Assembly (NCBI RefSeq): GCF_000478925.1
Contig: NZ_AP013072.1
Span: forward strand, 2,024,501 to 2,088,500
DNA length: 64,000 nucleotides
Source: Streptococcus anginosus subsp. whileyi MAS624
GTDB taxonomy: Bacteria; Bacillota; Bacilli; Lactobacillales; Streptococcaceae
Reading direction: 5' to 3'
The notes under the pieces were generated by a model, which saw nothing but the letters and a program-made list of their open reading frames with translations, did not search any database and was not told the DNA's origin. Position numbers and translations under genes: made by a program. Below, piece after piece: positions 1 through 64,000 of this stretch (position 1 is its first letter; each line of letters opens with the position of its first letter).

Positions 1-507
1 TACTTTTCGCAGGCGATCAACATCAGAATTAACCATCATGGCAACAAAAACTCCCATAAAGGTTTCAAATACTCTCGCAAATACATACAAAACAGTTTCT
101 CCTGTCGGAATCGACAAGGTAATAATTAACATAGCAGAAACACCGCCAATCACACCTGCTTTATTGTTCATCGCAACATTTGTCATAATCGTTAACATCG
201 TACAAATAGGAACGACCAGTAAGGTCACCCAAAACTGCTCATGAAACAGGTTATTGGTGAGAAAGAAGAGCAAGGCATACAAACCACCAATGCTATTCCC
301 TAAAATACGAGAGGTTCCAAAATGGACGCTTTTATCAAAATCTTCGCGCAAACTGAAAACAGCCGTCAGAGCACCAATCTGTAACCCTTTCCAGCCAAAA
401 AGCCCAAAGACAAGCAGGACAATAAAAACCGCGACCCCCGTTTTAAAGGTTCGCATTCCTAATTTAAATTTCGCCTTATCAAACTTATACTTCTTAAAAT
501 AACCCAT
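1..507 (-). CDS. FUSC / aromatic-acid exporter-type membrane protein (partial)
   Basis: The gene runs off the left edge, so only the first 169 residues are seen. They read MGYFKKYKFDKAKF followed by alternating hydrophobic stretches (VAVFIVLLVFGLFGW, FWVTLLVVPICTMLTIM, GVIGGVSAMLIITLSI), with a conserved-looking GALTAVFSLRED segment after the first helix. This is the N-terminal membrane half of the FUSC/ArAE (YqjA-like) family, thought to export aromatic or other organic acids. In other streptococci a gene of this type follows pgk and precedes glnRA, which agrees with its place here. The start is the ATG at 507. Family assignment is by pattern and not by search. Confidence 0.7.
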   Translation of the reverse strand, partial: MGYFKKYKFDKAKFKLGMRTFKTGVAVFIVLLVFGLFGWKGLQIGALTAVFSLREDFDKSVHFGTSRILGNSIGGLYALLFFLTNNLFHEQFWVTLLVVPICTMLTIMTNVAMNNKAGVIGGVSAMLIITLSIPTGETVLYVFARVFETFMGVFVAMMVNSDVDRLRKV

Positions 508-689
508 TCATGCATTTCCTTTTACCTTTATTCTAACATATTTTAGAGAAAAGATAATAATGATTACAAGAAATGAAAACAATTTCTTTTCATTCTAAAA
601 GGTTGAAGCTTGTGCCACAAATCCTAACTGCAACCTTCAAGTACTGCTGTGAGCAATCAGCTACTGCAGTCATCATTTATGATTACATA

Positions 690-722
690 AATTTGAGACT
701 GGAAATTTTTTGTTCCAGTCTC
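690..722 (-). terminator. Intrinsic terminator hairpin
   Basis: A perfect 10-bp stem, GAGACTGGAA and TTCCAGTCTC around an 8-nt loop. On the minus strand it is followed by AAATTTAT. It sits directly after the pgk-tail remnant, so it probably served that gene copy. Confidence 0.6.
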
Positions 723-730
723 CTTTAGAA

Positions 731-796
731 TTATTGTTCCGTAAGTGCTGCAAGAGCTGGCAGTACTTTATCTTTACCTCCACTGATTTTCTTAGC
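731..796 (-). pseudogene. Remnant of a second pgk 3' end
   Basis: On the minus strand this reads ISGGKDKVLPALAALTEQ and then TAA. The intact pgk 290 bp away ends [16 protein letters not shown] and then TAA. The last 12 codons match at most positions, with third-base differences as expected for a copy from a related strain or an old duplication. An in-frame stop lies just upstream, so only the tail survives. It looks like the scar of a duplication or of gene replacement at the pgk locus. It could not make a functional protein. Confidence 0.6.
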
Positions 797-970
797 TCAC
801 TTCGTTTCGCAGAAAATCTAGCGTGTGCACTAGAAAAGAGCTGACATCCAGCTCTTTTCATCTACTTATAGCGCAATAGCTGAATGGCAGTTCACTTCGC
901 TAAGCTCGTGACCAACCTATTCAGCCTTGCAGGGTTCAACTCTTCCAGTGGATGAGTTGAAGTTGTTCCC

Positions 971-1013
971 TAAAAATCAGAAATGACAATCAACGAAATC
1001 ATAGATTTCTGAC
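971..1013 (-). terminator. pgk terminator
   Basis: Starts just past the pgk stop codon. TCAGAAAT and ATTTCTGA form the stem, and the minus strand then reads TTTTTA. The loop is about 20 nt, so the stem is of moderate strength. Confidence 0.55.
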
Positions 1014-1021
1014 TGACCGCC

Positions 1022-2221
1022 TTATTTTTCTGTAAGAGCAGCCAATCCTGGCAATACTTTACCTTCAAGAAGCTCCATGCTTGCGCCTCCGCCTGTAGAA
1101 ATCCATGAGAACTTATCTGCACGGCCAAGGTTGATAGCTGCTGCTGCAGAGTCACCACCACCGATGATTGATTTCACGCCTGGTTGTTTCACGATAGCGT
1201 CCATCACACCAATTGTACCAGCTTGGAAGTCAGGGTTTTCAAAGACACCCATAGGTCCGTTCCAAACAACTGTTTTCGCACCAGTCAATTCTTGATCAAA
1301 TTTAGCGATAGATTTTGGACCGATATCCAAACCAAGGAAGCCTGGATCCACTGCTTCACCTTCAGTATCTTTCACTTCAGTGTAGTCAGCAAATGCGTTT
1401 GCTTCTTTTGAGTCAACTGGCAAAATGAGTTTACCGTTTGACTTTTCAAGGAGAGCTTTTGCAATGTCTAATTTATCTTCTTCTACAAGTGAGTTACCGA
1501 TTTCGATACCTTGTGCTTTGTAGAAAGTATAAGTCATACCACCACCGATAAGCACTTTATCAGCTTTTTCAAGAAGATTTTCGATAACACCAATCTTATC
1601 TGATACTTTAGAGCCACCTAGGATTGCTACGAATGGACGAACTGGATTTTCAACAGCTTCTTTGATATAAGCAATTTCGTTTTCAAGAAGGAAACCTGCA
1701 ACTGCTTTCTCAACGTTTGCTGAGATACCTACGTTAGATGCGTGAGCACGGTGAGCTGTACCAAAAGCATCGTTTACAAAGATACCGTCTCCAAGTGAAG
1801 CCCAGTATTTACCAAGTTCTGGATCGTTTTTAGATTCTTTCTTGCCATCAACATCTTCAAAACGAGTATTTTCAACAAGAAGGACTTCTCCATCTTTCAG
1901 GTTATTGATAGCTGCTTCAAGTTCTGCTCCACGAGTTACTCCTGGAAGGAAAGCAACATCTTGACCTAATTTTTTAGCTAAATCAGCCGCAACTGGTGCA
2001 AGAGATTTGCCTTCTTTATCAGCTTCTTCTTTTACACGTCCAAGGTGAGAGAAAAGAATAGCACGTCCGCCATGTTCAAGGATATACTTGATTGTTGGAA
2101 GAGCAGCTGAGATACGGTTGTCATTTGTGATAACTCCGTCTTTAAGCGGCACATTGAAATCAACGCGAACAAGGACTTTTTTGCCTTTCAATTCAACGTC
2201 TTTAACAGTAAGTTTTGCCAT
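1022..2221 (-). CDS. pgk: Phosphoglycerate kinase
   Basis: Cytosolic glycolytic enzyme that transfers the acyl phosphate of 1,3-bisphosphoglycerate to ADP, giving ATP and 3-phosphoglycerate. The 399-residue length is normal. Family motifs are present: [11 protein letters not shown] near residue 15 (substrate side), the [13 protein letters not shown] segment near 200, WNGPMGVFE near 320 and the nucleotide loop GGGDSAAA near 355. The ATG at 2221 follows AAGGAG with good spacing. It is transcribed alone from a promoter in the 130-bp gap after rpoC. A decayed copy of its 3' end lies downstream (731-796). Confidence 0.97.
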
Positions 2222-2257
2222 GTTACAAAAACTCCTTTTTCTATTTTATACGAAACT

Positions 2258-2266
2258 ATTATATCA
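2258..2266 (-). promoter_or_regulatory. pgk promoter (extended -10)
   Basis: The minus strand reads TGATATAAT, a perfect TATAAT with the TGN extension, about 37 bp before the pgk start. No convincing -35 is visible, which is usual for extended -10 promoters in streptococci. Confidence 0.6.
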
Positions 2267-2324
2267 TATTTTCTAAAAGTTTTCTTGATATAAAGAAAGT
2301 TTTCACAAAATAATTTTGAATATG

Positions 2325-2351
2325 AAAAGAGCCGAGAAAACTCGACTCTTT
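2325..2351 (-). terminator. rpoC terminator
   Basis: AAGAGTCGAG-TTTT-CTCGGCTCTTTT on the minus strand, one wobble pair, starting right at the rpoC stop codon. It ends the rpoBC transcript before the pgk promoter. Confidence 0.75.
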
Positions 2352-2352
2352 A

Positions 2353-5300
2353 TTATTCTACTGGAGTGGTTTCTTCCACAGGTTCTGTTACAGTTGTATC
2401 TTCGATAATTTCGACTTCATTGACAGCTTGCGGTTCAAGGTTACGGTAACGAGCCATACCTGTACCAGCTGGGATAATTTTACCAATAATAACATTTTCC
2501 TTGAGACCAAGCAAGTGGTCTTTCTTACCACGGATAGCCGCGTCTGTGAGGACACGAGTGGTTTCTTGGAAGGAAGCAGCTGACAAGAAACTATTTGTTT
2601 CAAGAGATGCTTTAGTAATTCCCATGAGGACTGGGCGAGCAGTCGCAGGAACTCCGCCAGAGATAACCACATCACGGTTAGCATCGGTAAAGTCTGTGAT
2701 ATCCATGAGTGTACCCATGAGAAGGTCTGTATCTCCTGGATCCATAACACGCACTTTGCGAATCATCTGACGAACCATTACCTCAATGTGCTTGTCACCG
2801 ATTTCTACCCCTTGGCTACGGTAAACTTTTTGTACTTCAGCAAGCAAGTAAGTTTCAACAGACAAGACATCACGAACAGCCAGCAAGTGCTTAGGCTGGA
2901 TAGATCCTTCTGTCAGAGCAGCGCCACGAGAGATTTTATCCCCTACTGCTACTTTCATACGAGCTGTAAATGGTACTACATATTCCCCTTCACCAGTTGC
3001 ACCTTTAACAAAGACTTTCTTAGTCCGAGTAGAAGCGTCTTCTTCAATTGCAGTCACTTCGCCTTTAACTTCAGTAATAACTGCTTCCCCTTTCGGATTG
3101 CGGGCTTCAAAGATTTCTTGGACACGAGGAAGACCTTGTGTGATATCGGTATTAGACGCAACACCACCCGTGTGGAAAGTACGCATTGTAAGCTGTGTAC
3201 CAGGTTCACCGATAGATTGGGCAGCAATCGTTCCGACTGCTTCACCGACTTCAACCGCATCGCCCGTTGCCAAGTTGATACCGTAACAACGACGGCAAAC
3301 TCCATGACGTGTATTACATGTAAAGACAGAGCGAATAGTGACTTCTTCGACACCAGCGCTAACAATCTCATGCGCCATATCTTCTGTAATCAATACGTCT
3401 GGACCAACGATGACTTCGCCTGTTTCAGGATGTTTAACAGATTTCTTCGTATAACGACCAATCAAGCGTTCTTCTAATGGCTCAATCATTTCCTTACCAT
3501 CAGTAATTGAGCGGATAACAAGACCACGATCGGTTCCACAGTCGTCTTCACGGATAATCACATCTTGCGCCACATCAACCAAACGGCGAGTCAGATAACC
3601 TGAGTCAGCTGTTTTAAGGGCTGTATCAGTCATCCCTTTACGAGCACCGTGAGTAGAGAAGAACATTTCCAAAACAGACAAACCTTCACGGAAGTTAGAT
3701 AGAATAGGCAATTCCATGATGCGGCCATTAGGAGCGGCCATCAAACCACGCATACCAGCAAGTTGCGAGAAGTTAGAGATGTTACCACGGGCTCCAGAGT
3801 CCATCATCATAACGATTGGGTTCTTAGAATCTTGGTTGGCAACCAAACGTTTTTCCAATTTTTCACGAGCTGCACGCCATTCAGCAGTAACTGCATTGTA
3901 GCGTTCATCGTCTGTAATCATCCCACGACGGAATTGTTTGGTGATTTGTTCCACACGTTTATGTGACTCTTCGATAATTTCTGCCTTGTCTTCAACGACT
4001 GGAATATCGGCAATCCCTACTGTCAAGCCTGCTAACGTTGAATGGTGATAGCCGAGATCTTTCAGACGGTCAAGGAAAGCAGATGTTTCAGTTGTACGGA
4101 AGCGTTTGAAGATTTCAGCGATGATATTTCCAAGATTTTTCTTCTTGAATGGCACATTTAATTCCAGCTTACTGATAGCTGCTTTGACATCTTGACCATG
4201 TTCTAAGAAATACTTAGCTGGCACACCTTCTGCCATGTTTGAGGCATTTGGCTCTTGCAAATATGGCAATTCATCTGGCATGATATCATTGAAAAGAATC
4301 TTACCCACTGTTGTCAAGAGGATCTTGTGTTTTTGATTTTCTGTCCATGGTTTGTTTAAACTATCCGTCGCAATCCCAACACGCGTATGTAAGTGAACAT
4401 AACCATTGCGGAGAGCCATTACAGCTTCATCACGGTCTTTAAAGACCATTCCTTCTCCTTCACGACCAGCTTCTTCCATAGTCAGGTAGTAGTTCCCCAA
4501 GACCATATCCTGTGACGGTGTTACGACTGGCTTCCCGTCTTTTGGATTGAGGATGTGCTCAGCAGCCAGCATGAGAATCCGTGCTTCTGCTTGAGCTTCT
4601 TCTGACAAGGGCACGTGGATAGCCATTTGGTCTCCGTCAAAGTCGGCATTATAAGCCTCACACACAAGTGGGTGTAAACGAAGAGCCTTCCCGTCAATCA
4701 AGACTGGCTCAAATGCTTGAATTCCTAATCTGTGAAGCGTCGGTGCGCGGTTAAGGAGCACTGGGTGTTCTTTAATCACATCTTCTAAAATATCCCAGAT
4801 GCGTTCATCATTCCGTTCTACCAAGCGCTTAGCAGCTTTGACATTTTGCACAATATCACGCGCTACAATTTCGCGCATGACAAATGGCTTGAAAAGCTCA
4901 ATAGCCATTTCACGTGGCACACCACATTGGTACATCTTGAGTGTCGGACCAACTGCAATAACCGAACGTCCTGAGAAGTCAACCCGTTTTCCGAGCAAGT
5001 TTTGACGGAAACGTCCTTGTTTCCCTTTGAGCATGTGGCTCAATGATTTGAGCGGACGGCTTCCTGGTCCAGTAATAGGACGACCACGACGACCATTGTC
5101 AATCAAAGCATCAACCGCTTCTTGCAACATCCGCTTTTCATTTTGCACGATGATTCCAGGAGCATTTAGTTCCAAAAGACGTGCCAAACGATTATTCCGA
5201 TTGATAACACGACGGTAAAGGTCGTTCAGGTCAGAAGAGGCAAAACGTCCACCGTCCAACTGAAGCATTGGACGTAAGTCTGGCGGAATAACTGGCAAGA

Positions 5301-5991
5301 TGTTTAAGACCATCCATTCTGGCTTGTTACCAGATTTTTGGAAGGCATCTAAAACATCCAAACGACGAATAGCCTTGACACGTTTTTGACCAGTTGCCGT
5401 TTTTAATTCATCTTTGAGCTCTGCAATTTCTTTTTCCAAATCTACTTGTTTCAAGAGATCTTGAATTGCTTCAGCACCCATTTTTGCAACAAAGGAGCCT
5501 TGACCATATTCCCGTAAGCGTTCACGATATTCCCGCTCCGTCATAATGGATTTGTGTTCAAGTGGTGTATCTTTAGGATTAATCACCACATAAGCTGCAA
5601 AATAGATGACTTCTTCAAGAGCACGAGGGCTCATGTCCAAGGTCAAGCCCATTCGGCTTGGGATTCCTTTAAAATACCAAATATGAGAGACAGGTGCTTT
5701 CAACTCAATATGTCCCATACGTTCACGACGAACTTTAGTACGAGTTACTTCAACACCACAACGGTCACAAATGATTCCTTTATAACGAATCCGTTTATAT
5801 TTTCCACACGCACATTCCCAATCTTTCGTAGGACCAAAGATGACTTCATCAAAGAGTCCTTCACGTTCTGGCTTTAGTGTACGGTAGTTAATTGTTTCAG
5901 GTTTCTTCACTTCCCCATAAGACCAAGAGCGGACTTTACTAGGTGAAGCTAGGGTGATTTGCATGCTTTGAAAACGATTTACATCAACCAC
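2353..5991 (-). CDS. rpoC: DNA-directed RNA polymerase subunit beta'
   Basis: Largest RNA polymerase subunit, 1212 residues, as in other streptococci. The N-terminal zinc ribbon cysteines are at 60, 62, 75 and 78. The catalytic magnesium motif [10 protein letters not shown] lies at residues 448-457. The second zinc site is visible as [13 protein letters not shown] in the C-terminal third, and the trigger-loop region reads [10 protein letters not shown]. The gene follows rpoB after 38 bp and has its own GAAAGG-type ribosome site. A terminator overlaps the stop codon. Nothing is odd in its sequence. Confidence 0.98.
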
Positions 5992-6029
5992 TATTTCTTA
6001 CCTTTCTTTATTATCTATTGAATCAGTTC

Positions 6030-9000
6030 TTATTCTTTTCCTTCAGCTTCAAAAGCTGCTCTCGCTTCTTGAGCTGCCTTTTCACGCGCTTTTTCAAGGT
6101 CATCTACGTGAATCACATCGTCATCCATGCCTTCATCCAAGTCACGAAGTTCTACTTCATTGTCATCTTCATCTAGGACGCGCATGTCAAGACCAAGCGA
6201 TTGTAGTTCCTTGACAAGGACACGGAAGGACTCTGGGACACCTGGTTTTGGAATTGGTTTGCCTTTAGTAATAGCTTCATAAGCTCTCAAACGGCCATTG
6301 ATATCATCTGACTTGTAGGTCAAGATTTCTTGAAGGACGTTAGAAGCACCGTAAGCTTCCAAAGCCCAAACTTCCATCTCTCCAAAACGTTGTCCACCAA
6401 ATTGTGCTTTACCACCAAGAGGTTGTTGCGTAACGGTTGAATAAGGACCAACTGAACGAGCATGAAGCTTATCATCTACCATGTGGTGAAGCTTAATCAT
6501 ATACATGACCCCAACGGATACACGATTATCAAAGGGCTCACCCGTACGACCATCATAAAGGATTGTCTTAGCATCACTATCCATACCTGCTTCACGAACG
6601 GTATCCCAGAGATCGTCTGCGCTAGCTCCATCAAAGACCGGCGTTGCAATGTGGATACCAAGGTTGCGAGCAGCCATACCAAGGTGAAGTTCCATAACTT
6701 GTCCGATATTCATACGGGATGGTACCCCAAGTGGATTCAACATGATATCAACCGGCGTTCCATCTGGAAGATAAGGCATATCCTCTACTGGAACGATACG
6801 GGAAACAACCCCTTTGTTCCCGTGACGTCCTGCCATCTTGTCCCCAACACGGATTTTTCGTTTTTGGGCGATATAAACACGCACCAACATATTGACGCCT
6901 GACTGCAATTCATCACCATTCGCACGAGTAAAGATTTTTACATCACGAACAACACCTGCACCACCGTGTGGTACTCGAAGGGATGTATCACGTACTTCAC
7001 GAGACTTATCACCGAAAATTGCATGAAGTAGACGTTCTTCTGCGGACAAGTCTTTTTCACCTTTCGGCGTTACTTTACCGACAAGAATGTCGCCTTCTTT
7101 TACCTCAGCACCAATGCGGATAATTCCCATTTCGTCAAGGTCTCTCAAAGCATCTTCCCCGACGTTTGGAATTTCGCGCGTGATTTCTTCAGGTCCGAGC
7201 TTTGTATCACGTGTTTCTGATTCAAATTCTTCCAAGTGAACAGATGTATAAACATCATCTTTCACTAAACGTTCACTCATAATAACGGCATCTTCAAAGT
7301 TGTAACCTTCCCATGTCATATAAGCAACGATTGGATTTTGTCCAAGCGCCATTTCACCTTTTTCCATAGAAGGTCCGTCTGCGATAAAGTCACCTTTTTC
7401 AACTGTATCGCCAACTTTTACCAGCGTACGTTGGTTGTAAGAAGTACCAGAGTTTGAACGGCGGAATTTCGTAATATGATAGACATCAAGTGAACCATCT
7501 TCACGACGAACTTCAACTTTGGCTGCATCAGAATAGACAACTTTACCGTCGTGTTGGGCAATAATCGCCGCACCAGAGTCATGAGCTGCTTGGTATTCCA
7601 TACCAGTACCAACATATGGTGCATGCGGATCAATCAACGGTACCGCCTGACGTTGCATGTTGGCACCCATGAGAGCACGGTTTGAGTCGTCATTTTCAAG
7701 GAAAGGAATACATGCTGTCGCAACCGCAACTACCTGCTTAGGCGATACATCCATGAAGTCTACTTGATCTGAAGGAAATTCTTGGTTGTTCCCTTGGTGA
7801 CGTCCCATGACAATCGCTTCTGCAAAACGACCATCTTCTGTTAATTTAGAATTTGCTTGCGCTACGATAAATTCATCTTCTTCGTCCGCTGTCAGCCAAA
7901 CGATTTCATTGGTGACCAGACCTGTTTCACGACCCACTTTACGATACGGCGTTTGGATAAAGCCATATTTATTCAAGTGCCCATAAGAAGACAAGTTATT
8001 GATCAAACCAATGTTTGGTCCTTCAGGTGTTTCAATTGGACACATACGTCCATAGTGGGTGTAGTGCACGTCACGCACTTCATATCCAGCACGGTCACGA
8101 GTCAAACCACCAGGTCCCAAGGCTGACAAACGGCGTTTGTGAGACAATTCAGACAGTGGGTTGTGTTGGTCCATGAACTGAGACAATTGAGATGAACCAA
8201 AGAATTCTTTAATCGCTGCTGTGACTGGGCGGATATTGATGATTTGTTGCGGTGTCAACACTTCATTATCTTGCACACTCATGCGCTCGCGAACATTACG
8301 CTCCATACGAGACAATCCAAGACGTACTTGGTTAGCAAGCAATTCACCAACGGCACGAATCCGACGATTTCCCAAGTGGTCAATATCATCCACACGACCA
8401 AGTCCTTCAGCGAGGTTCAAGAAGTAATTCATCTCAGCCAAAATATCTGCTGGCGTAATCGTATGAACACGATCTCCCGGGTTAGCATTACCAATAATAG
8501 TTACCACACGATCTGGATCAGTTGGTGCCACCACTTTGAATTTTTGAAGAACGACTGGATCCGTCAATACAGCTGCATCATTTGGAATATAAGTAATTTT
8601 ATTCAAATCACCGTCCAAGTATTCTGCAATGCTATCAATGACACTACGTGTCATAACAGTTCCAGCTTCAACCAAGATTTCACCTGTTTCTGGATCTACC
8701 AAAGGTTCTGCAATCGTTTGATTTAACAAACGTGTTTTAATGTTTAATTTTTTATTGATTTTATAACGACCAACTGCCGCCAAGTCGTAACGATGTGGAT
8801 CAAAGAAACGAGCGACCAATAGACTACGTGAGCTATCAGCTGTTTTAGGCTCACCTGGACGAAGACGTTCATAGATTTCTTTGAGTGCTTCATCTGTACG
8901 TGAGTCCATCGGATTTTTATGAATATCTTTTTCAATCGTATTACGAACAAGTTCGCTATCTCCAAAAATGTCAAAGATTTCATCATCACCAGAGAAACCA

Positions 9001-9596
9001 AGTGCACGAACAAGCGTCGTAAATGGAATCTTACGAGTACGATCAATTCGAGTGTAAGCAATATCTTTTGAATCAGTTTCCAGTTCTAACCAAGCTCCAC
9101 GATTCGGAATAACAGTCGAACCATAACCAACTTTCCCATTTTTGTCTACTTTATCATTAAAGTAAACACCTGGCGAACGAACAAGTTGAGATACGATAAT
9201 CCGCTCACCACCATTGATAATAAAGGTTCCCATTTCTGTCATGATTGGAAAATCACCAAAGAACACTTCTTGCGTCTTGATTTCACCCGTTTCTTTATTA
9301 ATCAAACGGAAAGTCACAAAAATAGGTGCAGAATAGCTGGCATCATGGATACGTGCTTCTTCTAAAGTGTATTTAGATTCTTTAATTTCATAACCAACAA
9401 ACTCTAGCTCCATTGTATCTGTAAAGTTTGAGATAGGAAGTACATCTTCAAATACTTCTTTCAAACCATGGTCAAGAAAATCTTTGAACGAATCCGTCTG
9501 GATTTCAATCAAATTTGGTAAATCAAGAACTTCCTTGATTCTTGAAAAACTACGACGAGTACGGTGTTTCCCGTATTGAACTTCATGTCCTGCCAA
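6030..9596 (-). CDS. rpoB: DNA-directed RNA polymerase subunit beta
   Basis: 1188 residues, the usual streptococcal length. It starts at a TTG (AAGGAG upstream) and reads [20 protein letters not shown]. The rifampicin pocket is wild type: [29 protein letters not shown], with D476, H486 and S491 equivalent to E. coli D516, H526 and S531. So no classical resistance change is present. The C-terminus reads [24 protein letters not shown], the family hallmark. It is first in the rpoBC operon. Its upstream region carries an unusual promoter-terminator leader (9725-9853). Confidence 0.98.
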
Positions 9597-9669
9597 GTTT
9601 TTTACTCCTTCTTTCTACATTCTCTATCACTAGGATAAAGTAGCAATTTCATTTGTCCTTTCTGCTGAA

Positions 9670-9698
9670 TTTTTAGAATTTTTAAATTTTGATGACAA
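9670..9698 (-). promoter_or_regulatory. Candidate proximal rpoB promoter
   Basis: TTGTCA, 17 bp, TAAAAA on the minus strand, about 75 bp before the rpoB start and downstream of the leader terminator. The -10 is a 4/6 match, so this is a candidate only. Confidence 0.4.
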
Positions 9699-9724
9699 AA
9701 CACAAAATTCCTAAAAATAGGCAC

Positions 9725-9769
9725 AAAAAGAGCAGCTAAATCTGACTCTAAAAGTATGATTTAACTGCT
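9725..9769 (-). terminator. Terminator between the bacteriocin operon and rpoB
   Basis: GCAGTTAAATC and GATTTAGCTGC form an 11-bp stem with one G-T pair, followed by TCTTTTTG. It can end transcripts from the bacteriocin operon. It also lies downstream of the consensus promoter at 9825-9853 and could act as an attenuator of rpoBC. Confidence 0.7.
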
Positions 9770-10002
9770 GTAAGCTTTATATGGACAATATTTCAAATAA
9801 AGCAGACGACAAATTATTAATAATATTATACCTTAATTTACTCCGCTTTTCAAGCTCCTTTACTTATGAAAGTGTTTTTATTTTATATCAATAGCAAAGC
9901 TAGCCAGCTAATGCAATACTTTTATAATATTGTTTGTCCAGTGATTAAGATGGATTTAACATTGCATTTCTCCAATTAATTAAATAGATAATATCTGTGA
10001 CG
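9770..10002. other. 233-bp gap after the bacteriocin operon
   Basis: No gene seen. The only clear signal is the minus-strand promoter at 9825-9853. Confidence 0.6.
9825..9853 (-). promoter_or_regulatory. Near-consensus promoter upstream of the rpoB leader terminator
   Basis: TTGAAA, exactly 17 bp, TATAAT on the minus strand. The predicted start is near 9818, and the terminator hairpin follows about 50 nt later. The expected product is therefore a short RNA of about 90 nt, or a read-through transcript into rpoB. Confidence 0.6.
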
Positions 10003-10620
10003 TCACTCTATATGATTTAAATCTATGATTCGATCAAAATATTGTAATAGATGTTTATCGTGTGTCACAATAATAATTGCTACCCCCTTATCTCTCAATC
10101 CTTGCAATGCTTTAATGACAAACAAACCATTTTCTTCATCCAATGAAGCTGTGGGTTCATCTGCAAAAATAACTTTAGGACATTTTAATAGCATTCGTAT
10201 CAATGAAATTCGCTGCTGCTCACCACCACTTAATTGAAAAATATACTTATTTAAACAATCTTTCCCTAACCCAAAATCTTCTAAATATTGGGTTATTAGT
10301 TGTCTATCTTTTGAGATAAAATTTAAATTCTTAAAAACTGTTTCGTTATCTATAAGAGCAAAATTTTGAAATAAGAAACCAAAGACTTCTTTAAAATACT
10401 TTTTTCGTTGTTGTTTATTAATCTTGTTTCCATAAATGAAGATCTCTCCAGCATCAATCTCATCCAATTGTCCTAGACAATTTAACAATGTCGTTTTCCC
10501 TTTGCCACTATCCCCAATGATACCAACTATTTCCCCTTCATTTACAACAAATGATAAATTTTGAAAAATCACTTTCTCTTTATAACTTTTAGAGATATTT
10601 CTAGCTTCAATTACGTTCAT
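10003..10620 (-). CDS. ABC transporter ATPase, lactococcin 972-type export/immunity
   Basis: A 205-residue ATPase with Walker A GDSGKGKTT near residue 36, the Q-loop in FLFQNFALID, signature LSGGEQQR near 129, Walker B VIFADEPTASLD and H-loop IIVTHD. The order precursor, large membrane protein, small ATPase is the standard arrangement of lactococcin 972-type clusters. There this ATPase works with the membrane partner in export of, or immunity to, the bacteriocin. Its ATG is one base after the stop codon of the upstream membrane gene, so the two are co-translated. The terminator at 9725-9769 ends the unit. Confidence 0.88.
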   Translation of the reverse strand: MNVIEARNISKSYKEKVIFQNLSFVVNEGEIVGIIGDSGKGKTTLLNCLGQLDEIDAGEIFIYGNKINKQQRKKYFKEVFGFLFQNFALIDNETVFKNLNFISKDRQLITQYLEDFGLGKDCLNKYIFQLSGGEQQRISLIRMLLKCPKVIFADEPTASLDEENGLFVIKALQGLRDKGVAIIIVTHDKHLLQYFDRIIDLNHIE

Positions 10621-10621
10621 T

Positions 10622-12595
10622 TCAGTCTCCTTTTTTTAGTGTTGTCAAGCGTTCTCTTTTTTCAAAAAATAGAAGCAATAGAGCGTACATGGCAGTATCA
10701 ATAAAAAGAATTCCACTTATAATTGAAAAGACAGTCATATTTAGCCAAAATACTATCATTAATGTCACAAATGATATGGCTAGCATAGATAGTAAAAATT
10801 GTGCATGACGTTCCAGAAAAGATTTCCCAAACAAATACCAAATTATAATTTTCTTCCTTTCAACTTCCAGATAAGTCATGATTAAAAAATAATTGATGAT
10901 GGCAAAAATCACACCGCTTGCTACTACACCTACCAGCTTCAAATATAATTGTGATTGTATCATATTCAACTTACGAAGTGCTTCTTCACGACTAGAGATT
11001 AGACCCGCAAAATCTTCTTCTAATCGATGAGTTTTGATATATTTCGCGATAGGAACAGTATCTTTGAATAAATAACGTCCTTGCGATACTTCAGCAACTA
11101 GGACATCTGAATTTTTTCCAAATAATTCAATGGCTCCCACCAAAATGACCGGATTATAAATAGTCGTTTTTGTCAAATCAGATGTGTTAAAATTAAAAAT
11201 TTGTTGATTGGCTTTCGAAACAAGAACCTCTATCTCTCCTTCATAAAGCTTTTTATAGCCGGTCCTGACATTCTGGTGGAAAGTAATGATTTCTCGCATA
11301 ACTTGTATAATTTGCTTTTGCTTAGAGATGAGGTTTTCAGGAACAATTACATAAAACTTATGCTTAGTAAGCTGCCCAATTCGGTCACCTTTTGGAGTAT
11401 AGATTGGCACTTCCTTTAAAAATTGATGATTAACAACCATATAGTTCGAAAAAGGAGGAGTCTTATCTTCTGATTTAAGCATATTAATTTTTTTATACTC
11501 AGCAAAAAGGCCACCTGTTGCTTCACCCAGTGACAAGATATCGGCAATCGCTTTCCGAGACTTTCGGTCTCTTTCTTCACTTTCTGCTTGATTACTATAC
11601 TTTCCAGAAATAAGTGTTGTATTTTCACTAAAAGTGAGTTGTGCATAATTCGGTATTTTTTGCCAAATCGCCAATGTTTTCTCTATTGTTCTTAATGTTT
11701 TCACATCCTTAAAACCTTGAAAAAGTGTCACAGCACACACACTTAAAACAAACACTTTGATTAGTACATTAAAAACCAACAACTTTTTATAGGGTTTCTT
11801 TTCCTTTATTTTTTCTGTAATAGAAGACAGCCCTTTAGCCACAAAAATTGATACAAGGTGACTTAGTTGTAAAAGGAAGAAAACTAAAAGAGCCGCTGTC
11901 ATGAAAAACGGAAGTCCTAAAGGAAAATAGATTGCTGAAAAGAGAAAGTACATAAACAACAGAAGAGCTTCAATCTTTGAAGCGCCAAATAATAGACTAA
12001 AAATATTGCGCCCATGCAATTCAAGAATTCCTATTTTTTTAGAAAGAGACAGGGAAACAAATAAATCAATCAGAAAAATGATAAAGCTAAGAAAGAATAA
12101 TAGAAATCCCAACTCATTAGAAAAAAACTGAGTAAGGATGAGCCTCAGCATATTGCGCTCAATCTCAACCTTTAAGCCCAACTCTTTTAACAATTGAATA
12201 AATTTTTCAGGTATCTCTTTTTTCAAATAATAGATACCTAAAGGGTTTTCAATCGTTAACGAACTACTTTTCTTGAATATAACCTTATCCTTGAGACATG
12301 ACGTATCATAACGATAGGCTCGATTAGATGGAAAATAATAAACATTTTTTTGAGAATGTCCTTTAGGAGATGTTCCGAAAGTAACTTTGTATATCTCAAG
12401 GTTTTGCTCGCGAGAAAATTTCTCTAATTCCTTATAAATTGTTGCTGAAGATTTAACTTTATCCCAATCCACCACCTGAATTGAGGCCTTAGCATGAGGA
12501 ATAGAGAAGTGATAGGTTTCTTTGATAAGCTGACTAAGGTAAAAAAACAACGTGGCTAAAAAAGTAAAAACAACCACCCAATATATTTTTTTCAT
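10622..12595 (-). CDS. Bacteriocin-associated integral membrane protein (DUF1430 type)
   Basis: About 657 residues. An N-terminal membrane segment (IYWVVVFTFLATLFFYLS) is followed by a long outside loop, then a cluster of helices near residues 180-320, a second long loop, and three C-terminal helices (LVGVVASGVIFAIINYFLIM and following). This is the layout of the large membrane partner in lactococcin 972-type loci, resembling MacB/FtsX permeases with a seven-segment core. I place the start at the ATG at 12595 (MKKIYW, after GGAGG). The frame stays open to a TTG at 12661, but that codon lies inside the attenuator hairpin. The short 3-base gap from GGAGG to ATG leaves some doubt about the start. 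Confidence 0.82.
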   Translation of the reverse strand: MKKIYWVVVFTFLATLFFYLSQLIKETYHFSIPHAKASIQVVDWDKVKSSATIYKELEKFSREQNLEIYKVTFGTSPKGHSQKNVYYFPSNRAYRYDTSCLKDKVIFKKSSSLTIENPLGIYYLKKEIPEKFIQLLKELGLKVEIERNMLRLILTQFFSNELGFLLFFLSFIIFLIDLFVSLSLSKKIGILELHGRNIFSLLFGASKIEALLLFMYFLFSAIYFPLGLPFFMTAALLVFFLLQLSHLVSIFVAKGLSSITEKIKEKKPYKKLLVFNVLIKVFVLSVCAVTLFQGFKDVKTLRTIEKTLAIWQKIPNYAQLTFSENTTLISGKYSNQAESEERDRKSRKAIADILSLGEATGGLFAEYKKINMLKSEDKTPPFSNYMVVNHQFLKEVPIYTPKGDRIGQLTKHKFYVIVPENLISKQKQIIQVMREIITFHQNVRTGYKKLYEGEIEVLVSKANQQIFNFNTSDLTKTTIYNPVILVGAIELFGKNSDVLVAEVSQGRYLFKDTVPIAKYIKTHRLEEDFAGLISSREEALRKLNMIQSQLYLKLVGVVASGVIFAIINYFLIMTYLEVERKKIIIWYLFGKSFLERHAQFLLSMLAISFVTLMIVFWLNMTVFSIISGILFIDTAMYALLLLFFEKRERLTTLKKGD

Positions 12596-12622
12596 ACGCC
12601 TCCAAAAATTTTGCCATTCAGT

Positions 12623-12663
12623 ATAAAATTGGTGGAGAAAACCAAACCTTCTCTCCACCAATT
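12623..12663 (-). terminator. Attenuator hairpin between bacteriocin precursor and membrane gene
   Basis: A perfect 12-bp inverted repeat, AATTGGTGGAGA and TCTCCACCAATT, with a 13-nt loop. The minus strand then reads TTATAC, so the T-tract is weak. It should let most transcripts stop after the precursor gene, giving more bacteriocin than transporter, and could also protect the 3' end of the short mRNA. Confidence 0.65.
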
Positions 12664-12702
12664 CTTTTGTATATTACGAATCAACAAACGAACTTTGCAT
12701 AA

Positions 12703-12984
12703 TTAATAATAATGCCAATACGCCCTATTGCCAGATGGTATACGATTAACTTCTGTATAAGCGCTTGAGCGGTTAGAGGCATAAGACTTACTAGTTGTTT
12801 TCCCACAAGCGTATATAACAACATTATTGTTAGTTTTGGGGTGGCTATTCCATCTAGCCCAGACCTTACCAAACCAAAGATGTCCCGTCACTCCACCTGA
12901 AAAACCAAATGTTTCAGCTGCAGCCAAAAGCCCTACTGATAACATTAAAATAACCGCCGTGCGTTGAAATATCTTTTTGAACAT
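12703..12984 (-). CDS. Lactococcin 972 family bacteriocin precursor
   Basis: 93 residues. The N-terminus MFKKIFQRTAVILMLSVGLLAAAETFGF is a Sec-type signal with a cut expected after an Ala near residue 23. The mature part is rich in aromatic, Gly and Asn residues (GGVTGHLWFGKVWARW, TNNNVVIYACGK) and ends in AYWHYY. Lactococcin 972 itself has the same size, Sec export, an N-terminal G..W.. region and a YYNFW-like end. The linked ATPase and large membrane protein support the call. The family acts at the septum on lipid II. One cysteine is present. Target range is unknown. Confidence 0.85.
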   Translation of the reverse strand: MFKKIFQRTAVILMLSVGLLAAAETFGFSGGVTGHLWFGKVWARWNSHPKTNNNVVIYACGKTTSKSYASNRSSAYTEVNRIPSGNRAYWHYY

Positions 12985-13063
12985 GATATTCCTACATATT
13001 ATTTTTTTATTATTTCAGAAGCTTCCTTATAACCTAATGAATAGTAATTTGTAAAAACACTTA

Positions 13064-13079
13064 TTGAAAACGTTTTATC
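13064..13079 (+). promoter_or_regulatory. Half-cre-like palindrome in the bacteriocin 5' leader
   Basis: TTGAAAACGTTTTATC lies just downstream of the bacteriocin -10. Its left half fits the catabolite-repression (cre) consensus fully and its right half fails at three positions. It could be a weak CcpA roadblock site or chance in AT-rich DNA. Confidence 0.25.
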
Positions 13080-13085
13080 GCGTCC

Positions 13086-13115
13086 ATAATACCATAGTTA
13101 TAATTTCTTTGTCAA
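13086..13115 (-). promoter_or_regulatory. Promoter of the lactococcin 972-type operon
   Basis: TTGACA, 18 bp, TATTAT on the minus strand, about 100 bp before the bacteriocin start. The -35 is perfect. The leader between promoter and gene is AT-rich. Confidence 0.65.
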
Positions 13116-13221
13116 TGGAATTTTTCTTTTTTTACACCTTATTTACATTAAGAGAAATAATATTATTTTTATCATAACTATTAGTTTATGGGTTGCATAC
13201 AACAGACTAAAAATTGCATAT

Positions 13222-13263
13222 TTAAAAAGAACACCCCGATTTTAAAAATGAAATGTTCTTTTT
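13222..13263 (-). terminator. pbp1b terminator
   Basis: AAAAAGAACA and TGTTCTTTTT form a 10-bp stem just after the pbp1b stop codon, ending in a T-run on the minus strand. Confidence 0.65.
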
Positions 13264-13271
13264 ACCATTCG

Positions 13272-15608
13272 TTATTTTCCTAAAAGTGCTTCCCAAGCTT
13301 TTTGATAATCACTGTCTGTCCCACCAATTCCAAATTTATAAGTTGTAGTCGGCGCTCCGTTTTTGGCCCAGTAACTTGTGACTGTTTGGCCAGTTGCATT
13401 AATCGTACGGCCATTCACACTGACATTTCCAGATTTTTCACCAGTTGCTTTAAGGACATTTGATTTAATAACGCTAGAATCAAGATTAAACTTATCTTTA
13501 ACACCCCAAATACTTGGATCTGCTTGGTAAATTGCATTCACCAAATGAGCCATGTACTGCGCATTGTTATTGTAACCCGTTAAAGCCGCCATTGAGGCAT
13601 TGTTATCGTGACCAATCCAACCGCCTAATGTTAATTTAGGAGTAGATACCATGAGCCACATATCTCCATTATTGTTAGTTGTACCAGTTTTCCCAATCCA
13701 ATCAGCATTAGCCAAGCCGCTATTGATCTGTGTTAAACGAGATTTGAAAGTCGTTGTAGCACCTGAACTCAGAACTCCACGCATGAGATGTTGCATAATT
13801 GTCGCTGTTGCTTTGGAATAAACTTGAACAGGTTTTGTTTTATGCTCATAGACAACTTTCCCGTCTTTTGCCGTAATCTTTTCAATCATATAGCGCTTTT
13901 GATACGCTCCGTTGTTAGCTAAGGTTTGAAAACCATTCGTGTGTTGGGCAACAGATACTTCAACACCACCTCCCATTGGTAGGCTTTCAATATCATAATT
14001 ATCAATCTGATAACCCATTTTTTCCATATACCCTCGGACATTGACCCCTTTGTCGCGAAGTAATTTATAAGTCCAATACGCAGGAATGTTCCAAGAAGTA
14101 TTTAAAGCTTCCTGTAAATCCATCATCGCTGTTCCACGACTGTCCACATGCATAATGGGATCGCCATTAGAGAAATTTGCTGGATAATTAGACAGCATGC
14201 TGGCACTTCCCATCAGACCTTGGTCAATGGCTATACCATAAGCTAAAATCGGTTTAATCGTTGAACCGGGCGAGCGCTCCGTATCAAAAGCGTGGTTGTT
14301 TTGATTAGAAGCATAATTACGTCCTCCTATAAAACCCAAAACAGCTCCTGTACGATTGTCCATGAGAACGTTTCCGGCTTCAACTGCACCCGTCCCATCA
14401 TCTAATACATTACCAAAATTAGCAACCGCTTTTTGCATAGCATTGTGAACTTTTTTGTTAATCGTTGTAGTAACAGTATAGCCACCATCGCTTAGCTCTT
14501 TTGCTGCTAATTCTTGATAAGCCCTGACTGTTGCATCATCTTTCAATTCCTGTTGTGAAACATTATCCCGACTAATCAAATAATCATACATTGCCTTTTT
14601 CGCTTCTTTCAGAGCAACGTAATATAAGTAATCATGCGAATTTTTTGAAGAGCGATCGGCAGGTAGAAAATCCCGTTTTAAATCATAATCTTTGTACAAT
14701 CGGTATTCATCTTTACTAATCGCACCAGTTCGATACATATTATAAATGACTTTTTTTGCACGATTGAGTCCCAATGTCATGTCTTTAGCACTTTTTCGAC
14801 TACCATCAGCCGTGTAAGGAGAATAGACAATCGGACTTTGTGGCAGCCCAGCAATAAAAGCTGCTTGAGGAACTGTCAATTTGCTGGCAGGAACTCCAAA
14901 AATTCCTTGTGCAGCTTCTTCCACACCAGCAATATTTTGCCCTTTGTTATTTCTCCCAAACGGTGCCACATTCAAATAAGTCGTTAAAATATCGTCTTTG
15001 CTCATGTAGCGTTCTAAAGCCAGCGCATCAATGATTTCTGATGCTTTACGACTAAAGGTTGGAGCATCGCCGACAACTTGTTGCTTGATTAACTGTTGAG
15101 TTAAGGTAGAACCTCCACTTGAGGAACCAATCCCTGCAACAGAGCCTAGCGTCGCCCGCAAAACAGCTTTTGTGACAACCCCATTGTGCTTCCGAAAATT
15201 CTCATCTTCTGTCGCAATGACTGCTTTTTTCACATTGTCAGAAATATCTTTACTCTTAATTGGCACTCGCAACAAATCACTATCAATGGCTGAAATGGAG
15301 CTGCCATCAGCATATTTTAATTCAGAAATGGTTGAAATATCTTGAATTTTTTTGATGAGCTCTTCTTTTTTAGGAGTTTCAACCTTGTCAAAGATTCGTG
15401 CACCATAGCCTAATGCAATGCCTCCACCAAACAAGCAACCTAAAAAAACAAACACAAAAAAGACATTTGATAATAATTTCAGAGTACGAAGGACAGTCCC
15501 GCCAACACTCCAAAGTGTCCAGCTTTCTTTTTCATTTTTGCTAGGACGATTTGTTTGAAAAAATTTCTCAAACAATCGTTTGATCTTTTCAAAAACTTGT
15601 TTACTCAT
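13272..15608 (-). CDS. pbp1b: Penicillin-binding protein 1B, bifunctional transglycosylase/transpeptidase
   Basis: A 778-residue class A PBP that polymerises lipid II into glycan strands and cross-links them. A short cytoplasmic tail is followed by one membrane helix at about residues 44-70. The GT51 domain shows its catalytic glutamate in ATEDENF (E134) and the [12 protein letters not shown] motif. The transpeptidase motifs are STIK (nucleophile S449), SWN (505-507) and KTG (640-642). The C-terminal tail is Gly/Thr-rich and ends LLGK. It is divergent from tyrS and is followed by its own terminator. Length and order match pneumococcal Pbp1b. Confidence 0.94.
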
Positions 15609-15634
15609 TCTTTCTCCTTGAACTTTCTCTGCCT

Positions 15635-15664
15635 ATTATAGCAAATTTATGAAACTTCTGACAA
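15635..15664 (-). promoter_or_regulatory. pbp1b promoter
   Basis: TTGTCA, 18 bp, TATAAT on the minus strand with a TGC extension of the -10. It lies 30 bp before the gene start. Confidence 0.65.
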
Positions 15665-15744
15665 CAGGAAAGGCAATCCTTGGCTAGAATCATTGTTTTT
15701 TTAAAATTATTTTTGCAATTTTACTACCTTCTAATGGCTGTTTG

Positions 15745-15753
15745 TGATACAAT
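15745..15753 (+). promoter_or_regulatory. tyrS promoter (extended -10)
   Basis: TGATACAAT, 38 bp before the tyrS ATG. The -35 region is poor. The leader is too short for a T-box, and none of the T-box conserved strings is present. Confidence 0.5.
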
Positions 15754-15791
15754 GTTACAATAACTAGAAATTTTATAAAGGAGAGACAGAT

Positions 15792-17048
15792 ATGCACATT
15801 TTTGATGAGCTAAAAGAACGCGGTTTGGTTTTTCAAACAACTGATGAAGAAGCATTGCGCAAAGCCTTAGCGGAAGGAAATGTTAGTTTTTATTCTGGCT
15901 ATGATCCAACAGCTGACAGCCTGCACCTCGGTCATCTTGTACCAATCCTTGTCATGAAACATTTACAGTTGGCAGGTCACAAACCCTACGCTCTCGTCGG
16001 CGGTGCAACTGGCTTAATTGGCGATCCATCATTTAAAGATACAGAGCGGAGTTTACAAACAAAAGACACAGTTGAGGGCTGGGTACGGAGCATTCAAGCG
16101 CAAGTATCGCGTTTTCTTGATTTTGAAAATGGCGACAACAAGGCTGAAATGGTCAACAACTACGACTGGTTCTCTGATATTAGTTTTATTGACTTTCTAC
16201 GCGATGTCGGAAAATATTTCACCGTCAACTACATGATGAGTAAAGAATCCGTAAAAAAACGGATTGAAACAGGGATTTCTTATACCGAATTTGCTTACCA
16301 AATCATGCAAGGCTATGACTTTTTTGAGTTAAATCGGCAATACGGTGTCACTTTGCAAATCGGTGGTTCTGACCAATGGGGCAATATGACTGCTGGTACT
16401 GAATTGCTTCGTCGGAAGGCAGACAAAACAGCTCATGTCATTACAGTGCCTCTAATCACAGACGCAACTGGCAAGAAATTTGGGAAGTCAGAAGGCAACG
16501 CTGTATGGCTCAATGCCGATAAGACCAGTCCTTACGAAATGTACCAATTCTGGATGAATGTCATGGACGCTGATGCCGTTCGTTTCCTTAAAATTTTCAC
16601 TCTTCTTCCGCTTGATGAAATCGAAGAAATCGGGAAACAATTTGAAGCAGCTCCACATGAGCGTTTGGCACAAAAAATCTTAGCACGGAAAGTCGTTACA
16701 CTCGTGCACGGTGAAAAAGCTTACAAAGAAGCACTCAACATCACCGAGCAACTTTTTGCCGGAAATATCAAAAATCTTTCTGTCAAAGAGCTTAAACAAG
16801 GTCTCCGTGGTGTGCCAAATTATCAAGTGAAAGCAGATGACAATCTCAATATCGTGGAACTTTTGGTAACGGCTGGCGTTGTCAACTCTAAACGCCAAGC
16901 GCGTGAAGATGTCCAAAACGGTGCTATTTATGTCAATGGCGAGCGCATTCAAAGCCTTGACTACACATTAACGGACGCTGACAAATTGGAAAATGAACTA
17001 ACTGTTATTCGTCGTGGTAAGAAAAAATATTTTGTTTTGACTTACTAA
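15792..17048 (+). CDS. tyrS: Tyrosyl-tRNA synthetase
   Basis: Class I aminoacyl-tRNA synthetase, 418 residues, which charges tRNA-Tyr. The HIGH motif is HLGH at residues 45-48. The KMSKS motif appears as KFGKS at 229-233, the normal form in this family. Tyrosine-pocket residues are in [12 protein letters not shown] and GGSDQWGN. The C-terminal S4 RNA-binding domain starts near residue 345 ([23 protein letters not shown]). GGAGAGA precedes the ATG. It stands alone, ends in a terminator and is divergent from pbp1b, as in other streptococci. Confidence 0.97.
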
Positions 17049-17103
17049 ATAGGAAAGAGAGCAATCAACTACTACATCGTTGGTTTATTGCGCTATATAC
17101 TTT

Positions 17104-17136
17104 GAAGCTGGAGACTTTTCGCTCCAGCTTCTTTTC
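17104..17136 (+). terminator. tyrS terminator
   Basis: GAAGCTGGAG and CTCCAGCTTC form a perfect 10-bp stem with an 8-nt loop, followed by TTTTC. Confidence 0.8.
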
Positions 17137-17233
17137 ATTCTCACTTAGCAAAAAGCATATTACCATAGTGCTTGTTTTAGCTCCAACCGCTTTAAAAGTG
17201 TGGTTCATTTTAAAATTCCCTTTCTTTATCTAC

Positions 17234-17262
17234 TTGTCAAAGCATTCCTCACATGTTACACT
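17234..17262 (+). promoter_or_regulatory. Promoter of the rlmA-type gene
   Basis: TTGTCA, 17 bp, TACACT, ending 30 bp before the ATG at 17293. Confidence 0.6.
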
Positions 17263-17292
17263 AGACACAGAAATTGATGAAAGAGAAAACGC

Positions 17293-18129
17293 ATGAAACC
17301 CAAACTTAAACGCTTTGAAACGGCTAAGCTTTTTTCTTGCCCTTTTTGTCAGCAAGCCTTGTTTTTATCAGAAAATAGTCTCAAATGCAAAAATAAGCAT
17401 TCCTTCGACTTGGCAAAGTTTGGCTATGTCAACTTGGCTCCACAGGTGAAGCAATCAAAAGACTACGATAAATCCAACTTTCAAAATCGACAATTGATTC
17501 TCGAAGCAGGATTTTACCAGCCAATTTTGAAGAAATTACTAGAAATTTTATCATCTTTACCACAACATGGTAATCTGCTGGACATTGGTTGCGGAGAAGG
17601 CTATTATGCTCGAAATTTGCAAGCACAATTACCAGATAAACATATCTATGCATTCGATTTGTCAAAAGAGTCTATTCAACTAGCAGCCAAAAGCGACCAC
17701 AGCCTGACGGTAAATTGGTTTGTTGGAGATCTGGCGCACATCCCTATTCAAGATGCTAGCATGGATATGATTTTAGACATCTTCTCTCCTGCCAATTACC
17801 AAGAATTTCAGCGCGTCTTGCAGAAAAACGGCTTGCTCATTAAGGTGATTCCTAGCAGCCAACACTTGCAAGAAATTCGTGGTATCGTTGCCGAGCAATT
17901 AACCAACACAAATTATTCCAACCACAAAATCATTGAGCATTTTGAGGAAGCCTTTACCATTACGAATTCTTATGACGTTGCAGCTACTTTCAGCTTGAGA
18001 GAAAACGAGAAAGCGGCACTTCTTCACATGACACCGCTTCTTTTTAATATTGACATTGATAAAATAGATTGGTCACCATTAACTGGCATCACGATTGCTG
18101 CAAAGATTTTAGTTGGTCAACAGAAATAA
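17293..18129 (+). CDS. rlmA: 23S rRNA (guanine-N1)-methyltransferase, RlmA(II) type
   Basis: 278 residues. The N-terminal zinc finger is visible as CPFC near residue 16 and CKNKHSFD near residue 34, followed by GYVNLAP. The SAM-binding fold has LLDIGCGEGYYAR near residue 98 and the acidic residue in IYAFDLSKESI. The Gram-positive RlmA(II) type methylates G748 of 23S rRNA in the peptide exit tunnel, where it can affect telithromycin and tylosin binding. RlmA(I), acting on G745, is the Gram-negative form. The choice of G748 comes from phylogeny, not from a visible residue. It is a single-gene unit and shares a two-way terminator with the rhomboid operon. Confidence 0.88.
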   Translation: MKPKLKRFETAKLFSCPFCQQALFLSENSLKCKNKHSFDLAKFGYVNLAPQVKQSKDYDKSNFQNRQLILEAGFYQPILKKLLEILSSLPQHGNLLDIGCGEGYYARNLQAQLPDKHIYAFDLSKESIQLAAKSDHSLTVNWFVGDLAHIPIQDASMDMILDIFSPANYQEFQRVLQKNGLLIKVIPSSQHLQEIRGIVAEQLTNTNYSNHKIIEHFEEAFTITNSYDVAATFSLRENEKAALLHMTPLLFNIDIDKIDWSPLTGITIAAKILVGQQK

Positions 18130-18132
18130 AGC

Positions 18133-18189
18133 AAAAAGAGGTGAAAACAGATTGCTGCGAGATACAGCAGTCTATTCAACCTCTTTTTA
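18133..18189. terminator. Bidirectional terminator
   Basis: AAAAAGAGGTGAA and TTCAACCTCTTTTT close a long stem with an inner CTG/CAG stem. A-run and T-run on both sides let it serve the rlmA-type gene (plus) and the rhomboid operon (minus). It overlaps the rhomboid stop codon. Confidence 0.75.
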
Positions 18190-18867
18190 TATGCCTCGAT
18201 TAAAAGCTAACCAAATCATTCCCAAAGCTAAAACAATATAAGCAATCAACGCCAATAACCGTTGCCCCACTTGATAAGCTCTTCTTTCCCCACGGACTGG
18301 AAAAATAACCGCACACAAAGCGCCTCCGACTGCACCACCTAAGTGTCCTGCCAGACTAATTCCCGGTGTCAAACTCAATACCAAATTCATAACTAGAAGA
18401 ACTAAGTATGACTGGCCGAGTTGCTGAATGTAAGGATTTCGCACCGCGTAGCGCAAAGTAATAATAGCACCAAAAATCCCAAACAAAGATGTAGAGGCAC
18501 CTGCTGCCACAGCACTTGGAGTGAAAAAAAAGACAAAGACATTTCCTAAAATACCAGACATCAAGTACAGAAACAGAAAATTCCACGAGCCAAAAATATC
18601 CTCAGCTTGTCGTCCGATAAAATACAGCGTAATCATATTCATCACAAAATGCTCCAAGCCGATATGAACAAAAATCGCCGATACCAAGCGCCAAATCTGA
18701 CTTGGAAAATATTGAATCGTTCGACCATTCATTGCCCCAAATTCATAAATCGTTTGGGTGCTAGCATAATTAAAGCCACGCAACAGGAACATTGCTAGGA
18801 AAACTCCTGTCGTGATAAGCAACAATAAGTTCGTTACTGGATAACGTTTATCATAAATTTTATTCAC
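18187..18867 (-). CDS. Rhomboid family intramembrane serine protease
   Basis: 226 residues, with about six membrane helices. The catalytic serine is S125 in GASTSLFG and the catalytic histidine is H175 in AGHLGG. The conserved H..N pair is in HIGLEHFVMNM near residues 68-78. A seventh helix near the C-terminus (LLALIAYIVLALGMIWLAF) is typical of the larger forms. Rhomboids cut membrane proteins within the bilayer. The streptococcal substrate is not known from the sequence. Its start overlaps the end of fthC by 8 bp, so the two are translated together. Confidence 0.92.
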   Translation of the reverse strand: MNKIYDKRYPVTNLLLLITTGVFLAMFLLRGFNYASTQTIYEFGAMNGRTIQYFPSQIWRLVSAIFVHIGLEHFVMNMITLYFIGRQAEDIFGSWNFLFLYLMSGILGNVFVFFFTPSAVAAGASTSLFGIFGAIITLRYAVRNPYIQQLGQSYLVLLVMNLVLSLTPGISLAGHLGGAVGGALCAVIFPVRGERRAYQVGQRLLALIAYIVLALGMIWLAFNRGI

Positions 18868-19387
18868 AAATCAATACCTTCTGAACGGGAATATCACAAT
18901 CATCTGGTTGAAAATCAACTAACTGGTAAAGATAAATTGTACTTACTGTCATCCCTTTAAAATCAGCCAAATAGCGGTCATAATAGCCACCTCCATAGCC
19001 AATACGATAGCCTTTTTTGTTAAAAGCAACACCTGGAACATGTATCAAATCAATATGAGATTTTTCCACCGCTCGTTCACTTCTTGGTTCCCAGATACCA
19101 AAAACAGTCAATTCCAAGTCATTTGGATTATAATCTACAAAAGTCATGCGCCCTTGGGGATAAGTCTTAGGGACCAAAACCCGCTTGCCATCTGCTTGAG
19201 CCTGCCTGATGAAAATCCTTGTATCAAACTCGTGTGGCAAAGATAAATAAGTAGCAACTGTTCTAGCTTGTTGATAAGCAGAAGATTCCAGCAAGTACTG
19301 AGTGAGCAAAGCATCTCTCTGCTGTTTTACTATCAATTCCTGCTCTTTCATTTTTCTGACTATAGTTTTGCGCAAATCTGCCTTCAT
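18860..19387 (-). CDS. fthC: 5-formyltetrahydrofolate cyclo-ligase
   Basis: 175 residues. The enzyme turns 5-formyl-THF into 5,10-methenyl-THF using ATP. The family core GYRIGYGGGYYDRYL is at about residues 130-145, and the N-terminal lysine/arginine-rich helix (LRKTIVRKMKEQ) is present. AGGAGAAG sits 3 bases before the ATG. It is third in the dapH-dapL-fthC-rhomboid operon, 44 bp after dapL. Confidence 0.93.
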   Translation of the reverse strand: MKADLRKTIVRKMKEQELIVKQQRDALLTQYLLESSAYQQARTVATYLSLPHEFDTRIFIRQAQADGKRVLVPKTYPQGRMTFVDYNPNDLELTVFGIWEPRSERAVEKSHIDLIHVPGVAFNKKGYRIGYGGGYYDRYLADFKGMTVSTIYLYQLVDFQPDDCDIPVQKVLICE

Positions 19388-19431
19388 TTATCTTCTCCTC
19401 AATCAGAAACATTATCAACATTCTCAGCCCA

Positions 19432-20562
19432 TTATTCATTAACTTTTGCACTTAAAAACTTCCCAAATTTTTCAATAGCAAAAGGCAGGGCTGCTTCATC
19501 TGGCGCCATTTTGGGATGATGAAGTGCGTAAGGACTATCAATTCCCAGCCAGAACATCACACCCTTGACTTTACTGAGCAGATAGCCAAAGTCCTCACCG
19601 GTCATTGCGGGTGAAATATCAATCATGTGCACGCCATTCTCTTTTGGGAAAAAATTCATACATTCAGCAGCCAGTTCAGAATCGTTTTCCACAGGAAGAT
19701 AACCGCCTTGTTTCAACTCCAACTCAAGCTCTACACCAAAAGACTGCGCTACTCCTTCAGCGATTTCCCGCAGGCGTTTTTGAGTGAGCAAATTCATCTC
19801 CTGCGTCAATGTTCGAATGGTTCCGTGCAGAAAGGCAGTTTCAGCAATCACATTATTCGTTGTTCCAGCATGGAATTCACCAAAGGTGACGACAGCTCCT
19901 TCAATCGGATCTACATTGCGACTCACAATGGTCTGAACCTGAGTGATAAAATAGCTAGCTGCTACCAAAGCGTCATTAGCATTATGTGGAAATGCAGCAT
20001 GACCACCCTTGCCCTTAAAAGTTAATTTAACTTCACAAGTCCCTGCAAAAAGTGTACTAGTATTCGTAGCAATATCTCCTACCTTGAGGTCAGGCCGCAC
20101 ATGAAGCCCATAAAATTCATCTGGCAACCAGTCACCAAAGGCTTCGTCCTCATACATCAGCATGCCCCCAGCTTCATTTTCCTCAGCTGGTTGGAAAAGA
20201 AAAAGTAGATTATTCTTAGGCTGCTCAGTAGTTAGTTGCTCCAACAAACCCAGAGCGATTGTCATGTGCATATCATGCCCACAGGCATGCATACGTCCCT
20301 CATGTTGACTAGCAAAGGCAAACCCTGTCTCCTCAACAATCGGCAAACCGTCAATATCTGTCCGCCAGCCAATCGTCTTAGCAGGTGTACTGCCTTTGAC
20401 AAAGACCAAAATTCCCGTACGCCAAGTCCGAATCTCAACGAAATCCAAGCCAGCAGTCAACTCATCAATTATTCTCATCAGATAGGCATGAGTCTTATAC
20501 TCTTCCAGTCCAATTTCCGGAATTTGATGCAAGTATCGGCGAATTTTTTGATAATCAATCAT
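19432..20562 (-). CDS. dapL: N-acetyldiaminopimelate deacetylase (M20 family)
   Basis: 376 residues. It removes the acetyl group from N-acetyl-LL-diaminopimelate in the acetylase branch of lysine/DAP synthesis. The M20 metal site shows HACGHDMH near residue 94, PAEENEAGG near 125 and the late histidine in [10 protein letters not shown] near 355. The dimerisation (lid) domain lies between them. M20 proteins are hard to tell apart by sequence, but its position 12 bp behind the acetyltransferase dapH makes this function the likely one. Confidence 0.9.
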
Positions 20563-20574
20563 ACATTTCCCTCT

Positions 20575-21273
20575 TTAAAGTGTCCGAAGAGCGTCTTCCA
20601 ATGCTGTTTTCTGCTGGGTTTGTTCATCAATTTTCTTAATCACACGCGCAGGCACACCGGCTACAACAACATTTTCTGGCACATCTTTCGTCACAATAGC
20701 CCCTGCAGCGACGACAGAACCATTGCCAATCTGCACTCCTTCAATAACGACAGCATTGGCCCCTATCAAGACATTGTCCCCCACTCGGACAGGATCTGCG
20801 CTGGCAGGCTCAATGACACCGGCAAGAACAGTCCCAGCACCCACGTGGCTGTTTTTTCCAACAATAGCTCGACCACCCAAAACGGCTCCCATATCAATCA
20901 TCGTTCCAGCACCAATTTCAGCTCCGATATTGATAACAGCTCCCATCATAATCACGGCATTATCACCGATTGCCACCTGGTCGCGGATAATAGCTCCTGG
21001 CTCAATCCGAGCATTGACCTCACGCTTGTCTAACAGCGGCACGGCAGAATTTCGAGCATCCTGCTCCACCACATAGGTTTTATTCTCTTCTAGGTTAACC
21101 AAAAGAGGTTTAATTTCCTCCCAGTCACCAAAGAGAACATTGCCCAATTTGACAACAGAATCCGGTACTTCGCCCGCTAGTTTTCCTTCAAAAGTCACTT
21201 TTACATTTGTCTTTTTCTTAGCATCCGCTATAAACTGAATAATTTCCTGTGCGGTCATTTTAGTAGCTGGCAT
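20575..21273 (-). CDS. dapH: Tetrahydrodipicolinate N-acetyltransferase
   Basis: 232 residues. It acetylates tetrahydrodipicolinate, the first step of the acetylase route to lysine. The C-terminal half is a left-handed beta-helix of hexapeptide repeats ([18 protein letters not shown] and neighbours). The N-terminal domain starts [16 protein letters not shown] choose the ATG at 21273 because GAGG lies 7 bases before it. The ATG at 21279 lies almost on the ribosome site. Confidence 0.94.
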
Positions 21274-21307
21274 AAGCATTCCTCACTTTGATTTAGTATT
21301 AAGGGTT

Positions 21308-21316
21308 ATTATAACA
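21308..21316 (-). promoter_or_regulatory. dap operon promoter (extended -10)
   Basis: TGTTATAAT on the minus strand, 35 bp before the dapH start. It contains a perfect TATAAT. Confidence 0.55.
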
Positions 21317-21345
21317 TAAAATCAAGCATTTCATCATATAAAAGC

Positions 21346-21380
21346 AAAAACACCACAAGTTTAACACATGTGATGTTTTC
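21346..21380 (-). terminator. gltX terminator
   Basis: AAAACATCACA and TGTGGTGTTTTTG on the minus strand, just after the gltX stop, with one wobble pair. Confidence 0.65.
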
Positions 21381-21387
21381 GTTAAAT

Positions 21388-22845
21388 TTATTGGATGTTC
21401 TTCAACATATTTTCGATGTGCTCAATAGATTTTTCACGTCCAAGCAGGTAAATGGTGTCTGGTAATTCTGGACCGTGCATTTCGCCTGAAACAGCGATAC
21501 GAATTGGCATAAAGAGGTTTTTGCCTTTGATACCCGTTTCTTTTTGCACTGTCTTGATTTGTGGGAAGATATTTTCCGACTTGAAGTCTTCATCACTCAT
21601 AGCTTCCAATTTTTCTTTAAAGGCTTTCAAAACCGTTGGTACCGTTTCGCCTGCCATAAACTCTTTTTCTTCTGCCGTTAGCTCTGGGAAATCTTCAAAG
21701 AAAAGGTCTGTGAGCGGTACGATTTCATCTACAGACTTCATTTGTGGTTTGTAAAGTTCAACTAATTTTTCAGCTTTGTCAGTCAAACGACCAGCCGCTT
21801 CCAAGTAAGGCTTCGCCATATCAAAAATGGTTTCAAAATCCGCATTTTTAATGTATTCATTGCTCATCCAGTCTAATTTCTTTTGGTCAAAAGCAGCCGG
21901 AGACTTGCTGAGACGATGTTCATCAAAGAGTTGGATCAATTCTTCACGAGAGAAGATTTCATTTTCACCGCCAGGATTCCAGCCAAGGAGGGCAATAAAG
22001 TTGAAGACGGCTTCAGGCAGGTAGCCTTTCTTACGGTAATCTTCGATAAATTGAAGCGTGTTTGTATCACGTTTGGACAATTTCTTACCCGTTTCGGAGT
22101 TAATAATCAAGGTCATGTGACCAAATTGTGGCGCTTCCCAACCGAGCGCTTCGTACACCATGAGCTGCTTAGGGGTATTGGCAATGTGGTCATCTCCACG
22201 AATGACATGGGAAATTTTCATCAGATGGTCATCTACCACAACCGCAAAATTATAAGTTGGATAGCCGTCTTTTTTCTGGATAACCCAGTCACCACCGATG
22301 TTGCCACCTTCAAATTCAATCTCACCTTTGACAAGATCGTTCCACTTGTAAATACCAGATTCATTGACCACAAGACGAACTGTTGGAACAATGCCTGCTG
22401 CTTCACGCTCTGCGATATAAGCTGCTTTTTCATCTTCAGACATTCCTAGATATTCATTGATGTAGCGAGGTGTTTCTCCAGCAGCTTCCTGACGCTCACG
22501 CTCTGCTGCCAGCTCTTCCTCCGTCACATATGATTTGTAAGCCAAGCCTTTTTCAAGTAATTCATTGATATAGCTTTGGTAAATGTCCAAACGTTCAGAC
22601 TGGCGATATTTTTCATGCGTTTCTGGACTCTCATCCCAATCAATTCCTAACCAACGCAGATTTTCCAACTGCGAACGTTCCCCGTCTTCCACATGGCGTT
22701 TACGGTCAGTATCTTCAATCCGAATGATAAAAGTTCCGCCGTAATGACGAGCGTAAAGATAATTAAAGAGCGCAGTCCGCGCATTCCCGATGTGTAACAG
22801 TCCCGTTGGACTTGGTGCATAACGCACACGAATTTGATTCGCCAC
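21388..22845 (-). CDS. gltX: Glutamyl-tRNA synthetase
   Basis: Class I synthetase, 485 residues, which charges tRNA-Glu. HIGH motif: [14 protein letters not shown] near residue 10. KMSKS motif: KKLSKRD near residue 258. Most streptococci lack GlnRS and use this enzyme to mischarge tRNA-Gln as well. I choose the GTG at 22845, with GGAG 8 bases upstream, because homologues start just before [11 protein letters not shown]. The ATG at 22866 would overlap the ribosome site. It is a single-gene unit. Confidence 0.95.
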
Positions 22846-22881
22846 TTTTATGTCTCCTCGATTCAAAATATCATTATTTTC

Positions 22882-22890
22882 ATTATACCA
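22882..22890 (-). promoter_or_regulatory. gltX promoter (extended -10)
   Basis: TGGTATAAT on the minus strand, about 37 bp before the GTG start. It lies between the PTS operon terminator and gltX. Confidence 0.55.
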
Positions 22891-22905
22891 TAACTAAGAA
22901 GAGAC

Positions 22906-22930
22906 GAAAAGGCTGAGCAACAGCCTTTTC
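22906..22930 (-). terminator. Terminator of the PTS/aldolase operon
   Basis: GAAAAGGCTG and CAGCCTTTTC form a perfect 10-bp stem with a 5-nt loop, directly after the aldolase stop codon. Confidence 0.75.
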
Positions 22931-22931
22931 A

Positions 22932-23762
22932 TTATAGATATTTACCAGTTACATGCAAAACTTCGCAAACTGCTTGAAGATTCTCTTTCGTTAAAATATT
23001 ATTTTCTGAAAGTTCCTTACCACTAATACGTTGCAAATCCAAAGCAATATGTGCCGCTTTATCCGCTGTTTCAATCAGACCAAAACAATCCTGATAATCA
23101 CGACCAGTAGATAAAACACCATGTTTTGCCCACACAACTAATCGGTGATCTACTAGTTCTTTTGCAGTCAACTCCCCAATCGTTTGAGTTCCTGGAACTT
23201 CCCAAGGTAAAACTGCAATCCCATCTGGAAAAACAACAATTGATTCCGTCAATACTGACCATAAATCAAATGTTAAAGAGCGACTGGTCACCTGATGAAG
23301 TAATGAATAAAGGACAATATTTGTTGCATGATTATGAATCACAACACGTTGCTCACTATCTTGCTGTAACCGAGCGGCATGTGCTAATATATGCATAAAA
23401 ATCTCACTTGTTGGTCGCTTTCCATCTTTGAAACCAGCAATAAGTTGATAGCCTTGCTTAGTTAATTTTATGATCCCTGTATCTATCTCTGGCTGATGAT
23501 GTAAATATCGAAAATGACTTCCAGAAGCTGTTATGAGAAGATATTCTCCCACCATATTATGTGGTATTTCCATTACTGGGATCTCTGTCTGTTCTTTATC
23601 CATAATAGGATAATTAGTCGCTTGCAGATCATCTTTCAAACGAAGTATTTCTTCTTTTTTTAAACGATAACTGACATTTCCTCCATTATATTCATCCCAG
23701 CCTTTTTTCCACATATCATAAGTTACTTCCAACAATTCTGAAATATAATTTGGATAATTCAT
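22932..23762 (-). CDS. Class II sugar-phosphate aldolase, rhamnulose-1-phosphate aldolase type
   Basis: 276 residues, close to E. coli RhaD (274). The RhaD-like N-terminus includes GWDEYNGGNVSYRL. The zinc-binding histidines are in VIHNHATN, with a third in the AKHGVLSTGRD region. RhaD cleaves L-rhamnulose 1-phosphate to DHAP and L-lactaldehyde. Here no rhamnose isomerase or kinase lies nearby. Instead the gene is last in a PTS operon, which would itself deliver a ketose 1-phosphate, so the true substrate may be another ketose. The start overlaps the upstream small gene by 4 bp (ATGA). Confidence 0.82.
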   Translation of the reverse strand: MNYPNYISELLEVTYDMWKKGWDEYNGGNVSYRLKKEEILRLKDDLQATNYPIMDKEQTEIPVMEIPHNMVGEYLLITASGSHFRYLHHQPEIDTGIIKLTKQGYQLIAGFKDGKRPTSEIFMHILAHAARLQQDSEQRVVIHNHATNIVLYSLLHQVTSRSLTFDLWSVLTESIVVFPDGIAVLPWEVPGTQTIGELTAKELVDHRLVVWAKHGVLSTGRDYQDCFGLIETADKAAHIALDLQRISGKELSENNILTKENLQAVCEVLHVTGKYL

Positions 23763-23941
23763 TGATTCCCCTCTCTTTTTACGAAACGCTCTTTACGGCT
23801 TTCCTCCCATTCTTGAAAAATATTTTTGGGCTGAAGATACAAACCTATTCCTAAAGCTACAGCTGTCCAATATATATTTTGAAAAATAATCGATCCTACA
23901 AATATAATGGTTGCTGCCAGTAACAATAACTTCTCTTTCAT
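23759..23941 (-). CDS. Small membrane protein in the PTS operon
   Basis: 60 residues: two hydrophobic stretches (LLLLAATIIFVGSIIF and YWTAVALGIGLYL) and a charged C-terminal tail (EEWEESRKERFVKREGNQ-like). It fits exactly between IIC (next base) and the aldolase (4-bp overlap), which argues that it is translated. I do not recognise a family. It may be an accessory subunit of the IIC channel. Confidence 0.65.
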   Translation of the reverse strand: MKEKLLLLAATIIFVGSIIFQNIYWTAVALGIGLYLQPKNIFQEWEESRKERFVKREGNQ

Positions 23942-25285
23942 TTATTGCTCCTTTACTTTTAGTGTTTGATTATATTTTTCACGATCTTTCAAAAGCCAAA
24001 TATATAGCCCCAGCCATAGGATGAACAAAACAACCGAAAGAAGTTTTCCTTGAAAAAGAGTAGCTAATATGTAGCGAATATCTGGTCCTTCAAAAGTTGA
24101 CCAAGAAATCAGTCCTTGATTTTTCAATGTCCCAGTTTCTTTTGCAAGTCGTGTCATGTAAGGTGTGAAATATGTTGCTCCATAAAGGAAAAGCGGAGTA
24201 GAAATCAAACCATGAATAATCATCCGAAGAACATTGCCGTTGGTTAATAATAATGATCCAACAACAAAGGAAAGATTGATAATTCCTGCAAATGGTAAAA
24301 CGATATTACCAGGAAGTACAATCGCACCAATCAATAAGAAAGGAATCGTACAAATAACCGCTACCCATAGCTCATTGCGCCCACCTAAAATAGGCCAATC
24401 AAGTCCAATATAGACCTCTCTATCTTCAAATTTTTCTCTCATAAAGTCAGATACAGCTTCTGAAATTGGAGAAAGAGCTTGTGAGAACAGTTTGGAAACC
24501 ATTGGAAAGAGAGTCAAAGCCGTCGCAGCCTGTACAGCCAAGGTAAGAGCATATTTGATACCATTACCTGAAGCCAAACCAAGTGCTAATCCAATAATAG
24601 CTCCCATAACAGAATTTTCACCAAAAACTCCAATCTTTTCCTTGAGAGTATCTGCGTCAAATTGTTTATTGAGAATAGGGATTTTCTTTAATAACTCATC
24701 AATTGGATGGAGCAGAACAGCAATAAGACAGATAAAGTGAGGAACGGTAACGCCTGGAATACCAGTTAATCGTTCCACCTCAGGTGCAAAAGCATCTCCC
24801 AATTTTAATTCTAGTACAATAATTACAGCTCCTGCTAAAAGACCAAAAATCACATTATTTGTAAAGTAAGTCACAATAACTGCTGTAAAAATTTTGTTCC
24901 AGACATTCCATAAGTCTACATTTAGAGTTTTAGTTTGATTCATTACTAGCATTAAAAAGTTAATACCTAATTGAATAGGAAAGAGTAGAAAAGCGTATGG
25001 CCATGCCCAACTAATAGAAGCTGCACCGGACCAGCCAATATCTACCGCTGTAAGAGACAAACCTGTATGGGTCGTTAAATCATTTGCTGCTTTTCCCATA
25101 CTAGTCATAATGAAATTCACCAAAATTCCCATTCCTGTAAAAGCAATCCCTAAAGTAAGGGCAGCTTGAAAAGCATCTCTGAATTTCATTTTCATGCAAA
25201 GTCCGACAATCAACATCAAGAAGGGAACAAAAACAGCAGCACCTAAATCCAAAATATATTGGACAATTATTTTTAATATATCCAT
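23942..25285 (-). CDS. PTS system, galactitol-type IIC component
   Basis: 447 residues, with about 10-12 membrane segments. It has the long hydrophobic repeats and the GIPGVTVPHFI and GVFGENSVMGAIIGLALGLASG loops of the Gat family IIC. It forms the sugar channel and works with the IIB and IIA encoded upstream. The ATG at 25285 follows AAAGGAG. The Gat family covers galactitol, and related members carry other polyols and ketoses, so the sugar is not fixed by sequence alone. Confidence 0.9.
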   Translation of the reverse strand: MDILKIIVQYILDLGAAVFVPFLMLIVGLCMKMKFRDAFQAALTLGIAFTGMGILVNFIMTSMGKAANDLTTHTGLSLTAVDIGWSGAASISWAWPYAFLLFPIQLGINFLMLVMNQTKTLNVDLWNVWNKIFTAVIVTYFTNNVIFGLLAGAVIIVLELKLGDAFAPEVERLTGIPGVTVPHFICLIAVLLHPIDELLKKIPILNKQFDADTLKEKIGVFGENSVMGAIIGLALGLASGNGIKYALTLAVQAATALTLFPMVSKLFSQALSPISEAVSDFMREKFEDREVYIGLDWPILGGRNELWVAVICTIPFLLIGAIVLPGNIVLPFAGIINLSFVVGSLLLTNGNVLRMIIHGLISTPLFLYGATYFTPYMTRLAKETGTLKNQGLISWSTFEGPDIRYILATLFQGKLLSVVLFILWLGLYIWLLKDREKYNQTLKVKEQ

Positions 25286-25309
25286 TATTCAAATCTCCTT
25301 TATCAACTA

Positions 25310-25588
25310 TCAACTTTTCAAAAATTGAATAATCTTATCCAGTTCCTGTTTTTGTCCCATCCCTGTTAGAAAAGCAATACCATTAAAAACAGGAACTCCA
25401 TAATCTTTCTTTGCTTTTACAATAGAAATGTAGCCATCTGCTTGCTGGAGATGATGTTCCAACGATTTCATATCTACTGCCTCAATCTGACAAGAAATCC
25501 CTGCTTCCTTAAGTAGACGTTCTACTTTTGATGCTACTGTTTGAGAAGTAGCGACTCCTGAACCACATGCTACAATCAATTTTTTCAT
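25310..25588 (-). CDS. PTS system, galactitol-type IIB component
   Basis: 92 residues. The phosphocysteine is C8 in VACGSGVATS, the usual P-loop of the lactose/galactitol-type IIB. I choose the ATG at 25588 (AGGAGG upstream) over the ATG at 25645, which would place 19 unrelated residues first and overlap the IIA gene. It receives phosphate from IIA and passes it to the sugar in IIC. Confidence 0.92.
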   Translation of the reverse strand: MKKLIVACGSGVATSQTVASKVERLLKEAGISCQIEAVDMKSLEHHLQQADGYISIVKAKKDYGVPVFNGIAFLTGMGQKQELDKIIQFLKS

Positions 25589-25610
25589 GATTGTATCCTC
25601 CTTTAAATAT

Positions 25611-26069
25611 TTAGTTTCCACATAAATGATAGATTTCCTCTTCACTTTTCGCTTGTTTCAAATTAGTAAGAAAAACAGTATCTGAAAACAACTCCATCAG
25701 TTCAACTAATAATCCTGTTTGTTGTTTTGGATCACTAATTCCTAAAACCAATACAAATTCAGCATTTACAAGTACATCATCTGTTCCCATCTGCACAAAA
25801 GAAATCGGAGTTTCTAATTTGTTAAAAAAGATAAAAGGTTTTAAAACATGCTCTGCATACGTATGAGGTATCGCAACAGCCGTGTTCTCTAATTGTAACC
25901 CCGTTGGAAATTCTTTTTCCCTCTCTAAAAGAGCTGCCTCAAAACTATCTTTTACGTACCCTTTTTGAATCAGTTTTTGCGATAATTTCCTAAGTAATGT
26001 TATTCTGTCTGGTGCAGTTTCAACTAGATTTATAAGATCTAGATGCATCATTTGAGTCATTATTTTCAT
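25611..26069 (-). CDS. PTS system, fructose/galactitol-type IIA component
   Basis: 152 residues. The phosphohistidine is H69 in TAVAIPHTYAEHV, in the IIA(Fru/Mtl/Gat) fold. HPr donates the phosphate. AAGGAT precedes the ATG. The gene starts 19 bp after the regulator and ends 22 bp before IIB, so it is part of one transcript. Confidence 0.9.
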   Translation of the reverse strand: MKIMTQMMHLDLINLVETAPDRITLLRKLSQKLIQKGYVKDSFEAALLEREKEFPTGLQLENTAVAIPHTYAEHVLKPFIFFNKLETPISFVQMGTDDVLVNAEFVLVLGISDPKQQTGLLVELMELFSDTVFLTNLKQAKSEEEIYHLCGN

Positions 26070-26088
26070 ATTCTATCCTTCTATTTTG

Positions 26089-28017
26089 TTAAATGGTATC
26101 AAAAGTTGCAGGAGCAAATAAAGATTTTTTTAATTCTTCTAATGTTTGTGCTTGCCCCAATTGTTCAATATAGCTGGCGCTATCCACTCGTGAGTAAATC
26201 TCAATCAATGCCTCTTTATAAGTTTCTAAATCTCGCTCTTCAATCGCGATTAGTAAAATAACTTTAACAAAGTTTACTCCCCATAAAATGGGCTTATCAA
26301 GTGTCATCATAATCAATTGCGAATGATGAACAAATTCTGGGTTTGCATGAGGGAGAGCAATTCCTGTATACGTACTCGTAATCCCTAGTTCTTCACGTTG
26401 ATAAATAGAATCAGTATAGTGTTTATCGGCTAGATTCGCTGGATGCGATAATTGGATAATTTTATCTAAGCATTCTGACACATTATCAACTTTTTGATGA
26501 AGATAGATTGTCCTAGCCAATAAATGATTTACTAAAGATTGAGAATAAACTTCGTTATTCTCTAATAATCGTAAAATCTTTCGACTACTTTTAGTAATCT
26601 TCAAATAAGATTGTTGAATTTCACGACGCTGTATATCTGTCAGTACCGTTCCAACGTGAATATACTCTTTAGGATAATCAGGTAAATCAACCGAACTGAT
26701 TACTAAATCTAGAGAGTCAACATCAAGCTCTGCAAGCTCGGCTGGTGTTAATTTCACTATCTTATCATCACTAGAAAACAACTTTCTCAATTGGCTGACA
26801 ATCAATTCTGATGTGGCAACCCCATGTTGACAGACGATATATATCGTTGACGGTTGGCTCTTTTTTTCGACTGCAATTGCAAAATGAATCGTTAGAAACG
26901 CCACTTCCACATCCGTTAATTCAATCCCAAAATATTCATTTAGAACTTTCACAGCCAACCAGACAACGTGATAAAGCACGCTATACTGTTGTTTGATTTC
27001 TTCAGTGATGAGATTAGATAAATGAATACGATTACGTAAACGAAAAACCATTGGCTGAATGTGGTTGAGTAACATCTGATATAAATGCTCATCATCGGAA
27101 AAATCAACATCAATTAGCTCACTCACCATTGCAATAAATGCATGAACAGTAGTTTCAAACTTTTCATCCGTTAATGGACGAAGCATCTCATAACCCACAG
27201 ATAGAAGTGATCGTGTCAACGCAGCAATCTCTGCCTCTGGAAGACTAGAAATCTCTACTTTCAAAACAGAAGCTAAAAGCTCACTCGCAAAAAGGTACGA
27301 TTCATACAATTTTAAATTATCTAGTATCTTTGGATTGGTTTCTTTCAAAAATGATTGACTTTGATATCGAGTTTTTGCAATCCATAAATCCCACACTAAA
27401 TAGGGCTCATACTGTTCATTGATTTGAAAATGATAAGCTTTAGAAAAATGTCTTACTTTCGCTAGAATCTCTGCTTGATCTGACTTATGAATATTTGCTA
27501 TCTGCTGAGAGGATACTAAATAATTTCTCAGAAAAATCCGAATATCAGCTTCATCTCCTACCACTCGAACTTTATCACCTTTTTTGGCTAACATAAGATT
27601 TTCTCTATGCAATTTGTGCTCCAGTTTCTCTAAACTTCGCTTAACTGAACTTTCACTAATATAATGCTCTATTGACCAATCTAAAATATCAAGTTCACTA
27701 TGTTCCAAGAATAAGGCAGAAACTAAATTCTCCTCTCTTTCTTCCGGCGACCATTTTTCTTTCCCCAGATTATTCTTTTTTTGTTCAATCTCTATAATCA
27801 ATTGAGAACAAACCTGTTTATCTGCCACTAAGCGAGTTCCAAGACTTGGTACTTTTTCTAAAGATGCATTTTTACTTGCCAAAAACGTTTGAATAATTTC
27901 AAAATCCGTATAAATCGTTTTTTTGGACACTGAAAAAACTTTTGCCAATTTCTGTGCTGATACATATTTTTGCTGACGCAATAAATACTGCATGATATTC
28001 ATTTGTCGAATATTCAT
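26089..28017 (-). CDS. PTS-controlled transcriptional activator (BglG/MtlR/LicR type)
   Basis: 642 residues. An N-terminal HTH (YVSAQKLAKVFSVSKKTIYTDFE) and a second helical Mga/HTH region are followed by two PRDs (about residues 200-390), an EIIB(Gat)-like domain with C396 in IVCQHGVATSEL, and an EIIA-like domain with H557 in IALPHANPE. Proteins of this layout activate their own PTS operon when HPr phosphorylates the PRDs and when the sugar draws phosphate off the EII-like domains. It is first gene of the operon. Its -10 has no good -35, as expected for a promoter that needs an activator. Confidence 0.9.
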   Translation of the reverse strand: MNIRQMNIMQYLLRQQKYVSAQKLAKVFSVSKKTIYTDFEIIQTFLASKNASLEKVPSLGTRLVADKQVCSQLIIEIEQKKNNLGKEKWSPEEREENLVSALFLEHSELDILDWSIEHYISESSVKRSLEKLEHKLHRENLMLAKKGDKVRVVGDEADIRIFLRNYLVSSQQIANIHKSDQAEILAKVRHFSKAYHFQINEQYEPYLVWDLWIAKTRYQSQSFLKETNPKILDNLKLYESYLFASELLASVLKVEISSLPEAEIAALTRSLLSVGYEMLRPLTDEKFETTVHAFIAMVSELIDVDFSDDEHLYQMLLNHIQPMVFRLRNRIHLSNLITEEIKQQYSVLYHVVWLAVKVLNEYFGIELTDVEVAFLTIHFAIAVEKKSQPSTIYIVCQHGVATSELIVSQLRKLFSSDDKIVKLTPAELAELDVDSLDLVISSVDLPDYPKEYIHVGTVLTDIQRREIQQSYLKITKSSRKILRLLENNEVYSQSLVNHLLARTIYLHQKVDNVSECLDKIIQLSHPANLADKHYTDSIYQREELGITSTYTGIALPHANPEFVHHSQLIMMTLDKPILWGVNFVKVILLIAIEERDLETYKEALIEIYSRVDSASYIEQLGQAQTLEELKKSLFAPATFDTI

Positions 28018-28051
28018 TTGCCACCTCCCTCAAGGAGCTCTTTCATTATCT

Positions 28052-28057
28052 ATTATA
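28052..28057 (-). promoter_or_regulatory. Likely PTS operon promoter
   Basis: TATAAT on the minus strand with no recognisable -35 17 bp upstream, 35 bp before the regulator ATG. GGGAGGTGG is the ribosome site. Confidence 0.45.
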
Positions 28058-28072
28058 TGCTAGCTTTTGCTC

Positions 28073-28116
28073 GAAAAAAAGGCAAGATAGTTCTACAATC
28101 ATGTAGTAATCTTGCC
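28073..28116 (-). terminator. Strong terminator upstream of the PTS regulator
   Basis: GGCAAGAT and ATCTTGCC form the outer stem, with inner TACA/TGTA pairs, and the minus strand then reads TTTTTTTC. It lies 230 bp after radA and 55 bp before the regulator. It ends either radA read-through or the short RNA started near 28303. Confidence 0.75.
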
Positions 28117-28303
28117 CTGATTTAATTATTTATACAATTCTGTATTATAGAAAACTTAATACAGAACAAACTATTGATTATAATACCGTTCTAGCCGAAC
28201 AGAAGAAAATGTTCTATACATTTCAGAAATCAATGGAAAGACTCTAGAACAATCAGCAATTTTAATAAATTTTCTGAACTTCAAATCTGTTGCTCACTGA
28301 TTT
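28117..28303 (-). ncRNA. Candidate small RNA or long leader between radA and the PTS operon
   Basis: About 190 nt without a gene. A minus-strand extended -10 (28305-28313) lies at one end and a strong terminator (28073-28116) at the other. Inside are complementary segments: TTCAGAAA with TTTCTGAA, and CTGTATTA with TAATACAG. No riboswitch or T-box signature that I know is present. It may also simply be the radA 3' region. Confidence 0.3.
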
Positions 28304-28304
28304 C

Positions 28305-28313
28305 ATTATATCA
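28305..28313 (-). promoter_or_regulatory. Extended -10 promoter after radA
   Basis: TGATATAAT on the minus strand, 33-41 bp past the radA stop codon. The TATAAT is perfect; the -35 is poor. Confidence 0.45.
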
Positions 28314-28345
28314 CAACAACTTTTCAACTGATTTCAAAGAGAATA

Positions 28346-29776
28346 TCACCCAAACACCTTCTTCAGCACTTCTCCAATTGTTGTCACACCTATAACTTCA
28401 ATATTTTCGGGAATATTCAATCCATTCAGAGAGTTTTTAGGAGCGTAAACTTTTGTGAAGCCCAGCTTAGCAGCTTCATTGATACGTTGCTCAATGCGAT
28501 TAACACGGCGGATTTCGCCCGTCAGACCGATTTCACCAATAAAACATTCTTGTGGATTCGTTGGCAAATCTTTATAACTCGAAGCAATTGCAACGGCGAC
28601 AGCTAAGTCAATAGCTGGCTCATCCAATTTGACACCGCCTGCTGACTTGAGGTAGGCATCTTGATTTTGCAATAATAGCCCTGCTCGCTTTTCCAAAACA
28701 GCCATAATTAGACTGGCGCGATTGAAATCCAATCCTGTCGTTGTCCGCTTGGCAGTGCCAAACATAGTAGGCGTCACCAAAGCCTGCACTTCCGCAAGGA
28801 TTGGACGCGTCCCCTCCATGGTCACCACGATAGAAGAGCCTGTTGCTCCATCTAAACGCTCCTCTAAGAAAACCTGGCTAGGATTGAGCACTTCAACCAG
28901 ACCACCTGACTGCATCTCAAAAATGCCGATTTCATTCGTAGAGCCGAAGCGGTTTTTGACCGCCCGCAAAATACGAAAAGTATGCTGTCGCTCACCTTCA
29001 AAATAAAGTACCGTATCCACCATGTGTTCCAAGGTTCTAGGTCCAGCCAGAGTGCCCTCTTTCGTCATATGACCGACAATAAAGATGGCAATATTGTTGG
29101 TTTTCGCCAACTGCATCAGCTCCGCGGTCACTTCTCGGACTTGCGAAACCGAGCCTTGCACACTAGAAATTTCTGGCGATAGAATCGTCTGAATGGAGTC
29201 TATAATCAAAAAATCTGGTTTAATTTTTTCAATCTCAGCACGAATACTCTGCATATTGGTCTCAGCATAGAGGTAAAACTCGCTGTCAATATCGCCCAGC
29301 CGCTCGGCCCGTAGCTTAATCTGCTCGGCAGACTCTTCCCCACTGACATACAATACCGTTCCCTTGTGAGAGAGCTGGGTAGAAACCTGCAATAAAAGGG
29401 TAGATTTCCCAATGCCTGGGTCTCCTCCGATTAGAACTAAACTTCCTGGCACCACGCCACCGCCCAAGACGCGGTTAAATTCATCCATATCTGTCTTGGT
29501 ACGGTTGACATTGAGAGAAGTCACCTCCGCTAACTTCATCGGTCGACTTTTTTCCCCTGTCAGAGAAACACGCGCATTCTTAATCTCTGTAACTTCAACC
29601 TCTTCGACAAAAGAAGACCAAGCCCCACAGTTAGGGCAGCGCCCTAGATACTTGGAGGAATGATATTCACAATTTTGACAAACAAATGTCGCTTTTTTCT
29701 TGGCTATGATAGATTCCTCTTTCTTAATGCCCCGTGCTTCCAAAACCACCTGTCCGCACACCATCTGCTTCATCAT
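28346..29776 (-). CDS. radA: DNA repair/recombination protein RadA
   Basis: RecA-like helicase that extends recombination D-loops, including during competence. The zinc finger is CQNC and CPNCG near the N-terminus. Walker A reads [14 protein letters not shown], the RadA KNRFG motif is present, and the Lon-like C-terminal domain runs from about residue 300. Homologues begin near [12 protein letters not shown], but here that site has ATC-ATA instead of a normal start. The true start must lie upstream inside dut: the ATG at 29776, or a GTG or TTG between. So the gene overlaps dut by up to 53 bp and is probably translationally coupled to it. Confidence 0.93.
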
Positions 29777-30167
29777 TATCAGTAAGCAAAAACGGTGAAA
29801 AGACAGCTTGAACGATACGATCTTCTTCTTCTAAAACCACTTCTTGATCTGTAATGTTCTGCATTTGCGCAAAAATGTGCCCTTCATTTCCCGGATTGCC
29901 ATAGTAATCCCCGTCAATAACGCCCACAGAGTTAATCAACACCAATCCTTTTTTACGTGGATTAGAGGAACGATCATAAAGATAAAGCACCTCACCAGCC
30001 TGCATATAAGCCTTGACACCTGTCGGCACCAACTTAATCTCTTTTGGCGCAATCACTGTACGCTCTGCCACTTTTAAGTCATAACCAGCCGCATGAGCCG
30101 TCTCACGCTTTGGCAGTAAATTTTCATTTGTAAAGCTTGAAACAAGCTCAAAACCACGAATTCGCAT
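29724..30167 (-). CDS. dut: dUTP diphosphatase
   Basis: 147 residues, trimeric type. It hydrolyses dUTP to dUMP and keeps uracil out of DNA. All five motifs are seen in order: [41 protein letters not shown] and the C-terminal RTGGFGSTG. It is the first gene of the dut-radA unit. Its last codons overlap the start region of radA. Confidence 0.95.
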
Positions 30168-30197
30168 ATTTTTCTCTTTTCTACTTTTGCTTCCCCT

Positions 30198-30226
30198 ATT
30201 ATACTAAATTCGTAAACAACACGCAA
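30198..30226 (-). promoter_or_regulatory. dut-radA promoter
   Basis: TTGCGT, 17 bp, TATAAT on the minus strand, 31 bp before the dut start. The -35 lies inside the terminator of the upstream gene. Confidence 0.55.
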
Positions 30227-30257
30227 AATGCAGGTCATTCTTCAACCTGCACTTTTT
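30224..30257 (-). terminator. Terminator of the S66 peptidase gene
   Basis: GTGCAGGT and ACCTGCAT around a short loop, followed by TTTTGC on the minus strand, directly after the stop codon. Confidence 0.7.
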
Positions 30258-30260
30258 AAG

Positions 30261-31292
30261 TTATTTCAATTCATTCAAAAATCGAATGACTTGCTCGTTG
30301 GCATCCACTTGAGCTTTCACCCCAAAAGGAATGATTGCTCTCGGGGTAGCATGTCCAACATTTAAATTATACAAAATAGGAATATCCGTATCAATGACAC
30401 CCAGCAGGATTTGCTTGTACTCATCATAGTAGGTTTCATCCATTGGTTTTCCAACAAGTACACCATTTAAAACAGAAAAAATCCCTGTCGCCTTTAAGGC
30501 TTCTAGCATTTTTCGATATAAAATTGGTTCTGGTTTTTCCTCACTGGTTTCCAACAAAAGAATTTTTCCTGCCCACTCTGAAAGACTAGGAAAGAGCTGA
30601 TATTGTGCACACAATTCAATGGCACCTTCATATCTTTCATCAAATATCTGATAGAGCGACTCCAAACAGCCTCCTAAAATTTCCCCTTCAAATGTTGCTT
30701 TTCCTTTCAGCAATTCAAATCCCTGATTTTCATGACGAGTCCGCTTCGTTCCTAAGGCTTTTTCACTAAAATCTGTCCTTTCATCATACCAGACATTACT
30801 TGGTCTGATTTCTGAGATAGTTCCTGTTCCAATCAGTTCCTTAAAATATGACAGTGTATAAGGCAGCATTTCTTCCTCTAACTCACAAACATCAGCAAGA
30901 AATGACTGACCATAAAAAGTCTTCACTCCCAACTTATGGAGCATGAAGTGATTCATGGTAGTGTCTGAAAAACCTAAAAATACTTTCTGATTCACAACCT
31001 TTTTTAATTGGTTATCTTCAAACAAATAGGGTAGCAATCGATACGTATCATCTCCACCAATAGCACATAAAATCATATCAATTGAAGGATCTTCAAAAGC
31101 TTGAATCAAATCTTGCGCTCTCGATTTAGGATGGTCTTTCAGATAATCCATTCCCTTTTGTGCATGCTCTAAAAACGTCACTTCAAGTCCCAAGTCTTTT
31201 AAACGCTTTAATCCTAGATCAACCTCATGCCTAACGAAATTTTCTCCAATGATTCCGCTTGATAAACTGACAATTCCTACTTTCTTTATCAT
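30261..31292 (-). CDS. S66 family peptidase (LD-carboxypeptidase / MccF-like)
   Basis: 343 residues. The family triad is suggested by the serine in GFSDTT near residue 118, a glutamate in LLETSEEKPEP near 245 and the histidine in VGHATPRAIIPFG near 315. S66 includes LD-carboxypeptidases of murein recycling and MccF, which inactivates microcin C-type aminoacyl nucleotides. The N-terminal VGIVSLSSGIIGE and the GGDDTYRLLPYL segment look closer to the MccF branch. It has its own promoter (TGATATAAT) and terminator. The substrate is undecided. Confidence 0.85.
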   Translation of the reverse strand: MIKKVGIVSLSSGIIGENFVRHEVDLGLKRLKDLGLEVTFLEHAQKGMDYLKDHPKSRAQDLIQAFEDPSIDMILCAIGGDDTYRLLPYLFEDNQLKKVVNQKVFLGFSDTTMNHFMLHKLGVKTFYGQSFLADVCELEEEMLPYTLSYFKELIGTGTISEIRPSNVWYDERTDFSEKALGTKRTRHENQGFELLKGKATFEGEILGGCLESLYQIFDERYEGAIELCAQYQLFPSLSEWAGKILLLETSEEKPEPILYRKMLEALKATGIFSVLNGVLVGKPMDETYYDEYKQILLGVIDTDIPILYNLNVGHATPRAIIPFGVKAQVDANEQVIRFLNELK

Positions 31293-31323
31293 CTAATCTC
31301 CTCCCTTACTGATAATTTGAATC

Positions 31324-31332
31324 ATTATATCA
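31324..31332 (-). promoter_or_regulatory. Promoter of the S66 peptidase gene
   Basis: TGATATAAT on the minus strand, 32 bp before the start. GGGAGGAG is the ribosome site. Confidence 0.55.
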
Positions 31333-31455
31333 CAAAATACAATCAACTAAAATGCTAAATGACCAATATTCACAAAACAAAACATACTAAGATTAGTAGT
31401 GAAGAAATCTCCGACGGGAGAGAGTATGAACTGCTTTTTCTTTATGTTAAAGTAG

Positions 31456-31521
31456 AGGTGTCTTGTTAAGTCGAGGGTCTTTTTGACGCTAGACGTCGTA
31501 CACAAAACTGGCAAGACACCT
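31456..31521 (+). ncRNA. Hairpin in the IS110 left end, possible bridge-RNA fossil
   Basis: AGGTGTCTTG and CAAGACACCT form a perfect 10-bp stem closing a 46-nt loop, upstream of the transposase start. The loop contains GACGCTAGACGTCGT. A near copy, GACGCTTGACGTCGT, follows at 31553-31567. In IS110-group elements the left non-coding end encodes the bridge RNA, which pairs with donor and target. The position fits, but function is inferred. Confidence 0.4.
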
Positions 31522-31623
31522 GTTTTATCAGAATGTTATCAAAGTATGTGGGACGCTTGACGTCGTGTATTGAAAACGACATCACTAAAACAAGGTATCA
31601 TTCAAGACAAAGAGGGAATTATC

Positions 31624-32825
31624 ATGCGGACTGTGTTTGGAATTGATGTGAGCAAGGCAAGTTCAGAGGTGGCTATTTTAGTCAACAGTGAGACGGTTCA
31701 TGGCTACACCATACCCAACGATACCATTGGATTTGCACGTCTCTTGAGCGATTTAAAAACCATTCAACACCCTGAAATCATCTTTGAGGCACTGGGGTCT
31801 ATTCGCGTCGGCTCCAAGCTTTTCTGGAGGAAAATGGCTACACTTATACACGGCTCAATCCTCTGGAAGCTAAGAAGCAATTGGATAGCCTGCGAGTTCG
31901 TAAAACGGATAAGATTGACGCTGAAAAACTAGTACAATCTCAATTTGTGCTCAATCGTAAGCCAACCCATGTTCAAGAGGAGGTTTATCAAGACTTGCGA
32001 GATTTGAGTCGCTTCTATCAAAATCTGACAGAGGATACCGTTCGTACTAAGAACCGCTTCACAAAGTACTGCAAGTGACCTTCCCAGAAATAGAGTCTAT
32101 TTTATCAGCGCCAACAGGTGAACAATACTGGCAGCTGGTGAGGGCATTCCCAAGTAAAGCTTTCGCCCGGGAGATGTCTGAGATGGAACTGACTGCCATC
32201 ATTCGGCAGTCTACAGCCAAACGCATCTCTGACAAGCGTGTCGCTTATCTGGTGGGGAAACTCATTGAACTAGCCAAACAGTCTTATTGTGCTACCAAGA
32301 AAACCTCTCCAATGATCGAAGAGGTTCGTTACTATGCAGGAGAACTCCAACGATTGACCGAACGCAGACAGACTATCTTAGACAAAATGGTAGAGCTGGC
32401 CAAACCTCTACCAGAATACGAGATTCGTTCTCTCCATCCCTGGTATCGCTGAAACAACAGCCACCTCTATCATAGGCGAATTAGGAGATATTCGCCGTTT
32501 TCAGTCTGCCAATCAAATCAACGCCTTTATTGGAATTGATCTCAGACACTACGAATCTGAAAACTTTCTGGCTTAAGAACACATCACCAAACGGGGCAAT
32601 CCTCATGCCAGAAAAATTCTCTTCAAGACCATTCACAACATTGCTTCGGTCAGTCATACCAAGCCCTATCATATTGCGGACTTTTATGAGAAACGAAAAA
32701 GACAATCGCAGACGACTTCAACTAAGCCTCATACGATTGCCTCAATGCATCGCCTCATAAGGACAATGTATTACCTCATTACGCATAACAAACTTTACGA
32801 TTACACTTTAACCCAAAATCATTAA
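31624..32825 (+). pseudogene. IS110-family transposase, frameshifted
   Basis: Reads MRTVFGIDVSKASSEVAI, the first catalytic Asp of the DEDD domain, but loses frame near 31792. There a missing base breaks FEA-TGVYSRRLQAFLEENG. It loses frame again near 32051 (KNR-LHKVLQVTFPEI) and near 32428 (EI-VLSIPGIAETTATSI). A TAA replaces a codon at 32575. Restoring these gives about 400 residues with both the N-terminal DEDD domain and the C-terminal Transposase_20 part, ending HNKLYDYTLTQNH. Confidence 0.85.
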
Positions 32826-33057
32826 AGCCGTCTATGCATTATCATTGTAACACCTTACAAAAAATTTCGCTAGGTATGATGTTGATTTTGTGTACTCTTT
32901 TTCCAATCAAAAGAGCCAAAAAGGGCTAGGATAAACTATTAAAATCAAATCAATCATCAATTCTTTGACTGAAAAACATTGAATTGCTTGACAAATGGTA
33001 GAAAAATAACTCCATAATCTCTGCAGTGGTGTTACCCACTACAGAAATTATAGAGCC
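32826..33057. other. Gap after the IS110 remnant
   Basis: AT-rich, no gene. It presumably contains the right end of the element. A small inverted repeat, CTGCAGTGG/CCACTACAG, lies at 33021-33044. Confidence 0.5.
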
Positions 33058-33092
33058 AAAAAAGTTTGGAACTCCCCATCCCAAACTTTTTT
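33058..33092 (-). terminator. dinB terminator
   Basis: AAAAAAGTTTGG and CCAAACTTTTTT form a perfect 12-bp stem that overlaps the dinB stop codon. Confidence 0.8.
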
Positions 33093-34158
33093 ACATCCCA
33101 AATCCTGTTACTGTCACTCCTAAAAGACGCACACCTTTTGTCTGCTCGTCCAAGCTATCATAAATCTCATGTGCAATGCGCTCAATCTGCTCCGCATCTT
33201 GCGTTCTTGTCGCTAAGCTATGCCTTTTTGTCAATGTTGAAAAATCCGCATAGCGAATCTTCAGAACAATCGTCCTACCAGATTTTCCATGCTTTTTTAA
33301 ACTACGAGCTACCTTTTGTGATAAAAGGGTCAGCTCCTTTTTTATGTCGTCTTCGTTATGGAGCAATTTCCCATAAGTTCTTTCCTTGCCGATAGACTTA
33401 CGAATACGGTTGACTTTTACTGGTGAATTGCTGATTCCTCTTGCTTTGCGATAAAGGTCAAATCCAAATCGACCAAACAAGTCAATCAAGGTCATCTCAG
33501 GAATTTCTAATAAATCTGCTCCTGTATAAACGCCCATATCATGCAGCTTTTCCACCGTCTTTTTTCCAACACCGTAAAACTTTGCCACATCCATTTGAGA
33601 GAGAAAAGATTCTGCTTCTTCTGGCAAAACAACTGTCAAGCCGTGAGGCTTTTCATAGTCACTAGCCATTTTTGCCAAAAATTTATTGTAGGACACACCA
33701 GCTGAACCGGTCAAATGAAGCTCTGTCCATATCTCGTGCTGGATTAGCTTGGCTATCTTGACAGCAGATTTCATACCCAGCTTATTTTTGGTTACGTCCA
33801 GATAGGCTTCATCAATACTGATTGGCTCAATCACATCTGTATATCGTTTAAAAATGGCTCGAATTTGCTGGCTGACTGCCTGATATTTTTCATAATTTCC
33901 CGAAATGAAAATCGCCTGTGGACAACGCTCATAAGCTTCTTTGGAGCTCATAGCTGAGTGAACACCAAACTTTCGTGCCTCATAATTGCAAGTCGAAACA
34001 ACGCCTCGTCCGCCTGTCAAGCGAGGGTCAGCTCCGATGATGACCGGTTTGCCTTTTAGTGCTGGGTTGTCTCTTTCTTCTACGGAGGCAAAAAAGGCAT
34101 CCATATCAATGTGAATGATTTTCCGAGATGTATCATTGATTAAGGGAAAAATTAACAT
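33091..34158 (-). CDS. dinB: DNA polymerase IV
   Basis: Y-family translesion polymerase, 355 residues from the ATG at 34158 ([22 protein letters not shown]). AAAGGAG precedes this ATG and homologues start here. The ATG at 34203 would add 15 unrelated residues. Catalytic acids are in [12 protein letters not shown] near residue 20 and SIDEAYLD near residue 115. The steric-gate region and the HhH segment ([20 protein letters not shown]) follow. The C-terminus lacks a clear QL-[SD]-LF clamp-binding peptide and ends [11 protein letters not shown], as in pneumococcal DinB. Confidence 0.95.
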
Positions 34159-34194
34159 CAATACGGCTCCTTTCTTGACTCTGTTCTTTCTTCC

Positions 34195-34222
34195 ATTATA
34201 CAATTTTTATCATTTTTTCCAA
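34195..34222 (-). promoter_or_regulatory. dinB promoter
   Basis: TTGGAA, 16 bp, TATAAT on the minus strand, 37 bp before the start. No SOS-type operator is seen. Confidence 0.5.
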
Positions 34223-34323
34223 AATATTTGAAAATATGCTGATTTTTTCAAAAATATAATACAATTTACGCTAGTTTTTAAATCTGTATTATAAAAGAAA
34301 GTGCTTTTATAACGAGATTCCAT

Positions 34324-34352
34324 TTGTGGAAACGATTACTATATGATATACT
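34324..34352 (+). promoter_or_regulatory. pflB promoter
   Basis: TTGTGG, 17 bp, TATACT with a TGA extension. The start should lie near 34359, about 48 nt before the ATG. Confidence 0.55.
34326..34341 (+). promoter_or_regulatory. Catabolite-responsive (cre-like) site over the pflB -35
   Basis: GTGGAAACGATTACTA matches 14 of 16 positions of the CcpA-binding consensus WTGNAARCGNWWWCAW. It overlaps the -35 of the pflB promoter, a position where CcpA would repress. In related streptococci pfl is under CcpA and low-sugar control. Confidence 0.45.
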
Positions 34353-34406
34353 TATTTTATAAATGTAACAGATTTGTGTTGCTAGAAAGATACAAGAGGA
34401 AAAAAC

Positions 34407-36722
34407 ATGGTTGTTAAAACTGTTGTCGAAGCACAGGATATTTTTGACAAAGCCTGGGAAGGCTTCAAAGGGGAAGATTGGCGCGAAAAAGCTAGCGTAT
34501 CTCGTTTTGTACAAGCAAACTACACTCCTTATGACGGAGATGAAAGTTTCTTAGCTGGTCCAACTGAACGCTCTCTTCACATTAAAAAAATTATCGAAGA
34601 TACAAAAGCACATTATGAAGAAACACGTTTCCCAATGGATACACGTGCTACTTCAATCGCTGATATTCCAGCTGGATATATTGACAAAGATAATGAATTG
34701 ATTTATGGTATCCAAAATGATGAATTATTTAAGTTGAATTTCATGCCAAAAGGTGGTATCCGTATGGCGGAAACTGCTTTGAAGGAACATGGCTATGAAC
34801 CAGATCCTAAGATGCATGAAATCTTCACAAAATACGTAACAACTGTAAATGACGGTATTTTCCGTGCCTACACAACAAATATCCGTCGTGCACGTCACGC
34901 ACACACTGTAACAGGTTTGCCAGATGCTTATTCACGTGGACGTATCATTGGTGTTTACGCACGTCTTGCTCTTTACGGTGCAGATTACTTGATGGCAGAA
35001 AAAGTTGAAGATTGGAATGCTTTAACTGAAATTGACGAAGAAACAATCCGTCTCCGCGAAGAAATCAACCTTCAATACCAATCATTGAAAGAAGTTGTTC
35101 GTCTAGGTGACCTTTATGGTCTTGATGTTCGCAGACCTGCTATGAATGTAAAAGAAGCTATTCAATGGGTGAATATCGCTTTCATGGCTGTCTGCCGTGT
35201 CGTAAATGGTGCCGCTACTTCACTTGGACGTGTTCCAATCGTTCTTGACATTTATGCAGATCGTGACTTGGCCCGTGGTACTTTCACAGAATCAGAAATC
35301 CAAGAATTTGTTGATGACTTTGTCTTGAAACTTCGTACTGTGAAATTTGCTCGTACAAAAGCTTATGACGAATTGTATTCAGGTGACCCAACTTTCATCA
35401 CAACTTCTATGGCTGGTATGGGAAATGATGGTCGTCACCGTGTGACAAAAATGGATTACCGTTTCTTGAACACACTTGACAATATCGGTAACTCACCAGA
35501 GCCAAACTTGACTGTTCTCTGGACAGATAAATTACCATACACTTTCCGTCATTACTGCATGCACATGAGTCACAAACATTCTTCTATCCAATACGAAGGT
35601 GTAACGACAATGGCAAAAGACGGCTATGGCGAAATGAGCTGTATCTCTTGCTGTGTGTCACCACTTGACCCAGAAAATGAAGAACAACGCCACAACATCC
35701 AATACTTCGGTGCTCGTGTAAACGTCCTTAAAGCTCTCTTGACTGGTTTGAACGGTGGTTACGACGATGTTCACAAAGACTACAAAGTATTTGATATTGA
35801 CCCTATCCGCGACGAAGTACTTGAATTTGAATCTGTTAAGGCAAACTTTGAAAAATCACTTGATTGGTTGACAGACACTTATGTAGATGCTTTGAACATC
35901 ATTCACTACATGACAGACAAGTACAACTACGAAGCTGTTCAAATGGCCTTTTTGCCTACACATCAACGTGCTAACATGGGATTTGGTATCTGTGGATTTG
36001 CCAATACTGTTGATACATTAGCTGCTATTAAGTATGCGACAGTCAAACCAATCCGTGACGAAAATGGTTATATCTACGACTACGAAACTACTGGCGAATA
36101 CCCACGTTGGGGTGAAGACGATCCTCGCTCAAACGAATTGGCCGAATGGTTGATTGAAGCCTACACAACTCGTCTTCGTAGCCACAGACTTTACAAGAAC
36201 GCTGAGGCAACTGTATCACTCTTGACGATCACTTCAAACGTTGCTTACTCTAAACAAACTGGTAACTCACCGGTCCACAAAGGGGTATACCTCAACGAAG
36301 ATGGTTCAGTGAACTTATCTAAATTGGAATTTTTCTCACCAGGTGCGAACCCATCTAACAAAGCTCGTGGTGGTTGGTTGCAAAACCTCAACTCACTAGC
36401 CAGCCTTGACTTTGGCTATGCAGCAGATGGTATCTCTCTCACTACACAAGTTTCACCTCGTGCTCTTGGTAAGACTCGTGAAGAACAAGTGGATAACTTG
36501 GTCACAATTCTTGACGGTTACTTTGAAAATGGAGGACAACACGTCAACTTGAACGTTATGGATCTTAAAGATGTCTATGATAAGATTATGAATGGTGAAG
36601 ATGTTATCGTTCGTATCTCAGGTTACTGTGTCAATACCAAATACCTTACTAAAGAACAAAAAACTGAATTGACTCAACGTGTCTTCCACGAAGTGCTTTC
36701 AATGGATGACGCCCTTAGCTAA
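34407..36722 (+). CDS. pflB: Formate C-acetyltransferase (pyruvate formate-lyase)
   Basis: 771-residue glycyl-radical enzyme that splits pyruvate with CoA into acetyl-CoA and formate during anaerobic mixed-acid fermentation. The catalytic cysteine pair is in [12 protein letters not shown] near residues 410-415. The radical glycine is G739 in RISGYCVN. The GAGGAAAA ribosome site and the ATG at 34407 fit. The activase gene pflA is not in this window. It is a single-gene unit with a strong terminator. Confidence 0.97.
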
Positions 36723-36738
36723 TTCAATTCTATTCTCA

Positions 36739-36777
36739 AAAACCAGTTGGAAATTCCAGCTGGTTTTCTTCTTTTTT
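36739..36777 (+). terminator. pflB terminator
   Basis: AAACCAGTTGGAA and TTCCAGCTGGTTT form a stem of 13 bp with one wobble, followed by TCTTCTTTTTT. Confidence 0.8.
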
Positions 36778-36778
36778 A

Positions 36779-36787
36779 TGCTATAAT
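36779..36787 (+). promoter_or_regulatory. Promoter of the threonine/serine exporter pair
   Basis: TGCTATAAT, 36 bp before the ATG at 36823. It follows immediately on the pflB terminator. Confidence 0.55.
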
Positions 36788-36822
36788 AGAGATATTGTTA
36801 GTTAAAAGAAAAGGGTGTAAAA

Positions 36823-37599
36823 ATGGTGGAGAAAAGAGATGTAGAAAGGGAAGGCAAATTTAATCTAACTGTTGATGTCCTGATGTTAGCAGGTACGCTT
36901 CTGCTTCAAAGTGGTTCTGAAATTTATCGGGTTGAAGATACCATGATTCGGATTGCTCATTCTCAAGGAATTATGGATTGTAATGCACTCGCAATGCCAG
37001 TTGCCATTTTCTTTTCAATTGAAAACACCAATATTTCGCGTATGAAACGGATTACTCACTCAAATTATAATATTGAAAAAGTATGTGATGTCAACCAAGT
37101 ATCGCGTGAACTGGTTAGTGGGGACATCAGTCTTGAAGATGCTTTTGAGAAATTAACTCAGCTAAAAAAGAAAAAAACACCTTACACAAACAGGCAACTG
37201 ACACTTGCTGCTGCTATTAGTGCTCCTTTTTTCTCTATCATGTTTGGTGGCAATCTCTATGATGCACTCGGAGCTGCTCTTGCGACCTTCTTTGGCTTTG
37301 CCTTTTCTCTTTCGGTCAATAAATACGTGCGCATTCCTTTTGTCACAGCTTTTGCAGGAGCTTTTATTTTTGGTCTGCTGGCACAGATCTGGGCACGCTA
37401 TTCTAGTTTTCCTTCCAGTGCGGACTTAATCATCGCTGGTGCTGTCATGCCTTTTGTTCCCGGTATTGCTCTGACCAATGCCGTACGTGATTTGATGACC
37501 AATCATCTCAATTCTGGTATGAGCAAAATTTTTGAAACACTGTTAATTACTCTGGCACTCGGAGCTGGCACTTCCGTAGCTCTCGTCTTAATGAAATAA
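36823..37599 (+). CDS. Threonine/serine exporter, ThrE N-terminal-type subunit
   Basis: 258 residues of the DUF1212 (ThrE) family. The soluble N-terminus has the family signature GTLLLQSGSEIYRVEDTMIRIA and NALAMPVAIFFSIEN. Five membrane helices follow from about residue 125. In Corynebacterium ThrE is one polypeptide. In streptococci it is split into this subunit and a small partner encoded next. The pair is expected to export threonine and serine, but the substrate is inferred from the family. Confidence 0.85.
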   Translation: MVEKRDVEREGKFNLTVDVLMLAGTLLLQSGSEIYRVEDTMIRIAHSQGIMDCNALAMPVAIFFSIENTNISRMKRITHSNYNIEKVCDVNQVSRELVSGDISLEDAFEKLTQLKKKKTPYTNRQLTLAAAISAPFFSIMFGGNLYDALGAALATFFGFAFSLSVNKYVRIPFVTAFAGAFIFGLLAQIWARYSSFPSSADLIIAGAVMPFVPGIALTNAVRDLMTNHLNSGMSKIFETLLITLALGAGTSVALVLMK

Positions 37600-37611
37600 A
37601 AGGTGAATCCA

Positions 37612-38052
37612 TTGACTGTCTTATTACAAGCTGCAGCAAGTTTTCTTGCAATTGTAATGTTCTTAATCGTTTTAAATGTTCAAAAAAGCATGCTCATTCC
37701 AGGAGGAGTTCTTGGAATGTTTATCTGGCTTTTGTATTATGTGCTAAAAGGTCCGACAAATGTCATCATTGCTACATTCATTGCAGCCATTATCGGGTCT
37801 TGCATTAGTCAAGTTTTGAGCATTCTTTATAAAACCCCTGCTGTCGTCTTTATCTTAGCCATTTTAGCTCCATTGGTTCCGGGCTATCTTTCTTATCGTA
37901 CAACGGCCTTTTTTGTCACTGGAGATTATAGTCATGCTATGGTTAATGCTACCTTGGTAGTGATTTTAGCCTTGGTCATTTCAATTGGAATGGCAAGTGG
38001 CACGGTGGTGCTCAGACTCTACCATTATCTGCAAAAGCATCGCTCCTCATAA
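37612..38052 (+). CDS. Threonine/serine exporter, ThrE C-terminal-type subunit
   Basis: 146 residues, almost all membrane: about five helices (DUF3815/ThrE_2). It follows the first subunit after about a dozen bases. I prefer the TTG at 37612 because AGGTG lies 6 bases before it. The GTG at 37603 is itself inside that ribosome site but cannot be excluded. Confidence 0.8.
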   Translation: MTVLLQAAASFLAIVMFLIVLNVQKSMLIPGGVLGMFIWLLYYVLKGPTNVIIATFIAAIIGSCISQVLSILYKTPAVVFILAILAPLVPGYLSYRTTAFFVTGDYSHAMVNATLVVILALVISIGMASGTVVLRLYHYLQKHRSS

Positions 38053-38078
38053 TTCGACATAACTCCTGAAAATGTCCC

Positions 38079-38108
38079 AAGTCTTTCTTTTCGTAAGAGG
38101 GCTTTTTT
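38079..38108 (+). terminator. Terminator of the exporter pair
   Basis: AAGTCTTTCTT and AAGAGGGCTT pair with two wobbles and are followed by TTTT. Confidence 0.55.
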
Positions 38109-38128
38109 CTCAGTTTCTACCTTAATTA

Positions 38129-38137
38129 TGATAAAAT
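38129..38137 (+). promoter_or_regulatory. mvaS-mvaA promoter (extended -10)
   Basis: TGATAAAAT, about 49 bp before the mvaS start. No clear -35. Confidence 0.5.
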
Positions 38138-38185
38138 GGAATAGAATAAGTTTGGTATCAAACCGAAAAATATATAGAGGTAATG

Positions 38186-39358
38186 ATGAACATTGGAATT
38201 GATAAAATTGGCTTTGCGACAGCCAATTACGTATTAAAATTAGAAAATTTGGCAGAAGCGCGTAACATTGACCCGGAAAAACTAAGCAAGGGACTTTTAC
38301 TAAAAGAAATCAGTGTTGCTCCAGTCACAGAAGATATTGTAACCATGGGAGCGAGTGCAGCAGTATCTATTTTAACCGAAGAAGATAAACAGGCTATTGA
38401 CATGGTGATTGTGGCCAGTGAATCTGGAATTGACCAAAGCAAGGCTTCTGCTGTTTTTATTCATGGTTTGCTTGGAATTCAGCCATTTGCGCGTAGTTTT
38501 GAAATGAAAGAAGCATGCTATAGTGCTACTGCCGCACTGGATTATGCAAAACTACACGTTGAAAAACATCCAGACTCAAAGGTCTTGGTCATCGCTAGTG
38601 ACATTGCCAAATACGGGATTGGAACACCGGGCGAGCCAACACAAGGCGCTGGTTCGATAGCTATGCTCATCACTAGTCATCCACGAATTCTAGCCTTCAA
38701 TGAGGACAATGTCGCTCAAACACGAGACATCATGGACTTTTGGCGACCAAACTATTCGACAACGCCGTTTGTCAATGGCATGTATTCTACGCAACAGTAT
38801 TTAGATAGTCTAAAAACAACTTGGGCAGAGTACCTAAGACGCAATCAAGTCTCTTTGAAAGATTTTGCAGCAGTTTGTTTTCACTTACCTTATCCAAAGC
38901 TAGCTTTAAAAGGTATGCGGAAAATCATGGATAAGACATTGCCAATTGAGCAGCAAGAGCAACTACAAGTAAATTTCGATCAATCCATTCTTTACAGCCA
39001 AAAAGTAGGTAACATTTATACTGGTTCCCTCTTTTTGGGTCTCCTTTCCCTGCTTGAAAATAGTACGACACTCAAAGCAGGTGACCGCATTGCGCTCTTT
39101 AGCTACGGAAGCGGAGCTGTATCAGAAATCTTTAGTGGGCAGCTCGTAGCAGGCTTTGAGCAACAGCTTGAAACCAATCGTATGGAAAAACTTGACAGCC
39201 GCACGCCTCTGAGCATTCTAGATTATGAGAAGGTATTTTTTGAAGAAGCAAAACTAGATGAAAATGGCTCTGCTAACTTCACAGGCTATGAAAATCAAGA
39301 CTTTGCCTTAGCAAAAATCGTAGAACACCAACGTACATACATCAAGGTGGAAAAATAA
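38186..39358 (+). CDS. mvaS: Hydroxymethylglutaryl-CoA synthase
   Basis: 390 residues. It condenses acetyl-CoA and acetoacetyl-CoA to HMG-CoA, entering the mevalonate pathway. The catalytic cysteine is C111 in MKEACYSATAAL, the same number as in characterised enterococcal MvaS when the second ATG (38186) is used. That ATG also has the better spacing from AGAGG than the first at 38183. Other active-site regions are HLPYPKLALKG and NIYTGSLFLGLLS. mvaA follows after one base. Confidence 0.95.
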   Translation: MNIGIDKIGFATANYVLKLENLAEARNIDPEKLSKGLLLKEISVAPVTEDIVTMGASAAVSILTEEDKQAIDMVIVASESGIDQSKASAVFIHGLLGIQPFARSFEMKEACYSATAALDYAKLHVEKHPDSKVLVIASDIAKYGIGTPGEPTQGAGSIAMLITSHPRILAFNEDNVAQTRDIMDFWRPNYSTTPFVNGMYSTQQYLDSLKTTWAEYLRRNQVSLKDFAAVCFHLPYPKLALKGMRKIMDKTLPIEQQEQLQVNFDQSILYSQKVGNIYTGSLFLGLLSLLENSTTLKAGDRIALFSYGSGAVSEIFSGQLVAGFEQQLETNRMEKLDSRTPLSILDYEKVFFEEAKLDENGSANFTGYENQDFALAKIVEHQRTYIKVEK

Positions 39359-39359
39359 T

Positions 39360-40640
39360 ATGAAGATAAGTTGGACGGGTTTTTCCAAAAAATCATTGCA
39401 AGAACGTTTGCAAATTTTAAAAGACTATCACTTACTAAACGAGGATAATCAAACAAACCTTGAACATAATCACATGCTCCCTCTCTCAACAGCCGACCAA
39501 ATGAGCGAAAATGTTCTGGCGACATTTGCTCTGCCCTACTCTTTCGTTCCTGATGTTGTGGTAGACGAGGAAGTTTATCAGGTACCTTTCGTAACAGAAG
39601 AGCCCTCTGTCGTTGCGGCTGCTAGCTTTGCAGCAAAAATTATTAAACGCTCTGGGGGCTTCAAAACGACTATTCACAGGCGTCAAATGATTGGACAAGT
39701 TGCTCTCTATCAAGTAGCAAATATTGAAGTAGCTATAAAAAATATCCAAAACCACAAGCAAGAGTTATTAGAATTGGCCAATCAAGCACACCCATCGATT
39801 GTCAACCGCGGTGGCGGCGCATGCGATTTACGTGTAGAATGGTTAAATGGAGAAGCTGAATTTTTAGTCGTTTATCTAACAGTTGACACCCAAGAAGCTA
39901 TGGGCGCCAATATCCTCAATACCATGCTAGAAGCGTTGAAAACACCATTAGAAGAGTTGACTGGCGGTGAAAGCTTGATGGCAATTCTATCAAATTATGC
40001 AACAGAAGCCTTGGTCACTGCCACCTGTGAAATTGATATTCGTTTTCTCAGTCGAAATAAATCAGAAGCCTTTGACATTGCTAAGAAAATAGTGCTGGCA
40101 AGCCAATTTGCCAAACAAGATCCTTACCGTGCCAGTACCCACAACAAAGGCATTTTCAACGGGATTGATGCTGTCGTATTAGCAACAGGAAATGATTGGC
40201 GAGCGATTGAAGCAGGCGCGCATGCCTACGCTAGTAGAAATGGTTCCTATCAAGGATTAACTACTTGGTCAATCAAGGAAGCCACTCAAACGCTCTGCGG
40301 AGAGATTACTCTTCCTCTTCCCATTGCTACAAAAGGGGGCTCCATTGGGCTCAACCCTACGGTGGAAGTTAGCTTCGATTTGCTAAAACAACCAACCGCC
40401 AAAGAGTTAGCCAGTATTATTGCGTCTATCGGCTTAGCGCAAAATTTTGCAGCTCTAAAAGCGCTGGTCAGCACCGGTATTCAGCACGGTCACATGAAGC
40501 TACAAGCCAAATCTCTAGCTCTTTTAGCAGGAGCTAAGGATACAGAAATCGCTCCTCTGGTTTCTCAGCTCATTTCTGAGAAACATTTTAGTCTCAAAAG
40601 AGCACAAGAAATTTTAGAAAACATTCGTCAAAAATCATAG
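39360..40640 (+). CDS. mvaA: Hydroxymethylglutaryl-CoA reductase, class II
   Basis: 426 residues, the bacterial class II length, without a membrane domain. It reduces HMG-CoA to mevalonate. Recognisable parts are the N-terminal SENVLATFALP segment with its catalytic glutamate, the DAMGANILNTMLEAL-like region (here QEAMGANILNTMLEAL) and the NKGIFNGIDAVVLATGNDWRAIEAGAHAYA segment with the catalytic lysine and aspartate. AAGGTGG is the ribosome site. The transcript converges on the fni-mvaK operon. Confidence 0.94.
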   Translation: MKISWTGFSKKSLQERLQILKDYHLLNEDNQTNLEHNHMLPLSTADQMSENVLATFALPYSFVPDVVVDEEVYQVPFVTEEPSVVAAASFAAKIIKRSGGFKTTIHRRQMIGQVALYQVANIEVAIKNIQNHKQELLELANQAHPSIVNRGGGACDLRVEWLNGEAEFLVVYLTVDTQEAMGANILNTMLEALKTPLEELTGGESLMAILSNYATEALVTATCEIDIRFLSRNKSEAFDIAKKIVLASQFAKQDPYRASTHNKGIFNGIDAVVLATGNDWRAIEAGAHAYASRNGSYQGLTTWSIKEATQTLCGEITLPLPIATKGGSIGLNPTVEVSFDLLKQPTAKELASIIASIGLAQNFAALKALVSTGIQHGHMKLQAKSLALLAGAKDTEIAPLVSQLISEKHFSLKRAQEILENIRQKS

Positions 40641-40648
40641 AAAAAAAG

Positions 40649-42672
<2,024 letters not shown>

Positions 42673-42680
<8 letters not shown>

Positions 42681-43617
42681 CTGGTAATTCCTTCGTTTTA
42701 GAAACAATGAGATGATATTTTTCAGCAAATATTGGTACTAAGTGTTCCAAATCTTCTTCTAAACACAAAACTTTTACATTTGGTCCTGCATCCATGGTGA
42801 AATAGCAGCGCTCTCCCTCACTTCGTAATTGCTTAACAAAATCCATTGCTTCATAACTTTTCTCGGTCAAATAAGAAAAAGGAGGGTTTGCAGTCTGAGT
42901 GGTAGCATGCATGGCAAGCGCATTTTTTTCTGTTAATTCTCCCACCTTAGCAAAATCATTGTTAGACAAATAAGTCAACATGGCTTTATAATCTTCTTCG
43001 GACTGTCTCACCCAATCACTAAATGTCGTAGAGGTTTCTGCACAGCGTTTCATTCCCTCACGACTCGAAATAGGCTTTTTCTGATCATATAAGACCAACA
43101 TAATCATGGCTAATTTCAAATCCGTCTTTACTGGATAAATTTCACCGCTATCTTTGTCCCAAGCCGAAATTGGACCATAAAAGCTCCGCGAAGACGATCC
43201 AGAAGCTAATTTTGCTTTTTGTGCCAGTTGTTTTGTGGACAAGTATAGTCCAAAAAATTCATTGCATGCCTTAACGAGGGCAGATAAACCGCTTGAACTA
43301 GAAGATAACCCTGCTGCTGTCGGCATATTATTTTTTGTATCAATTCGCACAAACCCAGATCCTGCAGGACGGAAACGATCTATAATTTCACTCATTTTTT
43401 TGTGTTCAGTTTGATCTTGCAAAATACCATTGATGTAAAATTCATCTGACTGGGCACTCGCTGGTAAGCTAGACAGAGTTGTTTCTGTGTACATATTTTC
43501 CAAGGTCAAAGAAATACTGCTCGTTGCAGGAATTATCTTGACAGTATATTTCTTACCCCAATATTTGATAATGGCAATATTGGCATAAGACCGCACCTTT
43601 ACAGACTTTCGATCCAT
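42673..43617 (-). CDS. mvaD: Diphosphomevalonate decarboxylase
   Basis: 314 residues. It makes IPP from 5-diphosphomevalonate with ATP. Signature parts are VRSYANIAIIKYWGK at the N-terminus, the phosphate loop MPTAAGLSSSSSGLSAL near residue 105, SGSSSRSFYGPISAWD near 145 and TMDAGPNVKVL near 280. Its start overlaps the end of mvaK1 by 19 bp and its end overlaps the start of mvaK2, so the whole operon is tightly coupled. Confidence 0.96.
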
Positions 43618-44477
43618 GTGTTTACCGCTCCTTTCTCCCTCAATAAATCAGCCAAACTGACAGCCTTTTCTTTGCTCGCCACTAGAGCGATAATGCAGCC
43701 ACCTAGACCACCACCGCTCATTTTCGCACCAAGCGCTCCATTTTCTTGCGCTGTGGCAACAAGTCGATCAGCTTCAGGGCAACTCACGCCTAGATTTTTT
43801 AAGCTGAGGTGAGCTTCTGACATGGCTATCCCGATTCTCTCTAAATCTTTTACTTTCAAAGCTTCTTCAACTTCATTGGTTAATTTTCCAAGCTGATGAA
43901 GATGTGGCAAAGCCCTTCTTCCAATACTTTCCACCTTTTGAATCGCTTCGCGTGTATGCCCATAAATCCCTGTGTCTGCAATCAAAAGATAAGCTCCAAG
44001 ATTCGTCTCAAACTCTGAAAAACCAACATTTTTGATGAATTTAATAGCACGATCGCTCAAGCAAGTCTTAGTATCTAAACCACTCGGATTCATGTGGGCA
44101 ATCATCTCCGCTCGATTGGCTAAAATTTCCAGAGTTTCCCTATCCAACTCCTGTTCATAATAATCAAAAACAGCTCGAATCGCAGCAATACTCACTGTCG
44201 CAGAAGAACCCATTCCGCGCTTTTCAGGCACCATGGACTCAATCTCACAGCGAATATAAGCCTCTTGCACCCCTAGAAATTCCAAAGAAGCAAAAACCGC
44301 CATAGAAAGGGTATCTTCCTCATACAAAATCCACACATGATCTGACGGCAAAATGCGACAAGTCACTTCAATATTAGTTAAAGGTAGAGCCAAAGCAGGA
44401 TAGCCATAGACAACGGCATGCTCCCCTATCAAAATAATCTTACTATGTGCCCGACCGACACCTACTTTTTTTGTCAT
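43599..44477 (-). CDS. mvaK1: Mevalonate kinase
   Basis: 292-residue GHMP kinase, the first gene of the mvaK1-mvaD-mvaK2-fni operon. Motifs are GRAHSKIILIGEHAVVYGYPA at the N-terminus, the ATP loop PEKRGMGSSATVS near residue 80 and SGGGLGGCIIAL near residue 255. In the pneumococcus this enzyme is feedback-inhibited by diphosphomevalonate; whether that holds here cannot be read from the sequence. GAGAGAGAA precedes the ATG. Confidence 0.96.
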   Translation of the reverse strand: MTKKVGVGRAHSKIILIGEHAVVYGYPALALPLTNIEVTCRILPSDHVWILYEEDTLSMAVFASLEFLGVQEAYIRCEIESMVPEKRGMGSSATVSIAAIRAVFDYYEQELDRETLEILANRAEMIAHMNPSGLDTKTCLSDRAIKFIKNVGFSEFETNLGAYLLIADTGIYGHTREAIQKVESIGRRALPHLHQLGKLTNEVEEALKVKDLERIGIAMSEAHLSLKNLGVSCPEADRLVATAQENGALGAKMSGGGLGGCIIALVASKEKAVSLADLLREKGAVNTWIESL

Positions 44478-44597
44478 ATTCTCTCTCTACATCACAATAC
44501 TTCATCTATTATTTTAATATAATTCATAGAAAAAAGCGATTGTTAGTAGTCAATTCCTTTTATATTCCAAACTAATTTATTTCAACTTTTAAAACAG

Positions 44598-44626
44598 CGA
44601 AAAAGAGCAGGAAATCCAGCTCTTAT
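44598..44626 (-). terminator. Terminator of the serine hydrolase gene
   Basis: AAGAGC and GCTCTT, with partial inner pairing, followed by TTTTCGC on the minus strand. Confidence 0.6.
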
Positions 44627-44642
44627 CCTAACTGTCTTCATT

Positions 44643-45578
44643 TTACAGATTTTGTTTAATCAAATCCATGAGCTCATTGCGGTCTAAAATCCACTGCGCA
44701 CGTTCGTCTTTCTCATACGTTCGGTTGGAAAGGAAGATGACCGCTTTCTGCTGTAAACGATTAAACATAATAAACGTTCCAGTATAGCCTGTGTGCTGCA
44801 ACCACTCTTTGTCTAAATCCCAAGCAAGACTGCGTGTTTTTCCAATCTCCTTTGAGAAATTTTTTGTCAAAGTTGCTACAAAGTCATCCTGTAAATAATG
44901 CTCCAAAAAGAGCTCCAAATCCCGAACTGTAGAAAACAAGCCTGCACTACCAGCATGTCTGCCCAACACACGCGCTTTGGGGTCATGTACAATCCCTGCT
45001 TTCACACCGCGAACCGTTGGCACCGCTTGTGCGACAGGACCAAACGCTGTTTCTTTCATACCCCAAGGCTGAAAAATTTTCCGCTCAAAAATGTCACTCA
45101 AAGAAGAATGAAAAATTTCTTCTACCATAAAACCTAGCAACAAAAAATTTACATCAGTATAACGAAAATGCTTGTTATCAAGCAATTTCAAATGATTTAG
45201 CGCCTCTTTCAATTCGACCGCATTGAGTGCATCTCGATTGGGGATAAAGGGATCTAGCCCTGATGTGTGAGTAGCCAACTGACCTACCGTGACAGAATTG
45301 TCATGAAAAGCGGGATAATATTGTGTTAGCGGTGCATCTAAATCTAGTTTTTCCTCATGGAATAGAACAGCCAAAATCGTTCCGACACCCACAACCTTAC
45401 TGACGCTCGCTAAGTCATAGACCAGTCCTGCTTGAGTCTTCTCACCTCGCTCAGGATTGCTCTCACCAAGATAATATTCTTTCCACTCTCCACGAGTATA
45501 CAAAGCTAAGCTAGCTCCAGGATAGATTTGCTGTGCTATCTGTTCTTCGACTTTTGAGAGAATCTTGCTTGAACTCAT
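44643..45578 (-). CDS. Beta-lactamase-fold serine hydrolase
   Basis: 311 residues of the class C beta-lactamase / AmpH-EstB fold. The SxxK nucleophile is in DLASVSKVVGVG near residue 60. The second motif is in FRYTDVNFLLLG near residue 140, where the usual YxN is not clear, and the third is HTGYTGTF near residue 270. No signal peptide is seen, so it acts in the cytosol, as an esterase or peptidase. It need not give beta-lactam resistance. It overlaps cppA by 4 bp. Confidence 0.82.
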   Translation of the reverse strand: MSSSKILSKVEEQIAQQIYPGASLALYTRGEWKEYYLGESNPERGEKTQAGLVYDLASVSKVVGVGTILAVLFHEEKLDLDAPLTQYYPAFHDNSVTVGQLATHTSGLDPFIPNRDALNAVELKEALNHLKLLDNKHFRYTDVNFLLLGFMVEEIFHSSLSDIFERKIFQPWGMKETAFGPVAQAVPTVRGVKAGIVHDPKARVLGRHAGSAGLFSTVRDLELFLEHYLQDDFVATLTKNFSKEIGKTRSLAWDLDKEWLQHTGYTGTFIMFNRLQQKAVIFLSNRTYEKDERAQWILDRNELMDLIKQNL

Positions 45579-46315
45579 ACTGCTTCAATCCAAACTTCAA
45601 TTTGGCTCTCATCTTTGGTCAGGAAAAATTTGCCCGATTTAGGTATAAAATTTTCTCTTCCTTGAAATAAATTGCGCAACGCTTCCACATTAAATTGCTC
45701 AACTGTAAATTTAATCATTGCCAAATCCCAAGTTTGAGTACTCTCCGTCAGCAAATCTGGTCCGCTTGCTGGTGAGAATGTTAGAACAGACTGATTTTCT
45801 AACCATTCCTGATAAAAAGTGACTGCTTTTTCCTCATCTGGAACATTGATGTGAATCTGCTCTATGGTAAATTGACTGAGCCCAACAAAATCCTCTAATG
45901 GCGCAAATGCTGGTGCTATCATCACTCTCTGTAAGGCTGTCCAGTCTTTCTCGCTATGCAGCAAAAATCTATCTCCTTCCGGCGAAGTTGCTTCAAAAGC
46001 ATAGCCATTATCACCTTGGTAAAGATAATCAACTTTGCTGCCACGCGCTAAAAGTGCTTCAATTTCTCGTGAATCGGCTACTTTAATAACAATTTTCGCT
46101 AATTTCTTAGTCCCAACAACTTTGCGAGTGCGCATACTGGGCGACTCCTCTAGCTGCAATTTTTCAACTTTTGTCTGATCTCCAAGGCTGACAAAAGCTC
46201 CTTCCTCTAGCAAATTTTTCATTCCTAAAGTTTGACAATAAAATGCGAGATTGTTTTTTCGATTATTGATTTTTAATACTGGTATCGTATTTACAATTTT
46301 ATTTGTTGAACACAT
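45575..46315 (-). CDS. cppA: CppA family protein
   Basis: 246 residues with the CppA N- and C-terminal domains, a glyoxalase-like repeat. The protein was named a C3-degrading protease in pneumococcus, but the fold (IPVLKINNRKNNLAFYCQTLGMKN and later IEQIHINVPDEEKAVTFYQEWL) is that of a vicinal-oxygen-chelate protein, so the protease label is doubtful. I choose the ATG at 46315, five bases after GGAGG. The TTG at 46327 overlaps that site. It forms a two-gene operon with the serine hydrolase. Confidence 0.85.
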   Translation of the reverse strand: MCSTNKIVNTIPVLKINNRKNNLAFYCQTLGMKNLLEEGAFVSLGDQTKVEKLQLEESPSMRTRKVVGTKKLAKIVIKVADSREIEALLARGSKVDYLYQGDNGYAFEATSPEGDRFLLHSEKDWTALQRVMIAPAFAPLEDFVGLSQFTIEQIHINVPDEEKAVTFYQEWLENQSVLTFSPASGPDLLTESTQTWDLAMIKFTVEQFNVEALRNLFQGRENFIPKSGKFFLTKDESQIEVWIEAV

Positions 46316-46335
46316 AAATTCCTCCAAGCCTTTCT

Positions 46336-46364
46336 ATTTTAAATAATTTTTGTGTATTTTACAA
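46336..46364 (-). promoter_or_regulatory. cppA promoter
   Basis: TTGTAA, 17 bp, TAAAAT on the minus strand, 21 bp before the ATG. The -35 overlaps the palindrome at 46357-46378. Confidence 0.45.
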
Positions 46365-46378
46365 ATATTTATGTAAAA
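46357..46378. promoter_or_regulatory. Palindrome over the cppA -35
   Basis: TTTTACA, 8 bp, TGTAAAA: a perfect 7-bp inverted repeat that overlaps the -35. The placement suits a repressor site. No known operator is matched. Confidence 0.3.
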
Positions 46379-47545
46379 ATAGAAAAAATTGTGCTATTAC
46401 TGATAAATATTTTGTGCCACTACCAAATCATTTGCTGACTCAAATTCATATTGCAGATAAGATTGATAAGTTCCCGGCGCAATAATCCCACGCATATCTA
46501 AAATGGCTGTTCCAGCCTGTCCGATAATGCTATCGGCTAGCAGACAACAATTGGTAGACAGGATAAAACAAGTCTTAAAACGACTTGTTTTAAACTTATA
46601 TAAACGAGCATTCAACTCATGCTTCAATTTATAAGCATACGTGCGCTTACCATCTTTCAAATTCGCCGGTGGATCCCACACTTCCAACAACTCATCAATC
46701 TCAGCCAACCGTTTCTCCACAGCTAGCTTTTGCTCATCTGTCAAAGATAACCCATAACCAAACAAGGTTTTTTTGCTTTCTTCTTTGCACAAATCAATAT
46801 AAGCGTCTTTATCCACTTTAAACAAAACACCGTCTCCGATCGTGCCAAACAAGCGCTCTGAAAAAACATCATAACTACCATAGGAAATAACTTTTCCTTT
46901 ATAGCAAATATCAACGTGTCCAATCATCCCAAAAAGATTCTGGTCTGACGTATGGATTAGCACCTCTAAGTCAACTAGCTTTTGTTCATCTCGAATACGG
47001 CTGTAAACCTTTTGGTGTTCTCGTTTTTCGCCCTGCAAAAAACGATTAAAACGATTCAGTTGCTCTGCTGGGAAAAAGGCAGCGATAATGACAGGCAGGT
47101 TGATTCGAATACGGCGCCGAAGCTGCTTTTGTTCCACATCGGTGTTGAACATAAGACCGTCTCGAACGTTAGAAAAGCCTAGTAATATCAGATAAATACC
47201 AACAATCAAAAATTGCATCCTACCATCCGTGCTAGGAGAAAAGACAGTTGTCAGTCCAATCCCACCATAAAGCAAGGTATCAAAAAGATAACGGAAACCG
47301 CCTTTTAGCTTATTTTGACGGTAAAGAAGATAAGTAATGCCATAGACTGCCGCCGTACACAACTGATAACAGCCTAATATAATAATGACAATATTGACTG
47401 GCAGATTGCTGGCACGGTTAAGAAAGCCAACAACCAGCCCTACCAAAACATGGAGGAGGGCAGAACCAAAACTGATACGATTTTTCTTCACTAAGAAACG
47501 GAAAAAAAGATTGATAACTCCGACAAATAAAAAGTAAATGACCAA

Positions 47546-47549
47546 TAAA
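47546..47549. repeat. Target-site duplication, left copy (TAAA)
   Basis: TAAA directly before the left end of the IS150-type element; the same four bases follow the right end at 48990-48993. Confidence 0.75.
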
Positions 47550-47605
47550 TGAACTGCACCTCAAAAGTTAGACAAGAAAACTCTAACTTTTAGGGTGTTA
47601 TTTTT

Positions 47606-48142
47606 ATGAAATTAAGTTATGAAGACAAGGTTCAAATCTATTACTTGCGAAAAAGCGGCGCAACTCTCAAGTCATTATCAAAACAGTTTAACTTCAATCA
47701 GTCAGGGATCGAATATCTGATTCGGCTGATTGATAGGCATGGAGTAGGCATTGTCAAGAGAGGTAAGAAGACTTATTATTCTCCTGAACTAAAGCAAAAA
47801 ATCCTTCATCAAGTTCTTCTTGAAGGGCGTTCTCAATTGTCAGTCTCTCTCGATTTTGCCCTTCCTAACAGGGGGACTCTCCCAAATTGGCTGGCACAAT
47901 ATAAGAAAAACGGCTATACTATTGTTGAGAAACAAAGAGGGAGACCACCAAAGATGGGACGTAAGAAAAAGAAAACTTGGGAAGAAATGACGGAACTAGA
48001 GCGACTTCAAGAAGAGAACGAGCGTCTTAGAACGGAGAATGCCTATCTAAAAAAGTTGAGGGAGTTACGCTTAAGGGACAAAACCTTACAGCACGAAAAG
48101 CAGAGACAATTAGAGAGATGGTCAAGGGAGGATTCCGATTAA
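47606..48142 (+). CDS. IS150-type transposase OrfA
   Basis: 178 residues. Two helix-turn-helix segments ([19 protein letters not shown] and [18 protein letters not shown]) bind the element ends. A leucine-rich coiled coil ([21 protein letters not shown]) at the C-terminus allows dimerisation. The slippery heptamer lies within the coiled-coil region and directs part of the ribosomes into orfB. Confidence 0.9.
48049..48055 (+). promoter_or_regulatory. Programmed -1 frameshift site
   Basis: A AAA AAG in the orfA frame. A -1 slip continues into an open frame ([19 protein letters not shown]) that joins orfB and yields the OrfAB transposase, the normal IS3-family arrangement. Confidence 0.7.
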
Positions 48143-48957
48143 GTTTCCTACTAGCCATAGCTAAACTCTCTCGTGCAACTTACTATTACCAGCTAAAACA
48201 GCTGGACAAACCAGACAAGAATCAAGAGTTAAAAGCTGAAATTCAATTGATTTATGATGAGCACAAGGGAAACTATGGTTATCGTCGGATTCATCTTGAA
48301 CTGAAAAATCGTGGCTTTCACGTTAATCATAAGAAAGTTCAGCGATTGATGCAAGTGATGGGACTACAAGCTCGAATTCGTCGTCAACGGAAGTATTCTT
48401 CTTACAAGGGGGAGATTGGTAAGAAAGCTGAGAATCTCATTCAGCGTCAATTTCAAGCTTCTAAGCCTTATGAGAAGTGCTATACAGATGTAACCGAATT
48501 TGCCTTACCAAACGTCAATGGAAAGCTCTACCTGTCTCCTATTTTAGATGGGTATAATAGTGAAATCATTGCCTTTACCTTGTCACGTTCACCTGACTTG
48601 AACCAGGTCAGAACAATGTTAGCCAAGGCTTTTCCTGCTGAAACCTACAAGGGAACCATTCTCCACAGTGACCAAGGCTGGCAGTATCAGCACCAGTCTT
48701 ATCATCAATTCTTAGAAGCGAAAGGAATTGTCCCATCTATGTCTCGCAAGGGCAATAGTCCAGACAATGGGATGATGGAGTCCTTCTTTGGCATCCTCAA
48801 ATCGGAGATGTTCTACGGTTATGAGAAGAGTTATCAATCGCTTGAGGAGCTGGAGAAAGCTATTGCAACTTATATTGTTTATTACAACAATAAACGGAGC
48901 AAAACTAAACTAAAAGGACTTAGTCCTGTGCAGTACAGAACTAAATCCTTTCACTAA
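48118..48957 (+). CDS. IS150-type transposase OrfB (DDE integrase domain)
   Basis: 279 residues as a separate frame. The HTH_21 segment ([21 protein letters not shown]) is followed by the rve/DDE core: the first Asp in [10 protein letters not shown], the second in [10 protein letters not shown], the Glu in [12 protein letters not shown]. It ends in the usual [20 protein letters not shown]. The active form is expected to be the OrfA-OrfB fusion made by the frameshift. Confidence 0.92.
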
Positions 48958-48989
48958 TATTTTTTGTCTAACTTTTTGGGGGCAGTACA

Positions 48990-48993
48990 TAAA
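48990..48993. repeat. Target-site duplication, right copy (TAAA)
   Basis: TAAA directly after the right end of the IS150-type element. Confidence 0.75.
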
Positions 48994-49127
48994 TCTAGGG
49001 CAAATTTTGTAAAACCAACACCGTTTGCAATAATAATAAAGCCAAAAAGAATCGCCAAAATACCGAACAATATAGTCCGTCTCCCACTTAATCTATCTAA
49101 TTCCATTTCATCTCTCCCAAATAAAAG

Positions 49128-49190
49128 GTAGGAATGAGAGAAAAATTGCTACTTTGCAAAAAATCAGTTTTGCTGTCTCACTCCCATTAC
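49128..49190. repeat. Imperfect inverted repeat in the leader of the disrupted gene
   Basis: GTAGGAATGAGA at one end and TCTCACTCCCATTAC at the other, with inner TTGC/GCAA-type pairing. Streptococcal genomes contain many intergenic repeats of the form GGGAGTG(A/G)GACAG...; this may be one. Confidence 0.4.
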
Positions 49191-49210
49191 TGTTGTTATC
49201 CTTACTCTTT

Positions 49211-49219
49211 AGTATAGCA
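49211..49219 (-). promoter_or_regulatory. Promoter of the disrupted membrane gene
   Basis: TGCTATACT on the minus strand, about 105 bp before the gene start. Extended -10 only. Confidence 0.4.
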
Positions 49220-49283
49220 TTTTATCTTGGCAAGCGTCTAGTCACTTATCCATTTTTTCGCTCAATCTTATCTCTTCGTTATC

Positions 49284-49310
49284 AAAAAACGGCTCGTAAC
49301 GAACCGTTTC
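49284..49310 (-). terminator. glpF terminator
   Basis: AAACGGTTCG-TTA-CGAGCCGTTTTTT on the minus strand, a 10-bp stem with a T-run, just past the glpF stop. Confidence 0.8.
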
Positions 49311-49322
49311 TTTTTTGACAAC

Positions 49323-50174
49323 TTACCCATAAATCATCTTGTAAAGTGCTACTGCAGCAATACCGGCAAGAATTGGAGATACGACTGGCACCCAAGCATA
49401 CCACCATTTTGAATCTCCTTTATGTTCACCAAGAACTGATTTTGGAAGAAGGAAATGAAGAATACGTGGGCCTAAGTCACGTGCAGGGTTCAAACCTGGA
49501 CCTGTAGGACCACCAAGTGACGTTACCAATGCCATGACAAGGAAACCAAGTGCTAAGTGGGCAACAGCAAGTCCGGCATTGATGTGAGAACCAATTGCAA
49601 CTTTTCCTTGGATTTGAGTAGCATCCACTCCACGAGTAGCAGCATATTTAACAACTTCTGCACCAAAATAGTTTTTGGTCATGGCCATTGCTGCAAAGAA
49701 CAAGATAAATGAACCAATAAATTCATTGACAAAACCATTTATCATAGAAGCAGCATGTGATTTCTTGCTTCCGTCATCCGTATTTACAATAGTTGAAAAT
49801 GATCCCAAAATCGCATTAGGATTTGTTGTTTGCAAATAGTAAGGGCGGTGACTTGCTACGACTAGTGCTTGACCAAACATTGCTCCTAATAACTGTGCAA
49901 TAATGTAAGGCGCAACTTGTGCCCAAGGGAAGTATCCGCTAATCGCAAGTCCTAGTGTGAATGCAGGATTGATATGGTTTCCTGATACATTTCCAAACAT
50001 AAGAGCAGGAATCATAACCCCCATACCGTAACCAACTGCAATGACTAACCAGCCACTTTGATGACCTTTCGTACCCTTTAACTCAACATTGGCAACAGCT
50101 CCGTTCCCCAAGATAATGAGAATTGCCGTTCCAAGAAATTCTGTAATATATTTCACAATCCATGTGACGTCCAT
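49323..50174 (-). CDS. glpF: Aquaglyceroporin / glycerol uptake facilitator
   Basis: 283 residues, a six-helix MIP channel. The two NPA half-helices are GNHINPAFTLG near residue 68 and GPGLNPARDLGPR near residue 230; the Asp after the second NPAR marks the glycerol-permeable branch. The extra-long loop near residues 115-150 is typical of lactic-acid-bacterial channels such as lactococcal Gla, which also lies next to pepX. It has its own promoter, overlapping that of pepX. Confidence 0.9.
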   Translation of the reverse strand: MDVTWIVKYITEFLGTAILIILGNGAVANVELKGTKGHQSGWLVIAVGYGMGVMIPALMFGNVSGNHINPAFTLGLAISGYFPWAQVAPYIIAQLLGAMFGQALVVASHRPYYLQTTNPNAILGSFSTIVNTDDGSKKSHAASMINGFVNEFIGSFILFFAAMAMTKNYFGAEVVKYAATRGVDATQIQGKVAIGSHINAGLAVAHLALGFLVMALVTSLGGPTGPGLNPARDLGPRILHFLLPKSVLGEHKGDSKWWYAWVPVVSPILAGIAAVALYKMIYG

Positions 50175-50204
50175 TCTTGTTCTCCTCTTTAATTAAAAAA
50201 ATTT

Positions 50205-50233
50205 TAGACAAATCCTATTTTATCAGTTACAAT
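50205..50233 (+). promoter_or_regulatory. pepX promoter
   Basis: TAGACA, 17 bp, TACAAT, 50 bp before the pepX ATG. It overlaps the glpF promoter on the other strand. Confidence 0.55.
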
Positions 50234-50245
50234 GGATAATGTAAA
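50217..50245 (-). promoter_or_regulatory. glpF promoter
   Basis: TTTACA, 17 bp, TAAAAT with a TGA extension on the minus strand, 42 bp before the glpF ATG. Its -10 lies inside the pepX promoter. Confidence 0.6.
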
Positions 50246-50283
50246 GGTTATTTTTTGACAAAATGTAAAAAAGGAGTAAAAAT

Positions 50284-52563
50284 ATGCGCTATAATCAGTA
50301 TAGTTATACACCAGAAACAAACGAAAAAATCCTAGCTGAAATGGAAAGCATTGGATTTTCTTTCCGCCAAGAGTATTCTGATAAAGAAAATTTAGAGACT
50401 TTTGTACGTAAAACTTTTTTTAATTATAAAAATACAGACTATGCCTTAAAATCTTTGGTTGCCAATTCAAATACAGACTTACTCAGCTTTTTTACGTCCA
50501 AGCAAGAATTGACAGCAGAGATTTTTTATACGATTGCTTTTCAATTACTGGAATTTGTGCCCTTTGTTGACTTTGATGATGTAGAAACATTCCACAAGGA
50601 CATAAACTTTCCCATTACCTATGGAAATCTACTCGAAAATCTCTATCAATTGCTCAACACACGCACCAAAAACGGCAATCTCTTGATTGATAAACTAGTG
50701 AGCGACGGCTTGATCCCTGAAGACAATACCTACCACTATTTCAATGGTAAAAGTCTTGCGACCTTTACTAGCCATAATGCTATCCGCGAAGTGGTCTATG
50801 TGGAATCGCGCGTGGATACCGACGAAGATGGGCTGCCTGATTTGATTAAGGTCAGCATCATTCGTCCTCATTTTGATGGACAAATTCCTGCTGTCATGAC
50901 TGCTAGCCCTTATCACCAAGGAACCAACGACAAAGCCAGCGACAAAGCGCTCTATAACATGAATGTGGATTTGGCTAAAAAAGAAGCTGGAAAAATCACT
51001 GTTCGTGACCCAGAAATTCACTTGATTGAAACGAAAAAGGAAGCTGTATTAGCGGAGCAAGCAGAAGAAACACTCGGTCATATCGGTACTTACACGCTCA
51101 ATGATTATTTGCTTCCACGCGGTTTTGCTAATCTATATGTATCGGGTGTGGGAACCAAGGACTCTGAAGGCCTCATGACCAGCGGAGATTATTATCAAAT
51201 TGAAGCCTATAAAAACGTTATTGATTGGCTCAACGGTCGTTGCCGTGCGTTCACAGACCATACCAGACAACGAGAAATCAAAGCCACTTGGTCCAATGGA
51301 AAGGTTGCTACAACAGGAATTTCTTACCTCGGAACCTTGTCAAATGGGCTAGCTACAACTGGCGTAGATGGTCTTGAGGTCATTATTGCTGAAGCTGGAA
51401 TTTCTTCTTGGCACAATTACTATCGTGAAAATGGCTTAGTGACAAGCCCCGGCGGCTATCCTGGTGAAGATTTTGACTCTTTGACTGAATTAACTTACTC
51501 ACGCAACCTCTTAGCTGGTGAAAATCTTCGTCATAATACTGCATATCAAGCTCATCTGGCGGAATTAAAAGAAAATCTAGATCGTAAAACAGGCGACTAT
51601 AATCAATTTTGGCATGATCGCAATTACCTTATCCATGCCCACAAAGTCAAAGCTGAGGTTGTCTTTACGCACGGATCGCAAGACTGGAATGTCAAACCGC
51701 TGAATGTTTACAATATGTTCCACGCACTACCAAAACATCTCAAAAAACATCTATTTTTCCATAACGGTGCTCACGTTTACATGAACAATTGGCAATCCAT
51801 TGATTTTCGTGAAGCTATGAATGCACTTCTTAGCAAGAAACTACTGAATTACGATTCACGCTTTGAATTACCAACTGTGATTTGGCAAGACAATCGTCAG
51901 GCTCAAAGTTGGCTGTCTTTAGAAACATTTGGCGATCAGAAATACGACACTCATTTCAACCTAGGTAAAGGCACACAAATTATCCCAAACCAATATGCTC
52001 AAGAAGACTACAACCGTTTTAGCAAAACTTATCAGACTTTCAAAAATGAACTTTTTGACGGAAAACTCAATCAAGTGACAGTGAATGTGACACTGGAAAA
52101 AGATTTATTCTTAAATGGTCCTGTTAAACTTAACCTTCGCCTTAAATCCAGTACTGATAAAGGCTTGATTTCTGCACAATTGCTGGATATTGGACACGCC
52201 AAACGGCTCCTTCCACTACCTAGTGTACTTGCACCAAAAGCTATGGATAACGGTCGCTTTTATATGTTGGAACATTTGATGGAATTACCCTTCAAAGAAA
52301 CACCACATCGCGTCATCACCAAAGGTTTCCTAAATCTTCAAAATCGCACTGATTTGCTAACAGTCGAAGAAGTCACACCAGATCAATGGATGGAAATTTC
52401 TTTTGAACTTCAACCCACTATCTATAAAATAGCAGCAGGTGATACACTCCGTCTTGTCCTTTATACTACTGACTTTGAACACACTGTCCGTGATAATACC
52501 GACTATCACTTAACAATTGATTTAGAAAAATCTAGCCTAGATATACCAGATGTGTTAAAATAA
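50284..52563 (+). CDS. pepX: X-prolyl dipeptidyl aminopeptidase
   Basis: 759 residues, family S15. It releases X-Pro dipeptides from the N-terminus of peptides, in the cytosol. The nucleophile is S347 in TTGISYLG. The catalytic Asp lies in [12 protein letters not shown] and the His in [11 protein letters not shown] long N-terminal helical domain and the C-terminal jelly-roll are both present, so the length is complete. AAAGGAG precedes the ATG. Confidence 0.96.
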
Positions 52564-52599
52564 AATCATAACTATTGAATATTAAGGAGAACCCAAATA

Positions 52600-52899
52600 A
52601 TGATGAACATGCAATCAATGATGAAACAAGCACAAAAGCTACAAAAACAAATGGAAAAAGGACAGGCAGAACTAGCTGCGACAGAATTTATTGGCAAATC
52701 TGCCCAAGATCTCGTAGTCGCAACCCTTACAGGTGATAAAAAAATCGTCAAAATTGACTTTCAAGAAGCCGTTGTAGATCCAGAAGATTTAGAAACTTTA
52801 TCTGATATGACAACCCAAGCCATCAATGCAGCTCTTGATGAGATTGATAATGCAACAAAGAAAAAATTAGGTGCATTCGCAGGGAAAATGCCGTTTTAG
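52600..52899 (+). CDS. YbaB/EbfC family nucleoid-associated protein
   Basis: 99 residues. The N-terminus is Met/Gln-rich and helical ([19 protein letters not shown]), followed by the family core [24 protein letters not shown] and the end [10 protein letters not shown]. Family members form dimers with a tweezer shape that binds DNA. In many bacteria the gene sits next to dnaX-recR; here it follows pepX after 36 bp, probably on the same transcript. Confidence 0.92.
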
Positions 52900-52940
52900 G
52901 CATTAGAATAATCTATTCAAAACTAATTTTATCAAACTAT

Positions 52941-52984
52941 AAAAGAACAGCCGCTAAATACTCACTTAATGGCTGTTCTTTTTC
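52941..52984. terminator. Bidirectional terminator
   Basis: AAAGAACAGCC and GGCTGTTCTTT form an 11-bp stem between the pepX-ybaB transcript (plus) and the regulator/peptide operon (minus), with A- and T-runs on both sides. Confidence 0.8.
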
Positions 52985-52992
52985 TTAATATC

Positions 52993-53085
52993 TTACCATT
53001 TTATTGGTGGTAAATCTCCTATCAGCGTAAATAGAATAACTCCTACAATAATTCCTAAAAACAATTTTTTCCATTCAGTCTTCAT
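52993..53085 (-). CDS. 30-residue secreted-type peptide, candidate pheromone of the PlcR-like regulator
   Basis: The ATG at 53085 lies inside the last codons of the regulator gene (11-bp overlap). AGAGG sits 6 bases upstream. The peptide starts MKTEWKK, has a hydrophobic core (LFLGIIVGVILFTLI) and ends GDLPPIKW. That is the form of a small export signal followed by a short mature tail. PapR, the pheromone of Bacillus PlcR, is likewise encoded just downstream of its regulator and ends in a processed heptapeptide of the DLPFEF type. The gene is too short for usual calling. The role is inferred; the frame and ribosome site are seen. Confidence 0.6.
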   Translation of the reverse strand: MKTEWKKLFLGIIVGVILFTLIGDLPPIKW

Positions 53086-53935
53086 TTTTGACCTCTTTCT
53101 GTAGTTTAGACTGCAATGATAGAGCAATATTTTTCAACTGCCTATTATTTTCCAACTCAAATAGAACAATTGATCTTTTGCAAGTTGTCAACGCTTCTTC
53201 CATTAAGCCCTGAGCTTTAAAAATATTGGCTTGCATCAATAACAATTCCCCCAAGAGATAAAGCGATTTATGCTCTAGGACACTTTCGATAGCAATTGTA
53301 TTATAATAAAGCGCCTTTTCGATATCGTTCAAGCAAAAATAGCACCTAGATATGCTAATCAGAAAGCTCCATTCATATTCTAATTGATTCAACAATTTAT
53401 AATTTGGGAGAATTTCTAAAAAGTAAGACATGGACTGTTCATAGTCTTCTTCTCCCATATAGATATTGCCCAAACTATTTAACACTCTTAAGTGCAATTC
53501 AGGATATTCCTTAGAAGATTCTGCTAAAACTTCTAATTCCTTTTTAGATTTTTCAAAATTTGAAAAATGATGATAGTCTAAAATAGCTTTATACCAATCC
53601 ACATATAGTAGTTCTTTTGGGGTGAAGTTTTCAACTGGAAAGTTTGAAACAATATAAAGCAGTGTCTGATGATCTCGCTTATAAAATAACTCTTGAATTT
53701 CTTTTGAATAAACATCATGATTAGTTGAATGAATCGCAAAAATTTCTTCCACTTGTTTCATATCAATTTCTAATTTTTTGATTAAACCAAAGAAAATATC
53801 GGTAGAGGGAACCATTTCACCTCTTTCAATACGACTGATAATTCCCTGTGCACAAATCCCTTGTGCCAGCTCTTTTTGAGACATTCCGCGTCTCTTCCGA
53901 TAACGTTTGATTAAATCTGCGATTTCCTTTTTCAT
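53075..53935 (-). CDS. PlcR-like transcriptional regulator (XRE HTH plus TPR-type helices)
   Basis: 286 residues. The N-terminal HTH is residues 5-62 (IKRYRKRRGMSQKELAQGICAQGIISRIERGE). The rest is all helical with TPR-like repeats (LHLRVLNSLGNIYMGEEDYEQSMSYF, then SFLISISRCYFCLNDIEKALYY, then YLLGELLLMQANIFKAQGLMEEALT). Length and layout match the RRNPP peptide-sensing regulators, closest by eye to PlcR (ICHQSEVSRIESG in PlcR against ICAQGIISRIERG here). It is the fifth gene of the operon, 30 bp after the ATPase, with the candidate pheromone gene overlapping its end. Confidence 0.85.
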   Translation of the reverse strand: MKKEIADLIKRYRKRRGMSQKELAQGICAQGIISRIERGEMVPSTDIFFGLIKKLEIDMKQVEEIFAIHSTNHDVYSKEIQELFYKRDHQTLLYIVSNFPVENFTPKELLYVDWYKAILDYHHFSNFEKSKKELEVLAESSKEYPELHLRVLNSLGNIYMGEEDYEQSMSYFLEILPNYKLLNQLEYEWSFLISISRCYFCLNDIEKALYYNTIAIESVLEHKSLYLLGELLLMQANIFKAQGLMEEALTTCKRSIVLFELENNRQLKNIALSLQSKLQKEVKNED

Positions 53936-53965
53936 TCTACCAATCCTTTTATTCTGCTCTCTATA

Positions 53966-54586
53966 TTATACCACCTTCCCCTCTTGAATGCGATAAACTA
54001 CATCACAAAGATTATCAATATCAGAAGCTAAATGGGAAGATAATACGACCAACCCTTTCTGTTTTTGCTTCAAAATCAAGTCTTGTGTGACAGCTACACT
54101 TTTTTCATCAAGAGCATTCATTGGCTCATCTAAAATTAAGATTTCAGGAGAATCTATAAATGCTTGTATTAACGCCATTTTTTTCTTAGTACCAAGTGAT
54201 AAATTTTTATAAGCAGTATGTGTGAATTTTTCTAAACCATACAAAGAAATCCAATAAGATAAATCAATTTCTTTCTTATGGCGGCATAATTGTTTAACTA
54301 ATTCTAAGTTTTCCAACAATGATAAATGGGAAATAAACTCTGGATTTTCGATCAAAACCCCAGCTCTTTCAATATAGTTTTTTCGCTTACGAATTTGGAT
54401 ATTATCCTGATAAACAGTACCTTTATCCAATTTTATATAACCAGCTAAAGCTTTTAAAATCAAGGTTTTACCTGAACCATTGATTCCCACTAAGCCATAA
54501 ATATGATGATTTTCAAATGTCAAATGAATATCATTTAGAACAACATTTCCTTTATAGGTTTTAAAACCATGTTCAATTTTTAACAT
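53966..54586 (-). CDS. ABC-2 type transporter ATPase
   Basis: 206 residues. Walker A GINGSGKTLILKAL near residue 36, signature LSLGTKKKMALIQ near 128, Walker B ILILDEPMNALD near 150, and a short H-loop region LSSHLASD. The C-terminus is short (RIQEGKVV), as in simple two-component exporters. Its start overlaps the end of the preceding membrane gene by 14 bp. It would power the two membrane proteins encoded upstream. Confidence 0.88.
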   Translation of the reverse strand: MLKIEHGFKTYKGNVVLNDIHLTFENHHIYGLVGINGSGKTLILKALAGYIKLDKGTVYQDNIQIRKRKNYIERAGVLIENPEFISHLSLLENLELVKQLCRHKKEIDLSYWISLYGLEKFTHTAYKNLSLGTKKKMALIQAFIDSPEILILDEPMNALDEKSVAVTQDLILKQKQKGLVVLSSHLASDIDNLCDVVYRIQEGKVV

Positions 54587-55205
54587 GCTGTCTCTCCCTC
54601 CAATACGATTCTAATAAAAATAAAGCTACTATGATAAACACAAACCACCCTATATAGGTCATCAATAGATATCGCACTAAAATTTCCCCTGCAAGAGCCA
54701 TAATGACAATAACAGATGAGGAGCTATAGAGTTCAATCATTGAAAAACATAGCCAATCAACCACAAACCAAGACACTAAGAGATACAAAACTTCTGCTAG
54801 ATTCCAAGAAAGACTTGGTAAGGTTAATGCTACTCCTACAATGCACACAGCTTGTACGATAAACTCTACTAGATAGTGCGGTAAAACGACTTTTCCTATT
54901 TTATATTTATAGTCCATGCTATTTTTTGAATGAAAACGAACTAATTCCCTACCTCCATTTGATAAATCTGACAGTAAAAGAAAGGTCATGAAAAAGCTAG
55001 TAAAAGATAAGCCTAAAATCATAATTACTCTTAAAAAATTGAAATTTTCTTGTGGGAAGACAGGAAAAGGATATAGGATTTGGTAAGTGAGTAGCTGCTT
55101 CAAATCTGTTAGATGGCGATCATTAAACTTGGTCATTAACAGATAAATCATGACACAAGTAAGAACACTTTTACTAATGAAAACAAATCTTTTAATCCAC
55201 CTCAT
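54573..55205 (-). CDS. ABC transporter membrane subunit (second)
   Basis: 210 residues, about six hydrophobic segments (FISKSVLTCVMIYLLM, VIMILGLSFTSFFMTFLLL, AVCIVGVALTLPSL and so on). No named family can be fixed by eye. It is flanked by 14-bp overlaps with both the first membrane gene and the ATPase, so it is part of the same complex. Confidence 0.75.
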   Translation of the reverse strand: MRWIKRFVFISKSVLTCVMIYLLMTKFNDRHLTDLKQLLTYQILYPFPVFPQENFNFLRVIMILGLSFTSFFMTFLLLSDLSNGGRELVRFHSKNSMDYKYKIGKVVLPHYLVEFIVQAVCIVGVALTLPSLSWNLAEVLYLLVSWFVVDWLCFSMIELYSSSSVIVIMALAGEILVRYLLMTYIGWFVFIIVALFLLESYWRERQHVKN

Positions 55206-55983
55206 AAGATTTTCTCACTTTTAAGACTCCATACATAAGCAAAAACGGAAGGTAGGTCAGCGCTACTTGCCACAGTGAAACACCTCCGTAAGCCGTAATC
55301 ATAAGATTCGACATTGGTACCAGATAAACTGGTAAAAAGCTGTATAAAATTGGTGCTAAGCCCCACAATAGGAATAAATATAAAAGGGCTGCTTTTGGGA
55401 AACTAACATAATAATCAACAAGATAGCAGGCAAAGAGTGTTTGAACAAAGAGAGCGCTTGCTTTTATCAAAAAATAATAAAGCAAATAAGCCCATGTACC
55501 GCGCGCAAAAATCCTTAATATAGAATGAGGATTAAAATACATTTCTAATTGAGGATATTCCATCCTGTTTATCACTAGAGCAATACCAATGATTACTAGC
55601 AATAGTATGGTAAATAACCCAACAATCAATCCTCCCATTTGACATTTTAAAGAAAAAAGCCTACGATCATAATCCCTCTGCTTCCCAATTACATACTTCA
55701 GATGACGGGTTTTAACAAAATGATAAATAAAAACAGCAAAGACGATAAGAATAGGAAATATGAAAGATTGGAAAAAATTATACTCAAATAAACTACCCTG
55801 GATAGATAACATTGTTCGTAAATATTGTTGCTTGATAGCCGCTCCATCTAGTTTAGCCAAGTCTGGAGCTTTGGGATCAAAAAACAAAATATGTTCGATG
55901 GCAGCATGATAAATCATCCCTAAAAATAAAATGGGAATCAGGAACATTGAGCGTCGAAAAGGGAATAACTTATATTTGACCAT
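55192..55983 (-). CDS. ABC transporter membrane subunit (first)
   Basis: 263 residues with about six membrane segments, starting MVKYKLFPFRRSMFLIPILFLGMIYH. A long outside loop (residues 30-70) lies after the first helix, the ABC-2 permease style also seen in bacitracin/lantibiotic immunity exporters. AGGAGAC precedes the ATG. Upstream lies the gene of the secreted protein (60-bp gap). Confidence 0.75.
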   Translation of the reverse strand: MVKYKLFPFRRSMFLIPILFLGMIYHAAIEHILFFDPKAPDLAKLDGAAIKQQYLRTMLSIQGSLFEYNFFQSFIFPILIVFAVFIYHFVKTRHLKYVIGKQRDYDRRLFSLKCQMGGLIVGLFTILLLVIIGIALVINRMEYPQLEMYFNPHSILRIFARGTWAYLLYYFLIKASALFVQTLFACYLVDYYVSFPKAALLYLFLLWGLAPILYSFLPVYLVPMSNLMITAYGGVSLWQVALTYLPFLLMYGVLKVRKSYEVD

Positions 55984-56043
55984 TTTAGTCTCCTTTTAAA
56001 AAACGAGGAAGAAACTATTTCGTAAAAATACTATACTATCCGA

Positions 56044-56433
56044 TTAGTGTGAGTCTGGAGACCAGCTTCCATCAATAAAGAAAGAGCCATCCCAAAAATT
56101 TTCACGAGCTAAATTCAAGTTGTAAATATAACCAGCTTGCGCATTATTTGTATAAACTCCACGTTGCCCTGTCCAAGTAAGGTCAACATCACTCCGACGT
56201 GCTCCGTTTGAATTTGCCAAATAGTGTTTTACACGAATTTGTGGACTTTTTGAATCTAAATTCACAACATAGTAACTACTATTCATCTTCTGCAAGTAAG
56301 AGGTTCCTGCAAAGGCAGGAGTAATCCGAAAGCGGGAAAGTTGACCTATTTGTCTGCCTCTTGCACCAACCAAACCTGCTGTCAAAAGAAGAGTAGCTAG
56401 TACAGCTATAAATCCTAATTTACTTTTTGTCAT
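56044..56433 (-). CDS. Small secreted protein, first gene of the PlcR-like/ABC operon
   Basis: 129 residues from the ATG at 56433 (GAGG 6 bases upstream). The ATG at 56442 lies on the ribosome site. The signal peptide is MTKSKLGFIAVLATLLLTAGLVGARG. The mature part has FRITPAFAGTSYLQKMNSS, a RSDVDLTWTGQRGVYT region and the acidic, aromatic end FFIDGSWSPDSH. It has no cysteine and no double-glycine leader, so it would leave by Sec. I do not recognise it with confidence; by its form and company it may belong to the DUF2712-like secreted proteins found beside DUF2705 transporters. A bacteriocin-like or transporter-linked role is a guess. Confidence 0.75.
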   Translation of the reverse strand: MTKSKLGFIAVLATLLLTAGLVGARGRQIGQLSRFRITPAFAGTSYLQKMNSSYYVVNLDSKSPQIRVKHYLANSNGARRSDVDLTWTGQRGVYTNNAQAGYIYNLNLARENFWDGSFFIDGSWSPDSH

Positions 56434-56476
56434 ATTATACCTCATTTCTAAAATAGTTGCTTCCTCTCTACAAAAT

Positions 56477-56505
56477 AATATAGCACATAGAGAAAACGCT
56501 GTCAA
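56477..56505 (-). promoter_or_regulatory. Promoter of the secreted protein/ABC/PlcR-like operon
   Basis: TTGACA, 17 bp, TATATT with a TGC extension on the minus strand, 44 bp before the ATG. It is one of the strongest promoters by consensus in the window. Confidence 0.75.
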
Positions 56506-56526
56506 TCTTTTTTAGATATTTTTATC

Positions 56527-56542
56527 ACAAAAAGATTTTTGT
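56527..56542. promoter_or_regulatory. Palindrome upstream of the operon promoter
   Basis: ACAAAAA-GA-TTTTTGT, a perfect 7-bp inverted repeat centred about 30 bp upstream of the -35. The place is right for an activator such as the PlcR-like regulator. It could also be incidental, as the DNA is AT-rich. Confidence 0.35.
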
Positions 56543-56544
56543 CA

Positions 56545-56576
56545 AAATACCCCTCCTAGTTCATTACTAAGAGGGG
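56545..56576 (-). terminator. Terminator of the GDPD gene
   Basis: CCCCTCTTAG and CTAGGAGGGG around TAATGAA, followed by TATTTTG on the minus strand. Confidence 0.65.
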
Positions 56577-56582
56577 CTTGTC

Positions 56583-58340
56583 TTATGTAAAATTAAAAAA
56601 GTCAAAAGCTTGATTGATTAGCAAGTCGGCGTATTTAGGATTATTTTGCAATTCTTTAATAGCTGTTTGTACTAACTGCACATCATCAGTGATAATGCCA
56701 TCTACACCTAAACGCAACGATTTTGAAATAGCATTTTCATCATTGACCGTCCAATCATACAGTTTCTTATCCGTTTGCCACAGCTTGAAAATAAAATTAT
56801 CATCAAGTGTGGAGTACTCCATTGTATAGCCACTTGCCTTAGTACGTGGGAAAATGGTATTGTAAGGGAGAATGAAAAAAGTTGGAATGCTGGCATCATA
56901 TTTAACTACTTTATTGATGACTTTATAATCCAGTGAATGCATTTGGTGGCCATATTGTTTAATGGTGTTCCCATATTTATTCAGAAAGCGCTCCATCATA
57001 TCAGGCGAATCTTTCTTACTGGTTTTTATTTCAATCAGCAAACGTTGACCCAATTCATTAGCACGTTTTAAATAAGCATCAAAACTCGAAATCTTTGTAC
57101 GATAGCCATTTTCAGTAACATCCAAAGCTGTTAATTCTGTCAACGTCAAATCTTGTGGCTTCGCGTTAACTCCAGTCAAGGCAGATAAATTCGCATCATG
57201 CATCATGACAAATTGTCCATCCTTTGTTTCTTGAACGTCCATTTCAATATAGTCTGGCTTTAATAAGGCTGTCTTCTCTAACGATTGAATCGTATTTTGG
57301 ACACCGTTTGCCTGTGAAACACCACGATGCGAAATCACAGCAGGATTGTTGCTCAACGGAATCTGAAGATAGCTATAACCCTCAGCTGCAAATGCTAAAA
57401 AAGCAATCGACATAACAACCCAACGATAGAGTCGATCTAACTTCCTGCGTGCACTGTGACAAAGTCTTTTCTCTGTCAAAAAAGCTACAAATTTAACTAA
57501 AAAATAGGTCAACATCAAATAGTGAGTCGTTTTCATCAGCACATAATTGACAACTCCGGTTATAAGCGCAGTTTGATTGGACTGACCGTCCGTATAAGTT
57601 TGAAGGCACAATAATGGAATCGTTATGGCAAAAAAGAGTAGAAAACTCTTGGTAACAATCCAAAATAAGTGCCAAGAATAGAACAGCAAACGCTTATGTG
57701 TTTTTTCCAAACTAAATCGAACCGCTTCTCTGACAGAGACATTTTCAATCAGAATTTTTGGCAACGCAAACATCAAACGGACAGCAATCAACAGCATCAG
57801 CAATACTAGTAAAGCAAGTCCAATTCCAGCTAAAAAGTAAGTATCTCGTAAATAAGACACGATAAAATTCGGAATTAAAATTTTATTTAAATAATAAATT
57901 TTCAAGATTTTCCGAATGAACGGAAAAAGCAAACCAATGTACAATAAAACAAATGCAACTTTGCTGGGACGAACTTGTTTTAAAAGTGAAAAACCATCAG
58001 AGACTGTTTTTTTAGTGAATGCAAAAAGTGTACTTCCCTGCTGAGTCAGCAAATTATGAGCACCTAAAAAGAGCAAACCAACCTGAAAATAAGCGACTAG
58101 CAGGTTCACTAGAAATAATACAATAAATGCTAGAGTTAGCAACAGATTGCTGGATAGTACCGCTAAGACATTATTGTACGATAAAAATTGATAACCTGTC
58201 AGCTTCAGCAAAGAATCTGCAGCCCAGGAATTAAAAGGTAACCAGAGATACTCCATTACCATAAAAATGATAAAAAATAAAAATAAAATTTTATCAAGAT
58301 TGTAATACAGCTTATGAAAGTCTAAACGTTGTTTCATCAT
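56583..58340 (-). CDS. Membrane-anchored glycerophosphodiester phosphodiesterase
   Basis: 585 residues. The first 340 form about eight membrane helices (glycerophosphoryl diester phosphodiesterase membrane domain). The C-terminal 240 are a GDPD TIM barrel with VISHRGVSQANGVQNT near residue 338, EMDVQETKDGQFVMMHD near 370 and the late DGIITDD near 560. The usual PENT after HRG reads VQNT here. It hydrolyses glycerophosphodiesters to glycerol 3-phosphate and an alcohol, perhaps from lipids or lipoteichoic acid outside the membrane. The start overlaps the preceding gene's stop; ATG at 58340 or 58337. Confidence 0.88.
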   Translation of the reverse strand: MMKQRLDFHKLYYNLDKILFLFFIIFMVMEYLWLPFNSWAADSLLKLTGYQFLSYNNVLAVLSSNLLLTLAFIVLFLVNLLVAYFQVGLLFLGAHNLLTQQGSTLFAFTKKTVSDGFSLLKQVRPSKVAFVLLYIGLLFPFIRKILKIYYLNKILIPNFIVSYLRDTYFLAGIGLALLVLLMLLIAVRLMFALPKILIENVSVREAVRFSLEKTHKRLLFYSWHLFWIVTKSFLLFFAITIPLLCLQTYTDGQSNQTALITGVVNYVLMKTTHYLMLTYFLVKFVAFLTEKRLCHSARRKLDRLYRWVVMSIAFLAFAAEGYSYLQIPLSNNPAVISHRGVSQANGVQNTIQSLEKTALLKPDYIEMDVQETKDGQFVMMHDANLSALTGVNAKPQDLTLTELTALDVTENGYRTKISSFDAYLKRANELGQRLLIEIKTSKKDSPDMMERFLNKYGNTIKQYGHQMHSLDYKVINKVVKYDASIPTFFILPYNTIFPRTKASGYTMEYSTLDDNFIFKLWQTDKKLYDWTVNDENAISKSLRLGVDGIITDDVQLVQTAIKELQNNPKYADLLINQAFDFFNFT

Positions 58341-59161
58341 TCTCCTTTATCTATCTCATCAGTAGAAGCATAGAGAGGATTTGCTATGCGAATCAAATCT
58401 CCATAACTTTTCTTTAATGTTTCAAAAGCAGTTCTAACCTCTATAGGAATTTCTACGTGCGAAATATAGCCTCTTCCCCTTGGTCCATATCCCGATTCAT
58501 CATCTGACAAACGATGAATTTCTCCCATCAACAGACTGATATAATGCTCTATTTCCCACATACCGTAAATCGACTGTTTAAATTCAAGCTTCTGATTCTT
58601 TACGGTTACATCAGCCTGATAAGTAGCAAAATTGATGATACATGTATCTGAAGAAAGATAGTTCCTGATTCCTGCTTCCATACGCGCCTGCATTGTCGCA
58701 TCTTGACTAAGAATGATAGAATGAAAATCAATCTTTTCTCTTTTCAGCAAATCCAACAAATAAGTGATGTTGTTCCCACAATTAGTCGAGTGAGATTCCA
58801 AGTAATCAGCCGTTAAATTATACCTTTCTTTCAAATAAGCATTAAAAATTTCTGCCTCCGAAAAAGTTTGTGTTTCTATTTTCGGATATTTCTTTGCGAT
58901 CACTTGCCGAAGAGTCTCCGTCGTATGTCCTGCCCCACCGACAATAATATAAGTCTTTGCTACTCCCTCTAACATAGCCTGCGCCAAAACGTCTCCACCA
59001 GCCAAAATACTTCCGCCAAACAGAACCATGACATCAACTTGTTTCAAGTGATATTTCTTTTTCAACGCTAACTGTGTTAATTCTGGCAAATCGCGTTTTC
59101 CACAAAAAGAGCCAAGGATATTGATATTGTTTGCTAGTTCTTCCTTTACCATACTTTTCAT
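58337..59161 (-). CDS. YdcF-like (DUF218 family) protein
   Basis: About 274 residues. The fold is visible in VDVMVLFGGSILAGGDVLAQAMLEG, TYIIVGGAGHTTETL, the acidic LESHSTNCGNNITY and IILSQDATMQARME. The DUF218 family includes YdcF and ElyC; biochemical roles are unclear, with links to envelope synthesis. I start it at the ATG at 59161 because the longer frame (TTG at 59188) would begin inside the rocS terminator; 59152 is a further option. It overlaps the GDPD gene by 1-4 bp. Confidence 0.78.
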   Translation of the reverse strand: MKSMVKEELANNINILGSFCGKRDLPELTQLALKKKYHLKQVDVMVLFGGSILAGGDVLAQAMLEGVAKTYIIVGGAGHTTETLRQVIAKKYPKIETQTFSEAEIFNAYLKERYNLTADYLESHSTNCGNNITYLLDLLKREKIDFHSIILSQDATMQARMEAGIRNYLSSDTCIINFATYQADVTVKNQKLEFKQSIYGMWEIEHYISLLMGEIHRLSDDESGYGPRGRGYISHVEIPIEVRTAFETLKKSYGDLIRIANPLYASTDEIDKGE

Positions 59162-59165
59162 TCTA

Positions 59166-59196
59166 TAAAAAAATCCCAGTTTCTTCAACCGAGATT
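59166..59196 (-). terminator. rocS terminator
   Basis: AATCTCGGTT and AAACTGGGATT pair over 10 bp with wobbles, then TTTTTTT on the minus strand. It lies between rocS and the YdcF-like gene, so the latter must rely on read-through or its own weak promoter. Confidence 0.75.
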
Positions 59197-59200
59197 CTCA

Positions 59201-59695
59201 TTATCTTCCAAATAATCTTGCAAAGAAGCCCTTTTGTTCTTGTGCTTGTACTTTTTCCTTAGCTTCGTCTAATTCTAATAGCAACGTTTCACGTTCATTC
59301 ATGGCCTTTGCAGTCAGTTGTTGCTGTTGATCTAATTGCTTATCTTTTTCAGCGATTTGAACATCTTTCACACGCAACTGCTCATCTTTTTTAGCCAATT
59401 GAACATCTTTTGCTCTTAGCTGATCATACAAGCGCACGATTTCAGCATTTTTCTCATCTACTAAAATTTCCATGAGTTCACGCTGTTTCACGTCCTCGCT
59501 GACTGGTTCATCTTCAAAAATCGTCTTTTTGTAGATTTCCTCCAGTTTTATCAAACCGCTACGCGTCACAACAGTGACCCCTTTTTCATTTTTGTCAGTA
59601 TCTTCGGGTGCAAGAGTTTTAACTCGATTGTTCATTGCCTGACGGCTAATTCCTAAAATTTCGGCTAACTCGCTGACTGTTTTTTCAATTGCCAT
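59201..59695 (-). CDS. rocS: Chromosome segregation protein RocS
   Basis: 164 residues. The N-terminal HTH is TVSELAEILGISRQAMNNRVKTL. A long coiled coil runs from about residue 75, with near-perfect repeats (LRAKDVQLAKKDEQLRVKD and following). The C-terminus KGFFARLFGR can form an amphipathic membrane helix. This is the layout of pneumococcal RocS, which binds DNA and the membrane and links chromosome segregation to division and capsule synthesis. Many such proteins are annotated DUF536. A near-consensus promoter and a terminator show that it is transcribed alone. Confidence 0.82.
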   Translation of the reverse strand: MAIEKTVSELAEILGISRQAMNNRVKTLAPEDTDKNEKGVTVVTRSGLIKLEEIYKKTIFEDEPVSEDVKQRELMEILVDEKNAEIVRLYDQLRAKDVQLAKKDEQLRVKDVQIAEKDKQLDQQQQLTAKAMNERETLLLELDEAKEKVQAQEQKGFFARLFGR

Positions 59696-59732
59696 AATTT
59701 CCTCTGAAACATTTCTAGATATAGATACCTAA

Positions 59733-59761
59733 ATCTTATCATATCAAGGCTTAACTGTCAA
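59733..59761 (-). promoter_or_regulatory. rocS promoter
   Basis: TTGACA, 17 bp, TAAGAT with a TGA extension on the minus strand, about 37 bp before the ATG. Confidence 0.7.
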
Positions 59762-59797
59762 ATTTGCTCTGAATTTTAGGGAATTTCGCCGCATTTA

Positions 59798-59806
59798 TGA
59801 TACAAT
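59798..59806 (+). promoter_or_regulatory. Promoter of the HI0933-type gene (extended -10)
   Basis: TGATACAAT, 45 bp before the ATG at 59852; the same form as the tyrS promoter. Confidence 0.5.
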
Positions 59807-59815
59807 GAAATTTAA

Positions 59816-61045
<1,230 letters not shown>

Positions 61046-61048
<3 letters not shown>

Positions 61049-61187
61049 TTTCGACAGAGCGTCTGACAAATTTTTGATAATTGACCTATGTTCCATTCCA
61101 AGTAATGAGAATTAGCGGTATTCTGTAAATGACTCATTTGGATGACCTCCTGTTGATTTTGTCACTTACAGTACAGTCCAAATGGGT
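61046..61187 (-). pseudogene. 5' remnant of an insertion element, IS982-like
   Basis: On the minus strand an AGGAGGT ribosome site at about 61148 is followed by an ATG at 61136 and MSHLQNTANSHYLEWNIGQL, then [15 protein letters not shown], where it fuses into the end of the flavoprotein gene. The text resembles the N-terminus of IS982-family transposases as I remember them. Everything after about 30 codons is gone. Family assignment is tentative. Confidence 0.4.
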
Positions 61188-61203
61188 TTTTATGGTATTT
61201 TGA

Positions 61204-61308
61204 AGTGAACTAGCACCACGGGTAAAATTTATAGAATCAAAACGCTATCGCGAGAGTAAACACATCAAAGACGTGACCATCATTGACCAAGAAATGGATA
61301 CAGACTAA
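61204..61308 (+). pseudogene. C-terminal fragment of a lost gene of the integrative element
   Basis: An open stretch without a start reads ESKRYRESKHIKDVTIID and then QEMDTD before a TAA. It ends 6 bp before the xis-like gene, so it is probably the tail of a replication or transfer gene removed when the element was cut down. No family can be fixed. Confidence 0.4.
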
Positions 61309-61314
61309 CTGCCT

Positions 61315-61656
61315 ATGAAACCAACCACCCTACAAATTGACTTAAAAAATATTACGATACAACTACCACCCGATAAAATTATCGTTGACCGTTCCGAGTA
61401 TGAAGAACTCAAAAAAATCTCCTCAAAAGGGCGTTATCTAACGCTCTCTGAGGTTTTAGAACTTCTTTCCGTCTCTCGTCCATGGCTGCTCGAAAACGTG
61501 CTTTATAAACCTGAAATTCGGAAGCAAATTGACATTGATAAAAATAGCAATGGATTTGTGAAATACCCAGATAATCAAGGTGGACGCTATTACTTTCTGG
61601 CAAGCAAAACCAAAGAATTTTTTGAGGAACATTTTGCAAAAATTTTTGAATTATGA
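61315..61656 (+). CDS. Phage/element DNA-binding protein, DUF771-like (excisionase-like position)
   Basis: 113 residues. A short N-terminal strand region is followed by YEELKKISSKGRYLTLSEVLELLSVSRPWLLENVL, a helix-turn-helix of the kind seen in DUF771 proteins of Gram-positive phages and integrative elements. It ends GGRYYFLASKTKEFFEEHFAKIFEL. It is located right before the integrase and so may act as recombination directionality factor; this is inference from place. Confidence 0.7.
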   Translation: MKPTTLQIDLKNITIQLPPDKIIVDRSEYEELKKISSKGRYLTLSEVLELLSVSRPWLLENVLYKPEIRKQIDIDKNSNGFVKYPDNQGGRYYFLASKTKEFFEEHFAKIFEL

Positions 61657-61659
61657 TAA

Positions 61660-61686
61660 GATAACCAAGATAAAACCTTGGTTATC
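61660..61686 (+). promoter_or_regulatory. Perfect hairpin between the xis-like gene and the integrase
   Basis: GATAACCAAG-ATAAAAC-CTTGGTTATC, a 10-bp perfect stem just before the integrase ribosome site. Little T-run follows, so it is either a weak attenuator that lowers integrase expression or an operator. Confidence 0.5.
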
Positions 61687-61709
61687 GATTTCTTAGAAAA
61701 GAGGTAATC

Positions 61710-62852
61710 ATGTCACTATACATTACGCAACGCGGAGGGAAAAAAGGGAAGTGGTCTTATCGTATCACTGACAAAAAAGGAAACTATATTACATCAAAAT
61801 CAGGATTTAAAACCAAAAAAGAAGCTGAAATTGAAGGTTTGACCCAAGAAATTAAATTACATCAAGGAAAGGTCATTGATAAAAACATCAGTCTCTTTCA
61901 ATTGTGGGAAAAATGGTACCATTTAAAAATCATCCCACTGAATAAAATGGAATCTACACAAAACAAGCATCGCTTGCGTGGGAAGTTTATTCAAAAATAC
62001 TTTGGAGACTCACCTGCTGTATCCATCACATCAAGCCAATATCAAGCATTTATCAATAAATACGCTGAAACAAATTGTCGTGATAATGTCAGCCGCCTAA
62101 ATGCAGAGATACGAAGTGTCCTTATTTTTGCTAGGCAAGATAAGCTCAGTATAGATTTATTCACAGAAGGAGTTGTACTATCTGGCAGAGAATCACCAAA
62201 ATCTAAAAATGAAAGATATATCCATAGCTTAGAAGATTATAAAAAACTTTGTCAGTATCTAGAATATCTCCTCGATTATCAAGAATCCGTCATTCCATAC
62301 CTCTTATATATCCAACTGAAAACAGGTATGCGGTTTGGAGAAGTTCTTGGCTTAACTTGGGATTGTATCAATATTGAAAATAAGACCGTTAAAACATATA
62401 GACGCTATGATTGCACAAGAAAACGCTGGACAAAAGCTAAAACAGAAACTTCTATCCGTGACGTTCCGATTGATGATACTACAGTCTCTATTTTACAAAA
62501 GCTAAAGGCTGAACAAAGGTATGTTTTAAGAAGCCATCAAGTTTCTAATCCAGACAAATGTTTGTTCTTTGATAAACAATCTGGACTACCCACAAATTCA
62601 GCAGTCAATAAACAATTAAAGAAGATACTATCTGAATTGTCTATTACTCCTTCAAATATGACTAGTACTGGTTTAAGACATACTTACGCAAGCACACTTC
62701 TGGCAATGGATATAGACATCTGGGCAATCGCCAAGAATATGGGACATAAAGATATTCAGCAAATCAGTGAGACTTACGGGCATTTAATCAAAGAAAAAGC
62801 TATCCGTGAGGACAATAAAATCCGTGACTTTTTCCACGGTTTAAGCCAGTAA
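61710..62852 (+). CDS. int: Tyrosine recombinase / integrase
   Basis: 380 residues. The N-terminal AP2-like arm-binding domain (MSLYITQRGGKKGKWSYRITD) is followed by the SAM-like core-binding domain (about 60-160) and the catalytic domain. Catalytic residues are the Arg in LKTGMRFGEVLGL, the His-x-x-Arg region in TGLRHTYASTLLA and the Tyr in QISETYGHL. Both the domains and the length are complete, so the gene may be functional. It is the last gene of the element, facing the expected attachment site at its 3' side. Confidence 0.92.
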   Translation: MSLYITQRGGKKGKWSYRITDKKGNYITSKSGFKTKKEAEIEGLTQEIKLHQGKVIDKNISLFQLWEKWYHLKIIPLNKMESTQNKHRLRGKFIQKYFGDSPAVSITSSQYQAFINKYAETNCRDNVSRLNAEIRSVLIFARQDKLSIDLFTEGVVLSGRESPKSKNERYIHSLEDYKKLCQYLEYLLDYQESVIPYLLYIQLKTGMRFGEVLGLTWDCINIENKTVKTYRRYDCTRKRWTKAKTETSIRDVPIDDTTVSILQKLKAEQRYVLRSHQVSNPDKCLFFDKQSGLPTNSAVNKQLKKILSELSITPSNMTSTGLRHTYASTLLAMDIDIWAIAKNMGHKDIQQISETYGHLIKEKAIREDNKIRDFFHGLSQ

Positions 62853-63132
62853 AAACTATTTTGAACAAATTTTGAACAAAAATAAAAGAAACGCTGATTT
62901 ATCAACGCTTCTCAAACTTAAGCAATACCGGCGGCCGAGATTTTAATACTTTAGTTAAAATCACTTTGTTGATTTTAAAGCATTTGGACAATCTAGACTA
63001 CTTAAAAAGTGGTTTATTTTTTTATTTTTTGGGAGAAAAATTGGGACACAACAAATATGATAGTCGTAACTGATTTAAAATATTTTTAGTATACTATCAA
63101 ATAGTAATTAAATAATAATCATATTCATAGAT
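62853..63132. other. Gap after the integrase with possible attachment region
   Basis: No gene. It holds a hairpin (AGAAACGCTGA/TCAACGCTTCT, 62887-62912) that can end the integrase transcript, a GC-rich patch, GCAATACCGGCGGCCGAGAT (62922-62941), in otherwise AT-rich DNA, and a perfect inverted repeat, GATTTTAA/TTAAAATC (62939-62962). The patch and repeat are candidates for att core and arm sites. Confidence 0.4.
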
Positions 63133-64000
63133 TTAATTTATATCCTTCAATAAATTATCATCAATTTTTAAAACTCTATCAAAAAAGTCAAGTTCAGTAA
63201 GATGGTGCCCCACTGCAATTATGATTGCTGTGGGAAGTTTCGACTTTAATAATCTTAGTAATTTTCTAGTAGATAAGGTATCGACATTCGACAATATTTC
63301 ATCTAAAATTAATACCTTAGGAGAGTATAATATTGCTCGTGCAAGGCGTAATTTCTGAAGCTCCCCTAAACTAAGATGTTTACTTAATTCTTGACCAGAA
63401 GTGTCAATCCCTTTGTCTAACGTCAGTATTTTTTCATATAAGCCAATATCTTTTAAAATATTAGATATGTCTTTATCAGATACTGTGTCTGATAAAAGTT
63501 CTTCTCGTAATGATTTTAGTGGAAAGCCTTGATTATTTGACAGATAAATAATATTAACCGGTGTTAGTTTTATTTGATTATCTAATTTTAGTGATACACC
63601 ACTTTTCTTTTTAAAATATATATCTCCTGTATAGTTATCATATAAGTTAACAAGAGATTTCAAAAGTAAAGTCTTTCCACTACCATTTTCTCCACACAAC
63701 AGAATCCTTTCTCCTCTTAAGAAAGTAAGATTAATATTATCTATTAATTTGTTCTCACCACTAAAAATATTTAAATTACATAAATTCATAGAATCCAAAT
63801 TGTTAAGGTCGACTGTAGCTTGGCTTTTCGGAGACATCTTTAAGAATTCTGCTATTCTCTGTTCATAAACCTTACTAATTGATACCGTAGCTATGATATT
63901 TACAAGTTGGGTAACTGGCGAGAAAATTACTCCACTATAGGTATTAAATGCTATTAAATCACCTATTGAAATTTGATTATTAACAACCAAAAATACTCCA
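63133..64000 (-). CDS. ABC exporter with fused membrane and ATPase domains (partial)
   Basis: The gene runs off the right edge; 289 codons of its C-terminal part are seen. The first 50 are the end of a type I exporter membrane domain (GDLIAFNTYSGVIFSPVTQLVNIIATVS). The ATPase follows with Walker A CGENGSGKTLLLKSL, signature LSLGELQKLRLARAI, Walker B VLILDEILSNVD and H-loop GHHLTELD. The NBD is short and somewhat divergent. Fused exporters of this type move peptides, often bacteriocins or RiPPs, but the missing N-terminus prevents telling whether a peptidase domain is present. It is convergent with the integrase. Confidence 0.82.
   Translation of the reverse strand, partial: GVFLVVNNQISIGDLIAFNTYSGVIFSPVTQLVNIIATVSISKVYEQRIAEFLKMSPKSQATVDLNNLDSMNLCNLNIFSGENKLIDNINLTFLRGERILLCGENGSGKTLLLKSLVNLYDNYTGDIYFKKKSGVSLKLDNQIKLTPVNIIYLSNNQGFPLKSLREELLSDTVSDKDISNILKDIGLYEKILTLDKGIDTSGQELSKHLSLGELQKLRLARAILYSPKVLILDEILSNVDTLSTRKLLRLLKSKLPTAIIIAVGHHLTELDFFDRVLKIDDNLLKDIN

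Follow-up and report, generated by a model that had tools for sequence, protein, structure and literature searches.

A minus-strand operon in the window (the whole 64,000-nt stretch of Streptococcus anginosus subsp. whileyi MAS624 analyzed here) is probably a PlcR/PapR-type quorum-sensing unit that gained a secreted-effector cassette and is autoinduced by its own peptide. Related species hold the two halves of the operon apart, which suggests a modular cell-to-cell signaling circuit. The initial annotation had read the locus as a single system, and as a whole that interpretation is partly supported: the regulator-peptide pair stood, but the secreted-protein/ABC part proved to be a separate cassette, with SigX or Rgg-like surroundings in relatives.

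Gene order and transcription signals of the operon

The components listed in the initial annotation (a secreted 129-aa protein, two membrane proteins, an ABC ATPase, an HTH/TPR regulator, and a 30-residue peptide) were all found where it had placed them, as a six-gene minus-strand operon at 52993 to 56433 that is bounded by a near-consensus promoter at one end and a strong hairpin at the other. In order of transcription, the features are as follows:

56504..56537, minus strand: inverted repeat AATCTTTTT-16-AAAAAGATT, a candidate operator whose downstream arm overlaps the -35 hexamer by 2 nt
56477..56505, minus strand: sigma-70-type promoter TTGACA-17-TATATT with TG, predicted by consensus match only (11 of 12 positions)
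56044..56433, minus strand: secreted 129-aa protein, a putative bacteriocin-like effector with one N-terminal hydrophobic segment
55192..55983, minus strand: membrane protein A (permease-like), 5 hydrophobic segments
54573..55205, minus strand: membrane protein B (permease-like), 6 hydrophobic segments
53966..54586, minus strand: ABC ATPase (PF00005, E = 6e-25)
53075..53935, minus strand: PlcR-type RRNPP regulator, HTH plus TPR
52993..53085, minus strand: 30-aa propeptide MKTEWKKLFLGIIVGVILFTLIGDLPPIKW, a putative pheromone precursor overlapping the end of the regulator gene by 11 nt
52941..52982, minus strand: terminator-like hairpin closing the operon (-20.7 kcal/mol, z = -5.6)

Because the gaps between successive genes are only +60, -14, -14, +30, and -11 nt, a single transcript is plausible. 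The region has 30 matches to the promoter pattern (16.5 in shuffles), of which this one scored best. The hairpin, which lies directly behind the peptide frame and is followed by UUUUAUAG, was not listed by a simple terminator scan; none of 200 shuffles folded as well. The inverted repeat is weak, with arms equally long in 10 of 500 dinucleotide shuffles, and no operator common to the clade was seen upstream of the relatives' operons. The PlcR box, which has the consensus TATGNANNNNTNCATA, was not found in the 149-nt intergenic region, and no CGAAT element lies upstream of the window's own cassette, which is thus not classed as a late-competence (SigX) operon.

The PlcR-type regulator and its conserved peptide tail

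Both PF01381 and PF18768 (RNPP_C, E = 3.6e-12) were detected above their gathering scores in one chain, and comparison of the regulator with the PlcR profile gave an E value of 2e-31. PlcR was also its best structural match, with approximately 22% identity in the structural alignment, and by sequence and fold alike the regulator was nearer PlcR than Rgg/ComR. As judged from its sequence and predicted structure, it is a member of the PlcR family within the RRNPP superfamily.

Across 284 Streptococcus genomes, the regulator belongs to a distinct clade of 15 loci. The underlying profile search scored at most eight first-look candidates per genome, and the E-value gap that sets the clade apart arises partly by construction, because 9 of the 15 loci went into the profile. 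TprA-like rows formed a separate group in the tree, on a branch of 1.82; these were recognized by their tails, with TprA itself not included, one truncated row (L094) dropped, and another (L096, with a DPGPAN peptide) labeled as having no peptide. Apart from the window, the clade has 14 loci, and at 13 of them an ORF of 398 aa or 533 to 562 aa directly precedes the regulator; the five of these 13 ORFs that were scanned with Pfam are MFS or ABC transporters. Relatives of the regulator were also identified in 26 plasmid records, each at <60% identity, with the PP(I/V) frame absent downstream of the regulator in the 4 of these 26 records inspected. In viral contigs, two peptide patterns matched 115 stretches, and a relative was encoded in none.

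The peptide ATG is preceded at 5 nt by AGAGGT. As is typical of the PlcR family, the regulator is adjoined by a short propeptide with a hydrophobic leader and a conserved C-terminal tail. The idea of a PlcR-type receptor followed directly by the frame for its own signal was supported by family, by fold, and by the search for the pair across streptococci that the initial annotation had proposed: a small frame with a PP(I/V) tail sits at the regulator stop in 13 of the 15 clade loci, the window included. The tails comprise GDLPPIKW (window), IPPIIF, DKIPPVILS, and others and span six regulator lineages, in which the leader sequences vary and silent differences occur in some of the tail codons. 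The expectation that homologous loci would keep both the frame and its ribosome site held for the frame at these 13 loci but not throughout: G061 and G211 have no frame, the homologous ATG is absent from G016 and G279, and G136 and G014 have an ATG without a clear ribosome site. The two frameless loci are read as losses because both nest among peptide-bearing regulators in the tree; no such frame was found within 1.5 kb in the deeper relatives G579, G434, G267, and G225. In a fusion model of regulator and peptide, the regulator was modeled well and the tail, with a pLDDT of about 49 to 62, was not confidently placed.

Of 447 ORF ends taken as a control, 15 had such a frame and 14 of these lay beside regulators of the clade kind; the count covered frames of up to 50 aa and thus misses those with LPPV at G336 (51 aa) and G390 (53 aa). 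Next to a histidine kinase in L049, an FPPII frame was judged a chance occurrence, as it has a TTG start and no clear ribosome site, and the homologous kinase in L047 has no FPPII frame behind it.

In the Bacillus cereus group papR is located downstream of plcR, and the window's regulator has family and fold in common with PlcR. PapR7 is ADLPFEF, with a proline that matters for activation according to the accessible text of PMC6568020, and shares a leucine-proline core with GDLPPIKW. The window differs in its double proline, its target operon, the lack of a consensus PlcR box, and the low identity of its regulator. In streptococci, TprA/PhrA and PapR/TprA-like systems likewise pair PlcR-family regulators with nearby peptide genes (available part of PMC12445099), and TprA/PhrA controls lantibiotic expression (available part of PMC13361665). 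TprA-like peptides carry DPGPAN or DPGPAH, whereas those of the window's clade carry PP(I/V); by regulator grouping and peptide type, the window's pair is not of the TprA/PhrA type. The initial annotation had not recognized a described streptococcal system. This holds for the PP(I/V) PlcR-type class, which was not found in the literature searched, including the accessible portions of PMC12445099, PMC10075063, PMC9765709, and PMC13361665, whose supplementary tables could list one, but not for PlcR-type signaling as such, given TprA/PhrA. LPPIKW had 0 occurrences among the papers shown by a literature search on tail motifs that otherwise returned word-fragment noise.

The secreted protein and ABC cassette in related streptococci

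The secreted protein belongs to a conserved family ending in GSWSPD, with 19 proteins including the window's own and 17 aligned rows that are 63 to 99% identical. It had no significant match in Pfam, NCBIfam, or PDB; a model built from 18 sequences was all-beta with low confidence, and a fold search with it was uninformative. Membership in lactococcin 972 was not supported by sequence: no such Pfam hit occurred among 18 family members, and the window's protein did not match one lactococcin 972 protein encoded on an S. salivarius plasmid (BLASTP E = 1.8). DUF2712 was rejected (E = 0.15 in 1 of 18 members and E = 0.35 in one distant relative). Membrane proteins A and B have homologues in relatives, where that of A lies behind the secreted protein. 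The best NCBIfam model for the ATPase was TIGR03740 (lantibiotic protection ABC ATPase, E = 2.5e-39), but its 135 bits fall below the cutoff of 309.75, and it is thus not assigned to the LanFEG type.

The secreted protein is present in 17 of the 284 Streptococcus genomes, and only the window joins it and the ABC cassette to the regulator-peptide pair; the 16 others have other surroundings. A competence (SigX) box was identified in 10 of 13 regions upstream of the relatives' secreted-protein gene, against a mean of 1.0 and a maximum of 4 in 300 shuffled sets that ignore the kinship of the genomes. As a control, comGA had CGAATA upstream at 8 of 11 loci (L148 to L152 and L154 to L156) and a CGAAC variant at L153; two further loci, L157 and L158, had neither, their starts having been wrongly chosen. 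An exact search for TACGAATA in the own genome gave 72 matches, no better than the 141 of a reversed control, and it is therefore the location ahead of the gene that carries the CIN-box argument. In four of the 16 relatives (G131, G216, G253, and G272), the homologous secreted protein, permeases, and ATPase stand beside a divergent Rgg-like regulator and a tryptophan-rich small ORF. With a SigX box or an Rgg-like neighbor in 14 of the 16 relatives, the cassette has apparently been taken over by more than one signaling circuit. The case is evenly balanced for the broader proposal that a separate streptococcal PlcR-type class with PP(I/V)-core pheromones ends transport operons, that the window's member took the cassette, and that one effector module is run by three circuits (SigX, Rgg-like, and PlcR-type).

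The pneumococcal streptococcin B locus (scb) encodes a Sec-secreted bacteriocin, predicted immunity/transporter genes, and a competence-linked RRNPP (ComR-type) regulator, as far as the accessible sections of PMC11796350 describe it. It thus resembles the window in joining a Sec-secreted product and transporter genes to an RRNPP regulator; however, its bacteriocin is lactococcin 972-like, and the window's secreted protein does not match the one lactococcin 972 protein compared with it.

Proposed working and alternative explanations

In the preferred reading, the propeptide would be exported and cut, probably by way of PptAB/Eep, leaving a short C-terminal fragment that ends in LPPIKW or perhaps consists of DLPPIKW, as PapR7 would suggest. 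PptAB exports Rgg peptides in streptococci according to the available part of PMC5167397, and the own genome has one EcsB (PptB-like), one M50 (Eep-like), and four OppA-type genes. After import by an oligopeptide permease, the peptide may bind in the regulator's TPR groove, and the regulator would then activate the promoter ahead of the secreted protein, so that effector, ABC transporter, regulator, and peptide all rise together. The secreted protein would most likely target competing bacteria, with the ABC transporter protecting the producer.

A promoter this close to consensus could be active with no activator, which counts against this autoinduction reading. So do the missing PlcR box, the weak repeat, the clade loci and deeper relatives without the frame or its ATG, the poorly placed tail in the fusion model, and a secreted protein that falls in no recognized antimicrobial family. 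The same receptor-peptide pair could work in reverse, with the regulator as a repressor bound to the inverted repeat that overlaps the -35 element until the peptide releases it, as with Rgg3, a repressor released by peptide; such a promoter should need no activator. The weakness of the repeat, its lack of counterparts at the relatives' operons, and the activator role of PlcR, the closest relative (accessible text of PMC6568020), make this rather unlikely. That the regulator senses a different ligand or a foreign peptide, with the small frame having no signaling role, appears improbable: frameless receptors occur inside the clade and near it, but these are also expected of eavesdroppers, and the tail is kept despite diverging leaders and silent changes. 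Short frames are common, and the peptide could be a random frame in an ordinary regulated transporter operon. This is contradicted by the recurrence of the tail at 13 of 15 regulators against one unrelated control hit, by which the frame is not a chance one as far as sequence comparison can tell, and by a gene set bracketed by promoter and hairpin; we regard it as extremely improbable. It is possible, if somewhat doubtful, that the secreted protein is not antibacterial and that the role of the operon lies in adhesion, envelope stress, or interaction with the host, in keeping with a protein that matches no family and an ATPase under the lantibiotic-protection cutoff. Against this, the protein is small and encoded together with two small permeases and an ATPase resembling LanF, and the SigX or Rgg-like surroundings in relatives recall the control of streptococcin B.

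If the broader proposal holds, a PP(I/V)-core pheromone class would be added to streptococcal RRNPP signaling, with a natural set for the study of signal specificity that includes receptors whose own signal was lost, and attention would be drawn to an uncharacterized family of secreted proteins, potentially bacteriocins. Within a single genus, related cassettes controlled by SigX, Rgg-like, and PlcR-type circuits would be a clean case of regulatory rewiring, allowing the benefit of each control to a competing bacterium to be asked. Of the three Rgg-like neighbors scanned with Pfam, those of G253 and G216 had Rgg_C and that of G131 had HTH_3 only, and the tryptophan-rich small ORFs beside these four cassettes end in PWWPPFP, PSWW, or TWFWG.

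Regulator-peptide pairs in streptococci

A nine-row profile of the regulator was used to search 284 Streptococcus genomes, giving 15 matches in 13 genomes at E values of 1e-118 or better; the next ones lay at approximately 2e-66, a gap that is partly by construction, as 9 of the 15 matches had built the profile. The initial annotation had proposed that the operon is autoinduced by a peptide encoded at the end of the regulator gene, and had named loci lacking the peptide frame or its ribosome site as evidence against this. When the DNA 3' of the regulator was read at all 15 loci of this clade, a small frame with a PP(I/V) tail was found at or near the regulator's stop in 13, bearing out the pair across streptococci, with no frame in genomes G061 and G211.

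Tails of the small frames following PlcR-type regulators (G, genome; L, locus)
Window: GDLPPIKW
G141: MIPPIIF
G088: LIPPIIF
G201: VVPPIIF
G181 (first copy), G136, G014 (twice), G279, G016: DKIPPVILS
G158: DFPPIIHLQ
G192: EKPPIIEFIK
G181 (second copy): LIPPVVGK
Another family of the order, L099/L170 (G404), L100 (G336), L101/L172 (G447), L103 (G390): LPPV(E) or IPPV(E)

The peptide tail is conserved and the leaders are divergent, with silent differences in some tail codons. The homologous ATG is absent from G279 and G016, where the sole open start is a shorter TTG, and the peptide ATG in G136 and G014 lacks a clear ribosome site. No PP(I/V) frame was present within 1.5 kb in four deeper relatives (G579, G434, G267, and G225). 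As a control, a single scanning rule was applied to 447 distinct ORFs, each 100 aa or longer, from the window and loci L042 to L067 and L166 to L177. PP(I/V) small frames were identified at 15 ORFs, 12 beside clade regulators and 2 beside regulators from a different family in the order; the remaining one was judged to be due to chance. The LPPV(E)- or IPPV(E)-tailed peptides that follow four PlcR-type regulators of this second family hint that a PP(V/I) type of signal may have deeper roots. Confidence that the peptide belongs with this receptor is high.

G061 (L059/L068) and G211 (L069/L167) have retained the regulator and lack the peptide frame, though close kin carry it; their receptors are possible eavesdroppers.

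In a tree of 51 regulators, midpoint rooted for drawing purposes, the window lies among 19 rows on one side of the starred branch (99/96), together with the 11 other PP(I/V) rows used, the 2 peptide-less rows, the 4 deeper relatives, and a database protein with 74% identity (P0022). The TprA-like regulators (13 rows), told by DPGPAN-type peptides in part of the rows, group together on a branch of 1.82. Because several joins involve long branches, the inner order is uncertain.

Separate company of the pair and the cassette

No cassette genes were found next to the regulator in the other 14 clade loci (stretches of 9 to 15 kb). The ORF directly 5' of the regulator in 13 of these is 398 aa (five loci) or 533 to 562 aa (eight loci), and Pfam analysis of five such ORFs identified MFS proteins (L058 and L166) and ABC exporters (L062, L063, and L067). 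In G158 the regulator adjoins divergent genes. Plasmid pSsal-YU10 of S. salivarius (L216, 2489 to 4932) carries an annotated lactococcin 972 family bacteriocin; approximately 1.3 kb upstream of it, on the far side of an IS30 transposase gene, is a PlcR-like regulator.

The secreted protein is present in 17 of the 284 Streptococcus genomes, and more distant matches came from 5 further genomes in a 395-genome sample of the order. The genes for the two membrane proteins and for the ATPase accompany it, and the set is interrupted in some genomes; the secreted-protein gene itself is split in G216. In L050 (G071), 391-aa ORFs, possibly transposases, interrupt the cassette, membrane protein A is truncated, and the ATPase is split. 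Six relatives with the secreted protein (S. didelphis, S. penaeicida, S. uberis, S. pseudoporcinus, S. bovimastitidis, and S. halichoeri) have no regulator match downstream of it; two of them have weak matches (E values of 1e-3 and 4e-3) approximately 5 kb upstream. The secreted-protein gene is placed behind era and a NUDIX gene in S. didelphis and is followed 3' by mutM in S. halichoeri. A LytTR regulator and a histidine kinase flank the cassette in L049 (5759 to 7841) and L047 (650 to 2486; the GHKL domain was tested in L047 only).

Possible control of the cassette in relatives

CGAAT(A/T) occurs within 130 nt upstream of the secreted-protein gene in 10 of the 13 relatives examined first (L042 to L047, L049, L050, L052, and L055), as CGAATA in seven, and 8 of the 10 boxes lie 46 to 52 nt from the start. 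Across 300 shuffled sets the mean was 1.0 and the maximum 4 of 13, uncorrected for relatedness of the genomes. comGA is likewise preceded by CGAATA, with TT or TG as the first bases, in 8 of 11 genomes, including the window's own, and a study of S. dysgalactiae gives variants of this kind as CIN boxes (PMC11288034). These SigX (CIN) box-like elements suggest that the protein may be a late-competence effector in the relatives. No CGAAT-type box is present upstream of the window's own cassette.

A divergent regulator adjoins the cassette in G131 (L057, among the first 13) and in G253 (L208), G272 (L209), and G216 (L210), found later. Between regulator and secreted protein, all four have a tryptophan-rich small ORF, with endings PWWPPFP, TWFWG, and PSWW. 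A domain scan of G131, G253, and G216 identified Rgg_C in the latter two and only HTH_3 in G131; the arrangement looks like a ComS/XIP-type circuit. In G216, G253, and G272, CGAAT occurs only approximately 355 to 374 nt upstream, within the regulator gene. Thus, 16 relatives comprise 10 with a box, 4 with an Rgg-like neighbor, 1 with a one-base box variant (G051), and 1 with neither (G155). No description of this change of control was found in the parts of the literature searched.

The window operon and its proposed function

Both the single minus-strand operon and the near-consensus promoter of the initial annotation were upheld. Six successive frames, encoding the secreted protein, two membrane proteins, the ABC ATPase, the HTH/TPR regulator, and the 30-residue peptide, are separated by +60, -14, -14, +30, and -11 nt, and the upstream promoter is the region's best match (11 of 12 positions). 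The proline of PapR7 (ADLPFEF) is reported to be important for activating PlcR (PMC6568020), so the D-L-P of GDLPPIKW is suggestive, though no proof. The cassette is similar in logic to the streptococcin B locus, a competence-linked, Sec-secreted bacteriocin beside a ComR-type regulator (PMC11796350). Several points count against the proposed function: the promoter is stronger than would be expected of an activator's target, no operator was established, a fusion model of regulator and peptide gave no confident tail placement, and no family was found for the putative effector; confidence in the function is therefore moderate. RRNPP systems, PlcR-type regulators in streptococci, and RRNPP-controlled bacteriocins are already known; no description of the PP(I/V) class was found in the parts of the literature searched, supplementary tables excepted.

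A strong hairpin lies 3' of the peptide frame. The operon's upstream neighbor encodes a membrane GDPD, and its convergent neighbors are YbaB and PepX. PepX, an X-prolyl dipeptidyl peptidase (50284 to 52563, plus strand), is one gene from the proline-rich peptide, which may be coincidence. A single EcsB, a single M50 protease, and four OppA-type genes are present in the window's genome. The closest match of the ATPase is to lantibiotic-protection ATPases, but its score is below that model's cutoff.
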